Origin: Planctomycetes bacterium MalM25
GTDB taxonomy: Bacteria > Planctomycetota > Planctomycetia > Pirellulales > Lacipirellulaceae
Reading direction: 5' to 3'
Assembly (NCBI GenBank): GCA_007745835.1
Contig: CP036424.1
Coordinates: 4,017,968 to 4,081,967, forward strand
DNA: 64,000 nt
Part shown: in pieces, positions 1 through 64,000 of the stretch
Layout of the letters: each line of letters begins with the position of its first letter
Position numbering within the stretch: position 1 is the first letter of the stretch
Notes under the pieces: model-generated
Seen by the model: only the letters and a program-made list of their open reading frames with translations
Database searches by the model: none
Told to the model about the DNA's origin: nothing
Translations under genes and position numbers: made by a program

Positions 1-760
1 CGCGGTCGGCGTAGGGGCCGAAGTCGGGGACCTCCATCCCCTTCTCGGGCCGCGGCCCGTTGCCGGCCTCGTTGTTGGCGTGGGGCGTGTTGTACGCGAG
101 GTAGAGGAAGAAGGGACGCTCACGGTTCTCGTCGAGGAAGCGGAGCGCCTCCTCGGTGATCAGCTCGGGCGCGTAGTCGACCCGCTCCGACGCGACGCCC
201 GTTCCGTCCTCGCCCCGCCACTCGGGGTCGATCTTGTTGCGGAGCGGCTCGCGGACGCCGTTGCGGACCAGGTACTCGGGGTAGAAGTTGTGAGCGTGCC
301 GCATGCTGACGTAGCCGTAGAAATCGGCGAAGCCGCAGCGGCTCGGGTCGTCGTCACCGAGGTCCCGGCCGAGCCCCCACTTGCCGAAGCAGCCGGTGCG
401 GTAGCCGGCGGCGGAGAGGACGGTGCCGATCGTCGGCTCCCCGTCGGACAGGCTTCCGGGCCCGTTGCTGCGGACGGTCGCGTGGCCGATGTGCTTGCCG
501 GTGATCAGCACACAACGCGACGGCGCGCAGACCGTGCTGCCGGCGTAGTGTTGCGTCAGCCGGGTCCCTTCGGCGGCCATCCGGTCGAGCCGCGGTGTCG
601 GCAGTTGCTCGCCCCCGAAGCAGGCCAGGTCTCCGTAGCCGGCATCATCAGCGAGAATCAAAAGGACGTTCGGTCGGTCCTGACCAAGGCCCGCCCCCGC
701 TACGATGACGGTCAAGAACGAGCCGGTGAGGAATCGCCGCCAAAGCGGGAAGAGCTGCAT
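1..760 (-). CDS. Sulfatase, 3' part beyond window edge
   Basis: Formylglycine-dependent sulfatase, expected to hydrolyse sulfate esters (probably of algal polysaccharides) outside the cytoplasm. About 253 N-terminal residues are visible; the C-terminal part lies past the left edge. A hydrophobic signal peptide spans residues 1-26 and is followed by the metal-binding stretch NVLLILADDAGYGDL. The sulfatase signature C78-A-P-S-R holds the Cys that becomes formylglycine, and FGKWGLG and a LAYNTPHA segment follow as in the family. The ATG at 760 places the signal peptide correctly. It is transcribed away from the DUF5060 gene at 908, so the 147-bp gap between them must hold both promoters. The exact substrate cannot be told from the sequence. 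Confidence 0.93.
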   Translation of the reverse strand, partial: MQLFPLWRRFLTGSFLTVIVAGAGLGQDRPNVLLILADDAGYGDLACFGGEQLPTPRLDRMAAEGTRLTQHYAGSTVCAPSRCVLITGKHIGHATVRSNGPGSLSDGEPTIGTVLSAAGYRTGCFGKWGLGRDLGDDDPSRCGFADFYGYVSMRHAHNFYPEYLVRNGVREPLRNKIDPEWRGEDGTGVASERVDYAPELITEEALRFLDENRERPFFLYLAYNTPHANNEAGNGPRPEKGMEVPDFGPYADR

Positions 761-907
761 GGTGTCGCCTGTCGCGTGTGTGTCCTGCAAGCGGTTCGAC
801 CGCTGAGTAAGATACCCCCTCGAACGCCGGGAGGCGTTCTGTGGGTCTTACCCTAGGCGAGCCCGCGCCGCGGAATCAACCAATCTCCTCTTAAAAAACC
901 GATAACG

Positions 908-2791
908 ATGCGCACCCGCCTGCTCCTTTTCGCCACGCTCGTGATCCCCTGGTTGGCCTCCGTCGCCCCCGCCGAAGGCCGGATCGAGGGCGATCCGCGT
1001 TGTTGGCACAAGGTGACCCTCTCCTTGAAGGGCCCCGCCGCGAGCGAGACCGACACGGCGCCCAACCCGTTCGTCGACTACGGGTTCTGGGTCGATTTCA
1101 AGCACGCCAACTCGGGCGATCGGTTCTGGGTGCCGGGCTACTTCGCCGCCGACGGCGACGCGGGCGAGTCGGGCGCCGAGTCGGGCGACGTCTGGCGTGC
1201 CCACCTCGCGCCGCACAAGCCGGGCGCGTGGACGTACACGGTTCACTTCACCCGCGGCGACGGCGCGGCGCTCGACCCCTCCTGCCCCGGCGAGCCGGTC
1301 GAGGGCGTCGACGGCGCCACGGGCGAGTTCACCATCCAGCCGTCCGACAAGTCGGGACGCGACTTCCGCGGCAAGGGCCGCTTGCGGTACGTCGGCGAGC
1401 GCTACCTCAAGTTCGCCCAGTCGGGGGAGACCTTCCTGAAGGCGGGCCCCGACGCGCCCGAGACGATGCTCGCCTACGTCGACTTCGACGGCACGACCAC
1501 CCGCAAGGTGAAGCTCAAGACCTGGGAGAAGCACGCCCGCGACTGGCGCGAGGGCGACCCGACCTGGCGGGGCGGCAAGGGCAAGGGCCTCGTCGGCGCG
1601 ATGAACTATCTGGCCTCGAAGGGGCTGAACTCGGTCTCCTTCCTCCCCTACAACGCGGGCGGCGACGGCGACAACGTCTGGCCGATGATCGCCCCGGGCA
1701 AGAAGCAGCACTACGACTGCTCGAAGCTCGATCAATGGGCCGTTGTCTTCGATCACGCTCAAGAGCAAGGCATCTACCTGCACTTCAAGATGCAGGAGGC
1801 CGAGAACGACGACAACCGCATCGGTTGGCAGAAGAACAATGAGAACCTCAAGAAAAAGTCCCCCTTCCCGGATTCGCTCGACGGCGGCGCGCTCGGCGTC
1901 GAGCGCAAGCTGTATTGCAAGGAACTCGTCGCGCGGTTCGGCTACGAGCTCGCGCTCAACTGGAACCTGGGCGAAGAGAACACCCAGTCGGTCGAGGAGC
2001 AGAGCGACATGGCGCGCTACGTCCGCTCGATCGACCCCTACGACCACCTCGTCGTGCTGCACACCTTCCCGCCTCATCAGGAGCGGAACTACCGACCGCA
2101 CGTCGGCAAGAAGACGCTCACCGGCTTGTCGTTGCAGAACGAGTGGGACCACACGCACCGCCAGACCAAGAAGTGGGTGCTCGAGTCGCTCAAAGCGGGC
2201 CACCCGTGGGTCTGTGCGAACGACGAGCAGGGCCCCGCCGGCGAGGGCGTGCCGCCCGACGCTTCGTACGCCGATCAAAACAAGCAGGAACCCTCTTACA
2301 CCCAAGACGACATCCGCAAGCAGACCCTGTGGGGCAACCTGATGGCGGGCGGCGCGGGCGTCGAGTACTACTTCGGCTACAAGCTGGCCGAGAACGACCT
2401 GCTGTGCGAGGACTACCGCAGCCGCGACCACGCCTGGGACGACTGCCGCCGGGCGCTGGAGTTCTTCCAACAGAACGAGCTGCCCCTCGTGGCGATGCTG
2501 CCGGACGACGAACTCGTCGCGTCCGAGGGGCACGGCCACACGCCCGGCGCCTACTGCCTCGCCAAACGGGGCGAGGTCTACCTCGTTTACTTGCTCAACG
2601 GCGGCGAGGCGACGGTCGACCTGTCCGACGCCGAAGGGGAGTTCACGCTCGCCTGGTACGACCCGCGCCACGGCGGCGACCTGCAGGCCGGCTCGACGGC
2701 GACCCTCGCCGGCGGCGACAAGCGCTCGCTCGGCGCCCCGCCCAACGAGCCCGGCCAGGACTGGCTGGCGGTCCTGCGTCGGAAGCCGTAG
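908..2791 (+). CDS. DUF5060 domain glycosidase-like exported protein
   Basis: Protein of 627 residues with a signal peptide (residues 1-24, ending VAPAEG). The N-terminal region (about 30-110) has the DUF5060 pattern: an HKVTLSLKGP opening, NPFVDYGFWVDF, and a GAWTYTVHFT strand. DUF5060 is a beta-sandwich usually preceding a TIM-barrel glycoside-hydrolase-like domain. The middle part (about 180-530) has barrel-like features such as GLNSVSFLPYNAGGDGDNVWPM, a NWNLGEEN motif with acidic residues where a catalytic acid would sit, and LSLQNEWDHTH. The last 90 residues form a small beta domain like the putative collagen-binding domain seen in this family. It probably acts on a carbohydrate outside the cell. 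It lies between a sulfatase and a sulfatase-like gene, which fits a polysaccharide-degradation island. No specific activity can be assigned. Confidence 0.85.
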   Translation: MRTRLLLFATLVIPWLASVAPAEGRIEGDPRCWHKVTLSLKGPAASETDTAPNPFVDYGFWVDFKHANSGDRFWVPGYFAADGDAGESGAESGDVWRAHLAPHKPGAWTYTVHFTRGDGAALDPSCPGEPVEGVDGATGEFTIQPSDKSGRDFRGKGRLRYVGERYLKFAQSGETFLKAGPDAPETMLAYVDFDGTTTRKVKLKTWEKHARDWREGDPTWRGGKGKGLVGAMNYLASKGLNSVSFLPYNAGGDGDNVWPMIAPGKKQHYDCSKLDQWAVVFDHAQEQGIYLHFKMQEAENDDNRIGWQKNNENLKKKSPFPDSLDGGALGVERKLYCKELVARFGYELALNWNLGEENTQSVEEQSDMARYVRSIDPYDHLVVLHTFPPHQERNYRPHVGKKTLTGLSLQNEWDHTHRQTKKWVLESLKAGHPWVCANDEQGPAGEGVPPDASYADQNKQEPSYTQDDIRKQTLWGNLMAGGAGVEYYFGYKLAENDLLCEDYRSRDHAWDDCRRALEFFQQNELPLVAMLPDDELVASEGHGHTPGAYCLAKRGEVYLVYLLNGGEATVDLSDAEGEFTLAWYDPRHGGDLQAGSTATLAGGDKRSLGAPPNEPGQDWLAVLRRKP

Positions 2792-2852
2792 TCGCCCACG
2801 GAAGCTATAGTTGGGGGTAGCGTTCGTCTCCCCCTCGAGCCGTTTCAAAGCC

Positions 2853-2940
2853 CCTCTCCCCGACTGGGGAGAGGCTGGGTGAGGGGTAAGACATCGCGCT
2901 GCGCGCGACCCTCCCCTAGCCCCTCCCTGAAAGGGAGGGG
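2853..2940. repeat. Palindromic repeat element, two hairpins (family copy 1)
   Basis: An 88-bp intergenic element with a hairpin at each end. The left one is CCTCTCCCC-gact-GGGGAGAGG (2853-2874) and the right one is CCCCTCCCT-gaa-AGGGAGGGG (2920-2940), with GCGC-rich sequence between. Length and plan match the 89-bp element inside uvrA at 20393-20481. It resembles REP/MITE-like palindromes common between bacterial genes. It lies just upstream of the TTG start at 2969, so it could also affect that gene's 5' UTR. Confidence 0.75.
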
Positions 2941-2968
2941 GATTTGAAACCGCTTCACAGGCAAACCG

Positions 2969-4603
2969 TTGGTCTCCTTCAGCTCGGTCCGTGTCGTGCT
3001 CGGCGTGGCGTTGCTTCTCATAAGCGTCGGAGCCTCCCTCCGCGCCGACGACTCGCCGCCGCGCCCGAATCTCCTCGTGATCACCGTCGAGGGCCTCGAC
3101 AACGTCGGCGTGCCGGCGGAGGGGCTTGAGGAGGTGCTGTTCGATCCGGAGGTCCGCGCCCGCGTGACGCCGAACCTCGAACGGCTGGTCGCTAAGGGAG
3201 CGCGGTTCGATAAAGCATATGGCCTGCCGATCTCCCTGAGGGACCTCGCGGAGCACGCCCGCTTGAAAGGGAAGTACGACGCAGAGGGGGCCAAAGCCGA
3301 CGCAAGCAAACCGCCACCTCACGATCGGCAGCTCTACTCCTGGTTCTCACCCTCTCGCGAGCCGCTACGAAGTTGGATCAAACAGGTCCCTAAGGATCCC
3401 ACAATCGCCAACTGGGAACTCCTGGCCGACTCGCAAGGCTCCAGCGCAACAGCCATGGCGGTGGCCAAAGGAATAGGTAAGAGCGAGGGGGCAGGAAGGC
3501 CCCGTTTACTAGTTGCCCAGCTAGCCAGTCACAGCGTCTCGCCATACCTACCAGGCGTGTTCTTCGATCGCTTCCCGCTCGATCAGATACGCCTCCCCGC
3601 CGACCCCAACGCCCGCCGGGCGCTCGCCGAGCGGATGGGCGCCTATGATTTCGACGCTACTGACCTAACTGAAGACGAAGAACTCCGGTGGAAGCAAGCG
3701 ATCCAGGCTTGGCTCGCCGGGGTGTGCAAGCTCGATTATGCGATCGGGACACTTGTCGATGCGCTCGAAGCAAGCGACACCCCCTGGGCCGTCGCGTTGG
3801 TCGCTTCACCTTTGAAGGACCTCTCACCCGAACAGGCGATTGGCGAAGCCGGCGCTCGCTCCGGTCTGGTCCTCGTCGCTCCGGGCGTCACGCAACCGGG
3901 CCAGCGCATCACCACGCCGGTTGAGCTGTCCAGCCTCGCTCGGACCCTCGCCGAGCTTGTTGATATCGATCCGCATGCTCTCATGGATTCGGAGCTTCTC
4001 AAGACCCAACCCTATGACGGGCCAGTGAACCCTTTCGCATCTCTCCCCGGAGAGAGCCTGTTGCCACTGCTCGCGCCCGCGGGCGAGCGGTACGACATGG
4101 TCGCCATCACCTCCGCCGACGGGTCGTACGGCGTCCGCTCGCACCGTTTCCGCCTCGTTCATACCGACGACTCGCAATCGCTGTACGACCTCGAGAAAGA
4201 CCCCGAGGGTTTCTACGACCTCCTTGATCCGGCGTACGCGGCCAAGGTGGAGCGCTTTGCTCTGAGCGGCACGCAAGTCGAAGCCGTGCGGAAGTGGCTC
4301 ACGCGCCAGCTCTACTACCGCTTGACGAGCGGCGACGCTGAAAAGGTGGTCCTCGATAAGCTGGCGAGCTTAGCCGGCTTGGACCCGGACGAGGACAACG
4401 GGAACAAGCCGCCGGCCGTCCTCCCGGGCGACTACAACCGCGACGGGCGCGTCGATGCGGCCGACACCACCATCTGGCGAGATCAGAACGGCAAGGAAGT
4501 GCCGGTCGGGTCGGGGGCCGACGGGGACTTTGATGGGCGGGTCGACGACCTGGACAACATTATTTGGAGGATGAACTACGGACGACGGGCCGAAGCCCCC
4601 TGA
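2969..4603 (+). CDS. Sulfatase-fold pseudoenzyme with dockerin-like tail
   Basis: 544-residue exported protein starting at TTG; no upstream ATG gives a better signal peptide. After the signal peptide (1-26) the protein follows the iduronate-2-sulfatase-like fold: PNLLVITVEGLDNVG in place of the metal-binding strand, TPNLERLVAKGARF, a FDRFPLDQIRLPAD segment, WKQAIQAWLAGVCKLDYAIG, LVLVAPGVTQPGQR, and a C-terminal LYDLEKDPEGFYDL. The key catalytic parts are missing: there is no C-x-P-x-R formylglycine site, no DD metal pair, and no SDHG motif (the equivalent region reads ALVASPLKDLS). The last 55 residues hold two dockerin-type calcium loops (DYNRDGRVDAAD and DGDFDGRVDDLD). It is probably a non-catalytic binding or scaffold protein. 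Recruitment by the dockerin-like tail is inference, since planctomycete dockerins have no proven cohesin partner here. Confidence 0.82.
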   Translation: MVSFSSVRVVLGVALLLISVGASLRADDSPPRPNLLVITVEGLDNVGVPAEGLEEVLFDPEVRARVTPNLERLVAKGARFDKAYGLPISLRDLAEHARLKGKYDAEGAKADASKPPPHDRQLYSWFSPSREPLRSWIKQVPKDPTIANWELLADSQGSSATAMAVAKGIGKSEGAGRPRLLVAQLASHSVSPYLPGVFFDRFPLDQIRLPADPNARRALAERMGAYDFDATDLTEDEELRWKQAIQAWLAGVCKLDYAIGTLVDALEASDTPWAVALVASPLKDLSPEQAIGEAGARSGLVLVAPGVTQPGQRITTPVELSSLARTLAELVDIDPHALMDSELLKTQPYDGPVNPFASLPGESLLPLLAPAGERYDMVAITSADGSYGVRSHRFRLVHTDDSQSLYDLEKDPEGFYDLLDPAYAAKVERFALSGTQVEAVRKWLTRQLYYRLTSGDAEKVVLDKLASLAGLDPDEDNGNKPPAVLPGDYNRDGRVDAADTTIWRDQNGKEVPVGSGADGDFDGRVDDLDNIIWRMNYGRRAEAP

Positions 4604-4726
4604 CGCCGCGATTCTGCCCCCACGAAGCCCCGGGGGGGACACCTTGTCGCCCCCGCGGGGGGTTACAATGGGGATCTCACCCCACGCGCATCCCGCCCCG
4701 CCTTCGCAACACCGCACGAACGATTC

Positions 4727-7621
4727 GTGAAGACGCGATCACTCCTCCGACCGATCACTGCGGGCCTCTTCACGGCGCTGCTGTCGATCGCCTCCGCCGA
4801 GACGACCCCCTCGAGCTCGCCCTCGCCGGGCGCGCCGAAGGCCGTCCACTTCAATCGCGACATCCGCCCGATCTTGGTGTCGCACTGCACCGCCTGCCAC
4901 GGCGGGGTGAAGCAGGCGGGCGAGGTGTCTTTCGTCTACCCCGAGCAAGTGCTCCCGCCGGACGGCTGGGTCATCGAGCCGGGCGACCCGGACGCGTCGG
5001 CGTTGATCGAGCGCGTCGAAGAGACCGACCCGGACTTGCGCATGCCGCCCCCCGATCACGGGCCGGCGCTCTCAAAGAAAGAAGTCGGCCTGCTGCGCGA
5101 GTGGATCTCCCAGGGGGCGCGATGGCAACAACACTGGGCGTTCGAGCCCCCCGCCGCACCGTCCCTGCCGGATGTGACGCGCCACGCGTGGCCCCGCCGC
5201 GACCTCGACCGCTTCGTCCTGGCGAAGCTCGAAGCGGAAGGGCTCACCCCGTCCGACGACGCGGCGCCCGCCCGCTGGCTGCGGCGAACGAGCCTCGACC
5301 TGACCGGCCTGCCGCCCACGCCCGATGCGCTCGACACGTTCCTCGCTGACATCGACCAACGGGGCGAGGCGGCGTACGCGGAGGCCGTTGATCGCCTGCT
5401 CGCCTCGCCTCACTTCGGTGAGCGCTGGGCGAGCGTCTGGCTCGACCAGGTGCGCTACGCCGACTCGAAGGGGCTGGGGAGCGACGCCCCGCGATCCATC
5501 TGGAAGTACCGCGATTGGGTGATCGACGCCTTCAACGCCGACCTGCCGTACGACGAGTTCACTGTGAAGCAGATCGCCGGCGACCTGCTGCCCGAACGCG
5601 GCGTGGGGGACCTGATCGCGACCGCCTGTCACCGCCTGACCCAGTCGAACGACGAGGGGGGGACCGACGACGAGGAGTTCCGCCTCGCCGCCGTGCTCGA
5701 CCGGGTCAACACCACGTGGCAAACCTGGCAGGGCGTCACCTTCGGTTGCGTGCAGTGCCACAGCCACCCGTACGACCCCTTCCGCCATGACGAGTACTAC
5801 CGCTTCGCCGCGTTCTTTAACAACACGGCCGACAGCGACCTCGGGAGCGACGCGCCGAACTTCGCCGCGCCGATCGATCCGGCGGACAACGAACGCGCGA
5901 TCGACCTCGACCGAGAGATCGATCGCCTCAAGGGGTCGATCTGGTCGCACGAGCACGGCCTCACCGCCGACGAGGGCCTGTGGCGACCGGTCCGCGACCT
6001 CGAGGCCCGGACCAACAAGTCAACGAAGATGGCGGTCGAACGCCTGGAGGGCCGCGAGGAGTTCCGCACCGTGGGCACGGTGGAACGCAACAGCAGCATC
6101 ATCGTCGGCGTCTCGCCGCCGGAAGGCTTGTCGACGATCACCGCCCTGCGCGTGACCGGCGGACCGCTCGATCCGGCGAAGGCGTTGTCCGACTCGGAGT
6201 GGGGCTTCGTCTGGTCGCACGTGCGCGTCGAGATCGTCCGCCCGGGTGAAGAGAAGCCGATCGCGGTCGAGCTGGCGCGGATCGTCGGCGACGAGCCCCA
6301 CCCGCTCACCGACCCGGCGGAGAGCCTGAACGAGAAGTCGCAGATGGGCTTCGGCGTCTTCACCCGCATCTACCGCCCGCGCTCCGCCGTGATTCTCCCA
6401 AGCGAGCCGATCGAACTCGGCGAGGGGGACCGGCTCCGTGTCGTCCTGCGGCACGACCACTACCTGCTCTCTTCGTTCTCCTTGATCACTTCGCGGGGGA
6501 GCCTCGAAGTCACGGGCGACGGACGGCTCACCGAGTTGCTCCACGACCCGGAGCTCACCGAACAACACCAACGGCTTTCCGCCCTCAAGAAGCAGCGCAA
6601 GGCGATCAAGTCGGTCGGCACGCCAGTCCTGGCGGAACGGCCCGATCACCTGAAACGCCGGAGCCATGTCTTCGAGCGCGGCCTGTTCCTCACCAAGGGC
6701 GAACTCGTCGAGCCCGGCACGCCCGAATCGTTCCCTCCCCTGGAATCGGAGGACGAGGCGCCGACGCGGCTCGACCTGGCGCGGTGGTTCGTCGCCGACG
6801 ACAACCCGCTCACGGCGCGCGTCGCGGTGAACCGGTTCTGGTCACAGCTCTTCGGGGTCGGGCTGGTGCAGACCGAGGAGGATTTCGGCTCCTCGGGTGA
6901 GCCCCCTTCGCACCCCGGCCTGCTCGATCACCTGGCGGTGCGGTTCCAGGACGACTTCGATTGGAGCGTGAAACGCCTGCTGAAAGAGATCGTCCTGTCG
7001 AGTACCTATCGCCAGACGAGCGCCGCGGCGACCGAGTCGTTCGAGAACGACCCGGCGAACCGCCTGCTGTCGCGAGGGCCGCGGTCACGGCTCTCCGCGG
7101 AGACAATCCGCGACCAGGCGCTGGCGGTCTCCGGACTGTTGGATCGGAAGCTGCACGGCTGGCCGGTCCGCCCGCCGCTGCCGGGCGGGGTCTGGCTGTC
7201 GTTCGCGAAAGGCGACAAGTGGCCCGACACCGAGCCGGGCGACCCGAGCCGCTACCGCCGCAGCGTGTACACGTACACGAAGCGTTCGATCCCGTACCCG
7301 ATGATGGCGACCTTCGACGCGCCGTCGCGCGAGTTCTGCGTCCCCCGCCGGTTGCGGTCGAACACGCCGCTCCAGGCGCTCGAGCTGCTCAACAGCGAGG
7401 CGATGGCCGAGTGCGCCGCCGCGCTCGCCGAGCGGATGCGTGAGCACAGCGACGCATTCGACGAGCAGGTCGGCTACGGCTACCGCCTCGCCGTGAGCCG
7501 ATCGCCTTCGCCCCGCGAGTTGGAGATCCTGCGTTCGCTCCGCGAGAAGCTGGGCGAAGAGAAGGGCCTGCGCGCCGCCGCGACCGCGCTGCTGAACTTG
7601 GACGAGACCGTCACCAAGTAG
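4727..7621 (+). CDS. PSD1 / planctomycete cytochrome c domain protein (DUF1549-DUF1553)
   Basis: 964-residue exported protein with a GTG start and a signal peptide (about 1-24). Residues about 40-130 form the planctomycete cytochrome c-like domain, with one c-heme site CTACH and a later MPPP methionine as possible axial ligand. DUF1549 follows ([56 protein letters not shown]), with a second cysteine pair in [12 protein letters not shown] (a CxxCH match). DUF1553 occupies the C-terminal third ([57 protein letters not shown]). The biochemical role is unknown. These proteins almost always pair with a DUF1501 gene, as here, where the next gene begins 12 bp downstream in an evident operon. A periplasmic redox role in polymer use has been suggested for the family but is not shown by the sequence. 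Confidence 0.95.
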
Positions 7622-7633
7622 CAAGAACCGAGA

Positions 7634-9097
<1,464 letters not shown>

Positions 9098-9116
9098 AGA
9101 GGGCGAAGGTAGAGTT

Positions 9117-9186
9117 GGGAGGGCGACGCTCCTGCGGAGCCGGCCCCGGGTACCCGCTTCCGGCTCGGCGGGAGCCTCGCCCTCCC
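9117..9186. repeat. Palindromic repeat with 27-nt arms
   Basis: Inverted repeat between the DUF1501 gene and the next sulfatase. The left arm at 9117-9143 and right arm at 9160-9186 match at 24 of 27 positions when folded, with a 16-nt loop containing GGGTACCC. The core gcctcggg-type sequence (GGGCGAGGCTCC...) recurs as a fragment (GGCGCTCCTGCGGAGCC) near 62959. It could act as a transcription attenuator between the operon and the sulfatase, or be a REP-like mobile palindrome. Confidence 0.75.
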
Positions 9187-9291
9187 GATTTACTTGACAT
9201 CCACCCTTGGGATGAAAACCCGTACTCCATAATCCGATCGAGGCGAGGGGATAACTCGCATTCACCTCCCTCCTCCTCCGGCGCCACTCCG

Positions 9292-10635
9292 ATGATGCAC
9301 CGTCTCTTGCTGCTGATCCTCTTGTTACTCGGCGGCGTCCAAACCGACGCCAAGCCGCCCCACTTCTTGGTGATCGTCGCGGACGACCTCGGTTGGAACG
9401 ACGTCGGCTACCACAACCCGGAGATCCGCACACCGCACCTCGATCGGCTGGCGGCCGAAGGGGTTCGGCTCGAGCAGCACTACGTGATGCCCCAGTGCAC
9501 GCCAACGCGCGTCGCGTTGATGACGGGCCGGTACCCGAGTCGCTTCGGTGAGCACTGCATGCAGGCCTCCAACGAGCAAGCCTTCCCCCTCGGCACGCCG
9601 ACGCTCGCCTCGGTGATGAAAGACGCGGGGTACGAGACCGCCCTCTGCGGCAAGTGGCACCTCGGCTCGAAGGTCGAGTGGGGGCCGCAGCACTACGGCT
9701 TCGACCACTACTACGGCTCGCTCGCCGGCGCGGTCGGCGTGTACGACCACCGCTACCGGCTGAACACCCCGTTCGCCGACACCTGGACCCGCAACGGCGA
9801 GCCCGTCGAAGAGGTGGGCGATTCGACCGACCTCGTCACCGCCGAGGCGATCCGGTTGCTCAAGGCGCCACGAGAAAAGCCGCTGCTGCTGTACGTCCCC
9901 TATCAGGCGGTTCACACGCCCCTCATTCCGAAGCCGGAGTGGATGGAGGTGAACCGCCACATCGAAGAGACCGACCGACAGTGGTACGCCGCGGTGGTCA
10001 GCCATATGGACGATTGCGTGGGGCAACTGCTCCACACGCTCGACGAGACCGGCCAGCGCGACAACACGGTCGTCCTCTTCCTGTCAGACAACGGGGCGCA
10101 GGTACACCACTCGGGTGAGCAGTACCCGCCGCCCGACTTCCGCTTGCGGAACTTCAGTTCGAACAAGCCGCTGCGGGGCGCCAAGACCGAGGTCTTCGAA
10201 GGGGGCATGCGCGTGCCGGCGATCGTGAGCTGGCCCGGCGAGCTCGCGCCCGGCGTCTGCGACGCGCCGCTGCACGCGGTCGACTGGCTACCGACGCTCG
10301 CCCGCGTCGCCGGCACCGAGGCGCCCGCCGACACGCCCCTCGACGGCCGATCGGTCTGGCCCGCGCTGACCGGCGACGCCGAAACGCAGGCCGCGCTAGA
10401 GGCGCGGACCCTCTACTGGGCCTGGGGCGTGGAGAAACGCCGCCGCGTCGCCTTGCGTGAGGGCGACTGGAAGGCGTTACGCAACGGCCCCAAGGCCCCC
10501 TGGCGGTTGTTCAACCTCGTCGACGATCCGTACGAGGAGAACGACCTCGCCGAGCAGCAGCCCGAACGCCTCGCCGCGTTGCAAGAGCGGCTCGACCAGA
10601 TGGCGAAAGGGGACGCCAACCAGCAAGCCCCGTAG
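9292..10635 (+). CDS. Sulfatase (arylsulfatase family)
   Basis: 447-residue exported sulfatase. Two adjacent ATG codons (9292, 9295) open a short hydrophobic signal peptide ending near residue 20 (VQTDA). The active-site set is complete: HFLVIVADDLGWNDVGY metal pair, C69-T-P-T-R formylglycine signature with MTGRYPSRFG, CGKWHLG, YQAVHTPL, LFLSDNG for the second metal/histidine region, and GGMRVPAIVSWPG. The C-terminus ends with the normal LFNLVDDPYEENDLAEQ segment. The stop falls 15 bp before the end of the convergent Kelch gene, with no terminator hairpin in that gap. Substrate unknown; the context suggests sulfated polysaccharide. Confidence 0.95.
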   Translation: MMHRLLLLILLLLGGVQTDAKPPHFLVIVADDLGWNDVGYHNPEIRTPHLDRLAAEGVRLEQHYVMPQCTPTRVALMTGRYPSRFGEHCMQASNEQAFPLGTPTLASVMKDAGYETALCGKWHLGSKVEWGPQHYGFDHYYGSLAGAVGVYDHRYRLNTPFADTWTRNGEPVEEVGDSTDLVTAEAIRLLKAPREKPLLLYVPYQAVHTPLIPKPEWMEVNRHIEETDRQWYAAVVSHMDDCVGQLLHTLDETGQRDNTVVLFLSDNGAQVHHSGEQYPPPDFRLRNFSSNKPLRGAKTEVFEGGMRVPAIVSWPGELAPGVCDAPLHAVDWLPTLARVAGTEAPADTPLDGRSVWPALTGDAETQAALEARTLYWAWGVEKRRRVALREGDWKALRNGPKAPWRLFNLVDDPYEENDLAEQQPERLAALQERLDQMAKGDANQQAP

Positions 10636-10650
10636 CGTGATTGCGCGACC

Positions 10651-12309
10651 CTATTCGGCCGCCACGGTCGCTTCGGCCGGTTCCTCTTCAGCGGCGGGTT
10701 CGGGCATCACGAGGTCGAGCCGTTCGATGTTGCCAGTGTGGCCGGTGCTCGGTGAAGCGCCGGCGACCGCGAGCAGGCCCCCCTGCCCGTCCGGGACGAG
10801 CTGGTGGAAGAACCGCTTGGTCTCGAACTTGTCGGCCTCGACCCATTCCGAGCGATCTTCGTTGAGCTTGTAGAGCGTCCCCCCCATGCCGCCGGCGTAG
10901 AGCACGCCATCGACGTTCCACGCGGCCAGGCCGAAGCCGTGGAAGCTCTTGCCGGGGAACTCGGGGCCTGCGGACCAAGCCCGCGTGGCCGGGTCGTAGA
11001 AGTGGACCGCCTTGGACATGCCGGTCTCGTCGGTCAGCCCGCAGAGGACCGCGACCAGGCCATCGACTTGCCCGACCGCCAGCGCGCGGCACTTGAAGGG
11101 GGGCTCGGGCAGCATAACCCACTCACCCTGTTCGTCGGTCAGGTCGTAGGCCAGCGCGCCGACTTCCCAATCGCCCTCGCTGTCGCCGGACAGCCGCCAG
11201 CCACCCGCCACGTAGAGGGTGTCGTCGATCACCACGGCGTTGTGCGACGAGCGCGGCTTCGGCAGCGGCGTCAGTTCGGCCCATTCGCCCGCCGCCGGGT
11301 CGTAGCACGAGAACCGATCGACCGAGTGCATGTCTTCTTCCTCGCCGGACGGGTTGCGCGCGTCGAGCCCGCCGATGCGGTAGACCTTGCCGCCGTGGGG
11401 GACCATCGCCATGCCTTGGAGCGGCGGGCCGGCGGGGAGCTCTTCCCAGTCGCCCTCGCCGTCCAGGCGGATGCGGCGGAAGTGCTTGGAGAGGTTGTCG
11501 CGCGAGTGGTCGTGCGCCTGGCCGATGTGGCCGCTGTAGACGTAGAGCCACCCGTCGGTGGACGCCGCGCCGAAGCTGGTGACCGCCTCGGGCAGGGCCG
11601 GCAGGGCGGCCGCCGTCTTGGACGCGGCTTCTTCGCTGAAGTGGAAGGTCGCCGTAAGGATGTGCGTGGCCGACGTGTAGTCCTTGCCGTTGACCTCGCC
11701 GCGGTCGTTCTTGTCGACCTTCATCACCATGAGGCCGTTGAGGCCGTCGTGGACCTTGTCGAGCGGGAAGCGGGCGATGCCCTCCGCGTCGGTCTTCGTG
11801 GAGACGCCCTCGCCCCCCACCTCGTTCGAGAGGGTCACGCCCGTCGCGGCGGCGGGCTCGCCATCCCAGAGGATCGTGGCGACCAGCTCGTCCCCCGCGA
11901 CACCGAGCGTCGCCTGGAACTTGGCGTCGTCGCCGGCGGCGGGCCACGCCTGCGGCGCCTCCGCCGGGAAGTGCTGGGCGTAGTAGGTGAGCTTCGAGCC
12001 ATGGTACGATCCGTAGACGATGGTCGTCGTCAGGCGGCCGCGCGGCTCGATCGGGTCCTCGCCCTCAAGGCCGAAGAAGCCCTCTTCCTCGAGACCCTCC
12101 ATCGTGAGCAGCTTGGCGGGCGCGTCGATGGCCGACTGGTGGATCTCCGCCCCCTCGACCGACTCGGGCAGGTGGTAGTCCCGGTCGGACAGCCCCTCGC
12201 CGAAGAAGAGCCGCGGGTAGGCATCGTCGTTGACGTATAGCCAGGGAAAGTGAGCGCAGGCCGGCGCGACGCAGGCCAAGAGGGTCAGAACGAGTAACTG
12301 CCGGATCAT
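10651..12309 (-). CDS. DUF4198-like domain fused to Kelch repeats, exported
   Basis: 552 residues starting at the ATG at 12309, which gives a clear signal peptide (MIRQLLVLTLLACVAPACA). The mature N-terminus HFPWLYVNDDAYPRLFFGEGL and the following beta-rich region (about 20-235, with TTIVYGSYHGSKLTYYAQ and LATILWDGEPA-type strands) resemble DUF4198, a family linked with periplasmic metal-transport proteins. Residues about 240-540 contain Kelch-type repeats recognisable as GKVYRIGGLDAR, DTLYVAGGWR, DGVLYAGGMGG and LLAVAGASP, expected to form a beta-propeller. The tail is Glu/Ala-rich. It is the last gene of a leftward cluster, 28 bp after the DUF1559 gene. A role in binding metal or a surface ligand is inference only. 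Confidence 0.85.
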   Translation of the reverse strand: MIRQLLVLTLLACVAPACAHFPWLYVNDDAYPRLFFGEGLSDRDYHLPESVEGAEIHQSAIDAPAKLLTMEGLEEEGFFGLEGEDPIEPRGRLTTTIVYGSYHGSKLTYYAQHFPAEAPQAWPAAGDDAKFQATLGVAGDELVATILWDGEPAAATGVTLSNEVGGEGVSTKTDAEGIARFPLDKVHDGLNGLMVMKVDKNDRGEVNGKDYTSATHILTATFHFSEEAASKTAAALPALPEAVTSFGAASTDGWLYVYSGHIGQAHDHSRDNLSKHFRRIRLDGEGDWEELPAGPPLQGMAMVPHGGKVYRIGGLDARNPSGEEEDMHSVDRFSCYDPAAGEWAELTPLPKPRSSHNAVVIDDTLYVAGGWRLSGDSEGDWEVGALAYDLTDEQGEWVMLPEPPFKCRALAVGQVDGLVAVLCGLTDETGMSKAVHFYDPATRAWSAGPEFPGKSFHGFGLAAWNVDGVLYAGGMGGTLYKLNEDRSEWVEADKFETKRFFHQLVPDGQGGLLAVAGASPSTGHTGNIERLDLVMPEPAAEEEPAEATVAAE

Positions 12310-12337
12310 GTTATTGCGGGTTGATGATAGAGGTGGC

Positions 12338-13237
12338 TTATTCGAGGGTGGCGACGACCTCGTCGCCGGCGCGGGTGACCAGGGCGCGCCGCAGCTCGGT
12401 GTCGGAGTCGTCGGTGAGAAATAGAACCGACCCGTCAAGCTTAACGAAGTTCACGCCCCCCGGGTGGTCGCTGCGGAACGTCCGCAGGCTGAGGGGCGCC
12501 GCGTGCTTGTCGTTGTTGTTGAACAACTGCGGGGCCTCGCCCGACATGTGGCCCCAGGCGAGGATCCAGTACCCCTGCGCCCACGCGAACGCGCCCCCCT
12601 GACCGGGCAGCGGCGGATTGTCCGCGCTGGGCAGCAGTTCGGCCTCGCCAAAGGGGTAATTGATCTCCCCCGCCAGTAAGGTCTGCGATGTGCCGTCGGT
12701 CACCTCCGCGAGGCTCAGACGGTACGGCTTGTCGGCGGAGACGTTGTCGAAAGCGCCCGTGTTGATCACCGGCTGGTACTGTTCTCGTGTCGAGATCAGG
12801 TAGCTGCCGTAGCCGTACGGCTGGCCCCCGCCCGAGGCGGCCACGGTCGGCGGACGCATCGAGGGGCAGAGATAGGCCGGGATCGTCCCGGTGGTCACCA
12901 AGCGGTTCACCGGATCGCTGATCTTTTTCTCGATGTCGTAGGTGGCGTAAAGCGAACCCTCTTCGAGATAGGGGAGCAACAGAACCAACGCGCTGCCGTG
13001 ATCGGTCGTCGCCCCGACCTCGCCCGCCTTCGGCGGCGGCAGCGTCCGGTTCACGTCGTGGTACATCAGGGTCGCCAGGCCGACCTGCCGCAGGTTGCTC
13101 CGGCAGAGGCACCGCCGCGCTGTCTCTCGCGCCGCTTGCACGGCGGGCAACAGCAGCGCGACGAGGATGCCGATGATGGCGATCACCACCAGCAATTCGA
13201 CCAGGGTGAAACCGCGGTCTCGCGAGCGAGCGCTCAT
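12338..13237 (-). CDS. DUF1559 pseudopilin-like protein
   Basis: 299 residues. The N-terminus carries a type IV prepilin/pseudopilin signal: RDRG-FTLVELLVVIAIIGILVALLLPAVQAARE, cleaved after G9, with Phe at +1 and Glu at +5 as in class III signals. The body is DUF1559: RCLCRSNLRQVGLATLMYHDVNRTLPP, ADKPYRLSLAEVTDGTSQTLLAGE, and the H-x9-DG type ending SDHPGGVNFVKLDGSVLFLTDD. The ATG at 13237 overlaps the stop of the upstream dockerin/PEP-CTERM gene by the ATGA arrangement, which implies translational coupling. DUF1559 proteins are greatly expanded in planctomycetes; their function is not established, but a pilus- or secretion-related role at the membrane is likely. Confidence 0.93.
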   Translation of the reverse strand: MSARSRDRGFTLVELLVVIAIIGILVALLLPAVQAARETARRCLCRSNLRQVGLATLMYHDVNRTLPPPKAGEVGATTDHGSALVLLLPYLEEGSLYATYDIEKKISDPVNRLVTTGTIPAYLCPSMRPPTVAASGGGQPYGYGSYLISTREQYQPVINTGAFDNVSADKPYRLSLAEVTDGTSQTLLAGEINYPFGEAELLPSADNPPLPGQGGAFAWAQGYWILAWGHMSGEAPQLFNNNDKHAAPLSLRTFRSDHPGGVNFVKLDGSVLFLTDDSDTELRRALVTRAGDEVVATLE

Positions 13238-14493
13238 TCCCGGGGCCCCCGTGGTGAACTGAAGAAGCATGTGCCGACGCAGAACGAGACCGTGGCGACC
13301 CCCGCCAGCGCGTAGACGCCGGCGGTCGGCTCGGGCACGGCGATCGCCTCGACGGCGTCGTGGGCGTCGCGCCACAGGGCGTAGTCCGCCGCGTCGACAA
13401 CGCCGTCCGCGTTGCCGTCCGCGCCGAGGCCGGGGGTGGCGACCGTCGAGCCGTACGCGGCCGTCCAGGCGTCGTAGTCCGCGGAGTCGACGGCGCCGTC
13501 CGCGTCGTAGTCGCCGGGGATCGGCAGGATCGTGTAATCGATCGACAACGTGGCCGCCTCGGCGCCGGCGTAGATGCCGATCGCCTCCTTCGCGTACCAC
13601 TGCGGGTAGGCGTCGCCGCTCGGCGAGCCGGGCTGCGACGCCGGATGCACCGACGACAAGAAGAAGCCGACGGCTCCCTCCGCCAACGATCGCTGCAGGT
13701 AATCGACCACGCCCGGCTGCGCGAGATCGATGTCGAAGCTGAAGGTCGTGTCGTTCGGGACCGCCGCGCCGGGCGTGAGCGGCGCTTCACCAAGAGCCCA
13801 AGGCGTGGCGTCAAACGGCGTGGTCGTCTCGTCGGGCGTCGTGGCGCTGAAGCCGCCCGTCAGGCTGTTCGACACGTCGGCGTAGACGCTCCCGCCCCCG
13901 CCCACAACCGGATAAGCAACGTAGCTCGCCCCGGCGCCCGAGTAGACGGGCGTCGATTCGGCAAAACGCTGCCCCGTCTGATCGGGCCCCAACGCGAACC
14001 CTTCGTAGCCCTCCCGGAAACCGACCCCGAACAGCTCCATCGGCTGGCCCCAAGTGATCCCGCCGTTCAACGCTTCGTCCAACAAGCCGGCGGTCGTGAT
14101 CGGCTGGTCCTCGTACGGCACGCTCGCGGTGCTGCCGCTCTGCAGCCGCGCGGTGACCGTGACCGACTCGATCGCGTAACGCCCCGCGTCGAGTTCGACT
14201 TCGATCAGGTCGTCGGTCTCGAAGGCGAGCAGCATCGACCCGAGCCGGGCGGGGCCGCTCGCACCGTTCTCGAGGAATTCGTTCGTCTCTTCGTCGATCC
14301 CGATCCCGCCGAAGCTCGGCGTCAGCAGCCGGGAACCGCCGCCGAAACCGTTCACATACGACCACGTGTCGATCGCCGGCTCGTCCCAAGCGGCGGTCTC
14401 CCCGCGGCACGCGGCCGCGGGGAGAACCACTGCGATGAGCGTGGCGACGACGGGCCAAGCGCCGCGAGGACGCCGTTCCGTTCGCGTGTCCAT
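13234..14493 (-). CDS. Exported protein with dockerin-like repeats and PEP-CTERM-like tail
   Basis: 419 residues with a signal peptide (about 12-31, ATLIAVVLPAAACRGE). The main region (about 35-310) has no family I recognise; it is acidic and beta-rich and includes AIDTWSYVNGFGGGSRLL and RYAIESVTVTARLQ. Residues about 320-380 contain two calcium-loop pairs typical of dockerin-like repeats (GDYDADGAVDSADYDAW and ADGNADGVVDAADYALW). The tail has VPEPTAG followed by a hydrophobic stretch and a short basic end, a PEP-CTERM-like sorting signal, although it has cysteines in the hydrophobic part and a longer than usual basic end. The gene sits between a PEP-CTERM gene (27 bp upstream) and the DUF1559 gene (4-bp overlap). 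Confidence 0.85.
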   Translation of the reverse strand: MDTRTERRPRGAWPVVATLIAVVLPAAACRGETAAWDEPAIDTWSYVNGFGGGSRLLTPSFGGIGIDEETNEFLENGASGPARLGSMLLAFETDDLIEVELDAGRYAIESVTVTARLQSGSTASVPYEDQPITTAGLLDEALNGGITWGQPMELFGVGFREGYEGFALGPDQTGQRFAESTPVYSGAGASYVAYPVVGGGGSVYADVSNSLTGGFSATTPDETTTPFDATPWALGEAPLTPGAAVPNDTTFSFDIDLAQPGVVDYLQRSLAEGAVGFFLSSVHPASQPGSPSGDAYPQWYAKEAIGIYAGAEAATLSIDYTILPIPGDYDADGAVDSADYDAWTAAYGSTVATPGLGADGNADGVVDAADYALWRDAHDAVEAIAVPEPTAGVYALAGVATVSFCVGTCFFSSPRGPRE

Positions 14494-14520
14494 CGTCTCA
14501 TTCCTTTCGAGTCCGAGGTT

Positions 14521-15201
14521 TCAACGGCGACGCAACAACGCGCCGGCCGACAGAAGAACGAGCACCGCCGCCGAGGGTTCCGGCGTGGCGACCGCGGTGT
14601 CGGCCGCGAACGCCGTGGGCGACCAGGCCGTGTCGACGACGTACTCGCCGAACGACGTGAAGCTGACCGGGCCGCTGGTCATGGAGAACGTCTCGGGATC
14701 GGCCGTGCCGGGCAGCTCGTACTTCACGAAGAGCTGGCCCGACCCCGTGGCGTTGGTCGCTTGCAGCACGAGCGAGGGCTCGACGCCATCGATCGGGCCG
14801 AAATCCATATCGACCCCCCAGCCGCCGAAGAGCGTCTTGGCCTGGACAACCACGGTGGTGAAGCCGCTGCCGTTCACGCCGTCGGTCGCGAAGGTGACGT
14901 CCTCCGCCACCGAGCCGCTGCCGCTGTAGTAGTTGAGCGAACCCGACTGGTGGTCTTCGTTGTTGGTCGTGATAAAGCTGCCGGCGTCGGAGCCCAGGTC
15001 GGGAGTCGTGTCGTTGATGACCGAGTCGCCCGGGTTGCCGAACAAATCCCAGCCGAGGTAGGTCGTGTTCGCGTCGCCGCGGAAAGATGGCTCGAAGAGG
15101 CCGGTCGCGGTCGCGAGGTCAAAAGGGTTTGCGAAGCTCGTGGCCGAAACGGACAGCGCCGCGGTCAGGGCAACGATCGAAAGCAGGGGGTAACGCAACA
15201 T
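14521..15201 (-). CDS. PEP-CTERM sorting domain protein
   Basis: 226 residues beginning at the ATG at 15201, with signal peptide MLRYPLLSIVALTAALSVSATSFA cut before NPFD. The body (about 25-200) is Gly/Ser/Thr/Asp-rich, with likely beta strands and no recognised domain. The C-terminus is a textbook PEP-CTERM: TPEPSAAVLVLLSAGALLRRR, that is a P-E-P motif, a hydrophobic helix and an arginine cluster. Such proteins are processed by an exosortase and often reach the exopolysaccharide matrix; no exosortase is in the window. It is the first gene of the leftward cluster and lies divergent to hemP. Confidence 0.88.
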   Translation of the reverse strand: MLRYPLLSIVALTAALSVSATSFANPFDLATATGLFEPSFRGDANTTYLGWDLFGNPGDSVINDTTPDLGSDAGSFITTNNEDHQSGSLNYYSGSGSVAEDVTFATDGVNGSGFTTVVVQAKTLFGGWGVDMDFGPIDGVEPSLVLQATNATGSGQLFVKYELPGTADPETFSMTSGPVSFTSFGEYVVDTAWSPTAFAADTAVATPEPSAAVLVLLSAGALLRRR

Positions 15202-15482
15202 GGAGATCGTGATTCCTTCGCCATCAGGGATGGCTGGATGGATTGAAAGTCGAAGCACGCGGCCGGCCACGGATGGGCGCCGGTGCGAGACACAAAGGGA
15301 GGCGTCGCCCCAGAGCGGGGACGATCGCGCGAGCAGCTAGCCTCCTGCGGGTTCAAGCCAGACGGAACGGGGAGCACACCGCCCCGTGGAGGGGTGATGG
15401 CGACGGTTCCCGGTGGCTGGCGGTGACCCGGCTCGACGGCGCCTGAGGGCGTTCGGCGGAGCGGCTTAGCTGGCGGAGGGAC
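15202..15482. other. Intergenic leader of the PEP-CTERM cluster, no gene seen
   Basis: GC-rich sequence between the PEP-CTERM start and the hemP regulatory region. No ORF with convincing codon usage or domain is present on either strand. A possible ribosome binding sequence (AAGGA, minus strand) lies 12-13 bases before the ATG at 15201. Several G- and C-runs could pair (for example CGGGGAGCACACCGCCCCG near 15367-15385), so part of it may be a structured 5' UTR for the leftward cluster. Confidence 0.4.
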
Positions 15483-15503
15483 GCGATTCTTCGGGGGAAT
15501 CGC
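15483..15503. repeat. Small hairpin beside the hemP operator
   Basis: GCGATTC-ttcgggg-GAATCGC: a perfect 7-bp stem with a 7-nt loop, ending 12 bp before the 15-bp operator-like palindrome. It may be an additional binding site or an RNA hairpin in the leftward transcript. Nothing else supports either reading. Confidence 0.45.
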
Positions 15504-15514
15504 TGGTTTCTTTG

Positions 15515-15543
15515 TTGCGACTGAGTCGCAGGACCATTAGATT
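15515..15543 (+). promoter_or_regulatory. hemP promoter overlapped by Fur-type palindrome
   Basis: A perfect inverted repeat TGCGACT-g-AGTCGCA lies at 15516-15530. It overlaps a plausible sigma70-type promoter: -35 TTGCGA (15515-15520), 17-bp spacer and -10 TAGATT (15538-15543), about 50 bp before the hemP ATG. An operator covering the -35 and spacer is the usual plan for Fur repression, and hemP is a classic iron/haem-responsive gene. The Fur assignment is inference from palindrome type, position and target gene. Confidence 0.6.
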
Positions 15544-15593
15544 AGCGGCCTCGTGATTTTGCACAACCCCCCTTGGCGAAAATCCGCCACCCC

Positions 15594-15803
15594 ATGGCTC
15601 AGCCCCCCAAGCCCCAGCCCACCACCACGACCCCCGGGTCGGTCTCAGTCCGTCCCGGCGGGTGCCCGACGGCGGCTTCGTTGACGCGGGTTGTTGATTC
15701 GGCCGAGCTCTTCGGCGAAGCCCGCACCGTGCTTATCCAGCACGCCGGGGAGCAGTACCGCTTGATCGTCACGAAGAACGACAAGCTGATCCTGCAGAAG
15801 TGA
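15594..15803 (+). CDS. hemP: Hemin uptake protein HemP
   Basis: 69 residues from the ATG at 15594; a TTG at 15573 would add seven residues, but neither start has a clear Shine-Dalgarno. The N-terminal half is Pro/Thr-rich and disordered. The C-terminal half is the HemP signature: DSAELFGEARTVLIQHAGEQ followed by YRLIVTKNDKLILQK, matching the family pattern LFxG-R-(hydrophobic)-I-H-G-YRL-T--KLIL-K. HemP is a small protein associated with haem uptake in proteobacteria and planctomycetes, where it can act as an activator or accessory factor. No haem receptor or ABC transporter is nearby, so here it stands alone downstream of a Fur-type operator. Its downstream neighbour, a sulfatase, starts 164 bp later and is probably independent. 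Confidence 0.88.
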   Translation: MAQPPKPQPTTTTPGSVSVRPGGCPTAASLTRVVDSAELFGEARTVLIQHAGEQYRLIVTKNDKLILQK

Positions 15804-15967
15804 ATCGCCGGCCGCGACGCGGGCGTTTGTTTGACGGCCGCCCGGTGGCGTCTTAGAAAGGACCACGCTCCACCTACGCCCGACCAGGTTGGCCAGCGTG
15901 AGCTAAGCTTCTGGGAAGCGGCCCCGGCAGGCGGCCCCCCTCTTCGTGTTTTTTCGATAGGCCTACG

Positions 15968-18331
15968 ATGAGCTTCTCTCATTGGGTTTTGAGTCTCCTT
16001 GTCGCGTGCGTTTGGCTTCCACCGAGCGGAGCCCCCGCCTCGGAAGAAGGACGCATCCTCCCGTTCGCCCCGACGCCTATGAAGAGCGTCGTGAACCCGC
16101 GGCTGCAAGACTCCACGATGGAGTGGCCCGCGCCCGTGAGTCGGCTGCCGGACGACGCACCGAACATTGTGATCGTGCTGCTCGACGACGTCGGCTTCGG
16201 CGTCGCCGACACGTTCGGCGGCGAGGTCCACACGCCGACGCTCACCCGCCTGGCGGACGAAGGGATCCGGTACAACCGATTCCACACGACCTCGATTTGC
16301 TCGCCGACCCGCGCGGCGATGCTCACGGGGCGCAACCACACACGCATCGGCTCCGGCACGATCGCCGAGCGCGCGGTCGCGTTCGATGGCTACACGGGCG
16401 TCATCCCCAAGACGGCCGCCACCGTGCCCGAGGTGCTGAAGCACTACGGCTACCACACGGCCGCCTTCGGCAAGTGGCACAACACGCCCGCTACGGAAGC
16501 GACCTCGATCGGTCCGAAGGACCGCTGGCCGAACGGCTACGGCTTCGAGCACTTCTACGGCTTCCTCGGCGGCGAGACCTCGCAGTGGGAGCCGCGGCTC
16601 ACGCGCAACTACGACGCCATCGAACCCCCCGAGCACGACCCGGAGTACCACCTCACGGTCGACCTGATCGACAACTCGCTCGCCTGGCTCGACGACCTGC
16701 GGGCGTACGCGCCGGACAAGCCGTTCCTGCTCTACCTGGCGCCGGGCGCCGTGCACGGCCCGCACCACATCTTCCCCGAGTGGGCCAAGAAGTACGAAGG
16801 CAAGTTCGACGACGGTTGGGACGCCTACCGCGAGCGCGTCCACCAGCGCCAGCTCGAGCTGGGCGTCATCCCGCCCGGCACGAAGCTCACCCCGCGCGAC
16901 GAAACGCTCGAGGGCTGGGACGATATCCCCGCCGAGCAACGCGCTTTCCAGACGCGTCTCATGGAGCTGTTCGCCGGCTTTGTGGAGCACACCGACCGCG
17001 AGGTCGGACGGCTGATCGACGGCCTCGAAGAGCGCGGCGTGCGCGAGAACACGATCGTCTTCTATATCTTCGGCGATAACGGATCGAGCTCGGAGGGTCA
17101 GCGCGGCAGCATCAGCGAGCTGCTCGCCCAGAACAACATCCCCAACACGGTCGAGCAGCAGCTCGCGGCGCTCGACCAGCTTGGCGGGCTCGACGCACTC
17201 GGCTCGCCCAAGACCGACAACATGTACCACGCCGGCTGGGCGTGGGCGGGGGGCACACCGTTCAAGGGGACCAAGCTGCTCGGCTCGTACTTCGGCGGCA
17301 CGCGCAACCCGATGGTCGTCTCGTGGCCCAAGGGGATTCAACCGGACCCGAAGCCGCGCTCGCAGTTCCATCACGTGACCGACCTCGTGCCGACCATCTA
17401 CGACCTGCTCGACATCACGCCCCCCGAGGTGGTGAACGGCCAGCAGCAAATCCCGTTCGACGGCGTCAGCCTCGCCTACACGTTCGACGACGCCGACGCG
17501 GCAGGCCAGAAGGACGTGCAGTTCTTCGACAACAACGGCAGCCGCGCCATCTACAAGGATGGCTGGATGGCTTGCACCTTCGGCCCCTTCATCCCCTGGA
17601 ACACGCCCCTCTCGGTCCCGCGGATCGCGAAGTGGGACTCGGCGACCGACGAGTGGGAGCTGTACAACCTCCGCGAGGATTTCTCGCAAGCGAACAACCT
17701 GGCCGAGCAAGAGCCCGAACGGCTCGCGCAGCTCAAGGCCGAGTTCCTCGCCCTCGCCGAGCAGAACCTCGACTTCCCGATCGGCGCCGGCAACTGGCTG
17801 CGGCTCCACCCGGCCGACCGGATCAAGACCGACTACACCGAGTGGACCTTCACCGAGAACACCCGCCGGATGCCCGAGTTCTGCGCCCCGGGCGTCGGCC
17901 GGCAGAGCACCGCGGTGACCATCGACCTGGAGGTCGGCGAAGCGGCCGACGGCGTGCTGTACGCGGTCGGCGGCTCGGGGGGCGGCCTGACCGTCTACCT
18001 CGACAAGGGTCACCTCGTCTACGAGTACAACATGATGATCATCGAGCAGTACTCGGCCCGTTCGGCGGAGCCGCTCGCCGCCGGTGAGCACCAGATCAAG
18101 ATCGACACCACGATCGAAGGCCCCGGCAAGCCGGGCGTGGCGACCCTGAGCGTCGATGGCGCCGAGGTCGCCCAAGCCGAGCTCAAGCGGACCGTCCCCG
18201 TCACGTTCACGGCGACCGAGTCGTTCGACGTGGGCGTCGACCTCGGCTCGACCGTGTCGATGAACTACTTCGACCGCCGCCCGTTCGAGCTCGACGGCGA
18301 GATCCGCAAGCTCCATGTCGAGCTGAAGTAG
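15968..18331 (+). CDS. Arylsulfatase, large (AtsA-like)
   Basis: 787-residue exported sulfatase. Signal peptide about 1-25 (VLSLLVACVWLPPSGAPAS). All active-site elements are visible: NIVIVLLDDVGFGVADTFGG metal motif, C111-S-P-T-R formylglycine signature with AAMLTGRNHTRIG, FGKWHNTP, LYLAPGAVHGPHH, IFYIFGDNG-like FYIFGDNGSSSEG second metal site, and GTPFKGTKLLGSYFGGTRNPMVVSWPKG. The length and the extra C-terminal beta domain (about 630-787, ending DGEIRKLHVELK) match the Pseudomonas arylsulfatase type (S1_4-like). It probably acts in the periplasm or outside on sulfate esters. It converges on uvrA with 20 bp between the stops. Confidence 0.94.
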   Translation: MSFSHWVLSLLVACVWLPPSGAPASEEGRILPFAPTPMKSVVNPRLQDSTMEWPAPVSRLPDDAPNIVIVLLDDVGFGVADTFGGEVHTPTLTRLADEGIRYNRFHTTSICSPTRAAMLTGRNHTRIGSGTIAERAVAFDGYTGVIPKTAATVPEVLKHYGYHTAAFGKWHNTPATEATSIGPKDRWPNGYGFEHFYGFLGGETSQWEPRLTRNYDAIEPPEHDPEYHLTVDLIDNSLAWLDDLRAYAPDKPFLLYLAPGAVHGPHHIFPEWAKKYEGKFDDGWDAYRERVHQRQLELGVIPPGTKLTPRDETLEGWDDIPAEQRAFQTRLMELFAGFVEHTDREVGRLIDGLEERGVRENTIVFYIFGDNGSSSEGQRGSISELLAQNNIPNTVEQQLAALDQLGGLDALGSPKTDNMYHAGWAWAGGTPFKGTKLLGSYFGGTRNPMVVSWPKGIQPDPKPRSQFHHVTDLVPTIYDLLDITPPEVVNGQQQIPFDGVSLAYTFDDADAAGQKDVQFFDNNGSRAIYKDGWMACTFGPFIPWNTPLSVPRIAKWDSATDEWELYNLREDFSQANNLAEQEPERLAQLKAEFLALAEQNLDFPIGAGNWLRLHPADRIKTDYTEWTFTENTRRMPEFCAPGVGRQSTAVTIDLEVGEAADGVLYAVGGSGGGLTVYLDKGHLVYEYNMMIIEQYSARSAEPLAAGEHQIKIDTTIEGPGKPGVATLSVDGAEVAQAELKRTVPVTFTATESFDVGVDLGSTVSMNYFDRRPFELDGEIRKLHVELK

Positions 18332-18351
18332 CCGCTTACGACGGCCCGTTC

Positions 18352-21300
18352 TCAAGCGCCGGCGCCTTGGGTGCTGACCTCAAGGTGCCGGCGGACGAAC
18401 TCGGGCAGGTCGGCCTGTGCGAGCGCATCCTGCGAGTCGAATCGCAGCCGGACCGTGTCGCGGTCGTCGCGGCGGGTGTCGAGCTCGGCGTCCTCGGCGA
18501 GGTCGACGAACTGGCCGAGCTGCACGGCGCCCTTCGGCCCGTTGAGCGCGAGCTCGACGTTCTCCGCCCGCTTGGTGACGACCGTCGCCCACGGCCCCTC
18601 GACGCCTGGCGCCATGCGGTGGACCAGCACCTTGTTGTTCCACAGGTACTCGCCCGAAGGGGTGGCCTCGGCGAGGAGTTCGAGCAGCTCCTCGAGCAGC
18701 TCGGGCTGCCACTTCACCTTCTTGCCGGGCGAGAAGCCCTTGCGGGCGAGGTGCCACTTCTGGCCGAGCACCTTCCACGGCATGTGGTCCTCGGGCTTCT
18801 TCTCTTCGCGGGTCACGAACTTCTGGAAGCCAGCGACCGCCTTCTCGACCATCGCCCAGAACTCGGGCTTGTCGATCTCCTTGAAGTTGTGGACCGCGAC
18901 CTGCACCTCCTGCCACGGCCCGCGCAGGTTCTTGCACTTCACGCGCGGCCCGGATCCGTACGCCTCGATGTCGTCCAGATCGTTGAGCGGCGGCAAGTCG
19001 ATCTCGGCAGACAGCGTGTCGCGGTTGAAGGTCCGCTTGGCGGTGCGGAACTTCAGCTTCACGAGCCACCGCTCGCCGGTGAGCGCGTGGAAGAACCAGC
19101 CGTCCGACTTCTTGTGCCCGGTGATCTCGACCACCGAGCGGTTCTTCCAGTTGGTCGGGGCGAAGTCGCCCAGGTCCTGGATGCGGCGTTCGACCTCGTC
19201 GACGACCTTGCCGTCCCACTGGCACGACGAGCCGTCGCGGCCGACGCGGTCACGCGTGTGCCACCGGCGGCCGTCCGCCTCCCACGGCATGTCGACGCCC
19301 TCGCCGACTTCGTCCAGGTCGAGATCCCCCTCCTGAGAGTCGTCCGCATCGCGGCGCGTCCTTCGCTTCTTGTGCGGCCCCTCGGCCAGCACCGGCGCGA
19401 GCGCCTCGGCGGTGTGCGACGCCTCGGCCGACTCGCAGATCATCTCGGGCGTGCCGCAGCCGACGACCGTGCCGCCGTGCTTGCCCGCTTCGGGGCCGAT
19501 GTCGATGATCCAGTCGCTCTGCTTGATGACATCGAGGTTGTGCTCAATGACCGCGACCGTGTTGCCGAGATCGACCAGCCGGTGGAGCACGTCGAGCAGC
19601 TTCGCGAGGTCGTCGAAGTGAAGGCCGGTGGTCGGCTCGTCGAGCAGGTAGAGCGTCTGCCCCGTGTCGGGCCGCGCCAGCTCGGCGGCGAGCTTCACGC
19701 GCTGCGCTTCGCCGCCCGAGAGCGTCGGCGCCGACTGGCCGAGCTGCACGTAGTCGAGTCCGACGTCGCAGATCGTTTGCAGGATGCGGCGGATCTTGGG
19801 GATGTTCTCGAACAGCTCGAGCGCCTCGGCGCAACTCATCCGCAGCACGTCGGCGATCGACTTCTCGCGGTAGCGGACCGCGAGCGTGTCCGGGTTGTAG
19901 CGCTCGCCGCGGCAGGTCTCGCACTCGACCCACACGTCCGGGAGGAAGTGCATCTCGATGCAGCGCTGGCCGGCGCCGTCGCACTCGTCGCACCGCCCGC
20001 CCGCGACGTTGAAGCTGAACTGCCGCGCCTGATAGCCTCGGAGCTTCGACTCGGGCAGCTGGGCAAAGAGCTGGCGGATCAGGTCGAAAACGCCCGTGTA
20101 GGTCGCCGGGTTCGACATGGGCGAGTTGCCCAGAGCCGACTGATCGACGCGGATCACTTTGTTGATGTGCTGCACCCCGTCGATCCGGTCGTGCGCGCCG
20201 GCGATGGCGCTCGAGCGGTGCAGCGTGCGGGCGAGCTGGTTGTAGAGGATCTCGTTGACCAGCGACGACTTGCCCGACCCCGACACGCCGGTCACCGCGG
20301 TGAGTGTGCCGAGCGGGAAATCGACGTTCACGCTCTTCAGGTTGTTGTGCCGGGCGCCGACGACGCGCAGGACAGGGTGTCCCTTCGGAACCCCCTCCCC
20401 CTCAGGGGGAGGGCCGGGGTGGGGGCGACGCCGGGTACCCGCTGCGCCCCCACCCTTAGTCCCTCCCCCTGAGGGGGAGGGAGATAAGCGCCTATTCGTC
20501 GGAACCGGGATCGCCTTCTTGCCGGAAAGGTACGGCCCCGTGACGCTCTTGCGTTTCTTCGCCACCTGGGCGGGCGTGCCGTCGGCGACGATCTCGCCCC
20601 CGTGGCGGCCGGCGGCCGGGCCGAAGTCGAGCAGGCGGTCGGCCGAAGCGACCACCTCCTTGTCGTGCTCGACCACCAGCAGCGTGTTGCCCAGGTCGCG
20701 GAGCTTGTGCAGCGCCTTGATCAGCCGGGCGTTGTCGCGTGGGTGCAGGCCGATCGTCGGCTCGTCGAGCACGTAGAGCACGCCGACCAGGCCGCTGCCG
20801 ACCTGGCTCGCGAGGCGGATGCGTTGCGATTCGCCGCCCGAGAGGCTCGGCGCCTGGCGGCCGATCGTGAGGTACTCCAGGCCGACCTCGACCAGGAAGG
20901 TTAACCGGTTGTGGATCTCGCGGACGATCTCGCCGGCGATCTTCTTCTCGCGTTTATCGAGCTTCCACGAGCCGATCGTGTCGAGCAGCTCGCCAAGCGG
21001 CGCGCGGACGATCTGTTCGATCGTCTGACCGCGAAAACGCATCGCCGAGGCGTCGTCGCGCAGGCGGCTGCCGCCGCACTCGCTGCACTCGATCTCATCG
21101 ACCAGGTGCTCAAGGGTCGCCCGCAAACGGGGCGAGAGCTTCGAGGCCTCTTCGAGAGCGGGGTACAAGCCTTTGAACTGGAACTTGAGTGCCGGGCCGG
21201 CTGCTTCCGCTTTCGACGCTTTCTTCTTCTTTCCACCCCCGGCTGACGCCGAGGGCTCGCCGTTCTTCACTTCAATCCACTCGTCGCCCGTGCCGTAGAG

Positions 21301-24300
21301 CAGCGTGCGGCGTTGGCGTGCGGTCAGCTTGCGGTATGGGGTGTCGAGCGGGATGTCGGTCTGTTCGGCGAGGGCGGTGAGCATCGCCCGCGACAGGTCG
21401 TTATTGAGCGAGGGCCAGAGCAGCAGCGCCCCCTTGGCGAGGGTTAACTCCTCGTCACGCAACAACGCTGCCGGGTTGGCGCCGGTCTGCACCCCGAGGC
21501 CCTCGCACGCGCCGCACCACCCGAGCGAGCTGTTGAACGAGAAGCTGTGCGGGGTGAGTGTCTCGAAGCTGCGACCACACGATTCGCACGTCAGGTGCTG
21601 GCTGTGGACGCGGACCTGCCACTTGCTCTCCGGCTTGTCCGGGTCGGGATAAACGACGAGCATCACGCCGCGGCCCAGGCCGAGCGCGGCCTCAACCGCC
21701 TCGGCGATGCGACGGCGTGACTTCTTCTGCACGCTGATCCGATCGACAACCACGGCCACGTCGTGCCGCCGGCGGCGATCGATGCGGGGCGTGCTCTCCA
21801 GCTCGTACGTCTGGCCATCGACCCAGACGCGGCGGTAGCCCCCTTTGAGCAGGTCCTCGAACAGGTCGGCGTACGAATCGCCGGCGGCCAACTCGAGGGG
21901 CGCCATGAGCTGCAGCTTCGTCCCTTCGGGATCGGCCATCACCTTGTCGGTGACATCGTCGGCCGTCTGGGTGCCGATCGGCGTCTCGCAATCGGGGCAG
22001 TACGGATCGCCGAGCCGGGCGTAGAGCACGCGGAAGTAGTCGTAGATCTCCGTGACCGTGCCGACCGTCGAGCGGGGCGTGTGGCCGACGGTGCGCTGCT
22101 CGATGGCGATCGACGGGCTCAGTCCCTCAACGTGCTCGACCGCCGGCTTCTGCAGCTGACCAACGAACTGCCGGGCGTAGCTGCCCAGCGACTCGACGTA
22201 CCGCCGTTGGCCCTCGGCGTAGATCGTGTCCATCGCGAGCGACGACTTGCCCGAACCGCTGGGTCCGCAGAAGACGGTCATCTCGTCGCGAGGGATCTTC
22301 GCGTCCACACCCCGGAGGTTGTGCTGTGATGCGCCGCGGACCTCGATCGCCTTCGCCTCTTTGACGGGGCGTTTCTTCGGCTGCTTCGCGGAGACGGCGG
22401 CCTTGCCGCTCAAAAGCGGCGCGAGCGCCTCGGCGGTATGTGAGCGGGGTGACGACTTACCACGGGCTTGCTTGCAGACCTGTTCAGGAGTGCCCGCGCC
22501 CACAACCTGCCCGCCCCCTGCGCCCCCCTCGGGGCCGATGTCGATGATCCAGTCGGCGGTCTTCACCACATCGAGGTTGTGCTCGACGACCAGCACCGTG
22601 TTGCCCTGATCGACGAAGCCGTGCAGCACCTTCAGCAGCATGTCGATGTCGGCGAAGTGCAAGCCGGTGGTCGGCTCGTCGAGCACGTAGAGCGTCTTGC
22701 CGGTCGATTTCTTGACCAGCTCCTTGGCGAGCTTGATCCGCTGCGCTTCGCCGCCCGAGAGCGTCGGCGAGGGCTGGCCGAGCTTCAGGTAGTCGAGGCC
22801 GACCGCGTGGAGGGTGCTCAGCTTGTGATGGACCTGCGGGATCGATTCGAAGTGCTCCATCGCCTGGACGATGTCCATCTCGAGCGCGTCCGCGATCGAA
22901 GCGCCCTTGAACTCGACTTGCAGCGTCTCGCGGTTGAACCGCTTGCCGGAGCAGACCTGGCACGTGACCCACACGTCGGCCAGGAAGTCCATCTCCAGCT
23001 TGTTGGCGCCGTTGCCGTCGCACGCCTCGCACCGCCCGCCGGCGACGTTGAAGCTGAACCGGCCCGGCTTGTAGCCGCGGCGTTTCGACTCGGGCGTCTG
23101 GGCGTACAGAGCGCGGATGTCGTCAAAGACCTTGATGTACGTGCCCGGGTTCGAGCGCGGCGTGCGGCCGATGGCCGACTGGTCGATCGAGATCACTTTG
23201 TCGAGGTGCTCGAGCCCTTGAAGCTCGTCGTGCTCGCCCGGCTCGCCCTTCCCCTTCATCAGGTCGCGGCGGAGCGACTCCATCAGGATGTCGTTAACGA
23301 TCGACGACTTGCCCGACCCCGACACGCCGGTCACGCAGACGAACACCCCGAGCGGGATCTCGACGTCGACGTCCTTCAGGTTGTTGTGCCGGGCGCCGAG
23401 GACGCGGAGCTTGGGGACATCGCCTTGCAGGTCTTCGGTTGAGAGCTTCTTGCTCCGCAAAGGGCGCGGCTCGGCGATCTGGTAGTCCGCGTTCCGCAAT
23501 CCGTCATCCAGAATCCTCCTGGCTTCCGGCACGGCGATCTCGCGTTTCCCCCCCAAGAACGCGCCGGTCTGGCTGCGTTCTTCTTTGGCGATCGCCTTGG
23601 CGTCGCCGACAGCGACCACCTCGCCCCCCTTCACGCCGGGGCCGGGGCCGAAGTCGATCAGCAGGTCGGCCGCCCGCATCGTGTCCTCGTCGTGCTCGAC
23701 GACGACGACCGTGTTGCCCAGGTCACGCAGGCGGAGGAGCGTCTCGATCAAGCGGACGTTGTCGCGCGCGTGCAGACCGATCGACGGCTCGTCGAGCACA
23801 TAAGTTACTCCCACCAGGCCGCAGCCGACCTGCCCCGCGAGGCGGATGCGCTGCGTCTCGCCGCCGGAGAGCGTCGGAGCCGTGCGGTCGAGCGACAGGT
23901 AACCGAGCCCGACGTCGGTCAAGAAGCCGAGCCGCCCGCGGACCTCCTTGAGCACCTCCGAGGCGATCATCTGCTGCGAGTCGCCCAGGACCAGCCCGCC
24001 GAAGAAGGCGGTCGCCTCGTCGATCGACAGCCCGCAGACGTCGGGCAGCGTCTTGGTCGCCGAGCCGTTGGGGAAACCGTCGCTGTCGGTCGTGAGCCGG
24101 ACGTTGCACGCCTGGGGGTTGAGCCGCTTGCCGTCGCAATCGGGACAGTCCATGACGCGCATGAACTTCTCGAGTTGCCGGATCTGCATCTGGCTCTGCG
24201 AGGTGCGGTACTTCTCCAGAAGTTCGGGGATGATCCCCTCGAACTCGCCGCCGTACTTCTGCGTGGCGCGGCCCGTCTTCCAGGTGAAGGTGATGTGCGT

Positions 24301-25488
24301 CTCGCCCGCGCCCCAGAGCCAGAGGTCCTGCCACTCGTCCGGCATGTCCTGCCAGGGCGTTTCGAGGAGCGTCCCCTCCTCGAGCTTGAGCTTGCGCTCC
24401 ATCGTGTCCGCGACGCCCTGGTAGATGTGGCGTTTCCAACGCCCCAGGTCGCGCCAGCGGCCGACAAACGCCAGCGCGCCGCCAGCGAAGGTCTTGGTCT
24501 CGTCTTCGACCAGCTCTTGCGGGTCGAACGTGTACATCTCGCCGAGCCCGTCGCACGAGAGGCACATCCCCTGCGGGCTGTTGAAGCTGAAGAGCTGAGG
24601 CGTCGGCGCGTCGAACGAGAGGCCGCACTTCACACAGGCGAAGTCGGCCGACAGCGCGAGGTCGCCTGGCTGGAGTCCGACGCGGCCACGCTTCTTCTTG
24701 CCGGAGGTAGCGGGAAGCCCGTCTCCCTCAGACGCGTCTGCAGGAGGAACGTCGGGCTTCGCCTCGTCGTTCTGGGGAGCGATGACGAGCGACCCCCCTG
24801 CCAGCCGCAACGCCGTATCGACCGCTTCGCTCAAACGGCCGCGGATGCTCGGCCCGGTGACGAGGCGATCGACGACCACCTCGATGTCGTGCCGACGCTG
24901 CCGTTCGAGCGGCGGGGCGTCGGTCAGCTCGTACACGTCGCCGTCGATGCGGACGCGGACGAAGCCCTTCTTCAGCAGGTCCTCGAAGAGGTCGCGGTGC
25001 TCGCCCTTCTGCTGCCGCACCACCGGCGCGAGCACCATGAACTTGCTCTTCGCGGGCAGCGTGAGGATGCGACCGAGGATCTGCTCGCGGCTCTGCGCGG
25101 CGATCGGGTCGCCGCAGCTGGGGCAGTGGCCTTGGCCGACCCGCGCGTAGAGCACACGGAGGAAGTCGTAGATCTCCGTGATCGTGCCGACGGTCGACCG
25201 CGGATTGGTGCCCGACTGTTTCTGCGCGATCGAGATCGACGGGCTCAGCCCCGAGATGTGATCGACGTCCGGCTTGGGCATTTGGCCGAGGAACTGGCGC
25301 GCGAAGGTTGAGAGGCTCTCGACGTACCGGCGCTGGCCCTCCGCGAAGAGCGTGTCGAACGCGAGCGAGCTCTTGCCGCTGCCCGAAACGCCGGTCAGGC
25401 AGATCAGCTGATTGCGCGGCAGGGTGACGTCCACGCCACGCAAGTTGTGCTCGCGGGCGCCGCGGATGACGATATCGGATGCGGGCAT
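18352..25488 (-). CDS. uvrA: Tandemly fused double UvrA excinuclease with C-terminal extension
   Basis: 2378 residues from ATG at 25488 (MPASDIVIRGAREHNLRG). UvrA recognises DNA damage in nucleotide excision repair and loads UvrB. Two complete UvrA units follow each other: residues about 1-1000 and about 1046-2040. Each has two ABC ATPase halves with Walker A (GVSGSGKSSLAFDTLF, GVSGSGKSSIVND; GPSGSGKSSLAMDTIY, GVSGSGKSSLVNE), signature LSGGE-QR sequences and CxxC-x19-CxxC zinc motifs (CVKCG...CLSCDG, CEACDG...CQVCSG, CESCG...CGACEG, CDECDG...CETCRG). Fused double UvrA proteins are known in Chlamydiae and planctomycetes. Beyond about residue 2045 an acidic linker leads to about 330 extra residues holding two copies of an unrecognised module. 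A palindromic repeat inserted in frame encodes a Pro/Gly-rich linker around residues 1669-1698 between the ATPase halves of unit 2. Confidence 0.95.
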   Translation of the reverse strand: MPASDIVIRGAREHNLRGVDVTLPRNQLICLTGVSGSGKSSLAFDTLFAEGQRRYVESLSTFARQFLGQMPKPDVDHISGLSPSISIAQKQSGTNPRSTVGTITEIYDFLRVLYARVGQGHCPSCGDPIAAQSREQILGRILTLPAKSKFMVLAPVVRQQKGEHRDLFEDLLKKGFVRVRIDGDVYELTDAPPLERQRRHDIEVVVDRLVTGPSIRGRLSEAVDTALRLAGGSLVIAPQNDEAKPDVPPADASEGDGLPATSGKKKRGRVGLQPGDLALSADFACVKCGLSFDAPTPQLFSFNSPQGMCLSCDGLGEMYTFDPQELVEDETKTFAGGALAFVGRWRDLGRWKRHIYQGVADTMERKLKLEEGTLLETPWQDMPDEWQDLWLWGAGETHITFTWKTGRATQKYGGEFEGIIPELLEKYRTSQSQMQIRQLEKFMRVMDCPDCDGKRLNPQACNVRLTTDSDGFPNGSATKTLPDVCGLSIDEATAFFGGLVLGDSQQMIASEVLKEVRGRLGFLTDVGLGYLSLDRTAPTLSGGETQRIRLAGQVGCGLVGVTYVLDEPSIGLHARDNVRLIETLLRLRDLGNTVVVVEHDEDTMRAADLLIDFGPGPGVKGGEVVAVGDAKAIAKEERSQTGAFLGGKREIAVPEARRILDDGLRNADYQIAEPRPLRSKKLSTEDLQGDVPKLRVLGARHNNLKDVDVEIPLGVFVCVTGVSGSGKSSIVNDILMESLRRDLMKGKGEPGEHDELQGLEHLDKVISIDQSAIGRTPRSNPGTYIKVFDDIRALYAQTPESKRRGYKPGRFSFNVAGGRCEACDGNGANKLEMDFLADVWVTCQVCSGKRFNRETLQVEFKGASIADALEMDIVQAMEHFESIPQVHHKLSTLHAVGLDYLKLGQPSPTLSGGEAQRIKLAKELVKKSTGKTLYVLDEPTTGLHFADIDMLLKVLHGFVDQGNTVLVVEHNLDVVKTADWIIDIGPEGGAGGGQVVGAGTPEQVCKQARGKSSPRSHTAEALAPLLSGKAAVSAKQPKKRPVKEAKAIEVRGASQHNLRGVDAKIPRDEMTVFCGPSGSGKSSLAMDTIYAEGQRRYVESLGSYARQFVGQLQKPAVEHVEGLSPSIAIEQRTVGHTPRSTVGTVTEIYDYFRVLYARLGDPYCPDCETPIGTQTADDVTDKVMADPEGTKLQLMAPLELAAGDSYADLFEDLLKGGYRRVWVDGQTYELESTPRIDRRRRHDVAVVVDRISVQKKSRRRIAEAVEAALGLGRGVMLVVYPDPDKPESKWQVRVHSQHLTCESCGRSFETLTPHSFSFNSSLGWCGACEGLGVQTGANPAALLRDEELTLAKGALLLWPSLNNDLSRAMLTALAEQTDIPLDTPYRKLTARQRRTLLYGTGDEWIEVKNGEPSASAGGGKKKKASKAEAAGPALKFQFKGLYPALEEASKLSPRLRATLEHLVDEIECSECGGSRLRDDASAMRFRGQTIEQIVRAPLGELLDTIGSWKLDKREKKIAGEIVREIHNRLTFLVEVGLEYLTIGRQAPSLSGGESQRIRLASQVGSGLVGVLYVLDEPTIGLHPRDNARLIKALHKLRDLGNTLLVVEHDKEVVASADRLLDFGPAAGRHGGEIVADGTPAQVAKKRKSVTGPYLSGKKAIPVPTNRRLSPSPSGGGTKGGGAAGTRRRPHPGPPPEGEGVPKGHPVLRVVGARHNNLKSVNVDFPLGTLTAVTGVSGSGKSSLVNEILYNQLARTLHRSSAIAGAHDRIDGVQHINKVIRVDQSALGNSPMSNPATYTGVFDLIRQLFAQLPESKLRGYQARQFSFNVAGGRCDECDGAGQRCIEMHFLPDVWVECETCRGERYNPDTLAVRYREKSIADVLRMSCAEALELFENIPKIRRILQTICDVGLDYVQLGQSAPTLSGGEAQRVKLAAELARPDTGQTLYLLDEPTTGLHFDDLAKLLDVLHRLVDLGNTVAVIEHNLDVIKQSDWIIDIGPEAGKHGGTVVGCGTPEMICESAEASHTAEALAPVLAEGPHKKRRTRRDADDSQEGDLDLDEVGEGVDMPWEADGRRWHTRDRVGRDGSSCQWDGKVVDEVERRIQDLGDFAPTNWKNRSVVEITGHKKSDGWFFHALTGERWLVKLKFRTAKRTFNRDTLSAEIDLPPLNDLDDIEAYGSGPRVKCKNLRGPWQEVQVAVHNFKEIDKPEFWAMVEKAVAGFQKFVTREEKKPEDHMPWKVLGQKWHLARKGFSPGKKVKWQPELLEELLELLAEATPSGEYLWNNKVLVHRMAPGVEGPWATVVTKRAENVELALNGPKGAVQLGQFVDLAEDAELDTRRDDRDTVRLRFDSQDALAQADLPEFVRRHLEVSTQGAGA
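20393..20481. repeat. Palindromic repeat element inserted in frame in uvrA (family copy 2)
   Basis: 89-bp element. The left end CCCTCCCCC-tca-GGGGGAGGG (20393-20413) and the right end CCCTCCCCC-tga-GGGGGAGGG (20461-20481) are each hairpins and are exact reverse complements of one another. Internal sequences GGGTGGGGGCG and CGCCCCCACCC also pair, around a central GGGTACCC, so the whole element folds back on itself. The reading frame of uvrA stays open through it. The plan and size match the intergenic element at 2853-2940. Confidence 0.85.
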
Positions 25489-25599
25489 GGCGGGGCGGCT
25501 CTCCGAGCCGCGTCGTGATCGGTGAGAATCCGTGGCGGACCCGGCATTGTAGAACGGTTGTACAGATCGGAGAAGCGAGGTCACGCCAACCTGTCCGAA

Positions 25600-26136
25600 T
25601 CAGCCCCGGGCCCAGGTCTCGCGGTTGTACTCCTCGGATTTTCCGCGGGGTATCGTGAGCGTCCGCCAGCCCTCGCCCACGACCGCCCGGGCCGTCTGCA
25701 CGATCTGCCCCAGGTGGTACGACGTGTGGGTGATCGATCGCTGGATCGCCAGCGGCACGGGGTGCGGACAGCCCCGGATAGGGACCTCGCGGCCCAGGTC
25801 CGCCGGCGTCAGGCGGCCCAGAGCGGCAAACAGCGTGGCCCAGCCCGACTCCCAATCGTCAAGAATCGCCTGGCGGTCGGCGTAATCGTCGATGAACTCG
25901 CCGTCCCGGTTCCGCTCGGGTTTCTCGCCGTCGGCTTCAAGAAAATCGGTCCACCGCGAGCGGAGGTTTCCCGCGACGTGCTTCATGATGACCGCGATCG
26001 AGTTCAACTCCGGGTGGAGCGACACTCGCAGCTGTTCGAGGCTCAGCTGCTCGATTGCGGAGTCCGCGAGCGCCTTGTTCTTGCGTAGGGTGTCGATCGT
26101 CGCCTGCAGCCAGATCGCTTCGTGCGAACCCTCCAT
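25600..26136 (-). CDS. DinB-like protein (DUF1572 family)
   Basis: 178 residues, predicted four-helix bundle of the DinB/YfiT superfamily, DUF1572 branch. Visible features are the N-terminal helix QATIDTLRKNKALADSAIEQL, the HVAGNLRSRWTDFL segment with the first His, and a later ITHTSYHLGQIVQTARAV segment with two His residues that would complete a metal site. Members are often metal-dependent thiol transferases or of unknown role; the substrate is unknown here. It lies upstream of uvrA on the same strand with a 111-bp gap, so cotranscription is possible. Confidence 0.85.
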   Translation of the reverse strand: MEGSHEAIWLQATIDTLRKNKALADSAIEQLSLEQLRVSLHPELNSIAVIMKHVAGNLRSRWTDFLEADGEKPERNRDGEFIDDYADRQAILDDWESGWATLFAALGRLTPADLGREVPIRGCPHPVPLAIQRSITHTSYHLGQIVQTARAVVGEGWRTLTIPRGKSEEYNRETWARG

Positions 26137-26166
26137 CGCTCCGCTCCTTGGTGAATGACGACCGTG

Positions 26167-27180
26167 CTACCCACCGCCCTGCGACGCGGCGATCGCCAGG
26201 CCGACCACCAGGGCCGCCAGCACCAGCCAGATCACCCAGGTCCGCTCCTGCGGGACGCCGGCAGGCGTCGATGACGACGCGACCGGGTCGAGCCGGGTTA
26301 GCTTCCGCGCCTCCTCCTCGCCGAACTCGTCGAGCAGGTGCTGGAGCATCACCCCCTCCACCGAACGGGCATTGAAGGGGCGGTCGGAGGGACGCTTGGC
26401 GAGCAGTTGGCGGATCATCTCGTCAAACCACTCGGGGCAGGTCACCGGCTTCCCCTCCTCGGCCTGCACGGCGCGGACACTCGGCGGCTCAGCGTTCATG
26501 TGCTGATCCCATACCTGCGTGAATGTCGCGCCCCGGTACGGCGGGCGGCCGACGAGCATCTCGAACAGCACACAGCCTAGCGAGTACAGGTCCGCCTGGC
26601 CGTCGATGCGGGCGTCGGCGGTGATCTGCTCGGGCGACATGTAGCTGAACGTGCCGACCGTGATCCCCTGGTGGGTGATGTCGGCCTGGGCGTGCATGTC
26701 ACGGGCGATGCCGAAGTCGCCCATCACGAGGTCGCCGTCGTCGTTGTAGAAGAGGTTGCTCGGCTTCAAGTCGCGGTGGACGATGCCGTGGTTGTGCGCG
26801 TGCTGCAACGCCGACGCGATCTGCACTCCGTACGCCGCCGCCTGGGGCCAGGAGAGGGGGCCGTGCCGCAGCCGTTCTTTGAGCGAGCCGTGCTCGAGCA
26901 ACTGCATCGCGTAGAAGAGCTGCCCGTCGATCTGGCCGCCGCCGTAGTTGCGGACGATGTTCGGGTGATTGAGCCGCTCCATCACCACGATCTCGCGCTC
27001 GAAGCGATCGACGATCGACTTGTCGCCCTGCACCGTGGGGCTGAGCAGCTTGACCGCCACCGGGTGGGGCAGCTCGGGGCTCGTGGCGCGGTAAACGACT
27101 CCGACCGTTCCCGCGCCGAGCTGCTCACCCAGCTTGAAATTCGCCTCGGTCGGGATGAAGCGGAGCTGTTGCGGGCTCAT
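26167..27180 (-). CDS. Membrane-anchored serine/threonine protein kinase
   Basis: 337 residues from the ATG at 27180. The kinase domain (about 16-275) is complete: glycine loop LGAGTVGVVY, VAVK with Lys44, catalytic HRDLKPSN, DFG in VMGDFGIARD, activation segment GTFSYMSPEQ, DLYSLGCVLFEMLVGRPPYRG. A short linker leads to a C-terminal transmembrane helix (WVIWLVLAALVVGLAIAAS) with a four-residue outside tail, so there is no extracellular sensor domain. This is a Hanks-type kinase of the PknB/planctomycete type, probably autophosphorylating. Targets are unknown. It is divergent from the Uma2 gene and upstream of the DinB-like gene (30-bp gap). Confidence 0.93.
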   Translation of the reverse strand: MSPQQLRFIPTEANFKLGEQLGAGTVGVVYRATSPELPHPVAVKLLSPTVQGDKSIVDRFEREIVVMERLNHPNIVRNYGGGQIDGQLFYAMQLLEHGSLKERLRHGPLSWPQAAAYGVQIASALQHAHNHGIVHRDLKPSNLFYNDDGDLVMGDFGIARDMHAQADITHQGITVGTFSYMSPEQITADARIDGQADLYSLGCVLFEMLVGRPPYRGATFTQVWDQHMNAEPPSVRAVQAEEGKPVTCPEWFDEMIRQLLAKRPSDRPFNARSVEGVMLQHLLDEFGEEEARKLTRLDPVASSSTPAGVPQERTWVIWLVLAALVVGLAIAASQGGG

Positions 27181-27326
27181 GGTCGGGCGCGGGGAGGAGA
27201 TTCGCGGGGGCTCGAACCCGCAGTGTGACGACCCACGCCCCCCGGGGCAACTTCGACCGGGGCCCGAGGGCGCGATATACTTAGAAAGGTGCGGTTCGCC
27301 CCTGAGCAGGCCCTGCGGAGAACAAG

Positions 27327-27800
27327 ATGGACTGGTCCGAGATCGTCGATAACCCCTACTTGCAAGACCTGCCATTCAAGATCGAGCAGGATCGCTACGG
27401 GAACATCCTCATGAGCCCCGCTTCAAATCGGCACGGACGTCTACAGAACCGCATCGCTCGCGAACTTGAGACTCAGCTCGACGATGGTGAGTGCATCACC
27501 GAGTGTTCGGTGCAGACCTCCGAGGGCGTGAAGGCTCCTGACGTGGTCTGGCAATCCGTCGAGCACTACCGTCGCCATGGGGATTCCACCCCGATGCCGG
27601 AGGCGCCCGAGATTTGCGTCGAAGTCCTCTCGCCTTCCAACTCCCAAGCGGAGATGGACCTGAAACGCCGCCTTTACTTCGAGGCGGGCGCCAAAGAGGT
27701 TTGGGTCTGTCGGCAAGACGGCAGCCTGATTTTTTACGACGAGAACGGAGCACTGAGCGCTTCGACCCTGGCGCCAAACTTCACCAAGCAATTCAACTAG
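27327..27800 (+). CDS. Uma2 family endonuclease-like protein (DUF820)
   Basis: 157 residues. The C-terminal two thirds show the Uma2/DUF820 PD-(D/E)XK fold: GVKAPDVVWQS (the PD), EICVEVLSPSNSQAEMDLKRRLYFEAGAKEVWVC (E-x-V, then a conserved lysine), and a short DGSLIFYD strand. Most Uma2 proteins are about 180-200 residues, so this one has a shortened N-terminus. The family is expanded in cyanobacteria and planctomycetes; nuclease activity has not generally been shown. It ends before a strong hairpin shared with the convergent glnN gene. Confidence 0.9.
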   Translation: MDWSEIVDNPYLQDLPFKIEQDRYGNILMSPASNRHGRLQNRIARELETQLDDGECITECSVQTSEGVKAPDVVWQSVEHYRRHGDSTPMPEAPEICVEVLSPSNSQAEMDLKRRLYFEAGAKEVWVCRQDGSLIFYDENGALSASTLAPNFTKQFN

Positions 27801-27809
27801 CAATGAAAA

Positions 27810-27841
27810 CCGCGGCCGAGTGATCGCTCACTCGGCCGCGG
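27810..27841. terminator. Terminator hairpin between Uma2 gene and glnN
   Basis: Perfect 14-bp stem CCGCGGCCGAGTGA / TCACTCGGCCGCGG with a TCGC loop. Read leftward it is followed by GTTTTC, so it serves glnN best; read rightward it is followed by a weaker GCGTTGTTG tract. It lies between convergent stops and probably terminates both genes. Confidence 0.85.
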
Positions 27842-27872
27842 GCGTTGTTGAGGTTGTTCAGGCGAGCGGGGC

Positions 27873-30074
27873 TCACTTGATGAACAGCATCTCCTGGTAG
27901 GTCGGCAGCGGCCAGATGTCGTCGGCGACGATCGCCTCGAGGGCGTCGGAGTACTCGCGGACCTTCAGCATCGCGGGCAGGACCTCGTCGCACGCCTGAC
28001 GCATGTCCTCGCACCCACCGGCGGAGGCCTCCGCGAGGGCGGTGGTCGAGTCCTGCAGGCCCTTCACCAACTCGGTGACCCGGTCGAGGGTCTTGGTATC
28101 GAAGTCGATGCCAACCGTCTTGAGGTTCGCACACGTGGTCGCCAATTCCTTCTGGTAGCGGATGGCGGCCGGGAAGATCATCGTGCGGGCGATCTTCTTG
28201 GTGAGGTTCGCCTCGACCCGGACGGTCATGCAGTACTGCTCGACGTAGGTCTCGTAACGCGACTCGACCTCACGCTCCGACAGGACGCCGTACTTGCCGA
28301 ACATCTCTTTGACGGCGGGCTCGAGCAGGGCGGGCAGCGCGTCGGCGGTGGTCTTGTTGCACAGCAGGCCACGCTTCTCGGCCTCGGCGTGCCACTCGTC
28401 GGAGTAGCCGTCGCCGTTGAAGATGACCGACCCGCACTCGTTGATGATCTCCGTGAGGAGCTCTTGAACGGCGGCGTTGAGCTTCGACTCGTCGCCGCCG
28501 GTGGCCGACTCGAGCTTCGAGGCGCAGTAGTCGAGCGACTCGGCGACGATCGTGTTCATCGCGACCAGCGGGCCGGCGATCGAGGCCGACGAGCCGACGG
28601 CCCGGAACTCGAAGCGGTTGCCGGTGAACGCGAACGGGCTGGTCCGGTTGCGGTCGCCGGCGTCCTTGTCGAGCGGCGGCAGCGTATCGACGCCCACCTC
28701 GAGCGAGCCCTTCGGCAGCGACGACGTGGCGCCGCCCCCCTTGATCTGCTCGAACACGTCGGCGAGCTGCGAGCCCAGGAAGATCGAGATGATCGCCGGC
28801 GGAGCCTCGTTCGCCCCGAGGCGGTGGTCGTTGCCCGCCGAGGCGACGACCGCACGCAGCAGACCCTGGTGCTTGTAGACCGCCTTGATGACCGCGGCGC
28901 AGAACACCAGGAACTGGGCGTTCTCATGCGGCGTGTCGCCTGGATCGAGGAGGTTGCCGACCGAGCTGCTGCCGAGCGACCAGTTCACGTGCTTGCCACT
29001 GCCGTTGAGGCCGGCGAACGGCTTCTCGTGTGTCAGGCACTCCATGCCGTACTTCTTCGCGACCTTCTTCAGCACCATCATGATGAGCTGCTGGTGGTCG
29101 GTCGCGACGTTGGCCGTCTCGAAGATCGGGGCGATCTCGTACTGGCCGGGAGCCACCTCGTTGTGGCGGGTCTTGATCGGCACGCCGAGACGGAACAGCT
29201 CACGCTCCGACTCGAACATGAACGACAGCACCCGCTCGGGGATCGCACCGAAGTAGTGGTCGTCGAACTCCTGACCCTTGGGGGCCGCGGCGCCGAACAG
29301 CGTGCGGCCCGCGTTCAGCAGGTCGGGCCGGGCGTAGAAAAAGCCCTTGTCGACCAGGAAGTACTCCTGCTCGGGGCCGGCGGTCGAGGCGACGAACGCC
29401 TTGTCGTCGTGGCCGAACAGCTTCGTGATCCGGTGCGCCTGCTGGTCGAGCGCCCGCATCGAGCGGAGGACCGGGGTCTTCTTATCGAGCGCCTCCCCCG
29501 TCCACGACACAAATGCCGTCGGGATGCAGAGCGTGGTGCCGTTGGAGTTTTCGAGGATGTAGGCGGGGCTGGTGACGTCCCAGATCGTGTAGCCGCGGGC
29601 CTCGTGCGTCTGGCGGATGCCGCCGGTCGGGAAGCTCGAGCCGTCCGGCTCACCCTGGCACAGCTCCTTGCCGCTGAACGAGGCGATCGTGCTGCCGTCG
29701 CCCGTGGGGGCCATGAAGCTGTCGTGCTTCTCGGCGGTGCCGCCCGTCAGCGGGTAGAAGACGTGCGTGTAGTGCGTGGCGCCCTTCTCGACCGCCCAGT
29801 CCTTCATCGCGCTGGCGACGATGTCGGCGACCGTGTCGTCGAGCTTCTCGCCCGAGTCGATCGTCTGCATGAGCGACTTGTAGATCGCCTTGGGGAGCCG
29901 CTTCTTCATCACCGCCTTGCTGAAGACGTTCTCACCGAACACGTCTTCGGGCGTGGTGTTGACGAACTCGAACGCCGCGGGCGCCGAGTAACTCAAGGCG
30001 CCGGCGATGGCCGCCTGGCGGGTCGAGGAGGAAGCGGACGACGTGCCGTTGCTACTAGTGGTTTCCGTGCTCAC
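27873..30074 (-). CDS. glnN: Glutamine synthetase type III
   Basis: 733 residues from GTG at 30074 ([10 protein letters not shown]...); another in-frame GTG at 30122 would add 16 residues with no clear benefit. ATP-dependent amidation of glutamate to glutamine. Type III features are the N-terminal [25 protein letters not shown], the [21 protein letters not shown] segment, [20 protein letters not shown] (catalytic Glu), [33 protein letters not shown], and [20 protein letters not shown]. The length fits the roughly 725-residue family and the enzyme is expected to be a cytosolic dodecamer. It is divergent from a type I enzyme across 456 bp. Confidence 0.95.
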
Positions 30075-30530
30075 GCGACTCACAAGCCTTGCAGTAAGGG
30101 TCCGCCGCCCACACTGACACACGCGATCCGCAGGCGTCTCTCGGATCGGCTTCTAACAGGGGCGGGGACCGGCAGGGGAAGGACGATGAGGCCCTAGCCC
30201 GCCCCGCGACGCGGAGCCCGGCGAGCCTCGTGATCAGGTCAGCGAATGATAGCAAATATTGTTCCGGCGCGAATCACTTCGGCGAAAACTCGCCGCTTTT
30301 GCCCCACTTTGGCCGCCGCGTGCCCACCCTGCGCGCTAAGCGAGCGCGCTATTCCGGCGCCAAGGGGCACAAACCCTTCACGAACCGCCCCGCGAAGCGA
30401 TATCGTGCGGAATGCCGACAGAGACCACGGCCTTTTGCGCTCGCGCCATCGCCCCCAATCGAACCCTCCTCCAAGCCGGCCCGACTCGCCACAAGACGCG
30501 CCGACTCGCTCAACCCCAAGACCACCTGCC
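30075..30530. other. 456-bp divergent regulatory region between glnN and glnA
   Basis: No gene is supported here. The glnN-proximal part has an AT-richer patch around 30240-30260 (gatagcaaatattgttcc) suitable for promoters. A hairpin GCGCGCT-aagcg-AGCGCGC sits at 30331-30349. I found no convincing sigma54 -24/-12 element (TGGC-N8-TGC) and no NtrC-type dyad by eye. Because both genes make glutamine synthetase, nitrogen-dependent control from this region is likely, but it is not demonstrated. Confidence 0.5.
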
Positions 30531-31943
30531 ATGACCCCGCAAGAAGTGCTCGCGATGATCCGCGAGAAGGACATCAAGGCCGTCGACTTCCGCTTCATGG
30601 ACTTCCCCGGCGTCTGGCAGCATTTCACGATCCCGGCGGGCAAGCTCGACGAGGCCGTCTTCGAGGACGGCCTCGGCTTCGACGGCTCCAGCATCCGCGG
30701 CTGGCAGACGATCAACGAGAGCGACATGCTCCTCATGCCCGTGCCGGACACAACGTTCGTCGATCCGTTCATCGAGCTCCCCACGATCGGGATGATCTGC
30801 AACGTGCAGGACCCGATCACCCGCGAGGACTACACGCGCGACCCCAGAAACGTCGCCCGCAAGACGGTCAACTACCTCAAGTCGACCGGCATCGCCGACA
30901 CGGTCAACATCGGCCCGGAGGCGGAGTTCTTCATCTTCGACGACGTCCGCTTCGACCAGACCCCCGCCGAGGGCTTCTACTCGCTCGACAGCGTCGAGGC
31001 GGAGTGGAACCGTGGAACGGATGAGCAACCCAACCTGGGGCACAAGCTGCGGCACAAGGAGGGCTACTTCCCCTGCCCCCCCGCGGACCAGCTGATGGAC
31101 GTCCGCAACGAGATGATGCAGCTGATGATCGACTGCGGGCTCGACGTCGAGTGCCAACACCACGAGGTCGCCACCGCCGGCCAGAGCGAGATCGACCTGA
31201 AGTACGACGAGCTGGTCTCGATGGGCGACGACATCTGCCTCTACAAGTACATCATCAAGAACGTCGCCTTCCGCCACGGCAGGACCGTCACCTTCATGCC
31301 CAAGCCGGTCTTCACCGACAATGGCTCGGGCATGCACACGCACATCAGCTTCTGGAAGGGAGACCAGCCCCTCTTCGCCGGCGGCGGGTACGCAGGCCTC
31401 TCGGACGAGGCGCTCTTCGCGATCGGCGGCATCCTCAAGCACGCGCCCGCACTCCTCGCGTTCACGAACCCGACGACCAACAGCTACAAGCGGCTGGTCC
31501 CGGGCTACGAGGCGCCCGTCAACTTGGCGTACAGCCAGCGCAACCGCTCGGCCGCCTGCCGCATCCCGATGTACTCGCCCAGCCCCAAGGCGAAACGGAT
31601 CGAATTCCGCTGCCCCGACCCGAGCAGCAACCCGTACCTCGCCTTCAGCGCGCTCACGATGGCGTGCATCGACGGCATCCAGAACAAGATCCACCCGGGC
31701 GAACCGCTCGACAAGAACATCTACGACCTGGAGCCCGAGGAGCTGGCCGCCGTGCCGAAGACGCCCGGCTCCCTCGCGGAGGCGCTCACCGCCCTCGAAC
31801 GGGACCACGAGTTCCTGCTCCGCGGCGACGTCTTCACCGAGGACGTGATCAGCACCTGGATCAACTACAAACGCGAGAACGAGGTCGACGCGATCAACCT
31901 CAGGCCGCACCCGTACGAGTTCTGCTTGTACTACGACATTTGA
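30531..31943 (+). CDS. glnA: Glutamine synthetase type I
   Basis: 470 residues from the ATG at 30531 ([22 protein letters not shown]). Makes glutamine from glutamate, ammonium and ATP; cytosolic dodecamer. Conserved parts: [104 protein letters not shown] and [20 protein letters not shown]. The NIYDLEPEE motif near the C-terminus contains the Tyr that is adenylylated in type I-beta enzymes, so GlnE control is possible. Length matches the about 469-residue beta subclass. It begins divergently from glnN. Confidence 0.96.
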
Positions 31944-31961
31944 TTGACGGTCGAGGCGCCC

Positions 31962-32315
31962 TCAGCTAACTGCCTTAGCTGATGCAGCATCTCCCATCTC
32001 TCGAGCCTTTCGTCCCGTGAATTGGCAAATGCCAACTCCGATCGGAAGCAACGCAACGTTGATGAGCACTATTCTTGCCAGCACACCAATGGCAAAGGCA
32101 GCATCTTGATCTGGCACTCCATCCCAACCCGGTTCATTCATCTGGCCTTGTATCCAAGCAACATCTGACCAGATCACCATGAGGGCCACCAATAGATGCC
32201 CGCAGACCACACCCGCCACACGGCCATAGTACGAACTAGCTGACGTAATACCCAAGACGGCCAGCCAGAACGCCGGACTGTAAGAAACGATTTGATCGGC
32301 AGCCCAGGTCAACAT
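31962..32315 (-). CDS. Small hypothetical membrane protein
   Basis: 117 residues with about three hydrophobic segments (SPAFWLAVLGITSASSYYG, VAGVVCGHLLVALMVIWS, AFAIGVLARIVLINVALLPIGVGIC) and a short basic, cytosol-like end. I recognise no family. Base composition is clearly more A+T-rich than its neighbours, which may mean later acquisition or weak selection. It lies between the glnA stop (18 bp) and the DUF1080 gene on the same strand. It is plausible as a gene because no stronger ORF overlaps it. Confidence 0.55.
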   Translation of the reverse strand: MLTWAADQIVSYSPAFWLAVLGITSASSYYGRVAGVVCGHLLVALMVIWSDVAWIQGQMNEPGWDGVPDQDAAFAIGVLARIVLINVALLPIGVGICQFTGRKAREMGDAASAKAVS

Positions 32316-32377
32316 CGCTCAAGAACCTTGACACATTCGGCCACAACTCTCAGCCATAGGAAAATAGTCTACTCGAC

Positions 32378-33058
32378 TCAGGGCTCCAACCGCGTAAGAT
32401 CCAGTTTGCGGAACTCCACTTCGCTCCCCTCGGCTTGCAGCGCGATCTGGCCTTCGCTCACGGTGCTGTCGTGCCCCGCGTTCACGAGGTCGCCGTTCAC
32501 CCAGACGGTGACCGTGTCGCCGCGGCACTCGATGACCATCGTGTTCCACTCGCCGACCGGGTTCTCGGAGCCGTCGGTCAGGTTCTTGATACGTCGCAGC
32601 TCGCCCTTCTTGCCACCCCACTTCCCCTTGGGACCACCGCGCCGCTCCAGCATGTCCGGCACGGCGAGGTCTTCGTGGATGCACCAGAAGTCGCCGGCGT
32701 TCTCGTGCATCATCTGAACCTCGATCGAGGCGGGGAACATCTTGTAGAGCGCCCGCGGCGTCGAGCTGTGGACCAGCACGCCGCAGTTGCCCGGCTCGCC
32801 GGCGAAGCGGTACTCGACCACCAGGCGGTAGTCACGGTGCGACGCGTCGGTGATCAGGTGCCCGCGCGGCTCGCCGAGGCTCACTAGCATGCCGTTGCGG
32901 ACGACGAACGACTCGGCCGGCTCGTCGGCGTCGTCGTTGGCCGGGATGTCGGCGTGCCACCCGGTGAGGTCGACGCCGTTGAACAGCGAGTCGCCCCGTG
33001 CCGGGTCCGAACCGCAAAGGATGAGCAGCAGCGGGGCGAGCAGGCGGATCGATCTCAT
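32378..33058 (-). CDS. DUF1080 (3-keto-disaccharide hydrolase-like) exported protein
   Basis: 226 residues starting at the ATG at 33058, which gives a signal peptide (MRSIRLLAPLLLILCGSDPARG). The mature protein is a single concanavalin-like DUF1080 domain: SLFNGVDLTGWHAD, FVVRNGMLVSLGEPRGHLITD, YRLVVEYRFAGEPGNCGVLVHS, IEVQMMHENAGDFWCIHE, GEWNTMVIECRGDTVTVWVNGDLVN, GQIALQAEGSEVEFRKLDL. The family includes 3-keto-glucoside/disaccharide hydrolases and sugar-binding proteins; planctomycetes have dozens. It probably acts in the periplasm on oxidised sugars. The gene stands alone. Confidence 0.93.
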   Translation of the reverse strand: MRSIRLLAPLLLILCGSDPARGDSLFNGVDLTGWHADIPANDDADEPAESFVVRNGMLVSLGEPRGHLITDASHRDYRLVVEYRFAGEPGNCGVLVHSSTPRALYKMFPASIEVQMMHENAGDFWCIHEDLAVPDMLERRGGPKGKWGGKKGELRRIKNLTDGSENPVGEWNTMVIECRGDTVTVWVNGDLVNAGHDSTVSEGQIALQAEGSEVEFRKLDLTRLEP

Positions 33059-33214
33059 GGCGTCTCCCTCGTGTGTGGCGGGTTCACGGATCGACTCAGT
33101 GTAGTCGAGCGCGACGGTCGGGGACGCGAGGCGACTCCCAGAAACGTGCGAACCCTCGGAGCCCCTCCGGGGTCTGTGCGGCGTCCCTCGAAATCGCTTC
33201 ACGCGTCGCTTGTC

Positions 33215-33418
33215 ATGTTCCCACCGGCCGCCGGACCGCCGCCCGCCCCCGCTCCGGCGCAACCGGTTGGTGATTGGGCCCGGCTGGAGGCGAAGGGCCC
33301 CACGACCGAGGCGGACCTGCTCCGCCAGGTGGAGCAGGTCCCGCTCGGCGTGAACTGGTCGTTCGGCCCGATCGCCGAATCGTTCGTCGCGTGGCTGCTG
33401 ACGCTCTTCGACGCGTAG
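33215..33418 (+). CDS. Small conserved-looking hypothetical protein
   Basis: 67 residues. A Pro/Ala-rich start (MFPPAAGPPPAPAPAQPVG) precedes a compact segment DWARLEAKGPTTEADLLRQV...GVNWSFGPIAESFVAWLLTLFDA that looks like two amphipathic helices. Third codon positions are strongly G/C in this frame, as in real genes of the window, and no larger gene overlaps. No family is recognised. It reads divergently from the DUF1080 gene and converges on the MFS gene, 22 bp before its stop. Confidence 0.55.
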   Translation: MFPPAAGPPPAPAPAQPVGDWARLEAKGPTTEADLLRQVEQVPLGVNWSFGPIAESFVAWLLTLFDA

Positions 33419-33440
33419 CCTTGGGGTTGCTACTAGGGGC

Positions 33441-35039
33441 CTACTCAGCAGCGTGGCCGGCGTCGTCGATCGACTGGGCCGAGTACCCGCCGCGCGACTT
33501 GAAGTAGAGGCCGAGCAGCGCGTAGGCGACGAGCATGATCGCCGGGAAGACCGCCATGTCGGCGAGCGCCTTCTGGTTGCTCTTCTCGCTGACGCCGTCG
33601 ATCTGCTCGCGGACGGCCTCCTGATCGGCTTCGGGCAACGACCCGAGCGCCTCGCCCAGCTTGTCCTCGGAGATCGCTTGGTACTTGATGACGTTGTAAA
33701 CCGTCTTGTCATCCAGGACCGATAGCTGGTCCCCGTCGAAGAGCTGTGGCGCCGCTGCGGCGATGTCGGCGTCGGCGGTGACCGCTTCGACCTGCTTGTC
33801 CGCTTGCAGCTTGCCGATGTAGGGGAAGCCGAGGACGCCGACCGCCAGCATGCCGATGCCGCCCAGGGCGTTGAGCGTCAGGGCGCCCCCCTTGGGGGTC
33901 TGCTCGCCGGCGACGCCGAGCATCGTCGGCCAGAAGAACGTCTTACCGAAGGCGTACAGCGTCGCGGCGGCGAAGATCACCGTGCCCTGGGCGAACGACA
34001 GCCAGTAGAGGCCGGCGATCGCCAGCGCCGAGCTACCGATCAGCAGGCCGATCGGGCTGAAACGGTGCACGATCGGGCCCGCAAAGAACCGCAGCACCAT
34101 CATGATGGCCGAGGTGTAGACCAGCACGAGCCCCGGGTTGAACTTATCGGCGGCGACCCCCTTCATGATCTCTTCGATCCAGCCGTCGGTGCCGATCTCG
34201 GTGGTCGCCAGCGGGATCATGATCAGTGCGAGCACGAACAGCAGCGGGTTACCCAGCGACTGCGTGTAGAGACCCATCGCAACGACCGCCGCGATTCCCA
34301 GGCCGGTAAAGACCATCGGGGGCACGTCGGCGAACGACTGCTGTAACTGCATCACGATCAACAAGCTGGCGATCGCGGTGCCGAGCATGCCGAACTCCGC
34401 GAGCATCTCCTTGTACGAGACTCCGCTGGCGACGCGTTCCTGCTCAGGGAAATTCTCGCCGATGAGCATCAGGAAGAAGAGCACCGCGGGCGGGGCGATG
34501 ATGGCAATCCGGATCCACCAGGGGACCTCGGCGTATTCGAGGCCGATGGTGATCAGGCCCGCGATCATCAGACCCCCGGGCCAGCCGGCGTGAAGGATGT
34601 TGAGCCACTTCGTCTTATTGTGGCTGAACATCGTGGCGACGACCGGGTTGATGTACGCCTCGACCGAGCCGTTGGAGAGGCCCAGGATGAGGCTGCCCCA
34701 GTACAACAGGCTGTAGCCCACTTCGGGGTTCCCCTCTCCTCCCGCGGAGACGAAGAACGCGCTAACGCCCATCACGCTCCAGACGACGTACCCCAGGAAC
34801 GAGATCATCATCGCCGTCTTGTAGCCGATGCGGTCGATGAACAGGCTGAAGCCGATGATGCTGATCGCGAAGGGCCAGATGCCCATCCCGGCCAGCTCGC
34901 CCGCCTGAGCGGGGTCGAGGCCGAACTCCTCGCTCCACTCGCCTATCAAGAACAGGCGGCTGATGAAGCCGAAGGCCGTGGTGATGAGCGCCAAAAAACA
35001 GCCCCAGAAGAGCTTTTGGCTCGGTGCGCCGTCCGCCAT
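33441..35039 (-). CDS. MFS transporter
   Basis: 532 residues with about 12 transmembrane helices, first KLFWGCFLALITTAFGFISRLFLIG and last FPAIMLVAYALLGLYF. The N-terminal half has the loop motif DRIGYKTAMMISFLGY (a D-R-x-G-x-K variant of MFS motif A) and LGLSNGSVEAYINPVVATMF typical of the fucose/glucose-galactose permease branch. A long soluble loop of about 80 residues (QADKQVEAVTADADIAAAAPQL... to ...VSEKSNQKALADMA) precedes the last helix and is unusual. The substrate is unknown, though sugar transport is reasonable from the branch. Confidence 0.92.
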   Translation of the reverse strand: MADGAPSQKLFWGCFLALITTAFGFISRLFLIGEWSEEFGLDPAQAGELAGMGIWPFAISIIGFSLFIDRIGYKTAMMISFLGYVVWSVMGVSAFFVSAGGEGNPEVGYSLLYWGSLILGLSNGSVEAYINPVVATMFSHNKTKWLNILHAGWPGGLMIAGLITIGLEYAEVPWWIRIAIIAPPAVLFFLMLIGENFPEQERVASGVSYKEMLAEFGMLGTAIASLLIVMQLQQSFADVPPMVFTGLGIAAVVAMGLYTQSLGNPLLFVLALIMIPLATTEIGTDGWIEEIMKGVAADKFNPGLVLVYTSAIMMVLRFFAGPIVHRFSPIGLLIGSSALAIAGLYWLSFAQGTVIFAAATLYAFGKTFFWPTMLGVAGEQTPKGGALTLNALGGIGMLAVGVLGFPYIGKLQADKQVEAVTADADIAAAAPQLFDGDQLSVLDDKTVYNVIKYQAISEDKLGEALGSLPEADQEAVREQIDGVSEKSNQKALADMAVFPAIMLVAYALLGLYFKSRGGYSAQSIDDAGHAAE

Positions 35040-35209
35040 AACGCCTGATTCCTACGAGAGTGGGTCGAGACAAGGGAGCGTTCGAGGCGGGCATTGTAAG
35101 CACAGAGAGCCCCCCGGGCGAGGCGGATCGCTCTTGCCGGGCGCCGGGCTCCGATCGAGACTCGTGCAGACGTCCTATCAGTCCCCTTTGGCGGTCGTTG
35201 GTGGCTCTC

Positions 35210-36745
35210 ATGCGCGAAGTGACTTGCGTGCTCGGCTTGGTCTCGGTTCTCATCACCCCGGGAGTGACCCAGGAGCCCACGGCAGAATCTCAGGCTAAAA
35301 GGGCCCAAGACTCTCCGCTTGTCCTCGCCGAGGTGATCGACGACGCCACGGGCGAGCCGCTTGCCGGCTTCACCGCGGTCCCCGGAGTGAATCCGCTTCT
35401 TGGGATCGGTTGGCAGTGGCAGCCCCACCAAGTGAGTCACTTCAAAGAGGGCGACCTGAGATGGCCACCAGAGGGGCTCCGTGGGTATCGCAAGGAGCAG
35501 GTGCTGCGTGTCGAAGCCCCTGGCTACGTCCCCGTGCTGTCGCCCGTCGTCATGCCGGTCGATGCGGACGCGGCGAACAAGTCGGAGAAAGTCACCCGGC
35601 CAACGGCCGGGGGCGGCGAGGTGGAGTTCGACGCCGTCTGGCCCCGAGCGGACCGCCCCACCCGTTTCACGCTGAGGATGCGCCGCGGGAGCGTCCCCGG
35701 GCGCGTGGTCGATCACGAGGGGACGCCGATCGCCGGCGCGGTGGTTGCAGCCGGCATGCCGCAGTACCGACAACCCTACTTCTACCAAGGCGAGGTTTGG
35801 CGCCGAGCGGAATCGAGGCCGACCTCCCCGCGAGACCGCTGGCAGCGCGCCTTCTACACCGAGTCGGACTCCGAAGGCCGTTTCGAACTGCCACAAGAGA
35901 TCGTGCGCACCCGCGTGATCGCCTCGCACCCGAAAGGGATCGCCCGGATCCGCTTAGAGCCAGGGGCGGAACGTGTCGAACTCCGGCTCGAACCTCTCGG
36001 CCGCATCGAAGGGCGCTGCGTGTGGAATGGTGAGCCGGGCGCGAAGCAGAAGCTGTATCTGTTCGCTTCCGCTCACCAGGACCGGACAACGACCGACTCC
36101 GAGGGCCGCTTCGTCTTCGAGAATGTCCCGCCGGGAGAGGCCGGCATCGGAAGGAACAGCAGCCCGAACGGAACCGACCGCTACGTCTGCATGGACCCCT
36201 CCGCACGATTGCTGGTGAAGGGCGGAGAGACGACCTCCTGTGTCTTGGGAGGCGAAGGCCGCCCCGTGGTGGGACGCGTCACGGGCTACAGCGATTGGCG
36301 CAACGTCCGGGTGAGCGTCCACCTGCGTCGCTCCTGGCCTTCGATGAGTCTTCGCGGCTCCGACGACCCGACGGTTGGAGCCTTCTGGGGCTTCGTCCAC
36401 TCCAAGATCTACCGCCACTACGACACCGAAGAGGTTAGTGTCTCCGAAGAGGGCGTGTTTCGCGTGGACCACGTCCCGGCGGAGAATTGGGCCGTGGTCG
36501 CGACTGAGCGGAAGGGCGATGAGATCCTGCGTCAGGGAGAATCCACTTTCCAGATCGCCATGATGCCCGGCGGGTCGTCCCAGGTTCCCAAGGAGATCGG
36601 GGCGATCGAGCTGCGGGCCGACGAGCGCATCACCTACCCCGAAATCAAACCTCGGGGCACACGATTTGAAATCTCTCCACAGGAGTTCGAGCTGCTGAAG
36701 TCATTCCGACCTATCGGCGAAGACCCCGGCGATAAAGACAAATAG
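35210..36745 (+). CDS. Exported carboxypeptidase-regulatory-like domain protein
   Basis: 511 residues from the ATG at 35210, giving a signal peptide (MREVTCVLGLVSVLITPGVTQ). The body is a series of beta-sandwich domains of the carboxypeptidase regulatory/CNA-B type: DDATGEPLAGFTAVPG, RRGSVPGRVVDHEGTPIAGAVVAAG followed by TESDSEGRFELPQE, and GRIEGRCVWNGEPGAKQKLYLF followed by TTTDSEGRFVFENVPPGEAG. No catalytic domain is seen. It is probably an exported structural or binding protein. It ends just before a perfect hairpin shared with the convergent barrel gene. Confidence 0.8.
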   Translation: MREVTCVLGLVSVLITPGVTQEPTAESQAKRAQDSPLVLAEVIDDATGEPLAGFTAVPGVNPLLGIGWQWQPHQVSHFKEGDLRWPPEGLRGYRKEQVLRVEAPGYVPVLSPVVMPVDADAANKSEKVTRPTAGGGEVEFDAVWPRADRPTRFTLRMRRGSVPGRVVDHEGTPIAGAVVAAGMPQYRQPYFYQGEVWRRAESRPTSPRDRWQRAFYTESDSEGRFELPQEIVRTRVIASHPKGIARIRLEPGAERVELRLEPLGRIEGRCVWNGEPGAKQKLYLFASAHQDRTTTDSEGRFVFENVPPGEAGIGRNSSPNGTDRYVCMDPSARLLVKGGETTSCVLGGEGRPVVGRVTGYSDWRNVRVSVHLRRSWPSMSLRGSDDPTVGAFWGFVHSKIYRHYDTEEVSVSEEGVFRVDHVPAENWAVVATERKGDEILRQGESTFQIAMMPGGSSQVPKEIGAIELRADERITYPEIKPRGTRFEISPQEFELLKSFRPIGEDPGDKDK

Positions 36746-36746
36746 A

Positions 36747-36779
36747 AGCGGCCGCGACGCCCGGGGCGTCGCGGCCGCT
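36747..36779. terminator. Bidirectional terminator-like hairpin
   Basis: A perfect 16-bp inverted repeat (36747-36762 with 36764-36779, core GCGGCCGCGACGCC) begins right after the stop at 36745. It lies between convergent genes and no T-run follows closely, so it may work with Rho or by strong structure alone. Confidence 0.75.
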
Positions 36780-36846
36780 CCTTGCATTCCCGCTTCCAGA
36801 AGGGGGGGTCGCGGTTCGTCGTGTTCGTTGTCAGCCGGGGTGGGGC

Positions 36847-37695
36847 TCAGTAGATCAGACCGCTCTGCAGCGACAGGCCGTGCAGCCCCAGGCCGCCCAG
36901 CGCGCCCGAGTCGCTGTCCCAGCGTTGAGCTTCCCAGAAGACGCCGAACGTGCCGTCGGCCGAGCCGAGGCGTTTGCGGTAGTTCATGCCGAACTGGATC
37001 TCGGTCACCTGGACGAACTCGTCCTCGGTCCGGCTGAAGATCGGCGGCGTCTGCACGCCAAAGGTCGGGGTCTGCTCCAGTTCGCCGTACAGCAGCGCGA
37101 GACGCGCCCGGCCAACGACCGACAGCCCCGACGAGCCGAGCGGACGCTCGGCGGAAGCCGAAAGGGTCGGACCGACGCCGTCGAAGTCGACGCCCGAGGG
37201 GACACCGTAGAACGACGCGAGGCCCGAGTAGAGGTTGCCCCCCTGATGAATACCGACTCCGCCCGCCCGCAGGCCGCCGCCGACCAAGAAGTCCCAGCGG
37301 CGGAATTCGGCGCGTTGGGTCACCTCGGCGTCGAAGGCGTAGACATCGACGTCGAGGTCGCCGGCGAACTCGAGGTCGACGCCGTTCTCCCACTCGCCGT
37401 TGTAGCCGACGGCGTTGTCGAAGTTGAAGAACTGGAACTGCACGCCCAGCCCCTCGCAGTTCTCCTTGGCCGCGACCAGGCGGTAGCCACCCTGCAGGCC
37501 GCCGTCGAGATTGCCGCCGAAATACACCCCGTCCGGGACGTCGCGGAAAATGCGTTGGAAGCCCTGTCCGCTGACATTCGCCGACAACAACAGGGCGTCA
37601 ATCCGGGCGCGCCAGCCGGCGTCGTCGTTCGCGTGGGCCGTACCGCCGGCGGCGAGAATCGCCACCAACACCGCCGCCATTGTGGCCGCCTTCAT
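36847..37695 (-). CDS. Outer-membrane beta-barrel-like protein
   Basis: 282 residues. The start at 37695 is set by an AGGAG Shine-Dalgarno and the signal peptide MKAATMAAVLVAILAAGGTAHA. The mature part has alternating strands with aromatic ends: GWRARIDALLLSAN, YFGGNLDGGLQGGYRLVA, GVQFQFFNFDNAVGYNGEW, DLDVDVYAFDAEVTQRAEFRRWDFLVGGGLRAGG, ASAERPLGSSGLSVVGRARLALLYGE, and a final strand HGLSLQSGLIY. It resembles the porin-like Lpg1974/planctomycete barrel families. Likely a porin or surface protein; specificity is unknown. Confidence 0.8.
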   Translation of the reverse strand: MKAATMAAVLVAILAAGGTAHANDDAGWRARIDALLLSANVSGQGFQRIFRDVPDGVYFGGNLDGGLQGGYRLVAAKENCEGLGVQFQFFNFDNAVGYNGEWENGVDLEFAGDLDVDVYAFDAEVTQRAEFRRWDFLVGGGLRAGGVGIHQGGNLYSGLASFYGVPSGVDFDGVGPTLSASAERPLGSSGLSVVGRARLALLYGELEQTPTFGVQTPPIFSRTEDEFVQVTEIQFGMNYRKRLGSADGTFGVFWEAQRWDSDSGALGGLGLHGLSLQSGLIY

Positions 37696-37986
37696 AAGGG
37701 ACTCCTGGTTTCCCCGTCTCGATCCGCCCGCCAAGCGATCCGTGCCCGGCGATCAGCGCAGCGGTCCCGACCCGCGAGAGCAGTTGCGCCTTCAACGCTA
37801 AGGGATCGACTGCCGGTCCGTCCGCACACGAGGTTCGGCTTCCCGCGTCGCGCAACCGGACCATCCGTCACATACCTACCGGCGTGGCCCGGCGCCCCGC
37901 GAAGCGGAGGCTCCGGCGCGTTATCATCACGGCAGGCCGGGCCCGCCCCGCCCCTCTCTTCTTTTGCTATCTGAACGCCCTCCGAG

Positions 37987-39585
37987 ATGCTTCGCTTGAG
38001 CGAGACCCCCCCCACCCGACCGACGAAACAGCCAGCCGGCGAAGCCGCGAACGGAACCGCCGACCGCCTCGCGGCGATCGACATCGGCTCCAACAGCGTG
38101 CGGATTGTTGTCGCCCGTGCGGTCGATGCGGGCTACCAAGTCCTCGACGAAGAACGCGAGAACACCCGACTCGCCACGTCGCTCGCCAAGACGGGCGAAC
38201 TCTCCCCCGAGGCGATCGAGGCGACCCTCGCCGCGCTGCGCAGCTTCGTCACGCTGGCCCGTGGCCACGGGGTCGCGACGATGCGTGCGATCGCCACCAG
38301 CGCGGTCCGCGACGCCGACAACGGCGAGGCGTTCTGCCAACGTGTCGAGGACGAAATCGGCCTGCGCGTCGAGGTGATCCCGCCGCAAGAGGAAGGACGG
38401 CTCTCGTTCCTCAGCGTCGCCCGCGCTTTCGACGTCACCGACAAGCCGATCGCGGTCGCCGACATCGGCGGCGGATCGACCGAGATCGTCCTGGCCGCCA
38501 ACGGCGTGATGGAGGAGGTCTACGCGACCCGGTTGGGGGCCGTGCGCGTCGCGGAGGCGTGCGGGCTCACCGGTCGATGCCCCGGCCACAAGCTAGAACG
38601 CGCCGCCAATCACATCGACTCCGAGCTGAAACGCCACGCCCGCAAGCCACCGCTCGCGCCCGCGATGGTGTACGGCGCCGGCGGGACGTTCACGGCGCTC
38701 GCCTCGATCCTGATGGCCAAGGAGGGCGCCGGCGAGACCACCGTCCGCGGCTACCGCGTCAACCGCGCCCAGGTGCGACACCTTGTGTCGGACCTCTCGC
38801 GGATGACCTACGACGAGCGCTGCAAGGTCCCCGGGCTCAACCCCCGGCGGGCGGACATCATCGTCGCCGGGCTGCTGGTCATCGAGCGTCTCCTCCGGCA
38901 TTTCTACACGAACGAGGTGCAGGTCCATACCGGCGGAGTGCGTGACGGGCTGCTGCTGACGATGGTCGAGGAGACCCACTCGGGCGGCCAACCGGTCAGC
39001 GCGGCCCAACGCCGCGAGGCGGTCGAGCGGTTCGCCGAGCGTTGCGACGCCGACCTCCCCCACGCCCGCCAGGTCGCTTGGATCGCGGGGCGGCTGCTCG
39101 AGGAGCTCAGCGAGCCGTTCGGGCTCCCCCTCGACGACAAGCCGTTGATCGAGGCCGCCGCGTTGCTGTCGAACGTCGGCTACCTGATCAACTTCGACGG
39201 GCACCACAAACACAGCTACCACCTGATCATCAACAGCTGCCTGCCCGGTTTCGAGCGGGACGAGCTGCGTGTGGTGGCGAACGTGGCCCGCTACCACCGC
39301 GGAGCGCGGCCCAAGCAGAAGCATAAGCCGTACGCCGCCCTGTCAGGCGAGGACCAGGAACGGGTTGCGAAGATGGCGGCCATCCTCCGCGTGGCCCTCG
39401 CACTGGACCGCACGCACCAGCAGCAGGTCAACGGCATCGACGTGAACGTGACCAAGCGTTCCATCGAGATCACGATCCGCACCACCGGCGACGCCGAGGT
39501 CGATTTGTGGGCCGCCCGAAGGAAGGTCGATCTCTTCGAGCGCGTCTTCGGCCGCCGCGTTTACTTCGAGGCGGTCGGCGAGTGA
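37987..39585 (+). CDS. Ppx/GppA phosphatase family protein
   Basis: 532 residues. The N-terminal two ASKHA subdomains carry the phosphate/nucleotide motifs AAIDIGSNSVRIVVA (about 28-42), AIATSAVRDADNG, and ADIGGGSTEIVLA (about 158-170), then YGAGGTFTALASIL. The C-terminal third is HD-like: SNVGYLINFDGHHKHSYHLIINS followed by VANVARYHRG and LRVALALDRTH. This arrangement is that of exopolyphosphatase/guanosine pentaphosphatase. It probably degrades polyphosphate or pppGpp in the cytosol; which of the two is not decided by sequence. The gene stands alone. Confidence 0.93.
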   Translation: MLRLSETPPTRPTKQPAGEAANGTADRLAAIDIGSNSVRIVVARAVDAGYQVLDEERENTRLATSLAKTGELSPEAIEATLAALRSFVTLARGHGVATMRAIATSAVRDADNGEAFCQRVEDEIGLRVEVIPPQEEGRLSFLSVARAFDVTDKPIAVADIGGGSTEIVLAANGVMEEVYATRLGAVRVAEACGLTGRCPGHKLERAANHIDSELKRHARKPPLAPAMVYGAGGTFTALASILMAKEGAGETTVRGYRVNRAQVRHLVSDLSRMTYDERCKVPGLNPRRADIIVAGLLVIERLLRHFYTNEVQVHTGGVRDGLLLTMVEETHSGGQPVSAAQRREAVERFAERCDADLPHARQVAWIAGRLLEELSEPFGLPLDDKPLIEAAALLSNVGYLINFDGHHKHSYHLIINSCLPGFERDELRVVANVARYHRGARPKQKHKPYAALSGEDQERVAKMAAILRVALALDRTHQQQVNGIDVNVTKRSIEITIRTTGDAEVDLWAARRKVDLFERVFGRRVYFEAVGE

Positions 39586-39592
39586 GGCGTGG

Positions 39593-40456
39593 TCAGTCTC
39601 GCATCGCCGCGGGCGCAATGGTGAAACGCCCCCGCGTGCGGACGTAGATCAGGCTCTCGGTGTCAGCGCCCGATGAAAGGTGGTTCGGCGTCTCCCCCGC
39701 CGAGGCGAAGTAGCTGCCCGGCTCGAGCGTCTGTGCGTCAGATGCGTCGGGCGTGTGGCGACGGACTTCGCCCTGAACGACGACCGCGCGAAGCACATCC
39801 CCCTCGCTCCGCAGCACGCCGCGAAACCCGGGCGGCAGCTTCACGAGCGCGCCACTCAGGCGCCCCGGCTTGGGTTCGCCCCAGAGGAACGAGACCTCGG
39901 CGCCACGCTCCCCTTCCGGGGACGCCCCGACCCGGGGCGTGTCCGCCGAACCGAGCCAGACCAAGTTGGTGGCGTCGAGATTAACGGGCCGCTCGCCGTT
40001 GTCGAACGCCTGATCGGTCGGGCGCACCAGGTAGGGGCCGTCCTGGATCTCCACGTAGGCGACACTCACGCCCCGCGCCGCGGTGATGTGCGCTTCACCG
40101 GCCGGCTGGGTCCAGTACGAACCGACGGGCATCCACATCGGCGCTGCGTCGGGGTCGTCGTTGTGCAGCAGGCCCCCGATGACGAGGCCGCGGTAGGAGA
40201 TATTGTGGATGTGCGGAGGAGAGGCGAAGCCATCGACGAACTTCACGAGGAACCCCGAAGGGCCCTCGGCGGTCTGATCGCCCCACAGCGTGCCGGCTTG
40301 CGGCCCTTTGTCACCGCGCGCCGGATTGAGCGGTTTCCAAGCGATGTCCCGCGTCAGGACGACCTGCTCCACCGAGGCGTTCGCCGGTTCGAGGGCAACC
40401 GCCGCGGTGACGACGCCGAGCAAGCTGGTAGCCAAGCCGAGAGAGTGAAGACGCAT
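39593..40456 (-). CDS. DUF4437 cupin-like exported protein
   Basis: 287 residues with signal peptide [21 protein letters not shown]. Two cupin-like barrels make the DUF4437 architecture: the first has [30 protein letters not shown] with His residues for a metal and [22 protein letters not shown]; the second has [32 protein letters not shown] and [17 protein letters not shown]. The function of the family is unknown. It converges on the Ppx/GppA gene with 7 bp between the stops. Confidence 0.88.
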
Positions 40457-40580
40457 GGGACTCTGGCCGGTGTCAGGACGATCGAAACAAAGCGACTCAG
40501 GAAGAGCCGGCTCAACAAGTGTACTTCGCCGTCAGGTCGAGTTTGTCAGGCGTCACAGATCGGCTTCGCCCTTCGCGGGA

Positions 40581-41570
40581 TCAGCCGACCTCCACCACCA
40601 CCTTGCCCATCGCCTTGCCGCTCTCGAGCCGGGCGTGGGCCTGCCCCGCCTCGGCGAGCGTGTAGTGGTTCTCGTCGAGCACCGGCTTGAGCCCACCCGA
40701 TTCGACGATCTCGGCCACGCTCCGCAGGATGTCGGCGTGCTGCTCCCGATCGACGTTGTGCAGCATCGGGATCAGCATGAAGACCACGTGCAGCGACAGG
40801 CCCTTAAAATGAGCGAGGGTCAGGTCCAGTTCACACATCGCGACCGTCGTGGCGACCTGACCGTTGAGCGCGGCGGCCTCGAACGAGTTGGTCATGTTGG
40901 CGCCGCCGACCGAGTCGAACACGACGTCGAACCCGGCGCCCCCTGTGTGCTTCGCGACGTAGTCGGCGACCGTTTCGGTCTTGTAATTGATCGGCGTTGC
41001 GCCCAACCGTTCGATCAACGCGAGCTGCTTCTCGCCCCCGCCGGTCGAGTACACCTCGGAGCCGAAGTGCTTCGCGATCTGCAAGGCGACATGGCCGACC
41101 CCGCCGGACCCGCCGTGAACCAGGACCTTCTGCCCCGACTCAGCGCCCGCCCGCACCAGCCCCTCGTACGCCGTGATCGCCACGAGCGGCAACGCGGCGG
41201 CCTCGCGCATGGAGAGGTTCTTCGGCTTCGGGGCGATCAGCTTGCTGTCGGCGGTCATGTACTCGGCCAACGCACCGGGCAGATCGGCGAGGCCGCCGGC
41301 GCAGCCGTAGACCTCGTCGCCAACCGCGTACCCCTCGACCCCCTCGCCCACGGCCTCGACCGTGCCCGCGAAGTCCATCCCCAAGATGGCGGGCGTTTCG
41401 GGCGAGAGGGGCAGCTCCGCGCCCATCCTGCGGATCATCGTGTCGACCGTGTTGACGCTCGACGCCGCGATCTTCACCAGGACCTCCCCGGCTTTCGGCG
41501 TGGGCTTCTCGATCTCCCCCGCCTCGAAGACCGAATCCTCTCCGTAGGCGTTCACGAACATCGCTTGCAT
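40581..41570 (-). CDS. Zinc-independent quinone oxidoreductase-like MDR protein
   Basis: 329 residues of the medium-chain dehydrogenase/reductase superfamily. The GroES-like N-terminal domain contains [24 protein letters not shown] and [28 protein letters not shown]. The Rossmann domain has [25 protein letters not shown], a GxGGVG NAD(P)H loop. Structural zinc cysteines are missing, as in quinone oxidoreductase-type members. It lies 41 bp after the enoyl-CoA hydratase gene on the same strand, and an HxlR regulator reads divergently. That arrangement suggests inducible detoxification of electrophiles or quinones, or use of an enoyl compound. Confidence 0.93.
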
Positions 41571-41611
41571 ATCGACTCCTCTCTGGTTCTTGGGTTTTGT
41601 CTTCTCGATCG

Positions 41612-42457
41612 CTAATTGATGTCCTGCACCTGCATCACCAGGTCGTTCCAGTTGCGCTGGTTCTCAAGGTCGTGCTCCATCCCCTTCTCGTCAGCGACCG
41701 CAAAGCGTTTGACGGCCGGCGTCTTGCTGGTCGCTTGATAGAGCCAGTAGGCCTCCGCCTTGAGGGCCTCCTCGATCGGCTTGTCGATGGACTCGTAGAC
41801 CGCCTGCTTGCAGGCGTTGATCGACTCGGCGGGGAACTTGGCGATCCGCTGCGCGAGCGCGTCGACGTAGGGGCCGATCTCGTCCGGGTCGAGCGCCTTG
41901 TTGATCGTGCCGTACGCTTCGGCCTCGTCGGCGGTGAAGTCGCGGGCGCTGAGGATGATCTCCAGCGCACGCCCCAAGCCGACCTGCCGCGCCATCCGCG
42001 AAGCGCCGCCGCCGCACGGCAGGATGCCCATACCGACTTCCATCTGCATGAACTTGAACTTGCCGCGCGCCGCGAAGCGCATGTCGCACGCCAGCGCGAA
42101 CTCGTGACCGCCGCCCCGCGCGAAGCCCTCGAGCTTGGCGATGGTCGCTTGCGGCAACTTGCTAATGCGTTCGAGCACCGATTGCAGATCGAGCAGCTTC
42201 GCTTCGTCGCGAGACACGGCCTCGGTCGACATCTCCTTCAAGAGGTTGGTGTCGTAGTGGCAGACCCAGATCTCCGGGTGAGCCGATTGAAAGACCACAA
42301 CTTTGACTTCGCGGTCCCGCTCGAGCCGCAACGCCAGGCCGTTCAGGTCGGCCAGCATCTCCTGCCCCTGGACGTTGACCGGCGGGAAATCGAACGTGAC
42401 GGTCAGTACCGCGTCACGCGTCTCGGCCTTGAAGGTCGCGTAGTTCTCGTAGCTCAT
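41612..42457 (-). CDS. Enoyl-CoA hydratase/isomerase family protein
   Basis: 281 residues of the crotonase fold. Seen: [22 protein letters not shown] near the start, the oxyanion-hole region [80 protein letters not shown]. The family hydrates or isomerises enoyl-CoA thioesters. The usual first-helix motif ANAL is replaced around [11 protein letters not shown], so the substrate may be atypical. It shares a promoter region with the divergent HxlR regulator and lies just upstream of the quinone oxidoreductase-like gene. Confidence 0.92.
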
Positions 42458-42532
42458 CGGGCTCTCCTAAGGGTTGGTCCGAACTTTCCTGACAGAACCG
42501 TTTGTCCGCCCCCACGACACCCCCCATACTAC

Positions 42533-42559
42533 GCGTACCCTCACAAAGCACGAGTACGC
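42533..42559. promoter_or_regulatory. Candidate HxlR operator
   Basis: Inverted repeat GCGTAC-N15-GTACGC in the 126-bp gap between the divergent HxlR gene and the enoyl-CoA hydratase gene. HxlR/YodB-type regulators usually bind dyads containing GTAC or TAC/GTA halves next to their own genes. Position 25 bp upstream of the regulator start fits autoregulation. Confidence 0.45.
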
Positions 42560-42583
42560 ACATTTTGGACAGGTACCCACCAA

Positions 42584-42964
42584 ATGGAAACCAAGGCCAA
42601 GAGCCGGCACACGGTCTACAACCGCCCCGCCTGCCCCGTGGAGGCGACGCTCGAACTGATCGGCGGCAAGTGGAAGGGGATCATCCTGTACTACCTGCTC
42701 GAAGGCCGACTCCGGTTCAGTGAGCTGGAACGCAAGATCGGATGCGTCACGCAGCGGATGCTCACGAAACAGCTCCGCGAGCTTGAGGCGAATCAACTGG
42801 TCAATCGCATCGTTTACGCCGAGGTTCCGCCACGCGTCGAGTACGAGCTGACCGAGATCGGCGAATCGCTCAAACCGGTCCTGGGCGTGCTCAAGGAGTG
42901 GGGAGAGGCCCATGCGTTGCAACTGCTCGAAGAGCCCGCCGGCGAAGAGGGCGTAAGCCCGTAG
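42584..42964 (+). CDS. HxlR family transcriptional regulator
   Basis: 126 residues from the ATG at 42584. A single winged-helix domain of the HxlR type: [88 protein letters not shown]. The Cys in RPACPVE corresponds to the redox- or electrophile-sensing Cys of members such as YodB and HypR. It reads divergently from the hydratase/oxidoreductase pair, which it probably represses until an electrophile or thiol-reactive signal appears. Confidence 0.93.
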
Positions 42965-43101
42965 GCATCCGGCACGCGCGCGATCGCCGGAGGTCGAAAA
43001 AGGCTCAGAAACGGTCCGCCGGGATGTCGGGCCGGAACGCCCTCCGCTGATTGGCCGTGCTGTAAGCCATCTAGCCCGAGCACGGATCGAGGAAGCGGAC
43101 C

Positions 43102-44580
43102 ATGCCCACCCGGCCGCACATCATCGGCAGCGTTTTGTTGACTCTCCAGGTCCTGGTAGCCCCCCCCTCACTCGCAGAGGAGACCCGGCTCTTCGATGGC
43201 AAGTCGCTCGGCGGCTGGTCCTTCCACCAGCAAGGGGATAAGCCAACCAAGGCTCCGGCGCCCTGGTTCGTCCAGCGCGGCATGCTGATATCCAGCGGCA
43301 CGGCGAGCGGTTACCTCATCCACAAGACCGAGTTGGAAGACTACGTGCTGACGTTTCAGCTGCGCACCATGACCACCCAAGAGGGCAACGGCATGGCGAT
43401 CGGCAGCCTCGGCAGCGTCTACCTCAACGCCGTGCCTGTGGAAGGGGCGTTCAATGCTCCGAAATCGATCGAGGTCTCGCTCCGCCAGCCGGGCGATGTC
43501 TTCTTTCGCGATCTCGATGAGCAATCCCGGCGCAACGGCAAGACCTGGGCCTTCCGTGCCCCGCGCGGCTCGGAAGACGCACAACATGAGATGGGCGAGT
43601 GGAACCGCGTGAAGCTGATCAGCCACGGCAAGCGATTGACCGTGGTCCTGAACGACCGGATCGTGAACCAGGTCGATCCCATCAATCGAACACGCGGCGC
43701 GGTCGCGATCCGGTCCGATCGCGGATTCGCCATCGCGCCGACGTTCTATCGTGACTTCCTCGTGCGGCCGGTCACCGAGGCCGACCGCGCTCTAGAACGG
43801 ACAGCCGCCGCCCAACTCACGGGCGTCAAGCGGGCCCTCGCCGAGAAGGCCGCCGCTGAGAAGGCCGAACGCGAAGCCGCGGAGCGGCTGCGAGCGGAGA
43901 CCCAGAACCGGCTCGCCAAGGTTTGGTCCGATACGCCCGTGGCGCAAGAGGTCGACTTCAAGGCGGACGTGACCGCGCTGCCTTACCCCGCAGAGCTGCG
44001 CGAGATCGAGTTCGACGCCACGTTCGATTCGATCGAGTTCGAGAGCCCCCTCTCGCTGTCGACGCTCTCCGAGTTCTACCGGACCGAGATGGCGCGGCGG
44101 GGCTGGCGGGTGGTCGAGACCGACATCGAGGAGGACGAGGTCACCGTCGTTTACCGCTACGGGAAGGCGGAGGTCGAACTCAACTTAGACGAATCGTCCG
44201 ACGGCGTGGACGTGAGCCTCGACTGCGAGAAGCTCTCATTCGACCGAGCCGACGACCCGGCAGCGCTCGTTAAGATCGGCGTGCCACAACCCCAAGCGTA
44301 CCTCTTCTTGCAACACGAGCTGCAAGCCCCGCAGGGCTATCGGGGCGAGGAGTACGAGGACGGCGAGAGCCGATCGTTCAAATCGACGCTGCCGCTGCCC
44401 GAGCTCTACGAGTTCCTCACCAAGCAGCTCCGCCAGAAAGGCTACCGCGAGACACGACGCCCGATCGTCACGAAGAAGCGCCGCTACTCGGAGTTCGTGA
44501 AGGGGGGACGTGAGATCAGCGTGAACGCGTTCAAGCACAAGATCGGCTCACGCGTCGAGATCACGCTCGAAGAGGATTGA
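43102..44580 (+). CDS. DUF1080 protein with coiled coil and paired C-terminal modules
   Basis: 492-residue exported protein with signal peptide ending SLAEE (about residue 27). Residues about 28-225 are DUF1080-like: TRLFDGKSLGGWSFHQ, FVQRGMLISSGTASGYLIHK, GEWNRVKLISHGKRLTVVLNDRIVNQV and RTRGAVAIRSDRGFAIAPTFYRDFLV. Residues about 230-275 are a charged helix rich in Ala, Glu, Lys and Arg (AEKAAAEKAEREAAERLRAE), likely a coiled coil. The last 210 residues hold two similar modules: ESPLSLSTLSEFYRTEMARRGWRVVET... and STLPLPELYEFLTKQLRQKGYRETR..., each a helix followed by beta strands. I do not recognise those modules. It may bind an oxidised sugar polymer. Confidence 0.85.
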   Translation: MPTRPHIIGSVLLTLQVLVAPPSLAEETRLFDGKSLGGWSFHQQGDKPTKAPAPWFVQRGMLISSGTASGYLIHKTELEDYVLTFQLRTMTTQEGNGMAIGSLGSVYLNAVPVEGAFNAPKSIEVSLRQPGDVFFRDLDEQSRRNGKTWAFRAPRGSEDAQHEMGEWNRVKLISHGKRLTVVLNDRIVNQVDPINRTRGAVAIRSDRGFAIAPTFYRDFLVRPVTEADRALERTAAAQLTGVKRALAEKAAAEKAEREAAERLRAETQNRLAKVWSDTPVAQEVDFKADVTALPYPAELREIEFDATFDSIEFESPLSLSTLSEFYRTEMARRGWRVVETDIEEDEVTVVYRYGKAEVELNLDESSDGVDVSLDCEKLSFDRADDPAALVKIGVPQPQAYLFLQHELQAPQGYRGEEYEDGESRSFKSTLPLPELYEFLTKQLRQKGYRETRRPIVTKKRRYSEFVKGGREISVNAFKHKIGSRVEITLEED

Positions 44581-44601
44581 CCGGGCGCCGCTAAGAACCG
44601 T

Positions 44602-46323
44602 CTAGCGAGACGCCGAGTCGGTCACCGCGGGCTTTGGCGTCCCTTCGGCGATCGGCTCGGTGGGGGTGACGCCCTGGATCGGTTCGATCGGGATGCCCTC
44701 GAGGCTCGGCGCGTCCGGCGCGCGGAGGCGGAGCGCCTTCGCCTCGGCTTGGCGGCTGTAGTCGATCGACTCGCCGAGGATGCGGGCCGCCTCCTGCGAG
44801 GCGTGGAAGCCGCGCGAGTTCTCGCTGCTGATGTAGTCGAGCCGCCACATCGCCTTGCGTTGCAGCCGATAGACCTCCGCCAGGTCCTCCTCCGCCAGCC
44901 CGGAGGCCTTCGCCTCCATGACGGCGTCGAGCATGTCGGTCATCGCGGCGCCGGCGCGCTCGAGCAGCGCGAGGTTGTTCGACTGGATCGTCTCCACGCG
45001 GTCGCGGAGCTGCTGCTCGTCGTGCTTGTGGCAGTTCTGGCACGCGGCGTTCAGGTTCTCCAGCGGCGAGCGGACGTGGTGGTTCGACAGCTTCGCCGCG
45101 CCGACGCGTTCGTACGGCATGTGGCAGTCGGAGCAGCTCACCCCGCTGCGGGCGTGGACGCCCTGGCTCCAGAGCTCGAACTCGGGGTGCTGCGCTTTGT
45201 AGATCAGTGCGCCGGTCTCGCCGTGCTTGTAGTCGTGGAACGGCTCCTCGTCGTCGGTCCCCTCGGCGAAGATGGTCTCCTCCCAGGTCTTCTCGAGGTC
45301 CTCCATCTTGAGGCCGTTCTTCCACGGGAAGGTGAGAGTCATTTTGTTCGCGCAGTAGTACTCGACGTGGCACTGCCCGCACACGAACGAGCGCATCTCC
45401 TGCCGCGTCGCGTGGACGTTCGGGTCGTACTTCCCTTGGCGGCCAGCGCGGCGCCACTTCGCAATGCTCGGCAGGTGCGGTGCGGGGGCGTCGCCCGCGG
45501 CGAGGTCCGAGATGCCCTGCACGAAGCCGGGGCGGGTGACACGCAGCGCCATCGTCTCCGGGTCGTGGCAGTCGATGCAGGTCACCGGGTGCGCCTTGCC
45601 TCCCGTCGGGTGGTCCTCGGGGACCGGCTTGCCGGCGAACTCGCCCGTGAAGCCCCCTTCGGGCGGCGTCGGGAAGACGGTCTCGCTGTCGTCCGGCGTG
45701 CCGTCGGGCGTCTGCTTCAGCATCGCGAGGACCTCGCTGTACGGCTTGGTGCTCAGCTCCTCGAAACCGCGCTGCACGGCGGGCATGTTGAAGTGGGCGG
45801 CGAGCACCTCGTCGGTCGCCTCCTCCCCCATCGCTTCGAGTCCGACCTTCCGGTAGAGCACGTTCATCGAGCCGTGACAGTGCAAGCACGCGCCCGCTTG
45901 GGGCTTCTTGGTGACCCGTTCGGTGACCCCCTGGTCGTAAAGCATGTAGGCGTGGCCGCGGGCCTCGCGGTAGTCGATGCTGAACGCGTAGCCCGCGTAC
46001 AGCCGCTTGAGCCAGGGCTGCTTGTCGAGCTTGGACTGCGGCATGGCGGACGAGCCGCCGTAGAACTTGTCCCCCGCGGTCGACTTCCAGCCGTCGTAAT
46101 GGTGCGGCCAGTTGAGCCCCCACGGCTGTGGATCGACCGACACCTCGTTGAGTTCCGCCACGCGGACGAACGGCTGGCGGGCCTCCTGCTTGTGCCCGTA
46201 GATCGAGATCAGGAGCCAAGCGACTAGCGCCGTCGCGATCGCCGCCGCGATGAACGCGGCGAGCAGCACGGTCGCCAGAGAGCCGCGGCGAGAGACGTTA
46301 GGGCGCGTGGATCGATTCGTCAT
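44602..46323 (-). CDS. nrfA: Cytochrome c nitrite reductase catalytic subunit NrfA
   Basis: 573 residues. Reduces nitrite to ammonium with six electrons at the outer face of the cytoplasmic membrane. A single N-terminal helix (ATVLLAAFIAAAIATALVAWLLISIYG, about 17-43) anchors or exports it. Five c-heme sites are seen: CLHCH, CIDCH, CGQCH, CSDCH and CQNCH. The first, active-site heme is CxxCH instead of CxxCK of E. coli, a variant known in some NrfA enzymes. The calcium/active-site region TGALIYKAQHPEFELWSQGVHARSGVSC with conserved Lys-Gln-His is intact. The start codon overlaps the stop of nrfH by one base (TGATG), showing coupled translation. Confidence 0.95.
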   Translation of the reverse strand: MTNRSTRPNVSRRGSLATVLLAAFIAAAIATALVAWLLISIYGHKQEARQPFVRVAELNEVSVDPQPWGLNWPHHYDGWKSTAGDKFYGGSSAMPQSKLDKQPWLKRLYAGYAFSIDYREARGHAYMLYDQGVTERVTKKPQAGACLHCHGSMNVLYRKVGLEAMGEEATDEVLAAHFNMPAVQRGFEELSTKPYSEVLAMLKQTPDGTPDDSETVFPTPPEGGFTGEFAGKPVPEDHPTGGKAHPVTCIDCHDPETMALRVTRPGFVQGISDLAAGDAPAPHLPSIAKWRRAGRQGKYDPNVHATRQEMRSFVCGQCHVEYYCANKMTLTFPWKNGLKMEDLEKTWEETIFAEGTDDEEPFHDYKHGETGALIYKAQHPEFELWSQGVHARSGVSCSDCHMPYERVGAAKLSNHHVRSPLENLNAACQNCHKHDEQQLRDRVETIQSNNLALLERAGAAMTDMLDAVMEAKASGLAEEDLAEVYRLQRKAMWRLDYISSENSRGFHASQEAARILGESIDYSRQAEAKALRLRAPDAPSLEGIPIEPIQGVTPTEPIAEGTPKPAVTDSASR

Positions 46324-46847
46324 CAGGGGTACTCGCTATGGGGGGCGACGCGTCGCGGCGCGACGGTTTGAGCGTGGCCGACGCTCATGTGGCAATGGAC
46401 ACAGGCCAGCATGTCGCCCCCCGGCTCGGCGGGGAGCATGTGGTTGACCAAGTCCTTGTGGCAGTACAGGCACGCGTCCTGCGTGACGCGGCTGTTGCGC
46501 GGCTTGATCTGGATCGGGTCCTTGTAATCGCCGGTCGTGAACGCCAGCGAATGGAAGAACCCGTTGTCCGCCTTGTTGACCCACTTCATGATCGGGTCGT
46601 GTGAGAGGTGGCAGTCGTTGCAGGTCGCGACCGCGTGGTGGGAACTCTTCACCCAGCTGTCGTACGAATCCTGCATCACGTGGCAGTTGGCGCACGACTG
46701 CGGGTTGTTGCCCAGGTAAGCGTGCCCGCCGCCGTAGCCGAAGGTAAACACGCCCAATCCGCCCAACACGCCCAGCATCACGGCGACCGCGACGGCGAGC
46801 GCCTTGGTGCGATCGGGTGTGGTCGGCGATGGGTCTGAATCGGTCAC
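46323..46847 (-). CDS. nrfH: Cytochrome c nitrite reductase small subunit NrfH
   Basis: 174 residues. Membrane tetraheme quinol dehydrogenase that passes electrons from menaquinol to NrfA. N-terminal transmembrane helix TKALAVAVAVMLGVLGGLGVFTFGYGG, then four c-heme sites CANCH, CNDCH, CLYCH and CVHCH. The NrfH-type CANCHVMQDSYDSWVKSSHH and CNDCHLSHDPIMKWVNKADNGF segments are clear. It forms a two-gene operon with nrfA. The 111-bp upstream gap to hisF has no obvious regulatory dyad that I could identify. Confidence 0.95.
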   Translation of the reverse strand: MTDSDPSPTTPDRTKALAVAVAVMLGVLGGLGVFTFGYGGGHAYLGNNPQSCANCHVMQDSYDSWVKSSHHAVATCNDCHLSHDPIMKWVNKADNGFFHSLAFTTGDYKDPIQIKPRNSRVTQDACLYCHKDLVNHMLPAEPGGDMLACVHCHMSVGHAQTVAPRRVAPHSEYP

Positions 46848-46958
46848 GCAGCGTGACTCAGGGCGGCGAGGAAAAGGTTCCGCGAAGCCTACCCCTCGTC
46901 GAAACGCCGTGTCAAATCGGCGCTAACCCAGACCTTGATGTCTCTCACACCCGATCGT

Positions 46959-47750
46959 TTAGACGAGCTGTCGCACCGGCACGCCGCGGTCGGCCATCAG
47001 CTGCTTGGTCTCGGCGATCGAGTACTCGCCGAAATGGAAGATGCTCGCCGCGAGGGCGGCCGACGCCTTGCCTTCGAGGATCGCGTCGGCCAGGTGCTCC
47101 GGCTTGCCGGCCCCACCCGAGGCGACCACCGGGATGCTCACCGCCTCGGCGACGGCGCGGGTGATCTCCAGGTCGTAACCGTCCTTGGTGCCGTCGGCGT
47201 CCATACAAGTAAGGACGATCTCGCCCGCGCCGAGCCGCTCGACCTCCTGCGCCCAGGGGACCGCGTCGAGGCCCGTCGGCGTGCGGCCGCCGGAGATGAA
47301 GACCTCCCACTTCTCGCGTTTCTCGCCATCGGGGCCGTCCTCTTGCTGGATCCGCTTCGGGTCGATGTTCACGACCGTGGCGCACGAGCCGAACGTCCGC
47401 GAGACTTCGGTGATCACCTCCGGCGTGCGGACGGCGGCCGAGTTGATGCTCACCTTCTCGGCGCCCGCCTGGATCAGGAACCGGGCGTCGTCGAGCGTGC
47501 GGATGCCGCCGCCGACGGTGAACGGCATGAAGCACTCCTCGGCGACCCGGCGGACCATGTCGGCCGTGATGTCGCGCGACTCGTGGCTGGCGGTGATGTC
47601 GAGGAAGACCAGTTCGTCGGCGCCTTCGGCCTCGTACCGCTTGGCGACGTCGACCGGATCGCCCGCGTCGCGGAGATTGACGAAGTTCGTCCCTTTAACG
47701 ACACGGCCCCGATCGACATCGAGGCAAGGGATCACACGGGCGGCGAGCAT
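46959..47750 (-). CDS. hisF: Imidazole glycerol phosphate synthase cyclase subunit HisF
   Basis: 263 residues from the ATG at 47750. Cyclase of histidine biosynthesis: uses ammonia from HisH to convert PRFAR to IGP and AICAR. TIM barrel with [23 protein letters not shown] (catalytic Asp11), [42 protein letters not shown] (catalytic Asp at about 130-135) and [18 protein letters not shown]. Length is normal with a small insert [15 protein letters not shown]. It starts 23 bp after the stop of the DinG-like helicase gene on the same strand and may be read from that promoter. No other his genes are near. Confidence 0.96.
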
Positions 47751-47773
47751 GGGCGGAGCGAAGTTGATTGAGA

Positions 47774-49873
47774 CTAACCGGCGGATCGCGAAACGGACGA
47801 TTCTACACGACCGCACTCGGGCAAGCTCTCTAGGAACAACCGGCCGTACGACTTTGTCGCCACGCGCGGGTCGAGCACCACGACGGCGCCCGTGTCTCGC
47901 TTCGTGCGGATCAGGCGGCCGAAGCCCTGCTTGAACTTGAGGATCGCCTCGGGGAGTTGGTAATCACGGAACGGTTGCCCACCGGCGGCGCGGATCGCTT
48001 CGAGGCGGGCCTCCAGCAGGGGGCGGTCGGGGACGCTGAACGGGAGCTTCGCGATGATCACCAGCTGCAGTGCGTCGCCCGGCACATCGACCCCCTGCCA
48101 GAAGCTGTCGGTCCCCAAGAGCACGCTGCGGGGGTTCTTCTTGAACTCCTCGACCATCTGCGTGCGCGGGGCGCCGTCCGCCTGCGACAGCAGCTTGAGG
48201 TTCCAGTCGGCGAGGAAGGGCGTCAGCGCGCTGGCGGTGCGGCGGAGGTGGTCGTAGCTGGTGAACAGCACGAACGCCCGGCCGTCGGTCTGGCTCACGT
48301 GGTGTTGGATCCGCTCGACGCAGGCGCGCTCGTAGGCATTCTTATCGGCGGTCGGGTCGGGCAGGTCGCCGTAGGTGATCAGCTTCGCTTGCTTCGCGTA
48401 GTCGAACGGGCTGCCGACTTGGAGCGTATCGCACTGCGTGAGGCCGACGCGGGTCTGGAAGAACTCGAACTGACCAGCTCGCGAAGCATTCGACGGCGAG
48501 CCGACGACGCGAGTCGTCGGAGTGGAATCACCAACCGCAAGCGTCGCGCTCGTTAGCACCACGGTCGAGACCGTGTCGAACAGCTGCTCGCGCAGCGCCG
48601 GGCCGATGTCGAGCGGAGCCGCGCCGAGCGCCACTCGCGGCGCGCCGCGACGGGTCGTGCGGGCGTCCATCCAGTAGACGGCCCCGCTATCCGTTTGGGT
48701 GCGCCACGCCTCGAGCGCCCCGGCGAGGTTGTTCAAGCGGTCGTGAGCGGCGAGGTAGTCCTGGCGTTCGACGTCGTTGTTCATCGAGTCGCTGGCCCGC
48801 TTTAGCTTGCGGGCGAGGACCAGCAGCTCGGCGCCGAGCGTGGCGTCGACCAGCTCGGGCTGCGTGACGCGGCCGTTCTTCGGCCCCGACCGGGCGCCCC
48901 ACTCCCACAGGTCGCCGAAGAACTGGTCGCTCGCGGCGCGGCAGTTGTCGACCTGCTGCATCGCATCGACGAGGTTCGGCCCGATCAGTAGTCCCTTCTG
49001 GGTGCGGTCGTTGTAGAGCCGGTTGAGCAGGTAATCGACTTGCCCGGTGGTGACGTTCAGCCCCAGGTGATCGCCCGCGACGCCCTCGACGGTGTGCGCC
49101 TCGTCGAGCACCACCAGGTCGTAGTCGGGCAGCAGGCTCGCGCCGTGCTGCCGCAGCGCGATGTCGCTGAACAGCAGCGCGTGGTTTACCACCAGCACCT
49201 GCGCGTGCTGCATCCGCCGGCGGGCGGCGTAGTAGTGGCACTTGGCGTGCGATGGGCAGCGGCGGCCGAGGCAATTACCCGAGTCGCTCTGCACCTCGTC
49301 CCAGACGGCCGCGTCCGGCTTGCGCGCCAGGTCGGCGAGGGAGCCGTCCGCCGTCTCCTCGCTCCACTTCTTTAGTTCGCGCAGCTCGGCGACTTGGTCG
49401 TCGCGATCGAACAGGGTGCCCGCCCGGTTGAGCGCCGCGTCGAGCCGCCGGAGCGAGACGTAGTTCCGCCGGCCCTTCACGAGCACCGCGGAGAACTCAC
49501 GGGGGATGACCGCGTTCAGGAGCGGCAGGTCCTTCTCGATCAGCTGCTCTTGCAGCGCGATCGTGTGGGTCGAGATCACGACCCGGCGGGGCTTCTTCGG
49601 CTTGCCGTTCTCCGGGTTCGATCCGCCGGCTTCCGCCTGCGGTTGAGTCGCGGCGGCCTGGGTGGCGGCGAGGATCGTGGGGACCAGGTAGGCGAAGCTC
49701 TTGCCGACGCCGGTGCCCGCTTCGGCAATCAGGTGGCGCTTGCCACGGATCGCGCGCTCGACCGCCTCGGCCATGGCGAGCTGCTGCGGCCGGTCCTCGT
49801 AGTCCTTCAGCCGCCGGGCGATGGCGCCTTCGGGCCCGAGGATGTCGGCGGTGGTGAGCGGTTTGTTTTCCAT
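47774..49873 (-). CDS. DinG/XPD-family ATP-dependent DNA helicase
   Basis: 699 residues of superfamily 2, DinG/YoaA-like. Motif [17 protein letters not shown] (about 51-66), Ia-region [17 protein letters not shown] box [11 protein letters not shown], motif [13 protein letters not shown], and motif [12 protein letters not shown]...[22 protein letters not shown]. It would unwind DNA 5' to 3' in repair. The Fe-S domain has only three of four cysteines: C-x4-C-x5-C ([13 protein letters not shown]) is present, but the first position in [12 protein letters not shown] is Ser where iron-sulfur members have Cys. A 27-nt palindromic repeat lies in frame just after motif III (near residues 451-462). hisF follows 23 bp later. 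Confidence 0.92.
48490..48521. repeat. 27-nt palindromic repeat, copy A (inside helicase gene)
   Basis: Sequence core GGCGAGCCGACGACGCGAGTCGTCGGA. Copies B (61217-61249) and C (61856-61881, inverted) share this core with one or two differences. It lies in frame in the DinG-like gene, encoding part of [18 protein letters not shown] between motif III and the next strand. Confidence 0.75.
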
Positions 49874-49884
49874 AGGTTGTTATC

Positions 49885-49971
49885 TGTAGGAGGGGTCTCC
49901 TGACCCCGATAACGGCATCTTAGCGGGTGCGGCTCTGACGCCGAAATCGGCTTCTGGAGAAGCCTCCTACA
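49885..49971. repeat. 87-bp element with 26-nt terminal inverted repeats
   Basis: Arms 49885-49910 (TGTAGGAGGGGTCTCCTGAC...) and 49946-49971 match at roughly 20 of 26 positions after folding, around a 35-nt spacer. This is a MITE-like layout. It sits 12 bp before the helicase start, so the leader of that gene is partly made of it. Confidence 0.7.
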
Positions 49972-49997
49972 GCCCAGCTGCTTCCTACAGAACCGGT

Positions 49998-50816
49998 TCA
50001 TCCTTCCGGCTGCCAAGTGATGACCCCCTCGTCGGGGCTGCTCGCGGTCGCGTAGAGCCGCTTCGGGATGCGCCCGGCGAGGTAGCTGTCGTGGCCCGCT
50101 TCGCAAGCAGACTTCATCGCGCGGGCCATGCGCAAGGGATCTTTCGCGTGAGCGATCGCCGTGTTGAGCAGCACGCCGTCGACGCCCAGCTCCATCGCGG
50201 CCGCCACGTCGCTCGCCGAGCCGACGCCCGCGTCGACGATCACCGGGTACTCCGGGTCGTTCTCCTTGAGGTACTCCAGGCAGATCGTGAGGTTGTTCCG
50301 GTTGAGCACGCCCTGCCCCGAGCCGATCGGGCTGCCCGCGGGCATCACGCTGGCGGCGCCCGCTTCCTTGAGCCGCTTGGCGACGACCGGGTCGTCGGAC
50401 GTATAGACCAGCACGGCGAAACCGTCGGCGACCAGCTGCTCGGTCGCTTCAACGGTCTCGATCGGGTCGGGCAGCAGCGTCCGCTTGTCGGCGAGGCACT
50501 CGAGCTTCACCCAGTCGGCGCCCGGGTTGTCCAGATCGGCGAGGATCTCCCGCCCCAGCCGCGCCACGCGGACCGCGTCCTCCGCGTTGAAACAGCCCGC
50601 CGTGTTCGGCAGGATCGTGTACCGCGACGTGTCGACGTGATCCAGCAGGTTGTTCCCGTCGGCGTCGATCAACCGTTCGCGCCGCACGGCGACCGTGATG
50701 CAATCCGCGCCCGAGGCGTCGAGGCACTCGGCCATCTGGGCGTAGGTGGCGTACTTGCCCGTGCCGACGATCAGCCGGCTGGCGAGCGTGTGGGAACCGA
50801 TGCGAAGAGCGGACAT
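49998..50816 (-). CDS. thiG: Thiazole synthase ThiG
   Basis: 272 residues from the ATG at 50816. Condenses deoxyxylulose phosphate, the ThiS thiocarboxylate and dehydroglycine to make the thiazole of thiamin. TIM barrel with [76 protein letters not shown] with the Schiff-base Lys, [18 protein letters not shown] and [36 protein letters not shown]. It follows thiS on the same strand with a 183-bp gap that contains a perfect palindrome. Confidence 0.96.
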
Positions 50817-50940
50817 CCGAAGCGGGAGGTGGGAAGTGCGAGGTGGGAAGGCCTGTCCAAGATGATCGCATGATTGGGTAGCGATCGATAGCTCCCCACG
50901 CATGGCTGCATGAACTGAATAGAGCCCCGACTTCTCGCTG

Positions 50941-50970
50941 GTAGCCCCGACCAAGCTTGGTCGGGGTTAC
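50941..50970. repeat. Perfect palindrome in the thiS-thiG gap
   Basis: GTAGCCCCGACCAAGCTTGGTCGGGGTTAC: a 22-bp perfect palindrome (CCCCGACCAAGCTTGGTCGGGG) with further pairing at the outer bases. It could attenuate transcription between thiS and thiG, or be a REP-type repeat. Confidence 0.75.
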
Positions 50971-50999
50971 GGTCCTCCCATCGACATCCCCCCTTCGCT

Positions 51000-51200
51000 T
51001 CACCCTCCCCCAACGAGGGTCACCACTTCCACGCGGTCCCCTTCGGACAGCTGGGTCGAGCCGTGCTTAGCGCGGGGGATCACCTGCTGGTTCCGCTCCA
51101 CCGCGACCCCCTTCATGCGGACCTCCAGCAGCTCCAAGAGCGCAGCGATCGAGCACCCCTCGGGCACGTCGCGCGGTTCACCGTTCAGTTGAATCGTCAT
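51000..51200 (-). CDS. thiS: Sulfur carrier protein ThiS
   Basis: 66 residues with a ubiquitin-like beta-grasp fold. N-terminal [25 protein letters not shown] and C-terminal [12 protein letters not shown]. The terminal Gly-Gly is the site adenylated by ThiF and converted to the thiocarboxylate used by ThiG. The extra third Gly at the end is slightly unusual. No ThiF or ThiH/ThiO is in the window. I found no TPP riboswitch in the short space upstream. Confidence 0.93.
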
Positions 51201-51248
51201 GGGGCCGATCGGGAAACACCTAGCGCGACTGCCTTCTGCCGACTTCTC

Positions 51249-51827
51249 TCACTGATCCCGCACAAACTCGCTCCGCAAGCTAGCGCGAGCGAGGGGGACG
51301 AAGGTGCCGCCTTGCGGCTTGCGGGCGGACTGGGCGGTGCGGTTGTAAGGGAGTCCGTAGACGACGACCTGGCCGCTGGTCGCCTCGACCACGTAAAGGA
51401 CGCTCCGCGCCAGGCGGTTGCCGGCGACGCCCTGCAGGTCACGGGCCTGGCCGGTGACCATCAGGTACTTCGGGTTCTTGGCGCCGGCGGTGAAGTCGTT
51501 GGCGATATTGTATGTGTAGTAGGCGTTGAAGCCCCCCCCGCGTTTGCTCAGCACGGTCGCCTTCAGATCCCCGGTCAGGAAGTCGAGGAAGAAGAGGCCC
51601 TCGGTGCCGTCCTCCACAAAGCCGGTGGAGATCACGAAGTTGTCGTGCGCCGCGCTGGCGGTCGCGTGCGCTTCGATCGGCGGCAGCGACAGCCCGGCGA
51701 GCGACGCCTCGGGCAGCCCCGCGCCAGCGTCCGAACTGGGCGCGCGCGGCGCCAGCAACACGCCCGCCGCCAAACCGCTGGCGAGGCAAGCGATCGCGAC
51801 AAGCCACAGGTTGGGTCGGGCGTTCAT
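51249..51827 (-). CDS. Exported hypothetical protein
   Basis: 192 residues from the ATG at 51827. N-terminal signal or anchor helix NLWLVAIACLASGLAAGVLLAP, then a low-complexity linker. The core has beta-strand character: HDNFVISTGFVEDGTEGLFFLDFLTGDLKATVL, GGFNAYYTYNIANDFTAGAKNPKYLMVTGQ, and SVLYVVEATSGQVVVYGLPYNR. It looks like a planctomycete-specific conserved protein, but I cannot name a family. It lies between thiS and the YugP-type protease on the same strand, with short gaps (48 and 96 bp). Confidence 0.75.
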   Translation of the reverse strand: MNARPNLWLVAIACLASGLAAGVLLAPRAPSSDAGAGLPEASLAGLSLPPIEAHATASAAHDNFVISTGFVEDGTEGLFFLDFLTGDLKATVLSKRGGGFNAYYTYNIANDFTAGAKNPKYLMVTGQARDLQGVAGNRLARSVLYVVEATSGQVVVYGLPYNRTAQSARKPQGGTFVPLARASLRSEFVRDQ

Positions 51828-51923
51828 CCGGCGCTGACTCCTGGTCCGAGAGAGGTTTCCTACACCAAGGATCGTACCGCTTCTCGATAGCAATCGCCAG
51901 ACGAACGCCATCCGCCGCCGCTA

Positions 51924-52598
51924 TCAGTCACGGCTGCCGGCGTAGCGGGAGAGGTAGTACAGCAGCGTCAGGACGGCTTGCAGCGTTCCGGCCACATAAG
52001 TCCAGGCCGCCGCGTTGAGGACCGAATTGACGTGGCCCATCTCCGCCTGCGGAACGATCTGGTGGCTCACCAGCTGCGCCTTGGCCCGGTTGCTGGCGTC
52101 GAACTCGACCGGCAAGTTAATCAACTGAAAGAAGACCACGGCCGAGAACGCCACGATGCCCAGCAGCAACAGCGGCTTCAGGCCGAGCAGGACCCCGCCG
52201 AGGAGCATCAGCGAGCTCACCCCGCTACCAAAGTTGGCGGCGGGCACGGCGGCGTTGCGGATGACCAGCGGCGCGTAGCCCTTGGCGTCCTGCAGGGCGT
52301 GGCCCGCCTCGTGGGCGGCGATGCCGACGGCGGCCATCGTCCGCTCGCCGTACACGCCCTCGCTGAGACGCAGCACCTTGGCCCGCGGGTCGTAGTGGTC
52401 GGTCATCTCGCCCCGGATCGGCTCGACGCCGACCTGGTTCAGTCCCGCCGAATCGAGCAGCATCCGCGCCGCCGCCGCGCCGCTGAGCCGCGCCGGCACA
52501 CGCGAGGCGGCCTGGTAGGCGCTGCGGGTCCGTGCCTGGGCCCAGAAGGCGAGCAGCAGGGCCGGGGCGATCCAGACGAAGTACCAGAGATCGAACAT
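51924..52598 (-). CDS. Zinc metallopeptidase, YugP/PF04298 type
   Basis: 224 residues from the ATG at 52598, where a hydrophobic N-terminal helix starts (MFDLWYFVWIAPALLLAFWAQ). The zinc site is visible as AAVGIAAHEAGHALQDAKGY (HExxH). Helices GVSSLMLLGGVLLGLKPLLLLGIVAFSAVVFFQLINLPVEFDASNRAK and VLNAAAWTYVAGTLQAVLTLLYYLSRYAG follow, giving the multi-pass membrane protease layout of YugP. Substrates are not known. Confidence 0.92.
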   Translation of the reverse strand: MFDLWYFVWIAPALLLAFWAQARTRSAYQAASRVPARLSGAAAARMLLDSAGLNQVGVEPIRGEMTDHYDPRAKVLRLSEGVYGERTMAAVGIAAHEAGHALQDAKGYAPLVIRNAAVPAANFGSGVSSLMLLGGVLLGLKPLLLLGIVAFSAVVFFQLINLPVEFDASNRAKAQLVSHQIVPQAEMGHVNSVLNAAAWTYVAGTLQAVLTLLYYLSRYAGSRD

Positions 52599-52667
52599 CG
52601 CTTGAAACGCTTGGGAGCGGATGGTGAGGGAGACGACCGCAACGCGATCGCTCAATCCTTCCCTACG

Positions 52668-53126
52668 CTAGGCAGCCCCCGCCGGTTCGCCCTCCCCCTG
52701 AGAAGGCGGTGCGAGCTGCGGTCCCTCAGCGTCGGGCTCTTCGGCCGGCTTGGGTTGCGCCGGCGGCTGGGGCGTCGGGACGACGCGCAGCCGCTGCGAC
52801 CCCCGCGGCGCCTGCGGGTTGGCGAGCTGCGAGAAGAACTGCAAGAACGGCTTGAACAGCAGCTGCCCGGTCGCCTCGGCGAGGGGGCGACCGTTCTGGA
52901 AGTAGGCCTGGGAGTCGATCGTGTTCGCCTGCACGATCCCTTTGCCCTCGAAAGAGAGACCCTCGCCCGTCAGCACCCCCTTCGGCCTGCCTTCGGCGTC
53001 GACCAGATAGAGTCGCTCGCAAACGATCTGTTTGGCGCTGGTCTGCTTCGCGAGCTTGTCGCGCAGCGCGGCGCCCAGCGCGAGGAAGAGCAGCGGGTAG
53101 ACGATCCAGCGTTCGCGATCGTTCAT
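52668..53126 (-). CDS. Hypothetical protein with one N-terminal membrane helix
   Basis: 152 residues from the ATG at 53126. One N-terminal helix (WIVYPLLFLALGAALRDKL) precedes a beta region CERLYLVDAEGRPKGVLTGEGLSFEGKGIVQAN that reads like a nucleotide-free beta-strand module often found in planctomycete small proteins. The C-terminal 50 residues are Pro/Glu/Ala-rich and disordered. I cannot assign a function. It sits between the lipoprotein gene (28 bp upstream) and the YugP gene. Confidence 0.7.
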   Translation of the reverse strand: MNDRERWIVYPLLFLALGAALRDKLAKQTSAKQIVCERLYLVDAEGRPKGVLTGEGLSFEGKGIVQANTIDSQAYFQNGRPLAEATGQLLFKPFLQFFSQLANPQAPRGSQRLRVVPTPQPPAQPKPAEEPDAEGPQLAPPSQGEGEPAGAA

Positions 53127-53154
53127 GGCGACTTCGCCTGGGGTGGTCGCCGAG

Positions 53155-53730
53155 TCACTCGGCGTCGGGTTTCGGGGCACCGCCGGGGCGATGGCCACCT
53201 GGCCTTAGGAACAGCAGCCGACCGTAGCGTTGATCGGCGCCCTGCTCGCGAAGGACGAAGCCCTCCCCCTCACGCAGCAACACGATCTCAAAACGCCGCC
53301 GCAGCGACTCGGCCTCTCCGCCCTCGCCGGCAGCGGGCTTGGTGATTTGGATCTCGAGCTGGGCCCGGCGGCCCTCGACGGGCGTCAGGCTCCAGCGGCC
53401 TTCGAGCGCTTCCTCACCCGCCATCGCCATCCGCGCGGCGCCGTCCTCTAGAAGCTCCAGCGTGACCTCGACCTCCGGTGCGTACTGCTCCAAATCGGTC
53501 GGCGGAGCCTTGGCGATGGCGGCGGCCACTTCGGGGTGCTGAGCGTCGATCGTGTCGTCGACCAACCGGCCGGGCCACTCGCGGAGCGTCCGCTCGGCGA
53601 TCGTCTCGGGCCGGCCGACCCACTCGCCCGCCAGGCGTTGGGAGATCGACTGCGTGCCGTCACAGCCCGCGAGCCCCAGCGCCAGGGCGACGACGCAGCT
53701 GAATGGCAGGAAGAATGAGTGACACGGCAT
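53155..53730 (-). CDS. Lipoprotein of unknown function
   Basis: 191 residues with a lipobox: signal MPCHSFFLPFSCVVALALGLAGC, where LAG-C would carry the lipid. The mature part includes LAGEWVGRPETIAERTLREWP (a small lipocalin-like start) and EVEVTLELLEDGAARMAMAGEEALEGRWSLTPVEGRRAQLEIQ, a beta-rich segment. No family is recognised. It is read leftward in the same direction as the next two small genes and may be cotranscribed with them. Confidence 0.8.
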   Translation of the reverse strand: MPCHSFFLPFSCVVALALGLAGCDGTQSISQRLAGEWVGRPETIAERTLREWPGRLVDDTIDAQHPEVAAAIAKAPPTDLEQYAPEVEVTLELLEDGAARMAMAGEEALEGRWSLTPVEGRRAQLEIQITKPAAGEGGEAESLRRRFEIVLLREGEGFVLREQGADQRYGRLLFLRPGGHRPGGAPKPDAE

Positions 53731-53814
53731 GGCGGTGGCGAATCGGCGGGAGAGGAACTCGGCAGACCCCCTAGTCTACGCCCCGCCCCGCGGTTCCCGG
53801 AACCCGGGCCGGCC

Positions 53815-55836
53815 TTATTCTGGCGCCGGCGTCTCTCGGAGCGCATCGGACTTGGTCAGCTGATCGGTCGCGCCCTGGAGTTGCCCCAGCAGACTCATGA
53901 TCAGCCAAACCACCACGAGGAGAAGCACCACGTTGACAACGATCGCTACCCACGCCGACATCGGCAACCAGGGCGGAGCCTTAATCAGGTCGCCTGTCAG
54001 CTTCGCCTTCCTCTCTTGATGCTCGGCGAAGGCCTCCTTCCACATGCCCCAAGCCTTGAAGGGTTTCTTGAAGCGATCACCAGCGCGGCCCACAGCGGCA
54101 TTCACCGAGCTCGTCCTGCGTGTGGTCGCCTTCTTGTTCTGATGAGCCTGAAGCAGGTCCCAAACACGATAGCCAAGATCCGGTATGAACCCCGGTATGG
54201 TCAGGGTGCTCCAGAACAACTCGGACTCTCGCTCCTTGAGCTCTAGCTGAGCCGCTTGGCTTTTTTGCAACAACGCCGGGTCGCGTTCGACGGCCGGCTT
54301 GGGGGCTGGTTCATCCTTGGGGGTCGGCTCTTCCTCTTGGGGCTGCGGCTCCTCGGCCTTCGACTCGGGCTCTTCTTCGGCCTGAGGCTCTGGCGGGGCG
54401 AACTTCTCTCGCACGGGGTCCATCAGCTTCTGGATCTGCCCGCGCGACAGCGGGCCGGCGAGGTACGACATCGCCCAGCGCGTGTGGAAGACGCGGTGTT
54501 CGTCCTCGTGAACGTTGTTCATCAGGAAGACCCGGCTCCCCACGCCGGCGAGGGTCCGCTCCATCGCCTGCTTGTCGAACGCGCTGCCCGCCTGGGCCGA
54601 CGCCCCCTCGAGCCCCTCCATCACCCGCATCTTGTCGCGCTCGGTCTGCAACCGGCCCAGGAACCACGTGCCGGCGTTCGACAGGCCCTTGTAGTCGAGG
54701 TCGACCGGGTTCTGGGTCGCCAACACGCACCCCAAGCCGAACGCCCGCGCCTGCTTCAGCAGCGTGAGCATCGGCTCCTTGCTGGGCGGGTTCTTCGTCG
54801 GCGGGAAGTACCCGAAGACCTCGTCCATGTAGAGCAACGACCGCAGCGAGCCGGTGCCGGGCTGCGTCCGCATCCAGGCGACGATCTCGTTTAGCAGGAT
54901 CGTCACGAAGAACATCCGCTCCGAGTCGCTCAGGTGGGCGATCGAGATGATCGAGAGCCGCGGCTTCACTCGGCCTTCTGAATCGGGGGGCGAGTAGTAC
55001 AGCTCCTGCACGTTCAGCGGCTGCCCCGTCATCCAGCCGGCGAACGAGGGGCTCGCGAGCAGGTTGTTCAGGTCCATCGCCAGCTTCGTGCGGTCCTTCT
55101 CCGCGTAGAAGGTCTCCAGGTCCAAGACGCCGACCGTCTTGAACGGCGGGTGCTGGATGTTGCGGATCAGGTCGGCGATCGACAGGTCCTTGCCGGCGTT
55201 CCATTCGTGCTTCAGCACGTTCGACAAGAAGATGTGCTCGCGGCTGCGGACCGGGTCGGCGTCGATGTCGAGCAACGCCAGCAACGCCGACACGGCGGAC
55301 GAGACGCGTTGCAGGAAGGCGTCGTTGTCCTCGCGCAGCGCCTTGGGCGGCGCGTCGAAGCTCTTGAGCACCGTCATCGGCAGCCCGTGCGACGCGCCGG
55401 GCGTGAAGATGAGCCGCTCGACCGAATCGTTGTACTTCTGGATCCGCTCGGGCCCTTCGTCCCAGCTCGCCAGGCCGTTCTTCCACAGCTCGGCGGTCTG
55501 CTGAGCGAACTGGTCGGGCGTAAGCCCCTTCCGCTCGGCGACGCTCTCATCGACCCACGGCTTGAAGTCGTCCGGCTTCAGCTCGGGGAAGCCGAGGAGC
55601 AGGTTGCCGAGGTCGCCCTTCGGGTCGATGCAGATGGCGGGCACCCCGTCGAGCGCCGCCTCTTCCAACAGGGACAAGCAGAGCCCCGTCTTCCCGCTGC
55701 CGGTCATCCCGACGCACACCGCGTGCGTCGTCAGGTCCTTCGACTTGTAGAGCAGCGGCCGATCGGAGGTCTCCCCCGCGGCCAGATCGTGCTCGCGGCC
55801 CAGATAGAAGTGGTTGCGGGATTCGAGGTCGGGCAT
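53815..55836 (-). CDS. HerA-like ATPase with C-terminal membrane anchor
   Basis: 673 residues. The N-terminal 470 residues are a HerA/FtsK-type ATPase: [48 protein letters not shown] (Walker A about 44-50), the Walker B region [60 protein letters not shown] (sensor/arginine region). A Pro/Glu-rich linker (about 490-525) leads to a helical part with [20 protein letters not shown], then one membrane helix [26 protein letters not shown] near the end. HerA proteins usually pump DNA; here the C-terminal part is unlike the common form and would tether the motor to the membrane. No NurA partner is visible. Confidence 0.88.
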
Positions 55837-55916
55837 GGGGGCGATCAGCTCAGGGGCACGAATTCGTTGGTGTCTTCGGTGAGGAGGCCTGGTTCGGTCG
55901 ATGGGCCACTACAATA

Positions 55917-55943
55917 TGTCGATATTTCCGTAAAACATCGACA
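55917..55943. promoter_or_regulatory. Inverted repeat in divergent HerA-like/GDPD promoter region
   Basis: TGTCGAT-N13-ATCGACA is a perfect 7-bp dyad in an A+T-rich patch of the 218-bp gap between two divergent genes. Further TCGA-containing repeats follow (GTCGATCCCGTCGACAC near 55959-55975). A regulator binding site is plausible; the factor is unknown. Confidence 0.4.
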
Positions 55944-56054
55944 CGTTATCGGGACAAGTCGATCCCGTCGACACGAGGCCTCTGCCGATCGGCACGCCAT
56001 TGAGCCGGCTCCGGGGACGACCCTCCTCGCCGCAAATCGCCTAAGATCGCCCGC

Positions 56055-57875
56055 ATGGCCGGAATCCAAGCCCAACTCGCCGATCTCCTGCGGCTCCTCC
56101 GTTCACGCTGGAAGCCGCTGCTCGCAGCCGGGGTGGCTTGGCGGCTGGTGGCGATTGGGGTGCTGACGCCGCTCTACGCCGCGCTGCTGCGGATCGGCAT
56201 GTACGGGTCGGGCGAGGCGGTGCTGACCGACACCGACCTGGCGCACTTCGCCCTCTCGCCGATCGGCTGGGCCTGCCTGTTCGCCATCGGCGTGCTGACG
56301 GTCGCCGGCGCCGCGCTCGAGCTGGCGCTCTTCGTCGCCCTGCTCTCGCTGCCCGACCAGGCGGCCGATCCGATCACGGCGGCGGGGCTCGTCGCGCGTC
56401 GGGCGAAGCCGATCGTCCTGACCGCCGCGCGGGTCGTGCTGCACACGCTGATGTGGCTCGCACCGGCGGCGATCGCCCTCGGGGTCGGCTACAAGACGCT
56501 TCTCTCCGAGTACGACATCAACTACTACCTGAGCGAACGCCCGACCGAGTTCTGGGCCGCCGCGGCGTTGGTCGCCGTGGTCGCGGTCTACCTGATCTAC
56601 GCCGCGTGGCGGCTGACGCTCGGTTGGTTCCTCGCGCTGCCCACCGTGCTGTTCGAAGCGACCCCGCCGAGCGACGCCCACGCGGTCAGCCGCGAACGGC
56701 TCCGCGGCCACGGAGCCGCGGTGTTCGGATGGCTGATTGGCTGGTTCCTCGCCTCGTCCGGGCTCTCGACCCTGCTGACCGCGCTCGCCGCGGGCATGGC
56801 GTGGCGAGTAGCGCCGTACTGGCCGATTGGACTCGGCTGGATCGCGCTGGGCATCGGCCTGGCGTTGCTCGGAGCGATCGCCCTGGGCGTGATGACCAAC
56901 CTGCTCAGCACCATCGCCTTCGCCGGCATCCTGCGGCAGACGCACGCGCGTCTCGGCGGCGCCAAAACGGCGATGATCGAGCCGACCTGGCTCAGCCGGT
57001 TCCTGCCGCGTCTCACCCGGCTCCGATTGGCTGCGGCGGCGGCGATCGCCCTGCTCGGATCGACGACCCTCGGCTACCTCGCCATCAGCCAGATGTCGGC
57101 CGAAGACCGCGTCGAGGTGATCGGCCACCGGGGCGCGCCAGAGGCCGCCCCCGAGAACACCCTCGCCGCGTTCGAGGCGGCGATCGAAGCGGGCGCTGAC
57201 TGGATCGAACTCGACGTGCAAGAGACCGCCGACGGCCAGGTGATCGTCTTCCACGACAGCGACTTCATGAAGGTCGCCGGCGACGCCCGCAAGATCTGGG
57301 ACCTGAACCTGGACGACGCCCAACAGATCGACATCGGCAGCCGGTTCGACCCCGCCTTCGCCGATCAGCGGGCGCCCACCCTCGCCGAGGTGCTCGAACT
57401 GGCCCGGGGCCGCGCGACCGTGCTGATCGAACTCAAGTACTACGGCCACCAGATCGACCTCGAACGCCGCGTCGCCACGGTCGTGGACGAGGCGGACGCC
57501 GCGGATCGCATCGCGATCATGTCGCTCGACCGGGCGGGCGTTGCGCGGATGAAGGCGCACCGGCCCGACTGGCGCGTTGGGCAGGTGCTGTCGTACGCCG
57601 CGGGCGACGCGCGCAAGCTGACAGCCGACTTCCTGGCGATCAATGCCTCGTCCGTCACGCAAGGCGCGATCCGCCGCGCCCACAAGCAGGGGAGAGCGGT
57701 CTACGTGTGGACGGTGAACGAACCGGTTGTGATGTCGTCGCTCATCAGCCGCGGAGTCGATGGCCTGATCACCAACCGTCCCGCCGTCGCACGCCGGGTG
57801 CTCGAAGAGCGCGCCCAGATGCCGACGCTAGCCCGGCTGCTGATCGACCTGGCGAACCGGCTGAAGGGCGGCTAG
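56055..57875 (+). CDS. Membrane glycerophosphodiester phosphodiesterase
   Basis: 606 residues. Residues 1-345 contain about eight hydrophobic helices matching the GDPD membrane domain (for example WACLFAIGVLTVAGAALELALFVALLSLP and LGWIALGIGLALLGAIALGVMTNLL). Residues about 355-590 are the catalytic GDPD barrel: VIGHRGAPEAAPENTLAAFEAAIEAGADWIELDVQETADGQVIVFHDSDF with the HRG, E and HD catalytic residues. It hydrolyses glycerophosphodiesters to sn-glycerol 3-phosphate and an alcohol, probably facing the periplasm. It starts divergently from the HerA-like gene. Confidence 0.94.
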   Translation: MAGIQAQLADLLRLLRSRWKPLLAAGVAWRLVAIGVLTPLYAALLRIGMYGSGEAVLTDTDLAHFALSPIGWACLFAIGVLTVAGAALELALFVALLSLPDQAADPITAAGLVARRAKPIVLTAARVVLHTLMWLAPAAIALGVGYKTLLSEYDINYYLSERPTEFWAAAALVAVVAVYLIYAAWRLTLGWFLALPTVLFEATPPSDAHAVSRERLRGHGAAVFGWLIGWFLASSGLSTLLTALAAGMAWRVAPYWPIGLGWIALGIGLALLGAIALGVMTNLLSTIAFAGILRQTHARLGGAKTAMIEPTWLSRFLPRLTRLRLAAAAAIALLGSTTLGYLAISQMSAEDRVEVIGHRGAPEAAPENTLAAFEAAIEAGADWIELDVQETADGQVIVFHDSDFMKVAGDARKIWDLNLDDAQQIDIGSRFDPAFADQRAPTLAEVLELARGRATVLIELKYYGHQIDLERRVATVVDEADAADRIAIMSLDRAGVARMKAHRPDWRVGQVLSYAAGDARKLTADFLAINASSVTQGAIRRAHKQGRAVYVWTVNEPVVMSSLISRGVDGLITNRPAVARRVLEERAQMPTLARLLIDLANRLKGG

Positions 57876-58044
57876 CGATCGCCGCTCCGTCCGGAATGGG
57901 GCAAGTTTGCGGGGGGTTCCGATTGGGGAGCTACCGGCGCGTCACCGCACCGGCCGGGGCGTTTGTGTCCGATAGCGTAGTGAGAGGGGCTGATCCCGTG
58001 CCCCAGTAAACCACTCGGTATGGACGCTCAGGGGAAAGCCTTCG

Positions 58045-58908
58045 ATGACGGCACGTCTCTTCACGATGGCCCTCCTGACCTCGGTTTCAGCATCGGCCGA
58101 AGCTCAGCTCTTCGAGTTCTGCGACGACTTCACGAAACCGGCGTGCTGCCAACGCGACCCCTACGAAGAGCGGATCGAAACCGAGCGTCACGACTTCACC
58201 CAGTCCGCTGTCACCGTTGGCAGGGGAGTCGCGCAGGTTGAGGCGGGGTACTCGTACTTCTACAGCGAGACCGCCACGGAGACCGAGTCCGCCCACACCA
58301 CACCGGAGCTGTTTCTCCGCTACGGGCTGACCGAGGACATCGAGTTCCGCGTCCGCTGGAACCACGCCTGGATTCATATCGACGAGGAAGAAGACCGCGC
58401 TGGCGCGGAGGACGTGCGGTACTCGCTCAAGTTCCAGATGACACGGGAAAGCTGCGACAGCTGGCTGCCGACCAGCGCGCTGGAGGTCCGCGGCACGGCC
58501 CCGACCGGCGGCGAGGTCTTCTCGACCGGGCAGGCCGAGTTCAGCCTCGATTACATCTACCAGTGGCGACTCACCGAGGGCGTCACCTTCGCCGCCTCAA
58601 CCGGTTTCGGTACCAACGGCTTCGGGGACTTCGGACTCGTCCCCGAGGAGCCCACGGAGGACAACTTCCTCTACCTGACGCAATCGGCGGTCCTCGGTTT
58701 CGAGCTGTCCGAGTCAAACACCCTCTACGCGGAGTGGTTCGGCGTCTACTCCGACGGCCTGGAGGACGAGTTCGCCGTGTCGGTCTTCAACGTCGGCGTC
58801 GACCACTACGTCACCGACAACTTCGTGCTCGACATCCGGGCGGGCGTCGGCCTGTCCGGCGACGCGGACGACTTCTTCACCGGCGTCGGCGGCGGTTACC
58901 GCTACTGA
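58045..58908 (+). CDS. Outer-membrane transporter-like protein (phenol MetA degradation family type)
   Basis: 287 residues with signal peptide [19 protein letters not shown]. The Cys-rich start [53 protein letters not shown] leads to barrel strands: [98 protein letters not shown], and final aromatic YRY. The pattern matches the PF13557-type transporter proteins of gram-negative outer membranes. Substrate unknown. Confidence 0.82.
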
Positions 58909-58971
58909 AGAGAGCCAGCCCAAACGCGGCAACGCGTTAGCAGATAGCGCCGGCCGAGAGCGGCCGAGAAG

Positions 58972-59046
58972 GGTGGCTGAGGGGTCTCGAACCCCCGACC
59001 TCCGGAATCACAATCCGGCGCTCTAACCAACTGAGCTACAGCCACC
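58972..59046 (-). tRNA. tRNA-His (GTG anticodon)
   Basis: A 75-nt cloverleaf with G at position -1 and C73, as bacterial tRNA-His. Acceptor GTGGCTG/CAGCCAC, D arm GCTC-AGTTGGTTA-GAGC, anticodon arm CCGGA-TTGTGAT-TCCGG with anticodon GTG, T arm GGGGG-TTCGAGA-CCCCT. The 3' CCA is not encoded. It lies between an outer-membrane protein gene and a small membrane protein gene. Confidence 0.97.
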
Positions 59047-59116
59047 ATCGAATGGGCGTCGCGAGCCGGTTCGGCCGCGGCGAGGGCCCTATGCTATCGG
59101 CCGCCCCGGTCGATGG

Positions 59117-59236
59117 TCAACGGCCGCGGCGGGCGGCCAGCTTCCAGACCAGGCCGGCTCCGAGAGCGACCCCGGCGACGAACGCGGTCGCCAGCGTGGG
59201 GAGATCGAGCGAGGTCAGGTGGGCGAGAACGGTCAT
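59117..59236 (-). CDS. 39-residue small membrane protein
   Basis: Short ORF with a GGAG Shine-Dalgarno seven bases before its ATG. The protein MTVLAHLTSLDLPTLATAFV... has one membrane helix (TLATAFVAGVALGAGLVW) and a basic tail KLAARRGR. It is between tRNA-His and the DUF1570 gene on the same strand. No family is recognised. Confidence 0.6.
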   Translation of the reverse strand: MTVLAHLTSLDLPTLATAFVAGVALGAGLVWKLAARRGR

Positions 59237-59330
59237 CCGGGGGCTCCAAGAAGTCGCTGGCACAGGTCGTACGTGGGGGAGGCGACAGCCTAGTGACCCG
59301 CCGGCCGCGGCACAAGTTCGCCCCCGCCGG

Positions 59331-60632
59331 CTACTCGGGCGCCTGCTCCGCCACGTCGAAACCCTTAAGAAAGCGGGCGTAGTCGCGGTCGAGCTCGGCG
59401 AGCGAGCGGCCGGTCTGCCGCGCCAGCTCCTCGCCATCGGGCCGGCCACCGTAGACCGCTCGCAGGGTGCGGACGAGCGCCTCGCGGTCGGCCGGCTCGC
59501 CGTGCCGGAGCATCGCAACGAGCCCAGTCGCTTGGGCGTAGACGGCGGCCAAGTCGGTCCGGCGTTGCAGGTCGGTCCTTCCGAGCGGGGCGAGCTCCGC
59601 CAGCGGCGCCGCCGGGCCATCGACCACCGCCGAGGGGAGCCGCCCCTGGGCCGGATCGCCCAGCGTGAACCGGGCCTCGCCGGCGACGGGCGCCAGCATC
59701 TCGAAGTAACAAGCAACCCCTTCGATGAGCCAGAAGTTCGCGTCGCGCCCCGCCCCGCGGCGGCCGGGGCCGTTCTCGGCGAAGAGCTGGTGGGCCGCCT
59801 CGTGGTAGAGCGTGGCGCGGAGCTGGTCACGCTGCTCCGGGTTGTCGGTGTGGAAGAAGTGCGACTCGCGTTGGGCGTCGAAGTAGATGCCGAGCGTCTC
59901 GCCGATGCGCGGCTGGCGTCTTCGCAGGTGCGCGACGTAGCCCTCTCGGTCGCGGTGGTAGTAGACCTGCATCGGCCGCGACCGCTTCCGCGCGTTCCGC
60001 TCGCCCTCGAACAGGGCGGCGACCTCGCGGTCGCTCAACCAGTAGCCGGCGAACATCTGACGCCAGACCTGGAACACGTCCTCGAGCTCCGCGGCGAGTC
60101 GGGCTCCCGCTTCGAGTGAGTGGTTCGTGGTGACGGCGAAGTGGTCGGTACGAACCGTCCACCCTTCGTCGATTTTTGCGTGACGTTCGGCGTCTTCTTC
60201 GGCCGTGACCCAACGACGCCCCACGCGCCGTTCGCCCGCTTCGTAGCGCGCGACCTCGTCGGGCTTGAGCCAGCCGAACCGCGCGTGCCAGCGGTAGCCC
60301 CGCTCGCGCTGCTTCGCCTGGAATGGAGTGAGCCACTCGCCCGTGCCGCTCTTCGAATAGCCGAGCACCCGACGGGCGTCCGCCAGGTTGGGACTCGCGC
60401 TCAAAGCGAGAGTCGCCTGCTCAAAAGCGCAAGAGGGCTCGGACTGCTGGGCAGCGGTTTTCGCACTTCCGAAAACCACTTCTGAATAATCGCTGTCCTG
60501 CTTGGTCAAGTCACCTGAATTGTAGACATCCGGCGCCAGGCGGATCGTGTTGCCCATCCACGAAGCGTCCGCCCACGCCTGGGGCGTCAGCTGGAGCAGC
60601 GCAAAGATGGCCAAACAGGAGAGTCGGAGCAT
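59331..60632 (-). CDS. DUF1570 exported metallopeptidase-like protein
   Basis: 433 residues with signal peptide MLRLSCLAIFALLQLTPQAWA. The C-terminal half is DUF1570, a gluzincin-like domain with the zinc motif RATLYHEAAHQLFAENG (HExxH) and NFWLIEGVACYFEML supplying the downstream Glu. The N-terminal half (about 75-150) has ADARRVLGYSKSGTGEWLTPFQAKQRERGYRWHARFGWLKPDEVARYEAGERRVGRRWVTAEED, repeated in many planctomycete proteins. Probably a periplasmic protease-like enzyme; substrate unknown. Confidence 0.9.
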   Translation of the reverse strand: MLRLSCLAIFALLQLTPQAWADASWMGNTIRLAPDVYNSGDLTKQDSDYSEVVFGSAKTAAQQSEPSCAFEQATLALSASPNLADARRVLGYSKSGTGEWLTPFQAKQRERGYRWHARFGWLKPDEVARYEAGERRVGRRWVTAEEDAERHAKIDEGWTVRTDHFAVTTNHSLEAGARLAAELEDVFQVWRQMFAGYWLSDREVAALFEGERNARKRSRPMQVYYHRDREGYVAHLRRRQPRIGETLGIYFDAQRESHFFHTDNPEQRDQLRATLYHEAAHQLFAENGPGRRGAGRDANFWLIEGVACYFEMLAPVAGEARFTLGDPAQGRLPSAVVDGPAAPLAELAPLGRTDLQRRTDLAAVYAQATGLVAMLRHGEPADREALVRTLRAVYGGRPDGEELARQTGRSLAELDRDYARFLKGFDVAEQAPE

Positions 60633-60941
60633 GCTTCAAGAGTAGCCCACGCGGAGGTGATTTGGGTCAAAACCGCCAGCTGAGGCGCCTCGTCACCAAC
60701 CGGAAGACGTTTCGGTTTCTTGAGAATCTGTCTCGCGAAGTTTGACCCCTCTCAGCAGCTGCCGTAAATTGCAGTTGTGGTCGCGTTGCGGCCGGCCACG
60801 CCCGTTTCGTCCTCCTCGTTCTCGCCCGGCTGGAAGACCCAAAAGGGAGCAGGACCGGAGAGGCGTTTTCTTGAGTTGGGCCGCCACAAGCAGCACGGTG
60901 TGACGGCCCGGAGATTCCCGCGTGCTCAGAGAGAAGTTGCG
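60633..60941. other. Upstream region and leader of the cold-shock gene
   Basis: No gene is supported in this 309-bp stretch. It contains a promoter (60742-60770) and about 165 nt of transcribed leader to the TTG at 60942. The leader is GC-rich with several self-complementary stretches, and a weak GAGAAG ribosome-binding sequence precedes the start. Confidence 0.5.
60742..60770 (+). promoter_or_regulatory. Sigma70-type promoter of the cold-shock gene
   Basis: -35 TTGACC (60742-60747), 17-bp spacer, -10 TAAATT (60765-60770). This is the best sigma70-like match I saw in the window. The expected start is near 60777. Confidence 0.6.
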
Positions 60942-61136
60942 TTGACTGGTACGGTTAAGAAGCTGACTGAGAAAGGTTTTGGGTTCATCGAGGGTCAGGG
61001 GGGAGACATCTTCTTCCACTGCTCAGCGGTGCTGGACGACGGTTACGACAACCTGCGCGAAGGCCAGGAAGTCGAGTACACCGAAGGGCAGGGTCCGAAG
61101 GGACCGCGTGCCGAGAACATCAAGCCGGTCGAGTGA
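60942..61136 (+). CDS. Cold-shock domain protein
   Basis: 64 residues from a TTG start at 60942 (family alignment puts Met at ALTGTVKKLTEKG). RNA/ssDNA-binding OB fold: RNP1 KGFGFIEG and RNP2 DIFFHCSAVL, with GTVKKL at the start and GQEVEYTEGQGPKGPRAENIKPV at the end. RNP2 has Ile-Phe-Phe-His instead of the common Val-Phe-Val-His. The product is a CspA-type nucleic acid chaperone. A long leader precedes it and a strong terminator follows at 61175, so it is a monocistronic unit. Confidence 0.9.
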   Translation: MTGTVKKLTEKGFGFIEGQGGDIFFHCSAVLDDGYDNLREGQEVEYTEGQGPKGPRAENIKPVE

Positions 61137-61174
61137 TCGCGCGGACGTTCTAGGGACAACCCAAGAGGCAACGC

Positions 61175-61209
61175 CGCCCGCCGTCGCTTTGCGACGGCGG
61201 GCGTTTTTT
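61175..61209 (+). terminator. Rho-independent terminator after the cold-shock gene
   Basis: Perfect 13-bp stem CGCCCGCCGTCGC / GCGACGGCGGGCG with a TTT loop, followed by six T residues. It begins 38 bp after the stop and is a textbook intrinsic terminator. Confidence 0.95.
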
Positions 61210-61216
61210 CTAGGTC

Positions 61217-61249
61217 TCCAACGGCGAGCCGACGACGCCAGTCGTTGGA
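61217..61249. repeat. 27-nt palindromic repeat, copy B
   Basis: Core GGCGAGCCGACGACGCCAGTCGTTGGA, with flanking CCAACG/CGTTGG that pair. Intergenic, between the cold-shock terminator and the stop of the PD-(D/E)XK-like gene. Confidence 0.75.
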
Positions 61250-61266
61250 GGAACCACACGCTAAAC

Positions 61267-61836
61267 TCAAATAGCGAAGACAGACGCCGCCTTCCCTTCT
61301 GCAGTAACCGCGTGCAAAGAGAGGAATCGATCCGCCAAAACCCCTTGCGTGTCGATCGTCTCCGGCTGGACCTGGCCAGGATCGCTGGCCCGATAAACAC
61401 CGGCCCATACAAACAGCGTGTGATCGTTCAGGGCGTAGCGACGCTCATCAGGGCGCTCGCCGAGATAACGTTCTTTACCAAGATCGAGTGCGTCTCCCGA
61501 CTTGGCCAAGAGTTCCAAGGTTTCCAAGTCTTTCTTGAGTGATGGCGCCTTCCGTGGTTCGTACTTCAATTCGACTACGGCAATCACGGTCCGTGAATTG
61601 CAAATCACCAGATCGGGTAACACCGTATTCGATTTCTTGCCTACCCTCATTGAGAACCTTGGCTCAACGAAGAGCTGGCGAGTCCTCACCGGCAGCCGGG
61701 CGTTCAACCTGGCCCAGAGCGCGGCTTGCAAGCTGCGTTCGGAGTTGATCCGCTGGTTCGCGTACTCGTGCTGGATCAATCCGAACCACTCTTCACGCAG
61801 CAATTTGCGCAAGGGCTGTCTCATAGCATCTCCCAA
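61267..61836 (-). CDS. PD-(D/E)XK nuclease-like hypothetical protein
   Basis: 189 residues, starting at 61836 or at the Met four codons later. The central segment NTVLPDLVICNSRTVIAVVELKYEP has the D-x(n)-E-x-K spacing of the restriction-endonuclease fold. The N-terminal part LREEWFGLIQHEYANQRINSERSLQAALWARLNARL is helical. The rest is unrecognised. Codon use is less G+C-rich than its neighbours, consistent with acquisition. It could be a stand-alone nuclease, a defence remnant or a DNA-repair accessory. No methyltransferase or partner gene is next to it. Confidence 0.75.
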   Translation of the reverse strand: MGDAMRQPLRKLLREEWFGLIQHEYANQRINSERSLQAALWARLNARLPVRTRQLFVEPRFSMRVGKKSNTVLPDLVICNSRTVIAVVELKYEPRKAPSLKKDLETLELLAKSGDALDLGKERYLGERPDERRYALNDHTLFVWAGVYRASDPGQVQPETIDTQGVLADRFLSLHAVTAEGKAASVFAI

Positions 61837-61855
61837 GCTCTTATGGCTGCGACCC

Positions 61856-61881
61856 TCCGACGACTCGCGCGTCGGCTCGCC
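61856..61881. repeat. 27-nt palindromic repeat, copy C (inverted)
   Basis: Reverse complement reads GGCGAGCCGACGCGCGAGTCGTCGGA, equal to copy A except for one missing base. It lies in the gap between the nuclease-like gene and the isomerase gene. Confidence 0.7.
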
Positions 61882-61945
61882 ATCCGCTTCTCTGCCGTCT
61901 CCGCGACTCTGCGCGAGGCTCCCGCTGACGCTGACGGCTCGCCTA

Positions 61946-62953
61946 CTACGCCTCGCCTTGCTCGGCCATCGCCGCGTCGAACGCCACGTTGCTCGGCGCG
62001 AAGTCCATCCGCTTCACGAACGCCGCCGCGTCGCGGGCGCCGTACTCGCGGTCCATGCCGCTGTCCTCCCACTCGACCGACAGCGGGCCCTGATAGCCCA
62101 CCACGTTCAGCGCCCGGATGATCTCCTCGAAGTTCACCCCCCCGTGCCCGGGCGAGCGGAAGTCCCAGCCGCGGCGGGGATCGCCGAAGTTGTAGTGGCT
62201 GGCGAGGATGCCGGTGCGTCCGTTGAGCGTCACCAGCGCGTCCTTCACGTGCACGTGGTACTGCCGATCCGGGAACGCCCGGATGAACTCGACCGGGTCG
62301 ACGCCTTGCCAGATGAGGTGGCTCGGGTCGAAGTTGAAGCCGAACGCCTCGCGACGGTCGATCGCCTCGAGGGCGCGCTCGGCGGTGTAGATGTCGAAGG
62401 CGATCTCGGTCGGGTGGACTTCGAGCGCAAACCGGACGCCGCACTCGTCGAAGACGTCGAGGATCGGGTTCCAGCACTGCGCGAAGTAGGCGAAGCCCTC
62501 GTCGATCATCGAATCGGGCACGGGCGGGAACGAGTAGAGCAGCGGCCAGATGCTCGAGCCCGTGAAGCCGTTCACGACCTTCACGCCGAACTTCTGCGCG
62601 GCGCGGGCCGTGTTCTTCATCTCCTCAACGCAGCGGGCGTTCACGCCCTCGGGCTTGCCGTCGCCCCACAGGCGGGGCGGCAGGATCGACTGGTGCCGCT
62701 CGTCGATCGCGTCGCAGACGCACTGCCCGGCGAGGTGGTTGCTGATCGCGTGACACTCCAGGTCGTAGCGGTCCAGGAGGGCCCGCTTCTCGACCAGATA
62801 GTTCGGGTCGTCGATCGCTTTATCAACCTCGAAATGATCGCCCCAGCAGGCGAGCTCGAGGCCCTGGTAGCCGAAATCGGCCGCCATCGGCGCGAGCTTC
62901 TCGAGCGGCAGATCGGCCCACTGGCCGGTGAACAGCGTGACGGGACGGGACAT
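61946..62953 (-). CDS. Sugar phosphate isomerase/epimerase (AP endonuclease 2 fold)
   Basis: 335 residues. TIM barrel of the xylose-isomerase-like family: [83 protein letters not shown] (metal Glu/His), [73 protein letters not shown] and [17 protein letters not shown]. Probably converts a sugar or inositol derivative; the substrate cannot be read from the sequence. The gene stands alone. Confidence 0.92.
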
Positions 62954-62978
62954 GGGGGGCGCTCCTGCGGAGCCAGTG

Positions 62979-63043
62979 GGCAGCAGGCGGTAGGCGGCAG
63001 GCAGTTCTGCTGAAAAACTGCCTTCTGCTTACCGTCCTCTGCC
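62979..63043. repeat. Inverted repeat upstream of the last gene
   Basis: Arms 62979-63006 (GGCAGCAGGCGGTAGGCGGC...) and 63016-63043 match at about 22 of 28 positions with a 9-nt loop. It begins after a GGCGCTCCTGCGGAGCC fragment like the 9117-9186 palindrome. REP-like and purely intergenic. Confidence 0.6.
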
Positions 63044-63071
63044 GACTCGCTCGCCGTGCTAGAGTTGCGGT

Positions 63072-64000
63072 ATGGACTTTCGACAAGCAATCGCGGCGCT
63101 CGCGGCGTGCCTCACTCTCATCGCGGCGGAGGCTCACTCCGCCGTGCCGGTTGAGATCGCCAGCCACGCGCCGCCGCACGGTACCGCGCCCCGGCAGTGG
63201 CTTCAACGGTTGAGCGACGCGGGCGCGGGGAGCACGCGGCTGGTCGGCGCGAGCGGGCGTGAGAAGCCGCGCCTCGACGAGCTGGGCGAAGGACGCGACG
63301 GCCGGCCGATTGTGAAGGTCTACGCCGTGCTGACGCGTAAGAACGAGCTGCTGCTGCCCGGCGCTCGGGGCCACGAGCGGTACCGGCTGAGCGACCAGAA
63401 GAAGCTCGCCGAGTTCTTCCAGCGCCTCGAAGCCGGGGGCGCCGAAGGCGTGACCGCGCCGCGCGGCAAGCACGACCTGACCGAGGCCGAATTCACCGAC
63501 GCCTTCACCCGGCTGCAACGCCCCCTGCCTTCCCCGGCCGATGGCGCGACGCTGCAGGAGCTGATCGACGAGGCGGCGCGCGTCACCCGGCTGAAGATCG
63601 AGGCCGACGCCCCGTTGCGCCCCGTGCTGGCGACCCGCGTCGAAGACGCCGCGTCGCTCGACCGGCTGGCGTGCGGCACGGCCCTCGCCGCGGCGCTGCG
63701 TGCCGAGGGCCTCGCCCTCACGCCCGACAAGCCGATCGGCGGGGCGATGCGGCTGCGCATCGTCGCCTCGAAGGACGCGGCGGAGCCGTGGCCCGTCGGC
63801 TACAAGCCGGAGCGTTCGCCACGCGAGACGGCCCCGATCCTCATGGACTTCCTCACCATCGAGATCGACGGCTACACGCTCGCCGAGGCGCTCGGTGCGA
63901 TCCGCCCGCGGCTCGTCTGGAAGGACAAACCGCTGCCGATCGTCTGGGACCGCTTCGCGATGCGTTCGGCGGGCATCGATCCGGCGGCCGTGCCGGTCAC
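63072..64000 (+). CDS. Exported hypothetical protein, 3' part beyond window edge
   Basis: About 309 residues visible, no stop before the right edge. ATG at 63072 opens a signal peptide (MDFRQAIAALAACLTLIAAEAHS). The first 150 residues (PVEIASHAPPHGTAPRQWLQRLSDAG, VKVYAVLTRKNELLLPGARGHERYRLSDQKKLAEFFQRLE) and the later part (ATLQELIDEAARVTRLKIEADAPLRPVLATRVEDAASLDRLACGTALAAALRAEGLAL, LTIEIDGYTLAEALGAIRPRL) look like a secreted planctomycete protein that could carry secretin-like or DUF-type domains. I do not recognise a family. Confidence 0.75.
   Translation, partial: MDFRQAIAALAACLTLIAAEAHSAVPVEIASHAPPHGTAPRQWLQRLSDAGAGSTRLVGASGREKPRLDELGEGRDGRPIVKVYAVLTRKNELLLPGARGHERYRLSDQKKLAEFFQRLEAGGAEGVTAPRGKHDLTEAEFTDAFTRLQRPLPSPADGATLQELIDEAARVTRLKIEADAPLRPVLATRVEDAASLDRLACGTALAAALRAEGLALTPDKPIGGAMRLRIVASKDAAEPWPVGYKPERSPRETAPILMDFLTIEIDGYTLAEALGAIRPRLVWKDKPLPIVWDRFAMRSAGIDPAAVPV

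Follow-up and report, generated by a model that had tools for sequence, protein, structure and literature searches.

The gene at positions 2969 to 4603 of the window, the whole 64,000-nucleotide stretch of DNA analysed here, probably encodes a secreted pseudoenzyme that descends from an S1_7-type carbohydrate sulfatase and has been retained rather than lost. The active site is lost, and the remaining fold, the signal peptide and an EF-hand-like C-terminal tail are kept, likely by purifying selection that was weakened but persisted through most of the gene's history. The product would be exported. Its tail may bind calcium and anchor it to the surface or to protein partners, as in the many further proteins that end in such a tail, and in place of catalysis the dead body may bind a glycan or a partner. 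The genome (4.72 Mb) is that of a marine bacterium of the genus Botrimarina (Lacipirellulaceae, Planctomycetota), and the gene and its surroundings comprise the following features.

2969..4603, plus strand: the whole gene, an open frame of 544 codons, started by TTG and with zero internal stops, for a presumptively secreted, catalytically dead S1_7-type sulfatase homologue of 544 aa (orthologues L002 and L003/L054).
2969..3046, plus strand: probable Sec signal peptide, aa 1-26, ending in GASLRA before DD (assigned by sequence inspection, from an Arg, a hydrophobic core and an A-x-A-like end).
3056..4318, plus strand: sulfatase-fold body, about aa 30-450 (AlphaFold model; VIA-align to 5fql over aa 30-390).
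3089..3094, plus strand: E41-G42, at the metal-binding D-D position of active relatives (alignments).
3218..3358, plus strand: collapsed stretch, about aa 84-130, formerly with the formylglycine motif C-x-A/P-S-R, a catalytic Lys and a His (three-way alignment).
3797..3832, plus strand: V-A-S-P-L-K-D-L-S-P-E-Q, replacing the W-S-D-H-G-W-H-L-G-E-K block (alignment).
4430..4465, plus strand: calcium-loop-like repeat 1 of the C-terminal tail, DYNRDGRVDAAD (sequence; Dockerin_1 12 bits, below cut-off; tail matches at E ~1e-16 elsewhere in the genome).
4520..4555, plus strand: calcium-loop-like repeat 2 of the tail, DGDFDGRVDDLD (same basis as repeat 1).
2853..2956, no strand assigned: copy of a dispersed GC-rich (REP-like) repeat outside the gene, with 54 matches in the genome.

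The signal-like N-terminal stretch is also present in the orthologues from B. mediterranea and B. colliarenosi. The dispersed repeat ends about 12 bases 5' of the start codon, and it may bear on, or even impair, expression of the gene.

The original prediction recognized a sulfatase-family backbone, and homology searches and structural comparison both upheld this. A search of related genomes returned two long same-genus relatives of the window protein (E 3e-55 and 3e-49), and a profile of the three orthologues hit 60 different PDB sequences (E ≤ 0.001), almost all of them sulfatases or related esterases, with 6hhm at E 1.6e-24. The window protein alone scores 19.8 bits against Pfam Sulfatase, under the cut-off of 25, a shortfall that shows the extent of its drift. 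Its AlphaFold model is of no more than moderate confidence, with a mean pLDDT of 57 and a core at 70-90 interrupted by low-confidence gaps; the alignments behind the models were shallow, at 4-5 rows (the window protein plus related loci, the intact orthologue included). Top Foldseek matches to the model were sulfatases and related phosphonate/sulfate esterases. Human iduronate-2-sulfatase (5fql), on which superposition had been proposed, proved to be the best structural match by VIA-align (Z 18.6, 269 residues, 4.4 Å), and the S1_7 ulvan sulfatase 6hhm gave Z 18.4. The predicted model thus has an alkaline-phosphatase-type fold, with S1_7 structures closest. The model of the intact B. colliarenosi orthologue was of low confidence (mean pLDDT 47) and was left out of the comparisons. 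Like the S1_7 sulfatases 5fql and FA22070 (6hhm), the window protein has the same fold and order of elements and a C-terminal subdomain with R-x-x-R-F-R and LYDLxxDP; unlike them, it has neither the formylglycine Cys nor the metal ligands, and it is short by about 75 residues around the nucleophile.

The extent of active-site loss was judged against 30 homologues from related planctomycetes, in which ten positions that serve catalysis or metal binding are 93-100% conserved. Against this set, the claim that the formylglycine Cys, the DD pair and the SDHG region are all missing was borne out. The window protein keeps 0-2 of the ten residues, according to which alignment is read, any 'kept' ones lying in stretches that barely align. 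It has E-G for the D-D of the metal site (VEGLD), no counterpart of the C..R, different letters at the catalytic His, the stretch ASHSVSPY, VASPLKDL, with no D-H, at the WSDHG block, and E for the last Lys; its nucleophile block has suffered a net loss of about 75 residues relative to the intact orthologue. All ten residues are present in the B. colliarenosi orthologue (VAIDDLN, HPACNASR, TGKVWH, FHPHLPW, WSDHGWHLGEK and the final K), and one of the ten in that of B. mediterranea (VDGLG, SKRG, Cys motif absent). A simple pattern check found the formylglycine motif C/S-x-P/A-x-R in all collected homologues but one; it is present in the B. colliarenosi protein and absent from the window and B. 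mediterranea proteins. The residue tables accordingly describe a homologue of an enzyme family whose catalytic residues have been lost, which is one mark of a pseudoenzyme. Alkaline-phosphatase-fold enzymes are versatile, and on this general ground the window protein could still be catalytic through a rebuilt active site; that is very improbable, because neither the nucleophile nor any metal ligand nor the general acid/base residues are left, and in B. mediterranea the D-H of SDHG has become K-R.

Planctomycetes carry very many sulfatase genes, and the genome of the window has about 60. Nearly all of the others retain the Cys motif and the DD pair in a simple check, so that active-site loss is not habitual in this genome. 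One other sulfatase there (L138, G000:C1:2045800-2049700) has C-R-P-S-L, with the Arg of the formylglycine motif missing and DD retained. Another (L155, G000:C1:1988600-1991800) is a 151-codon fragment with a normal-looking Cys motif, CSKSR, and is an ordinary broken gene.

The two orthologues stand in opposite states: checked for the same loss, as had been proposed, one species shows it and the other does not. That of B. mediterranea Spa11 (L002:1048-2700, 550 aa) is dead, with its active site gone, its frame open and its signal peptide and tail retained, as in the window protein, to which it is 37% identical in the body. It differs from the window protein in keeping the first D of DD, in having SKRG for SDHG and in the deletions it carries. 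That of B. colliarenosi Pla108 (L054:5911-8253, 780 aa) is catalytically intact (CNASR, DD, HPH, SDHG and K all kept), and shares with the window protein the signal peptide, the insertion ...RAR[LV]TPNL... and a tail of the same kind, 68% identical over 62 residues. In the B. colliarenosi protein an additional stretch of some 160 residues, with no Pfam match, separates the body from the tail; it is absent from both dead copies.

Genomic context is shared between the two sister species. In both, the gene is flanked on one side by araB (with araD and araA) and on the other by a small membrane-protein gene, pta and ackA, the names of these neighbours having been assigned by reading their sequences. 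The window copy lies about 6.5 kb downstream of a DNA methyltransferase gene, and the same methyltransferase gene lies beyond the ara genes in both sisters. Although pta and araB neighbour the orthologous sulfatase in the sisters (loci L021/L022), in the window genome pta has no match and araB matches distant kinases only. Within the methyltransferase (L023:2448-4388; G000:C1:4012447-4014384), residues ~331-378 match many scattered sites in the genome, some with stops, which suggests that a repeat element may have inserted in frame. A fourth Botrimarina genome (G003) has the methyltransferase and pta, and no such sulfatase. No further member of the group was found in 43 genomes of the family or 396 of the order, where the next nearest sequences are ordinary S1_7 relatives, and a scan of genome contigs turned up B. 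colliarenosi and a distant MAG (L055) and nothing else. As far as these sequence searches reach, the sulfatase group is confined to Botrimarina.

The main rival to a retained pseudoenzyme is decay in progress: selection would have been lifted here and separately in B. mediterranea, with the frame by chance still unbroken. Several observations favor it. Both dead genes have lower GC3 (0.77 and 0.75, versus 0.88 in the live gene) and protein branches 2-4 times longer, and constraint on them has, by these sequence measures, clearly been relaxed; a repeat element lies immediately upstream of the start; with some 60 other sulfatase genes in the genome, loss would be cheap; and another sulfatase of this genome, L155, is already truncated. 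We nevertheless consider decay unlikely, because the catalytic set is gone and the frame is not broken, and because two species have reached the same state. Both dead copies keep an open frame although each pair shows 18-22 gap events, none of which shifts it. In neutral simulations a frame free of stops had a probability of ~0.03-0.08 once 0.1 substitutions per site had accumulated; over the whole branch, which takes in time before the loss as well, the figure was between 5e-7 and 7e-3, depending on base composition. The joint probability that six unlinked catalytic residues are replaced neutrally and the frame stays open is ≤4e-6 at 62% GC and 3e-3 at 80% GC, frameshifts being uncounted.

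Tests of selection point the same way. A codon model rejected omega = 1 both on the branch to the window gene (2dlnL 37.6) and on that to the B. mediterranea gene (2dlnL 19.1); this is the only use made of omega, whose value is unusable because synonymous sites are saturated and it averages the time before and after inactivation. Non-catalytic columns at least 90% conserved in the 30 homologues are kept at 41 of 50 positions in B. colliarenosi, 38 of 50 in B. mediterranea and 29 of 50 in the window protein, figures that, with third positions near saturation, likewise mix the periods preceding and following the loss. Retention at these columns exceeds that at catalytic ones in both dead proteins (76% versus 10% in B. 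mediterranea, Fisher test p 0.0002; 58% versus 0-20% in the window protein, p 0.04). Between the two dead genes, identity is 60% at second codon positions (26% when shuffled) and 40% at third positions (32% when shuffled), and the two proteins share letter-identical stretches such as PGVFFDRFPLDQI. A short, recent release from selection may have occurred in either dead-copy species. A single recent deletion as the origin of the present state was ruled out by losses across the whole active site and by the second dead species. The original prediction, of a catalytically dead sulfatase-fold protein, therefore gains a second dead orthologue and a frame that has survived about 20 indels. It had also named what would mark the gene as a pseudogene, namely orthologues with an intact active site together with a recent deletion here; an intact orthologue does exist, in B. 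colliarenosi, but the loss in the window gene is old and thorough, with no recent deletion.

Whether the active site was lost once or twice depends on which tree is followed. In an rpoB tree B. mediterranea and B. colliarenosi group together (support 99), as they do in a methyltransferase tree (support 100). Since the rpoB tree nests the intact gene between the dead ones and the deletions differ, two separate losses are called for, and separate inactivations in the window and B. mediterranea lineages are, from the sequences, the likeliest history. The sulfatase tree instead groups the two dead copies (support 76%, on long branches), as would be expected had an ancestor carried both a live and a dead copy, with B. 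colliarenosi keeping the live one and the other two species the dead one. We regard this single inactivation as possible but doubtful. It gains from the topology test (AU 0.96 for the dead copies together with all columns, 0.77 without active-site columns) and from the absence of B. colliarenosi's extra 160-residue region in both dead copies. It loses from the species-tree topology not being rejected without active-site columns (AU 0.29), from the three topologies being poorly separated outside the active site (4, 4 and 3 shared derived residues), from the differing deletions, from the tendency of long, fast branches to attract, and from no searched genome carrying both copies. A dead clade was not accepted as a firm result, because the preference weakens when active-site and deleted columns are left out. 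A single inactivation would be compatible with a retained pseudoenzyme too. The stronger proposition, that within one genus a sulfatase was twice independently turned into a selected, secreted, non-catalytic protein, is put forward tentatively and is on balance rather unlikely; if true, the orthologous group would already have had a second function, in binding, while it was still catalytic.

The C-terminal tail was described originally as dockerin-like, and this holds in part. Its two 12-residue calcium-loop-like repeats share the two D-x-N/D-x-D-G-x-V-x-x-x-D loops of type I dockerins (PF00404), but its Dockerin_1 score of 12 bits is below the Pfam cut-off of 22.9. Unlike a dockerin type I, a tail of this type is a general C-terminal feature throughout Botrimarina: it resembles many tails in its own genome and relatives (E 1e-16 to 1e-11), and it also occurs on the catalytically active B. 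colliarenosi orthologue. The window genome has 32 Dockerin_1 matches and 226 first-look candidates. A search of four Botrimarina genomes for cohesins (PF00963) as partners yielded none above the Pfam cut-off, with diverged ones liable to escape it.

These results do not favor the further claim of a secreted scaffold or adaptor, one that would present a glycan-binding sulfatase fold while docked onto a protein with a cohesin. The two complete calcium-loop motifs, the signal peptide and a neighbourhood that resembles polysaccharide degradation (an apiosidase-like gene, PSD1/PSCyt and DUF1501 genes, several sulfatases) speak for such a role, and for one freshwater family a 'planctosome' built on cohesins and dockerins has been proposed (PMC6461901), so that systems of this kind would not be out of place in the phylum. 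We nonetheless consider it improbable, given the lack of cohesins above cut-off, the like tails on dozens of unrelated proteins per genome as well as on the active orthologue, and the fact that the surroundings of the old substrate pocket are the most damaged part of the protein. Being generic, present on an active enzyme and without a cohesin, the tail would mark a secreted or surface protein of this genus rather than a scaffold.

If the losses were independent, Botrimarina would offer a small, testable case of the parallel birth of pseudoenzymes. A dead orthologue alongside a live one is also a clean natural pair for studying what a sulfatase fold does without catalysis. Because 'sulfatase' genes are counted by fold, a dead member warns that gene counts can overstate enzymatic capacity. 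A literature search on inactive or pseudo-sulfatases found nothing relevant, and published cases may still exist. Two contigs from the viral collection (L123:1995-4184 and L124:1707-4244) encode sulfatase-like proteins that have intact-looking motifs followed by glycine-aspartate-rich (RTX-like) repeats.
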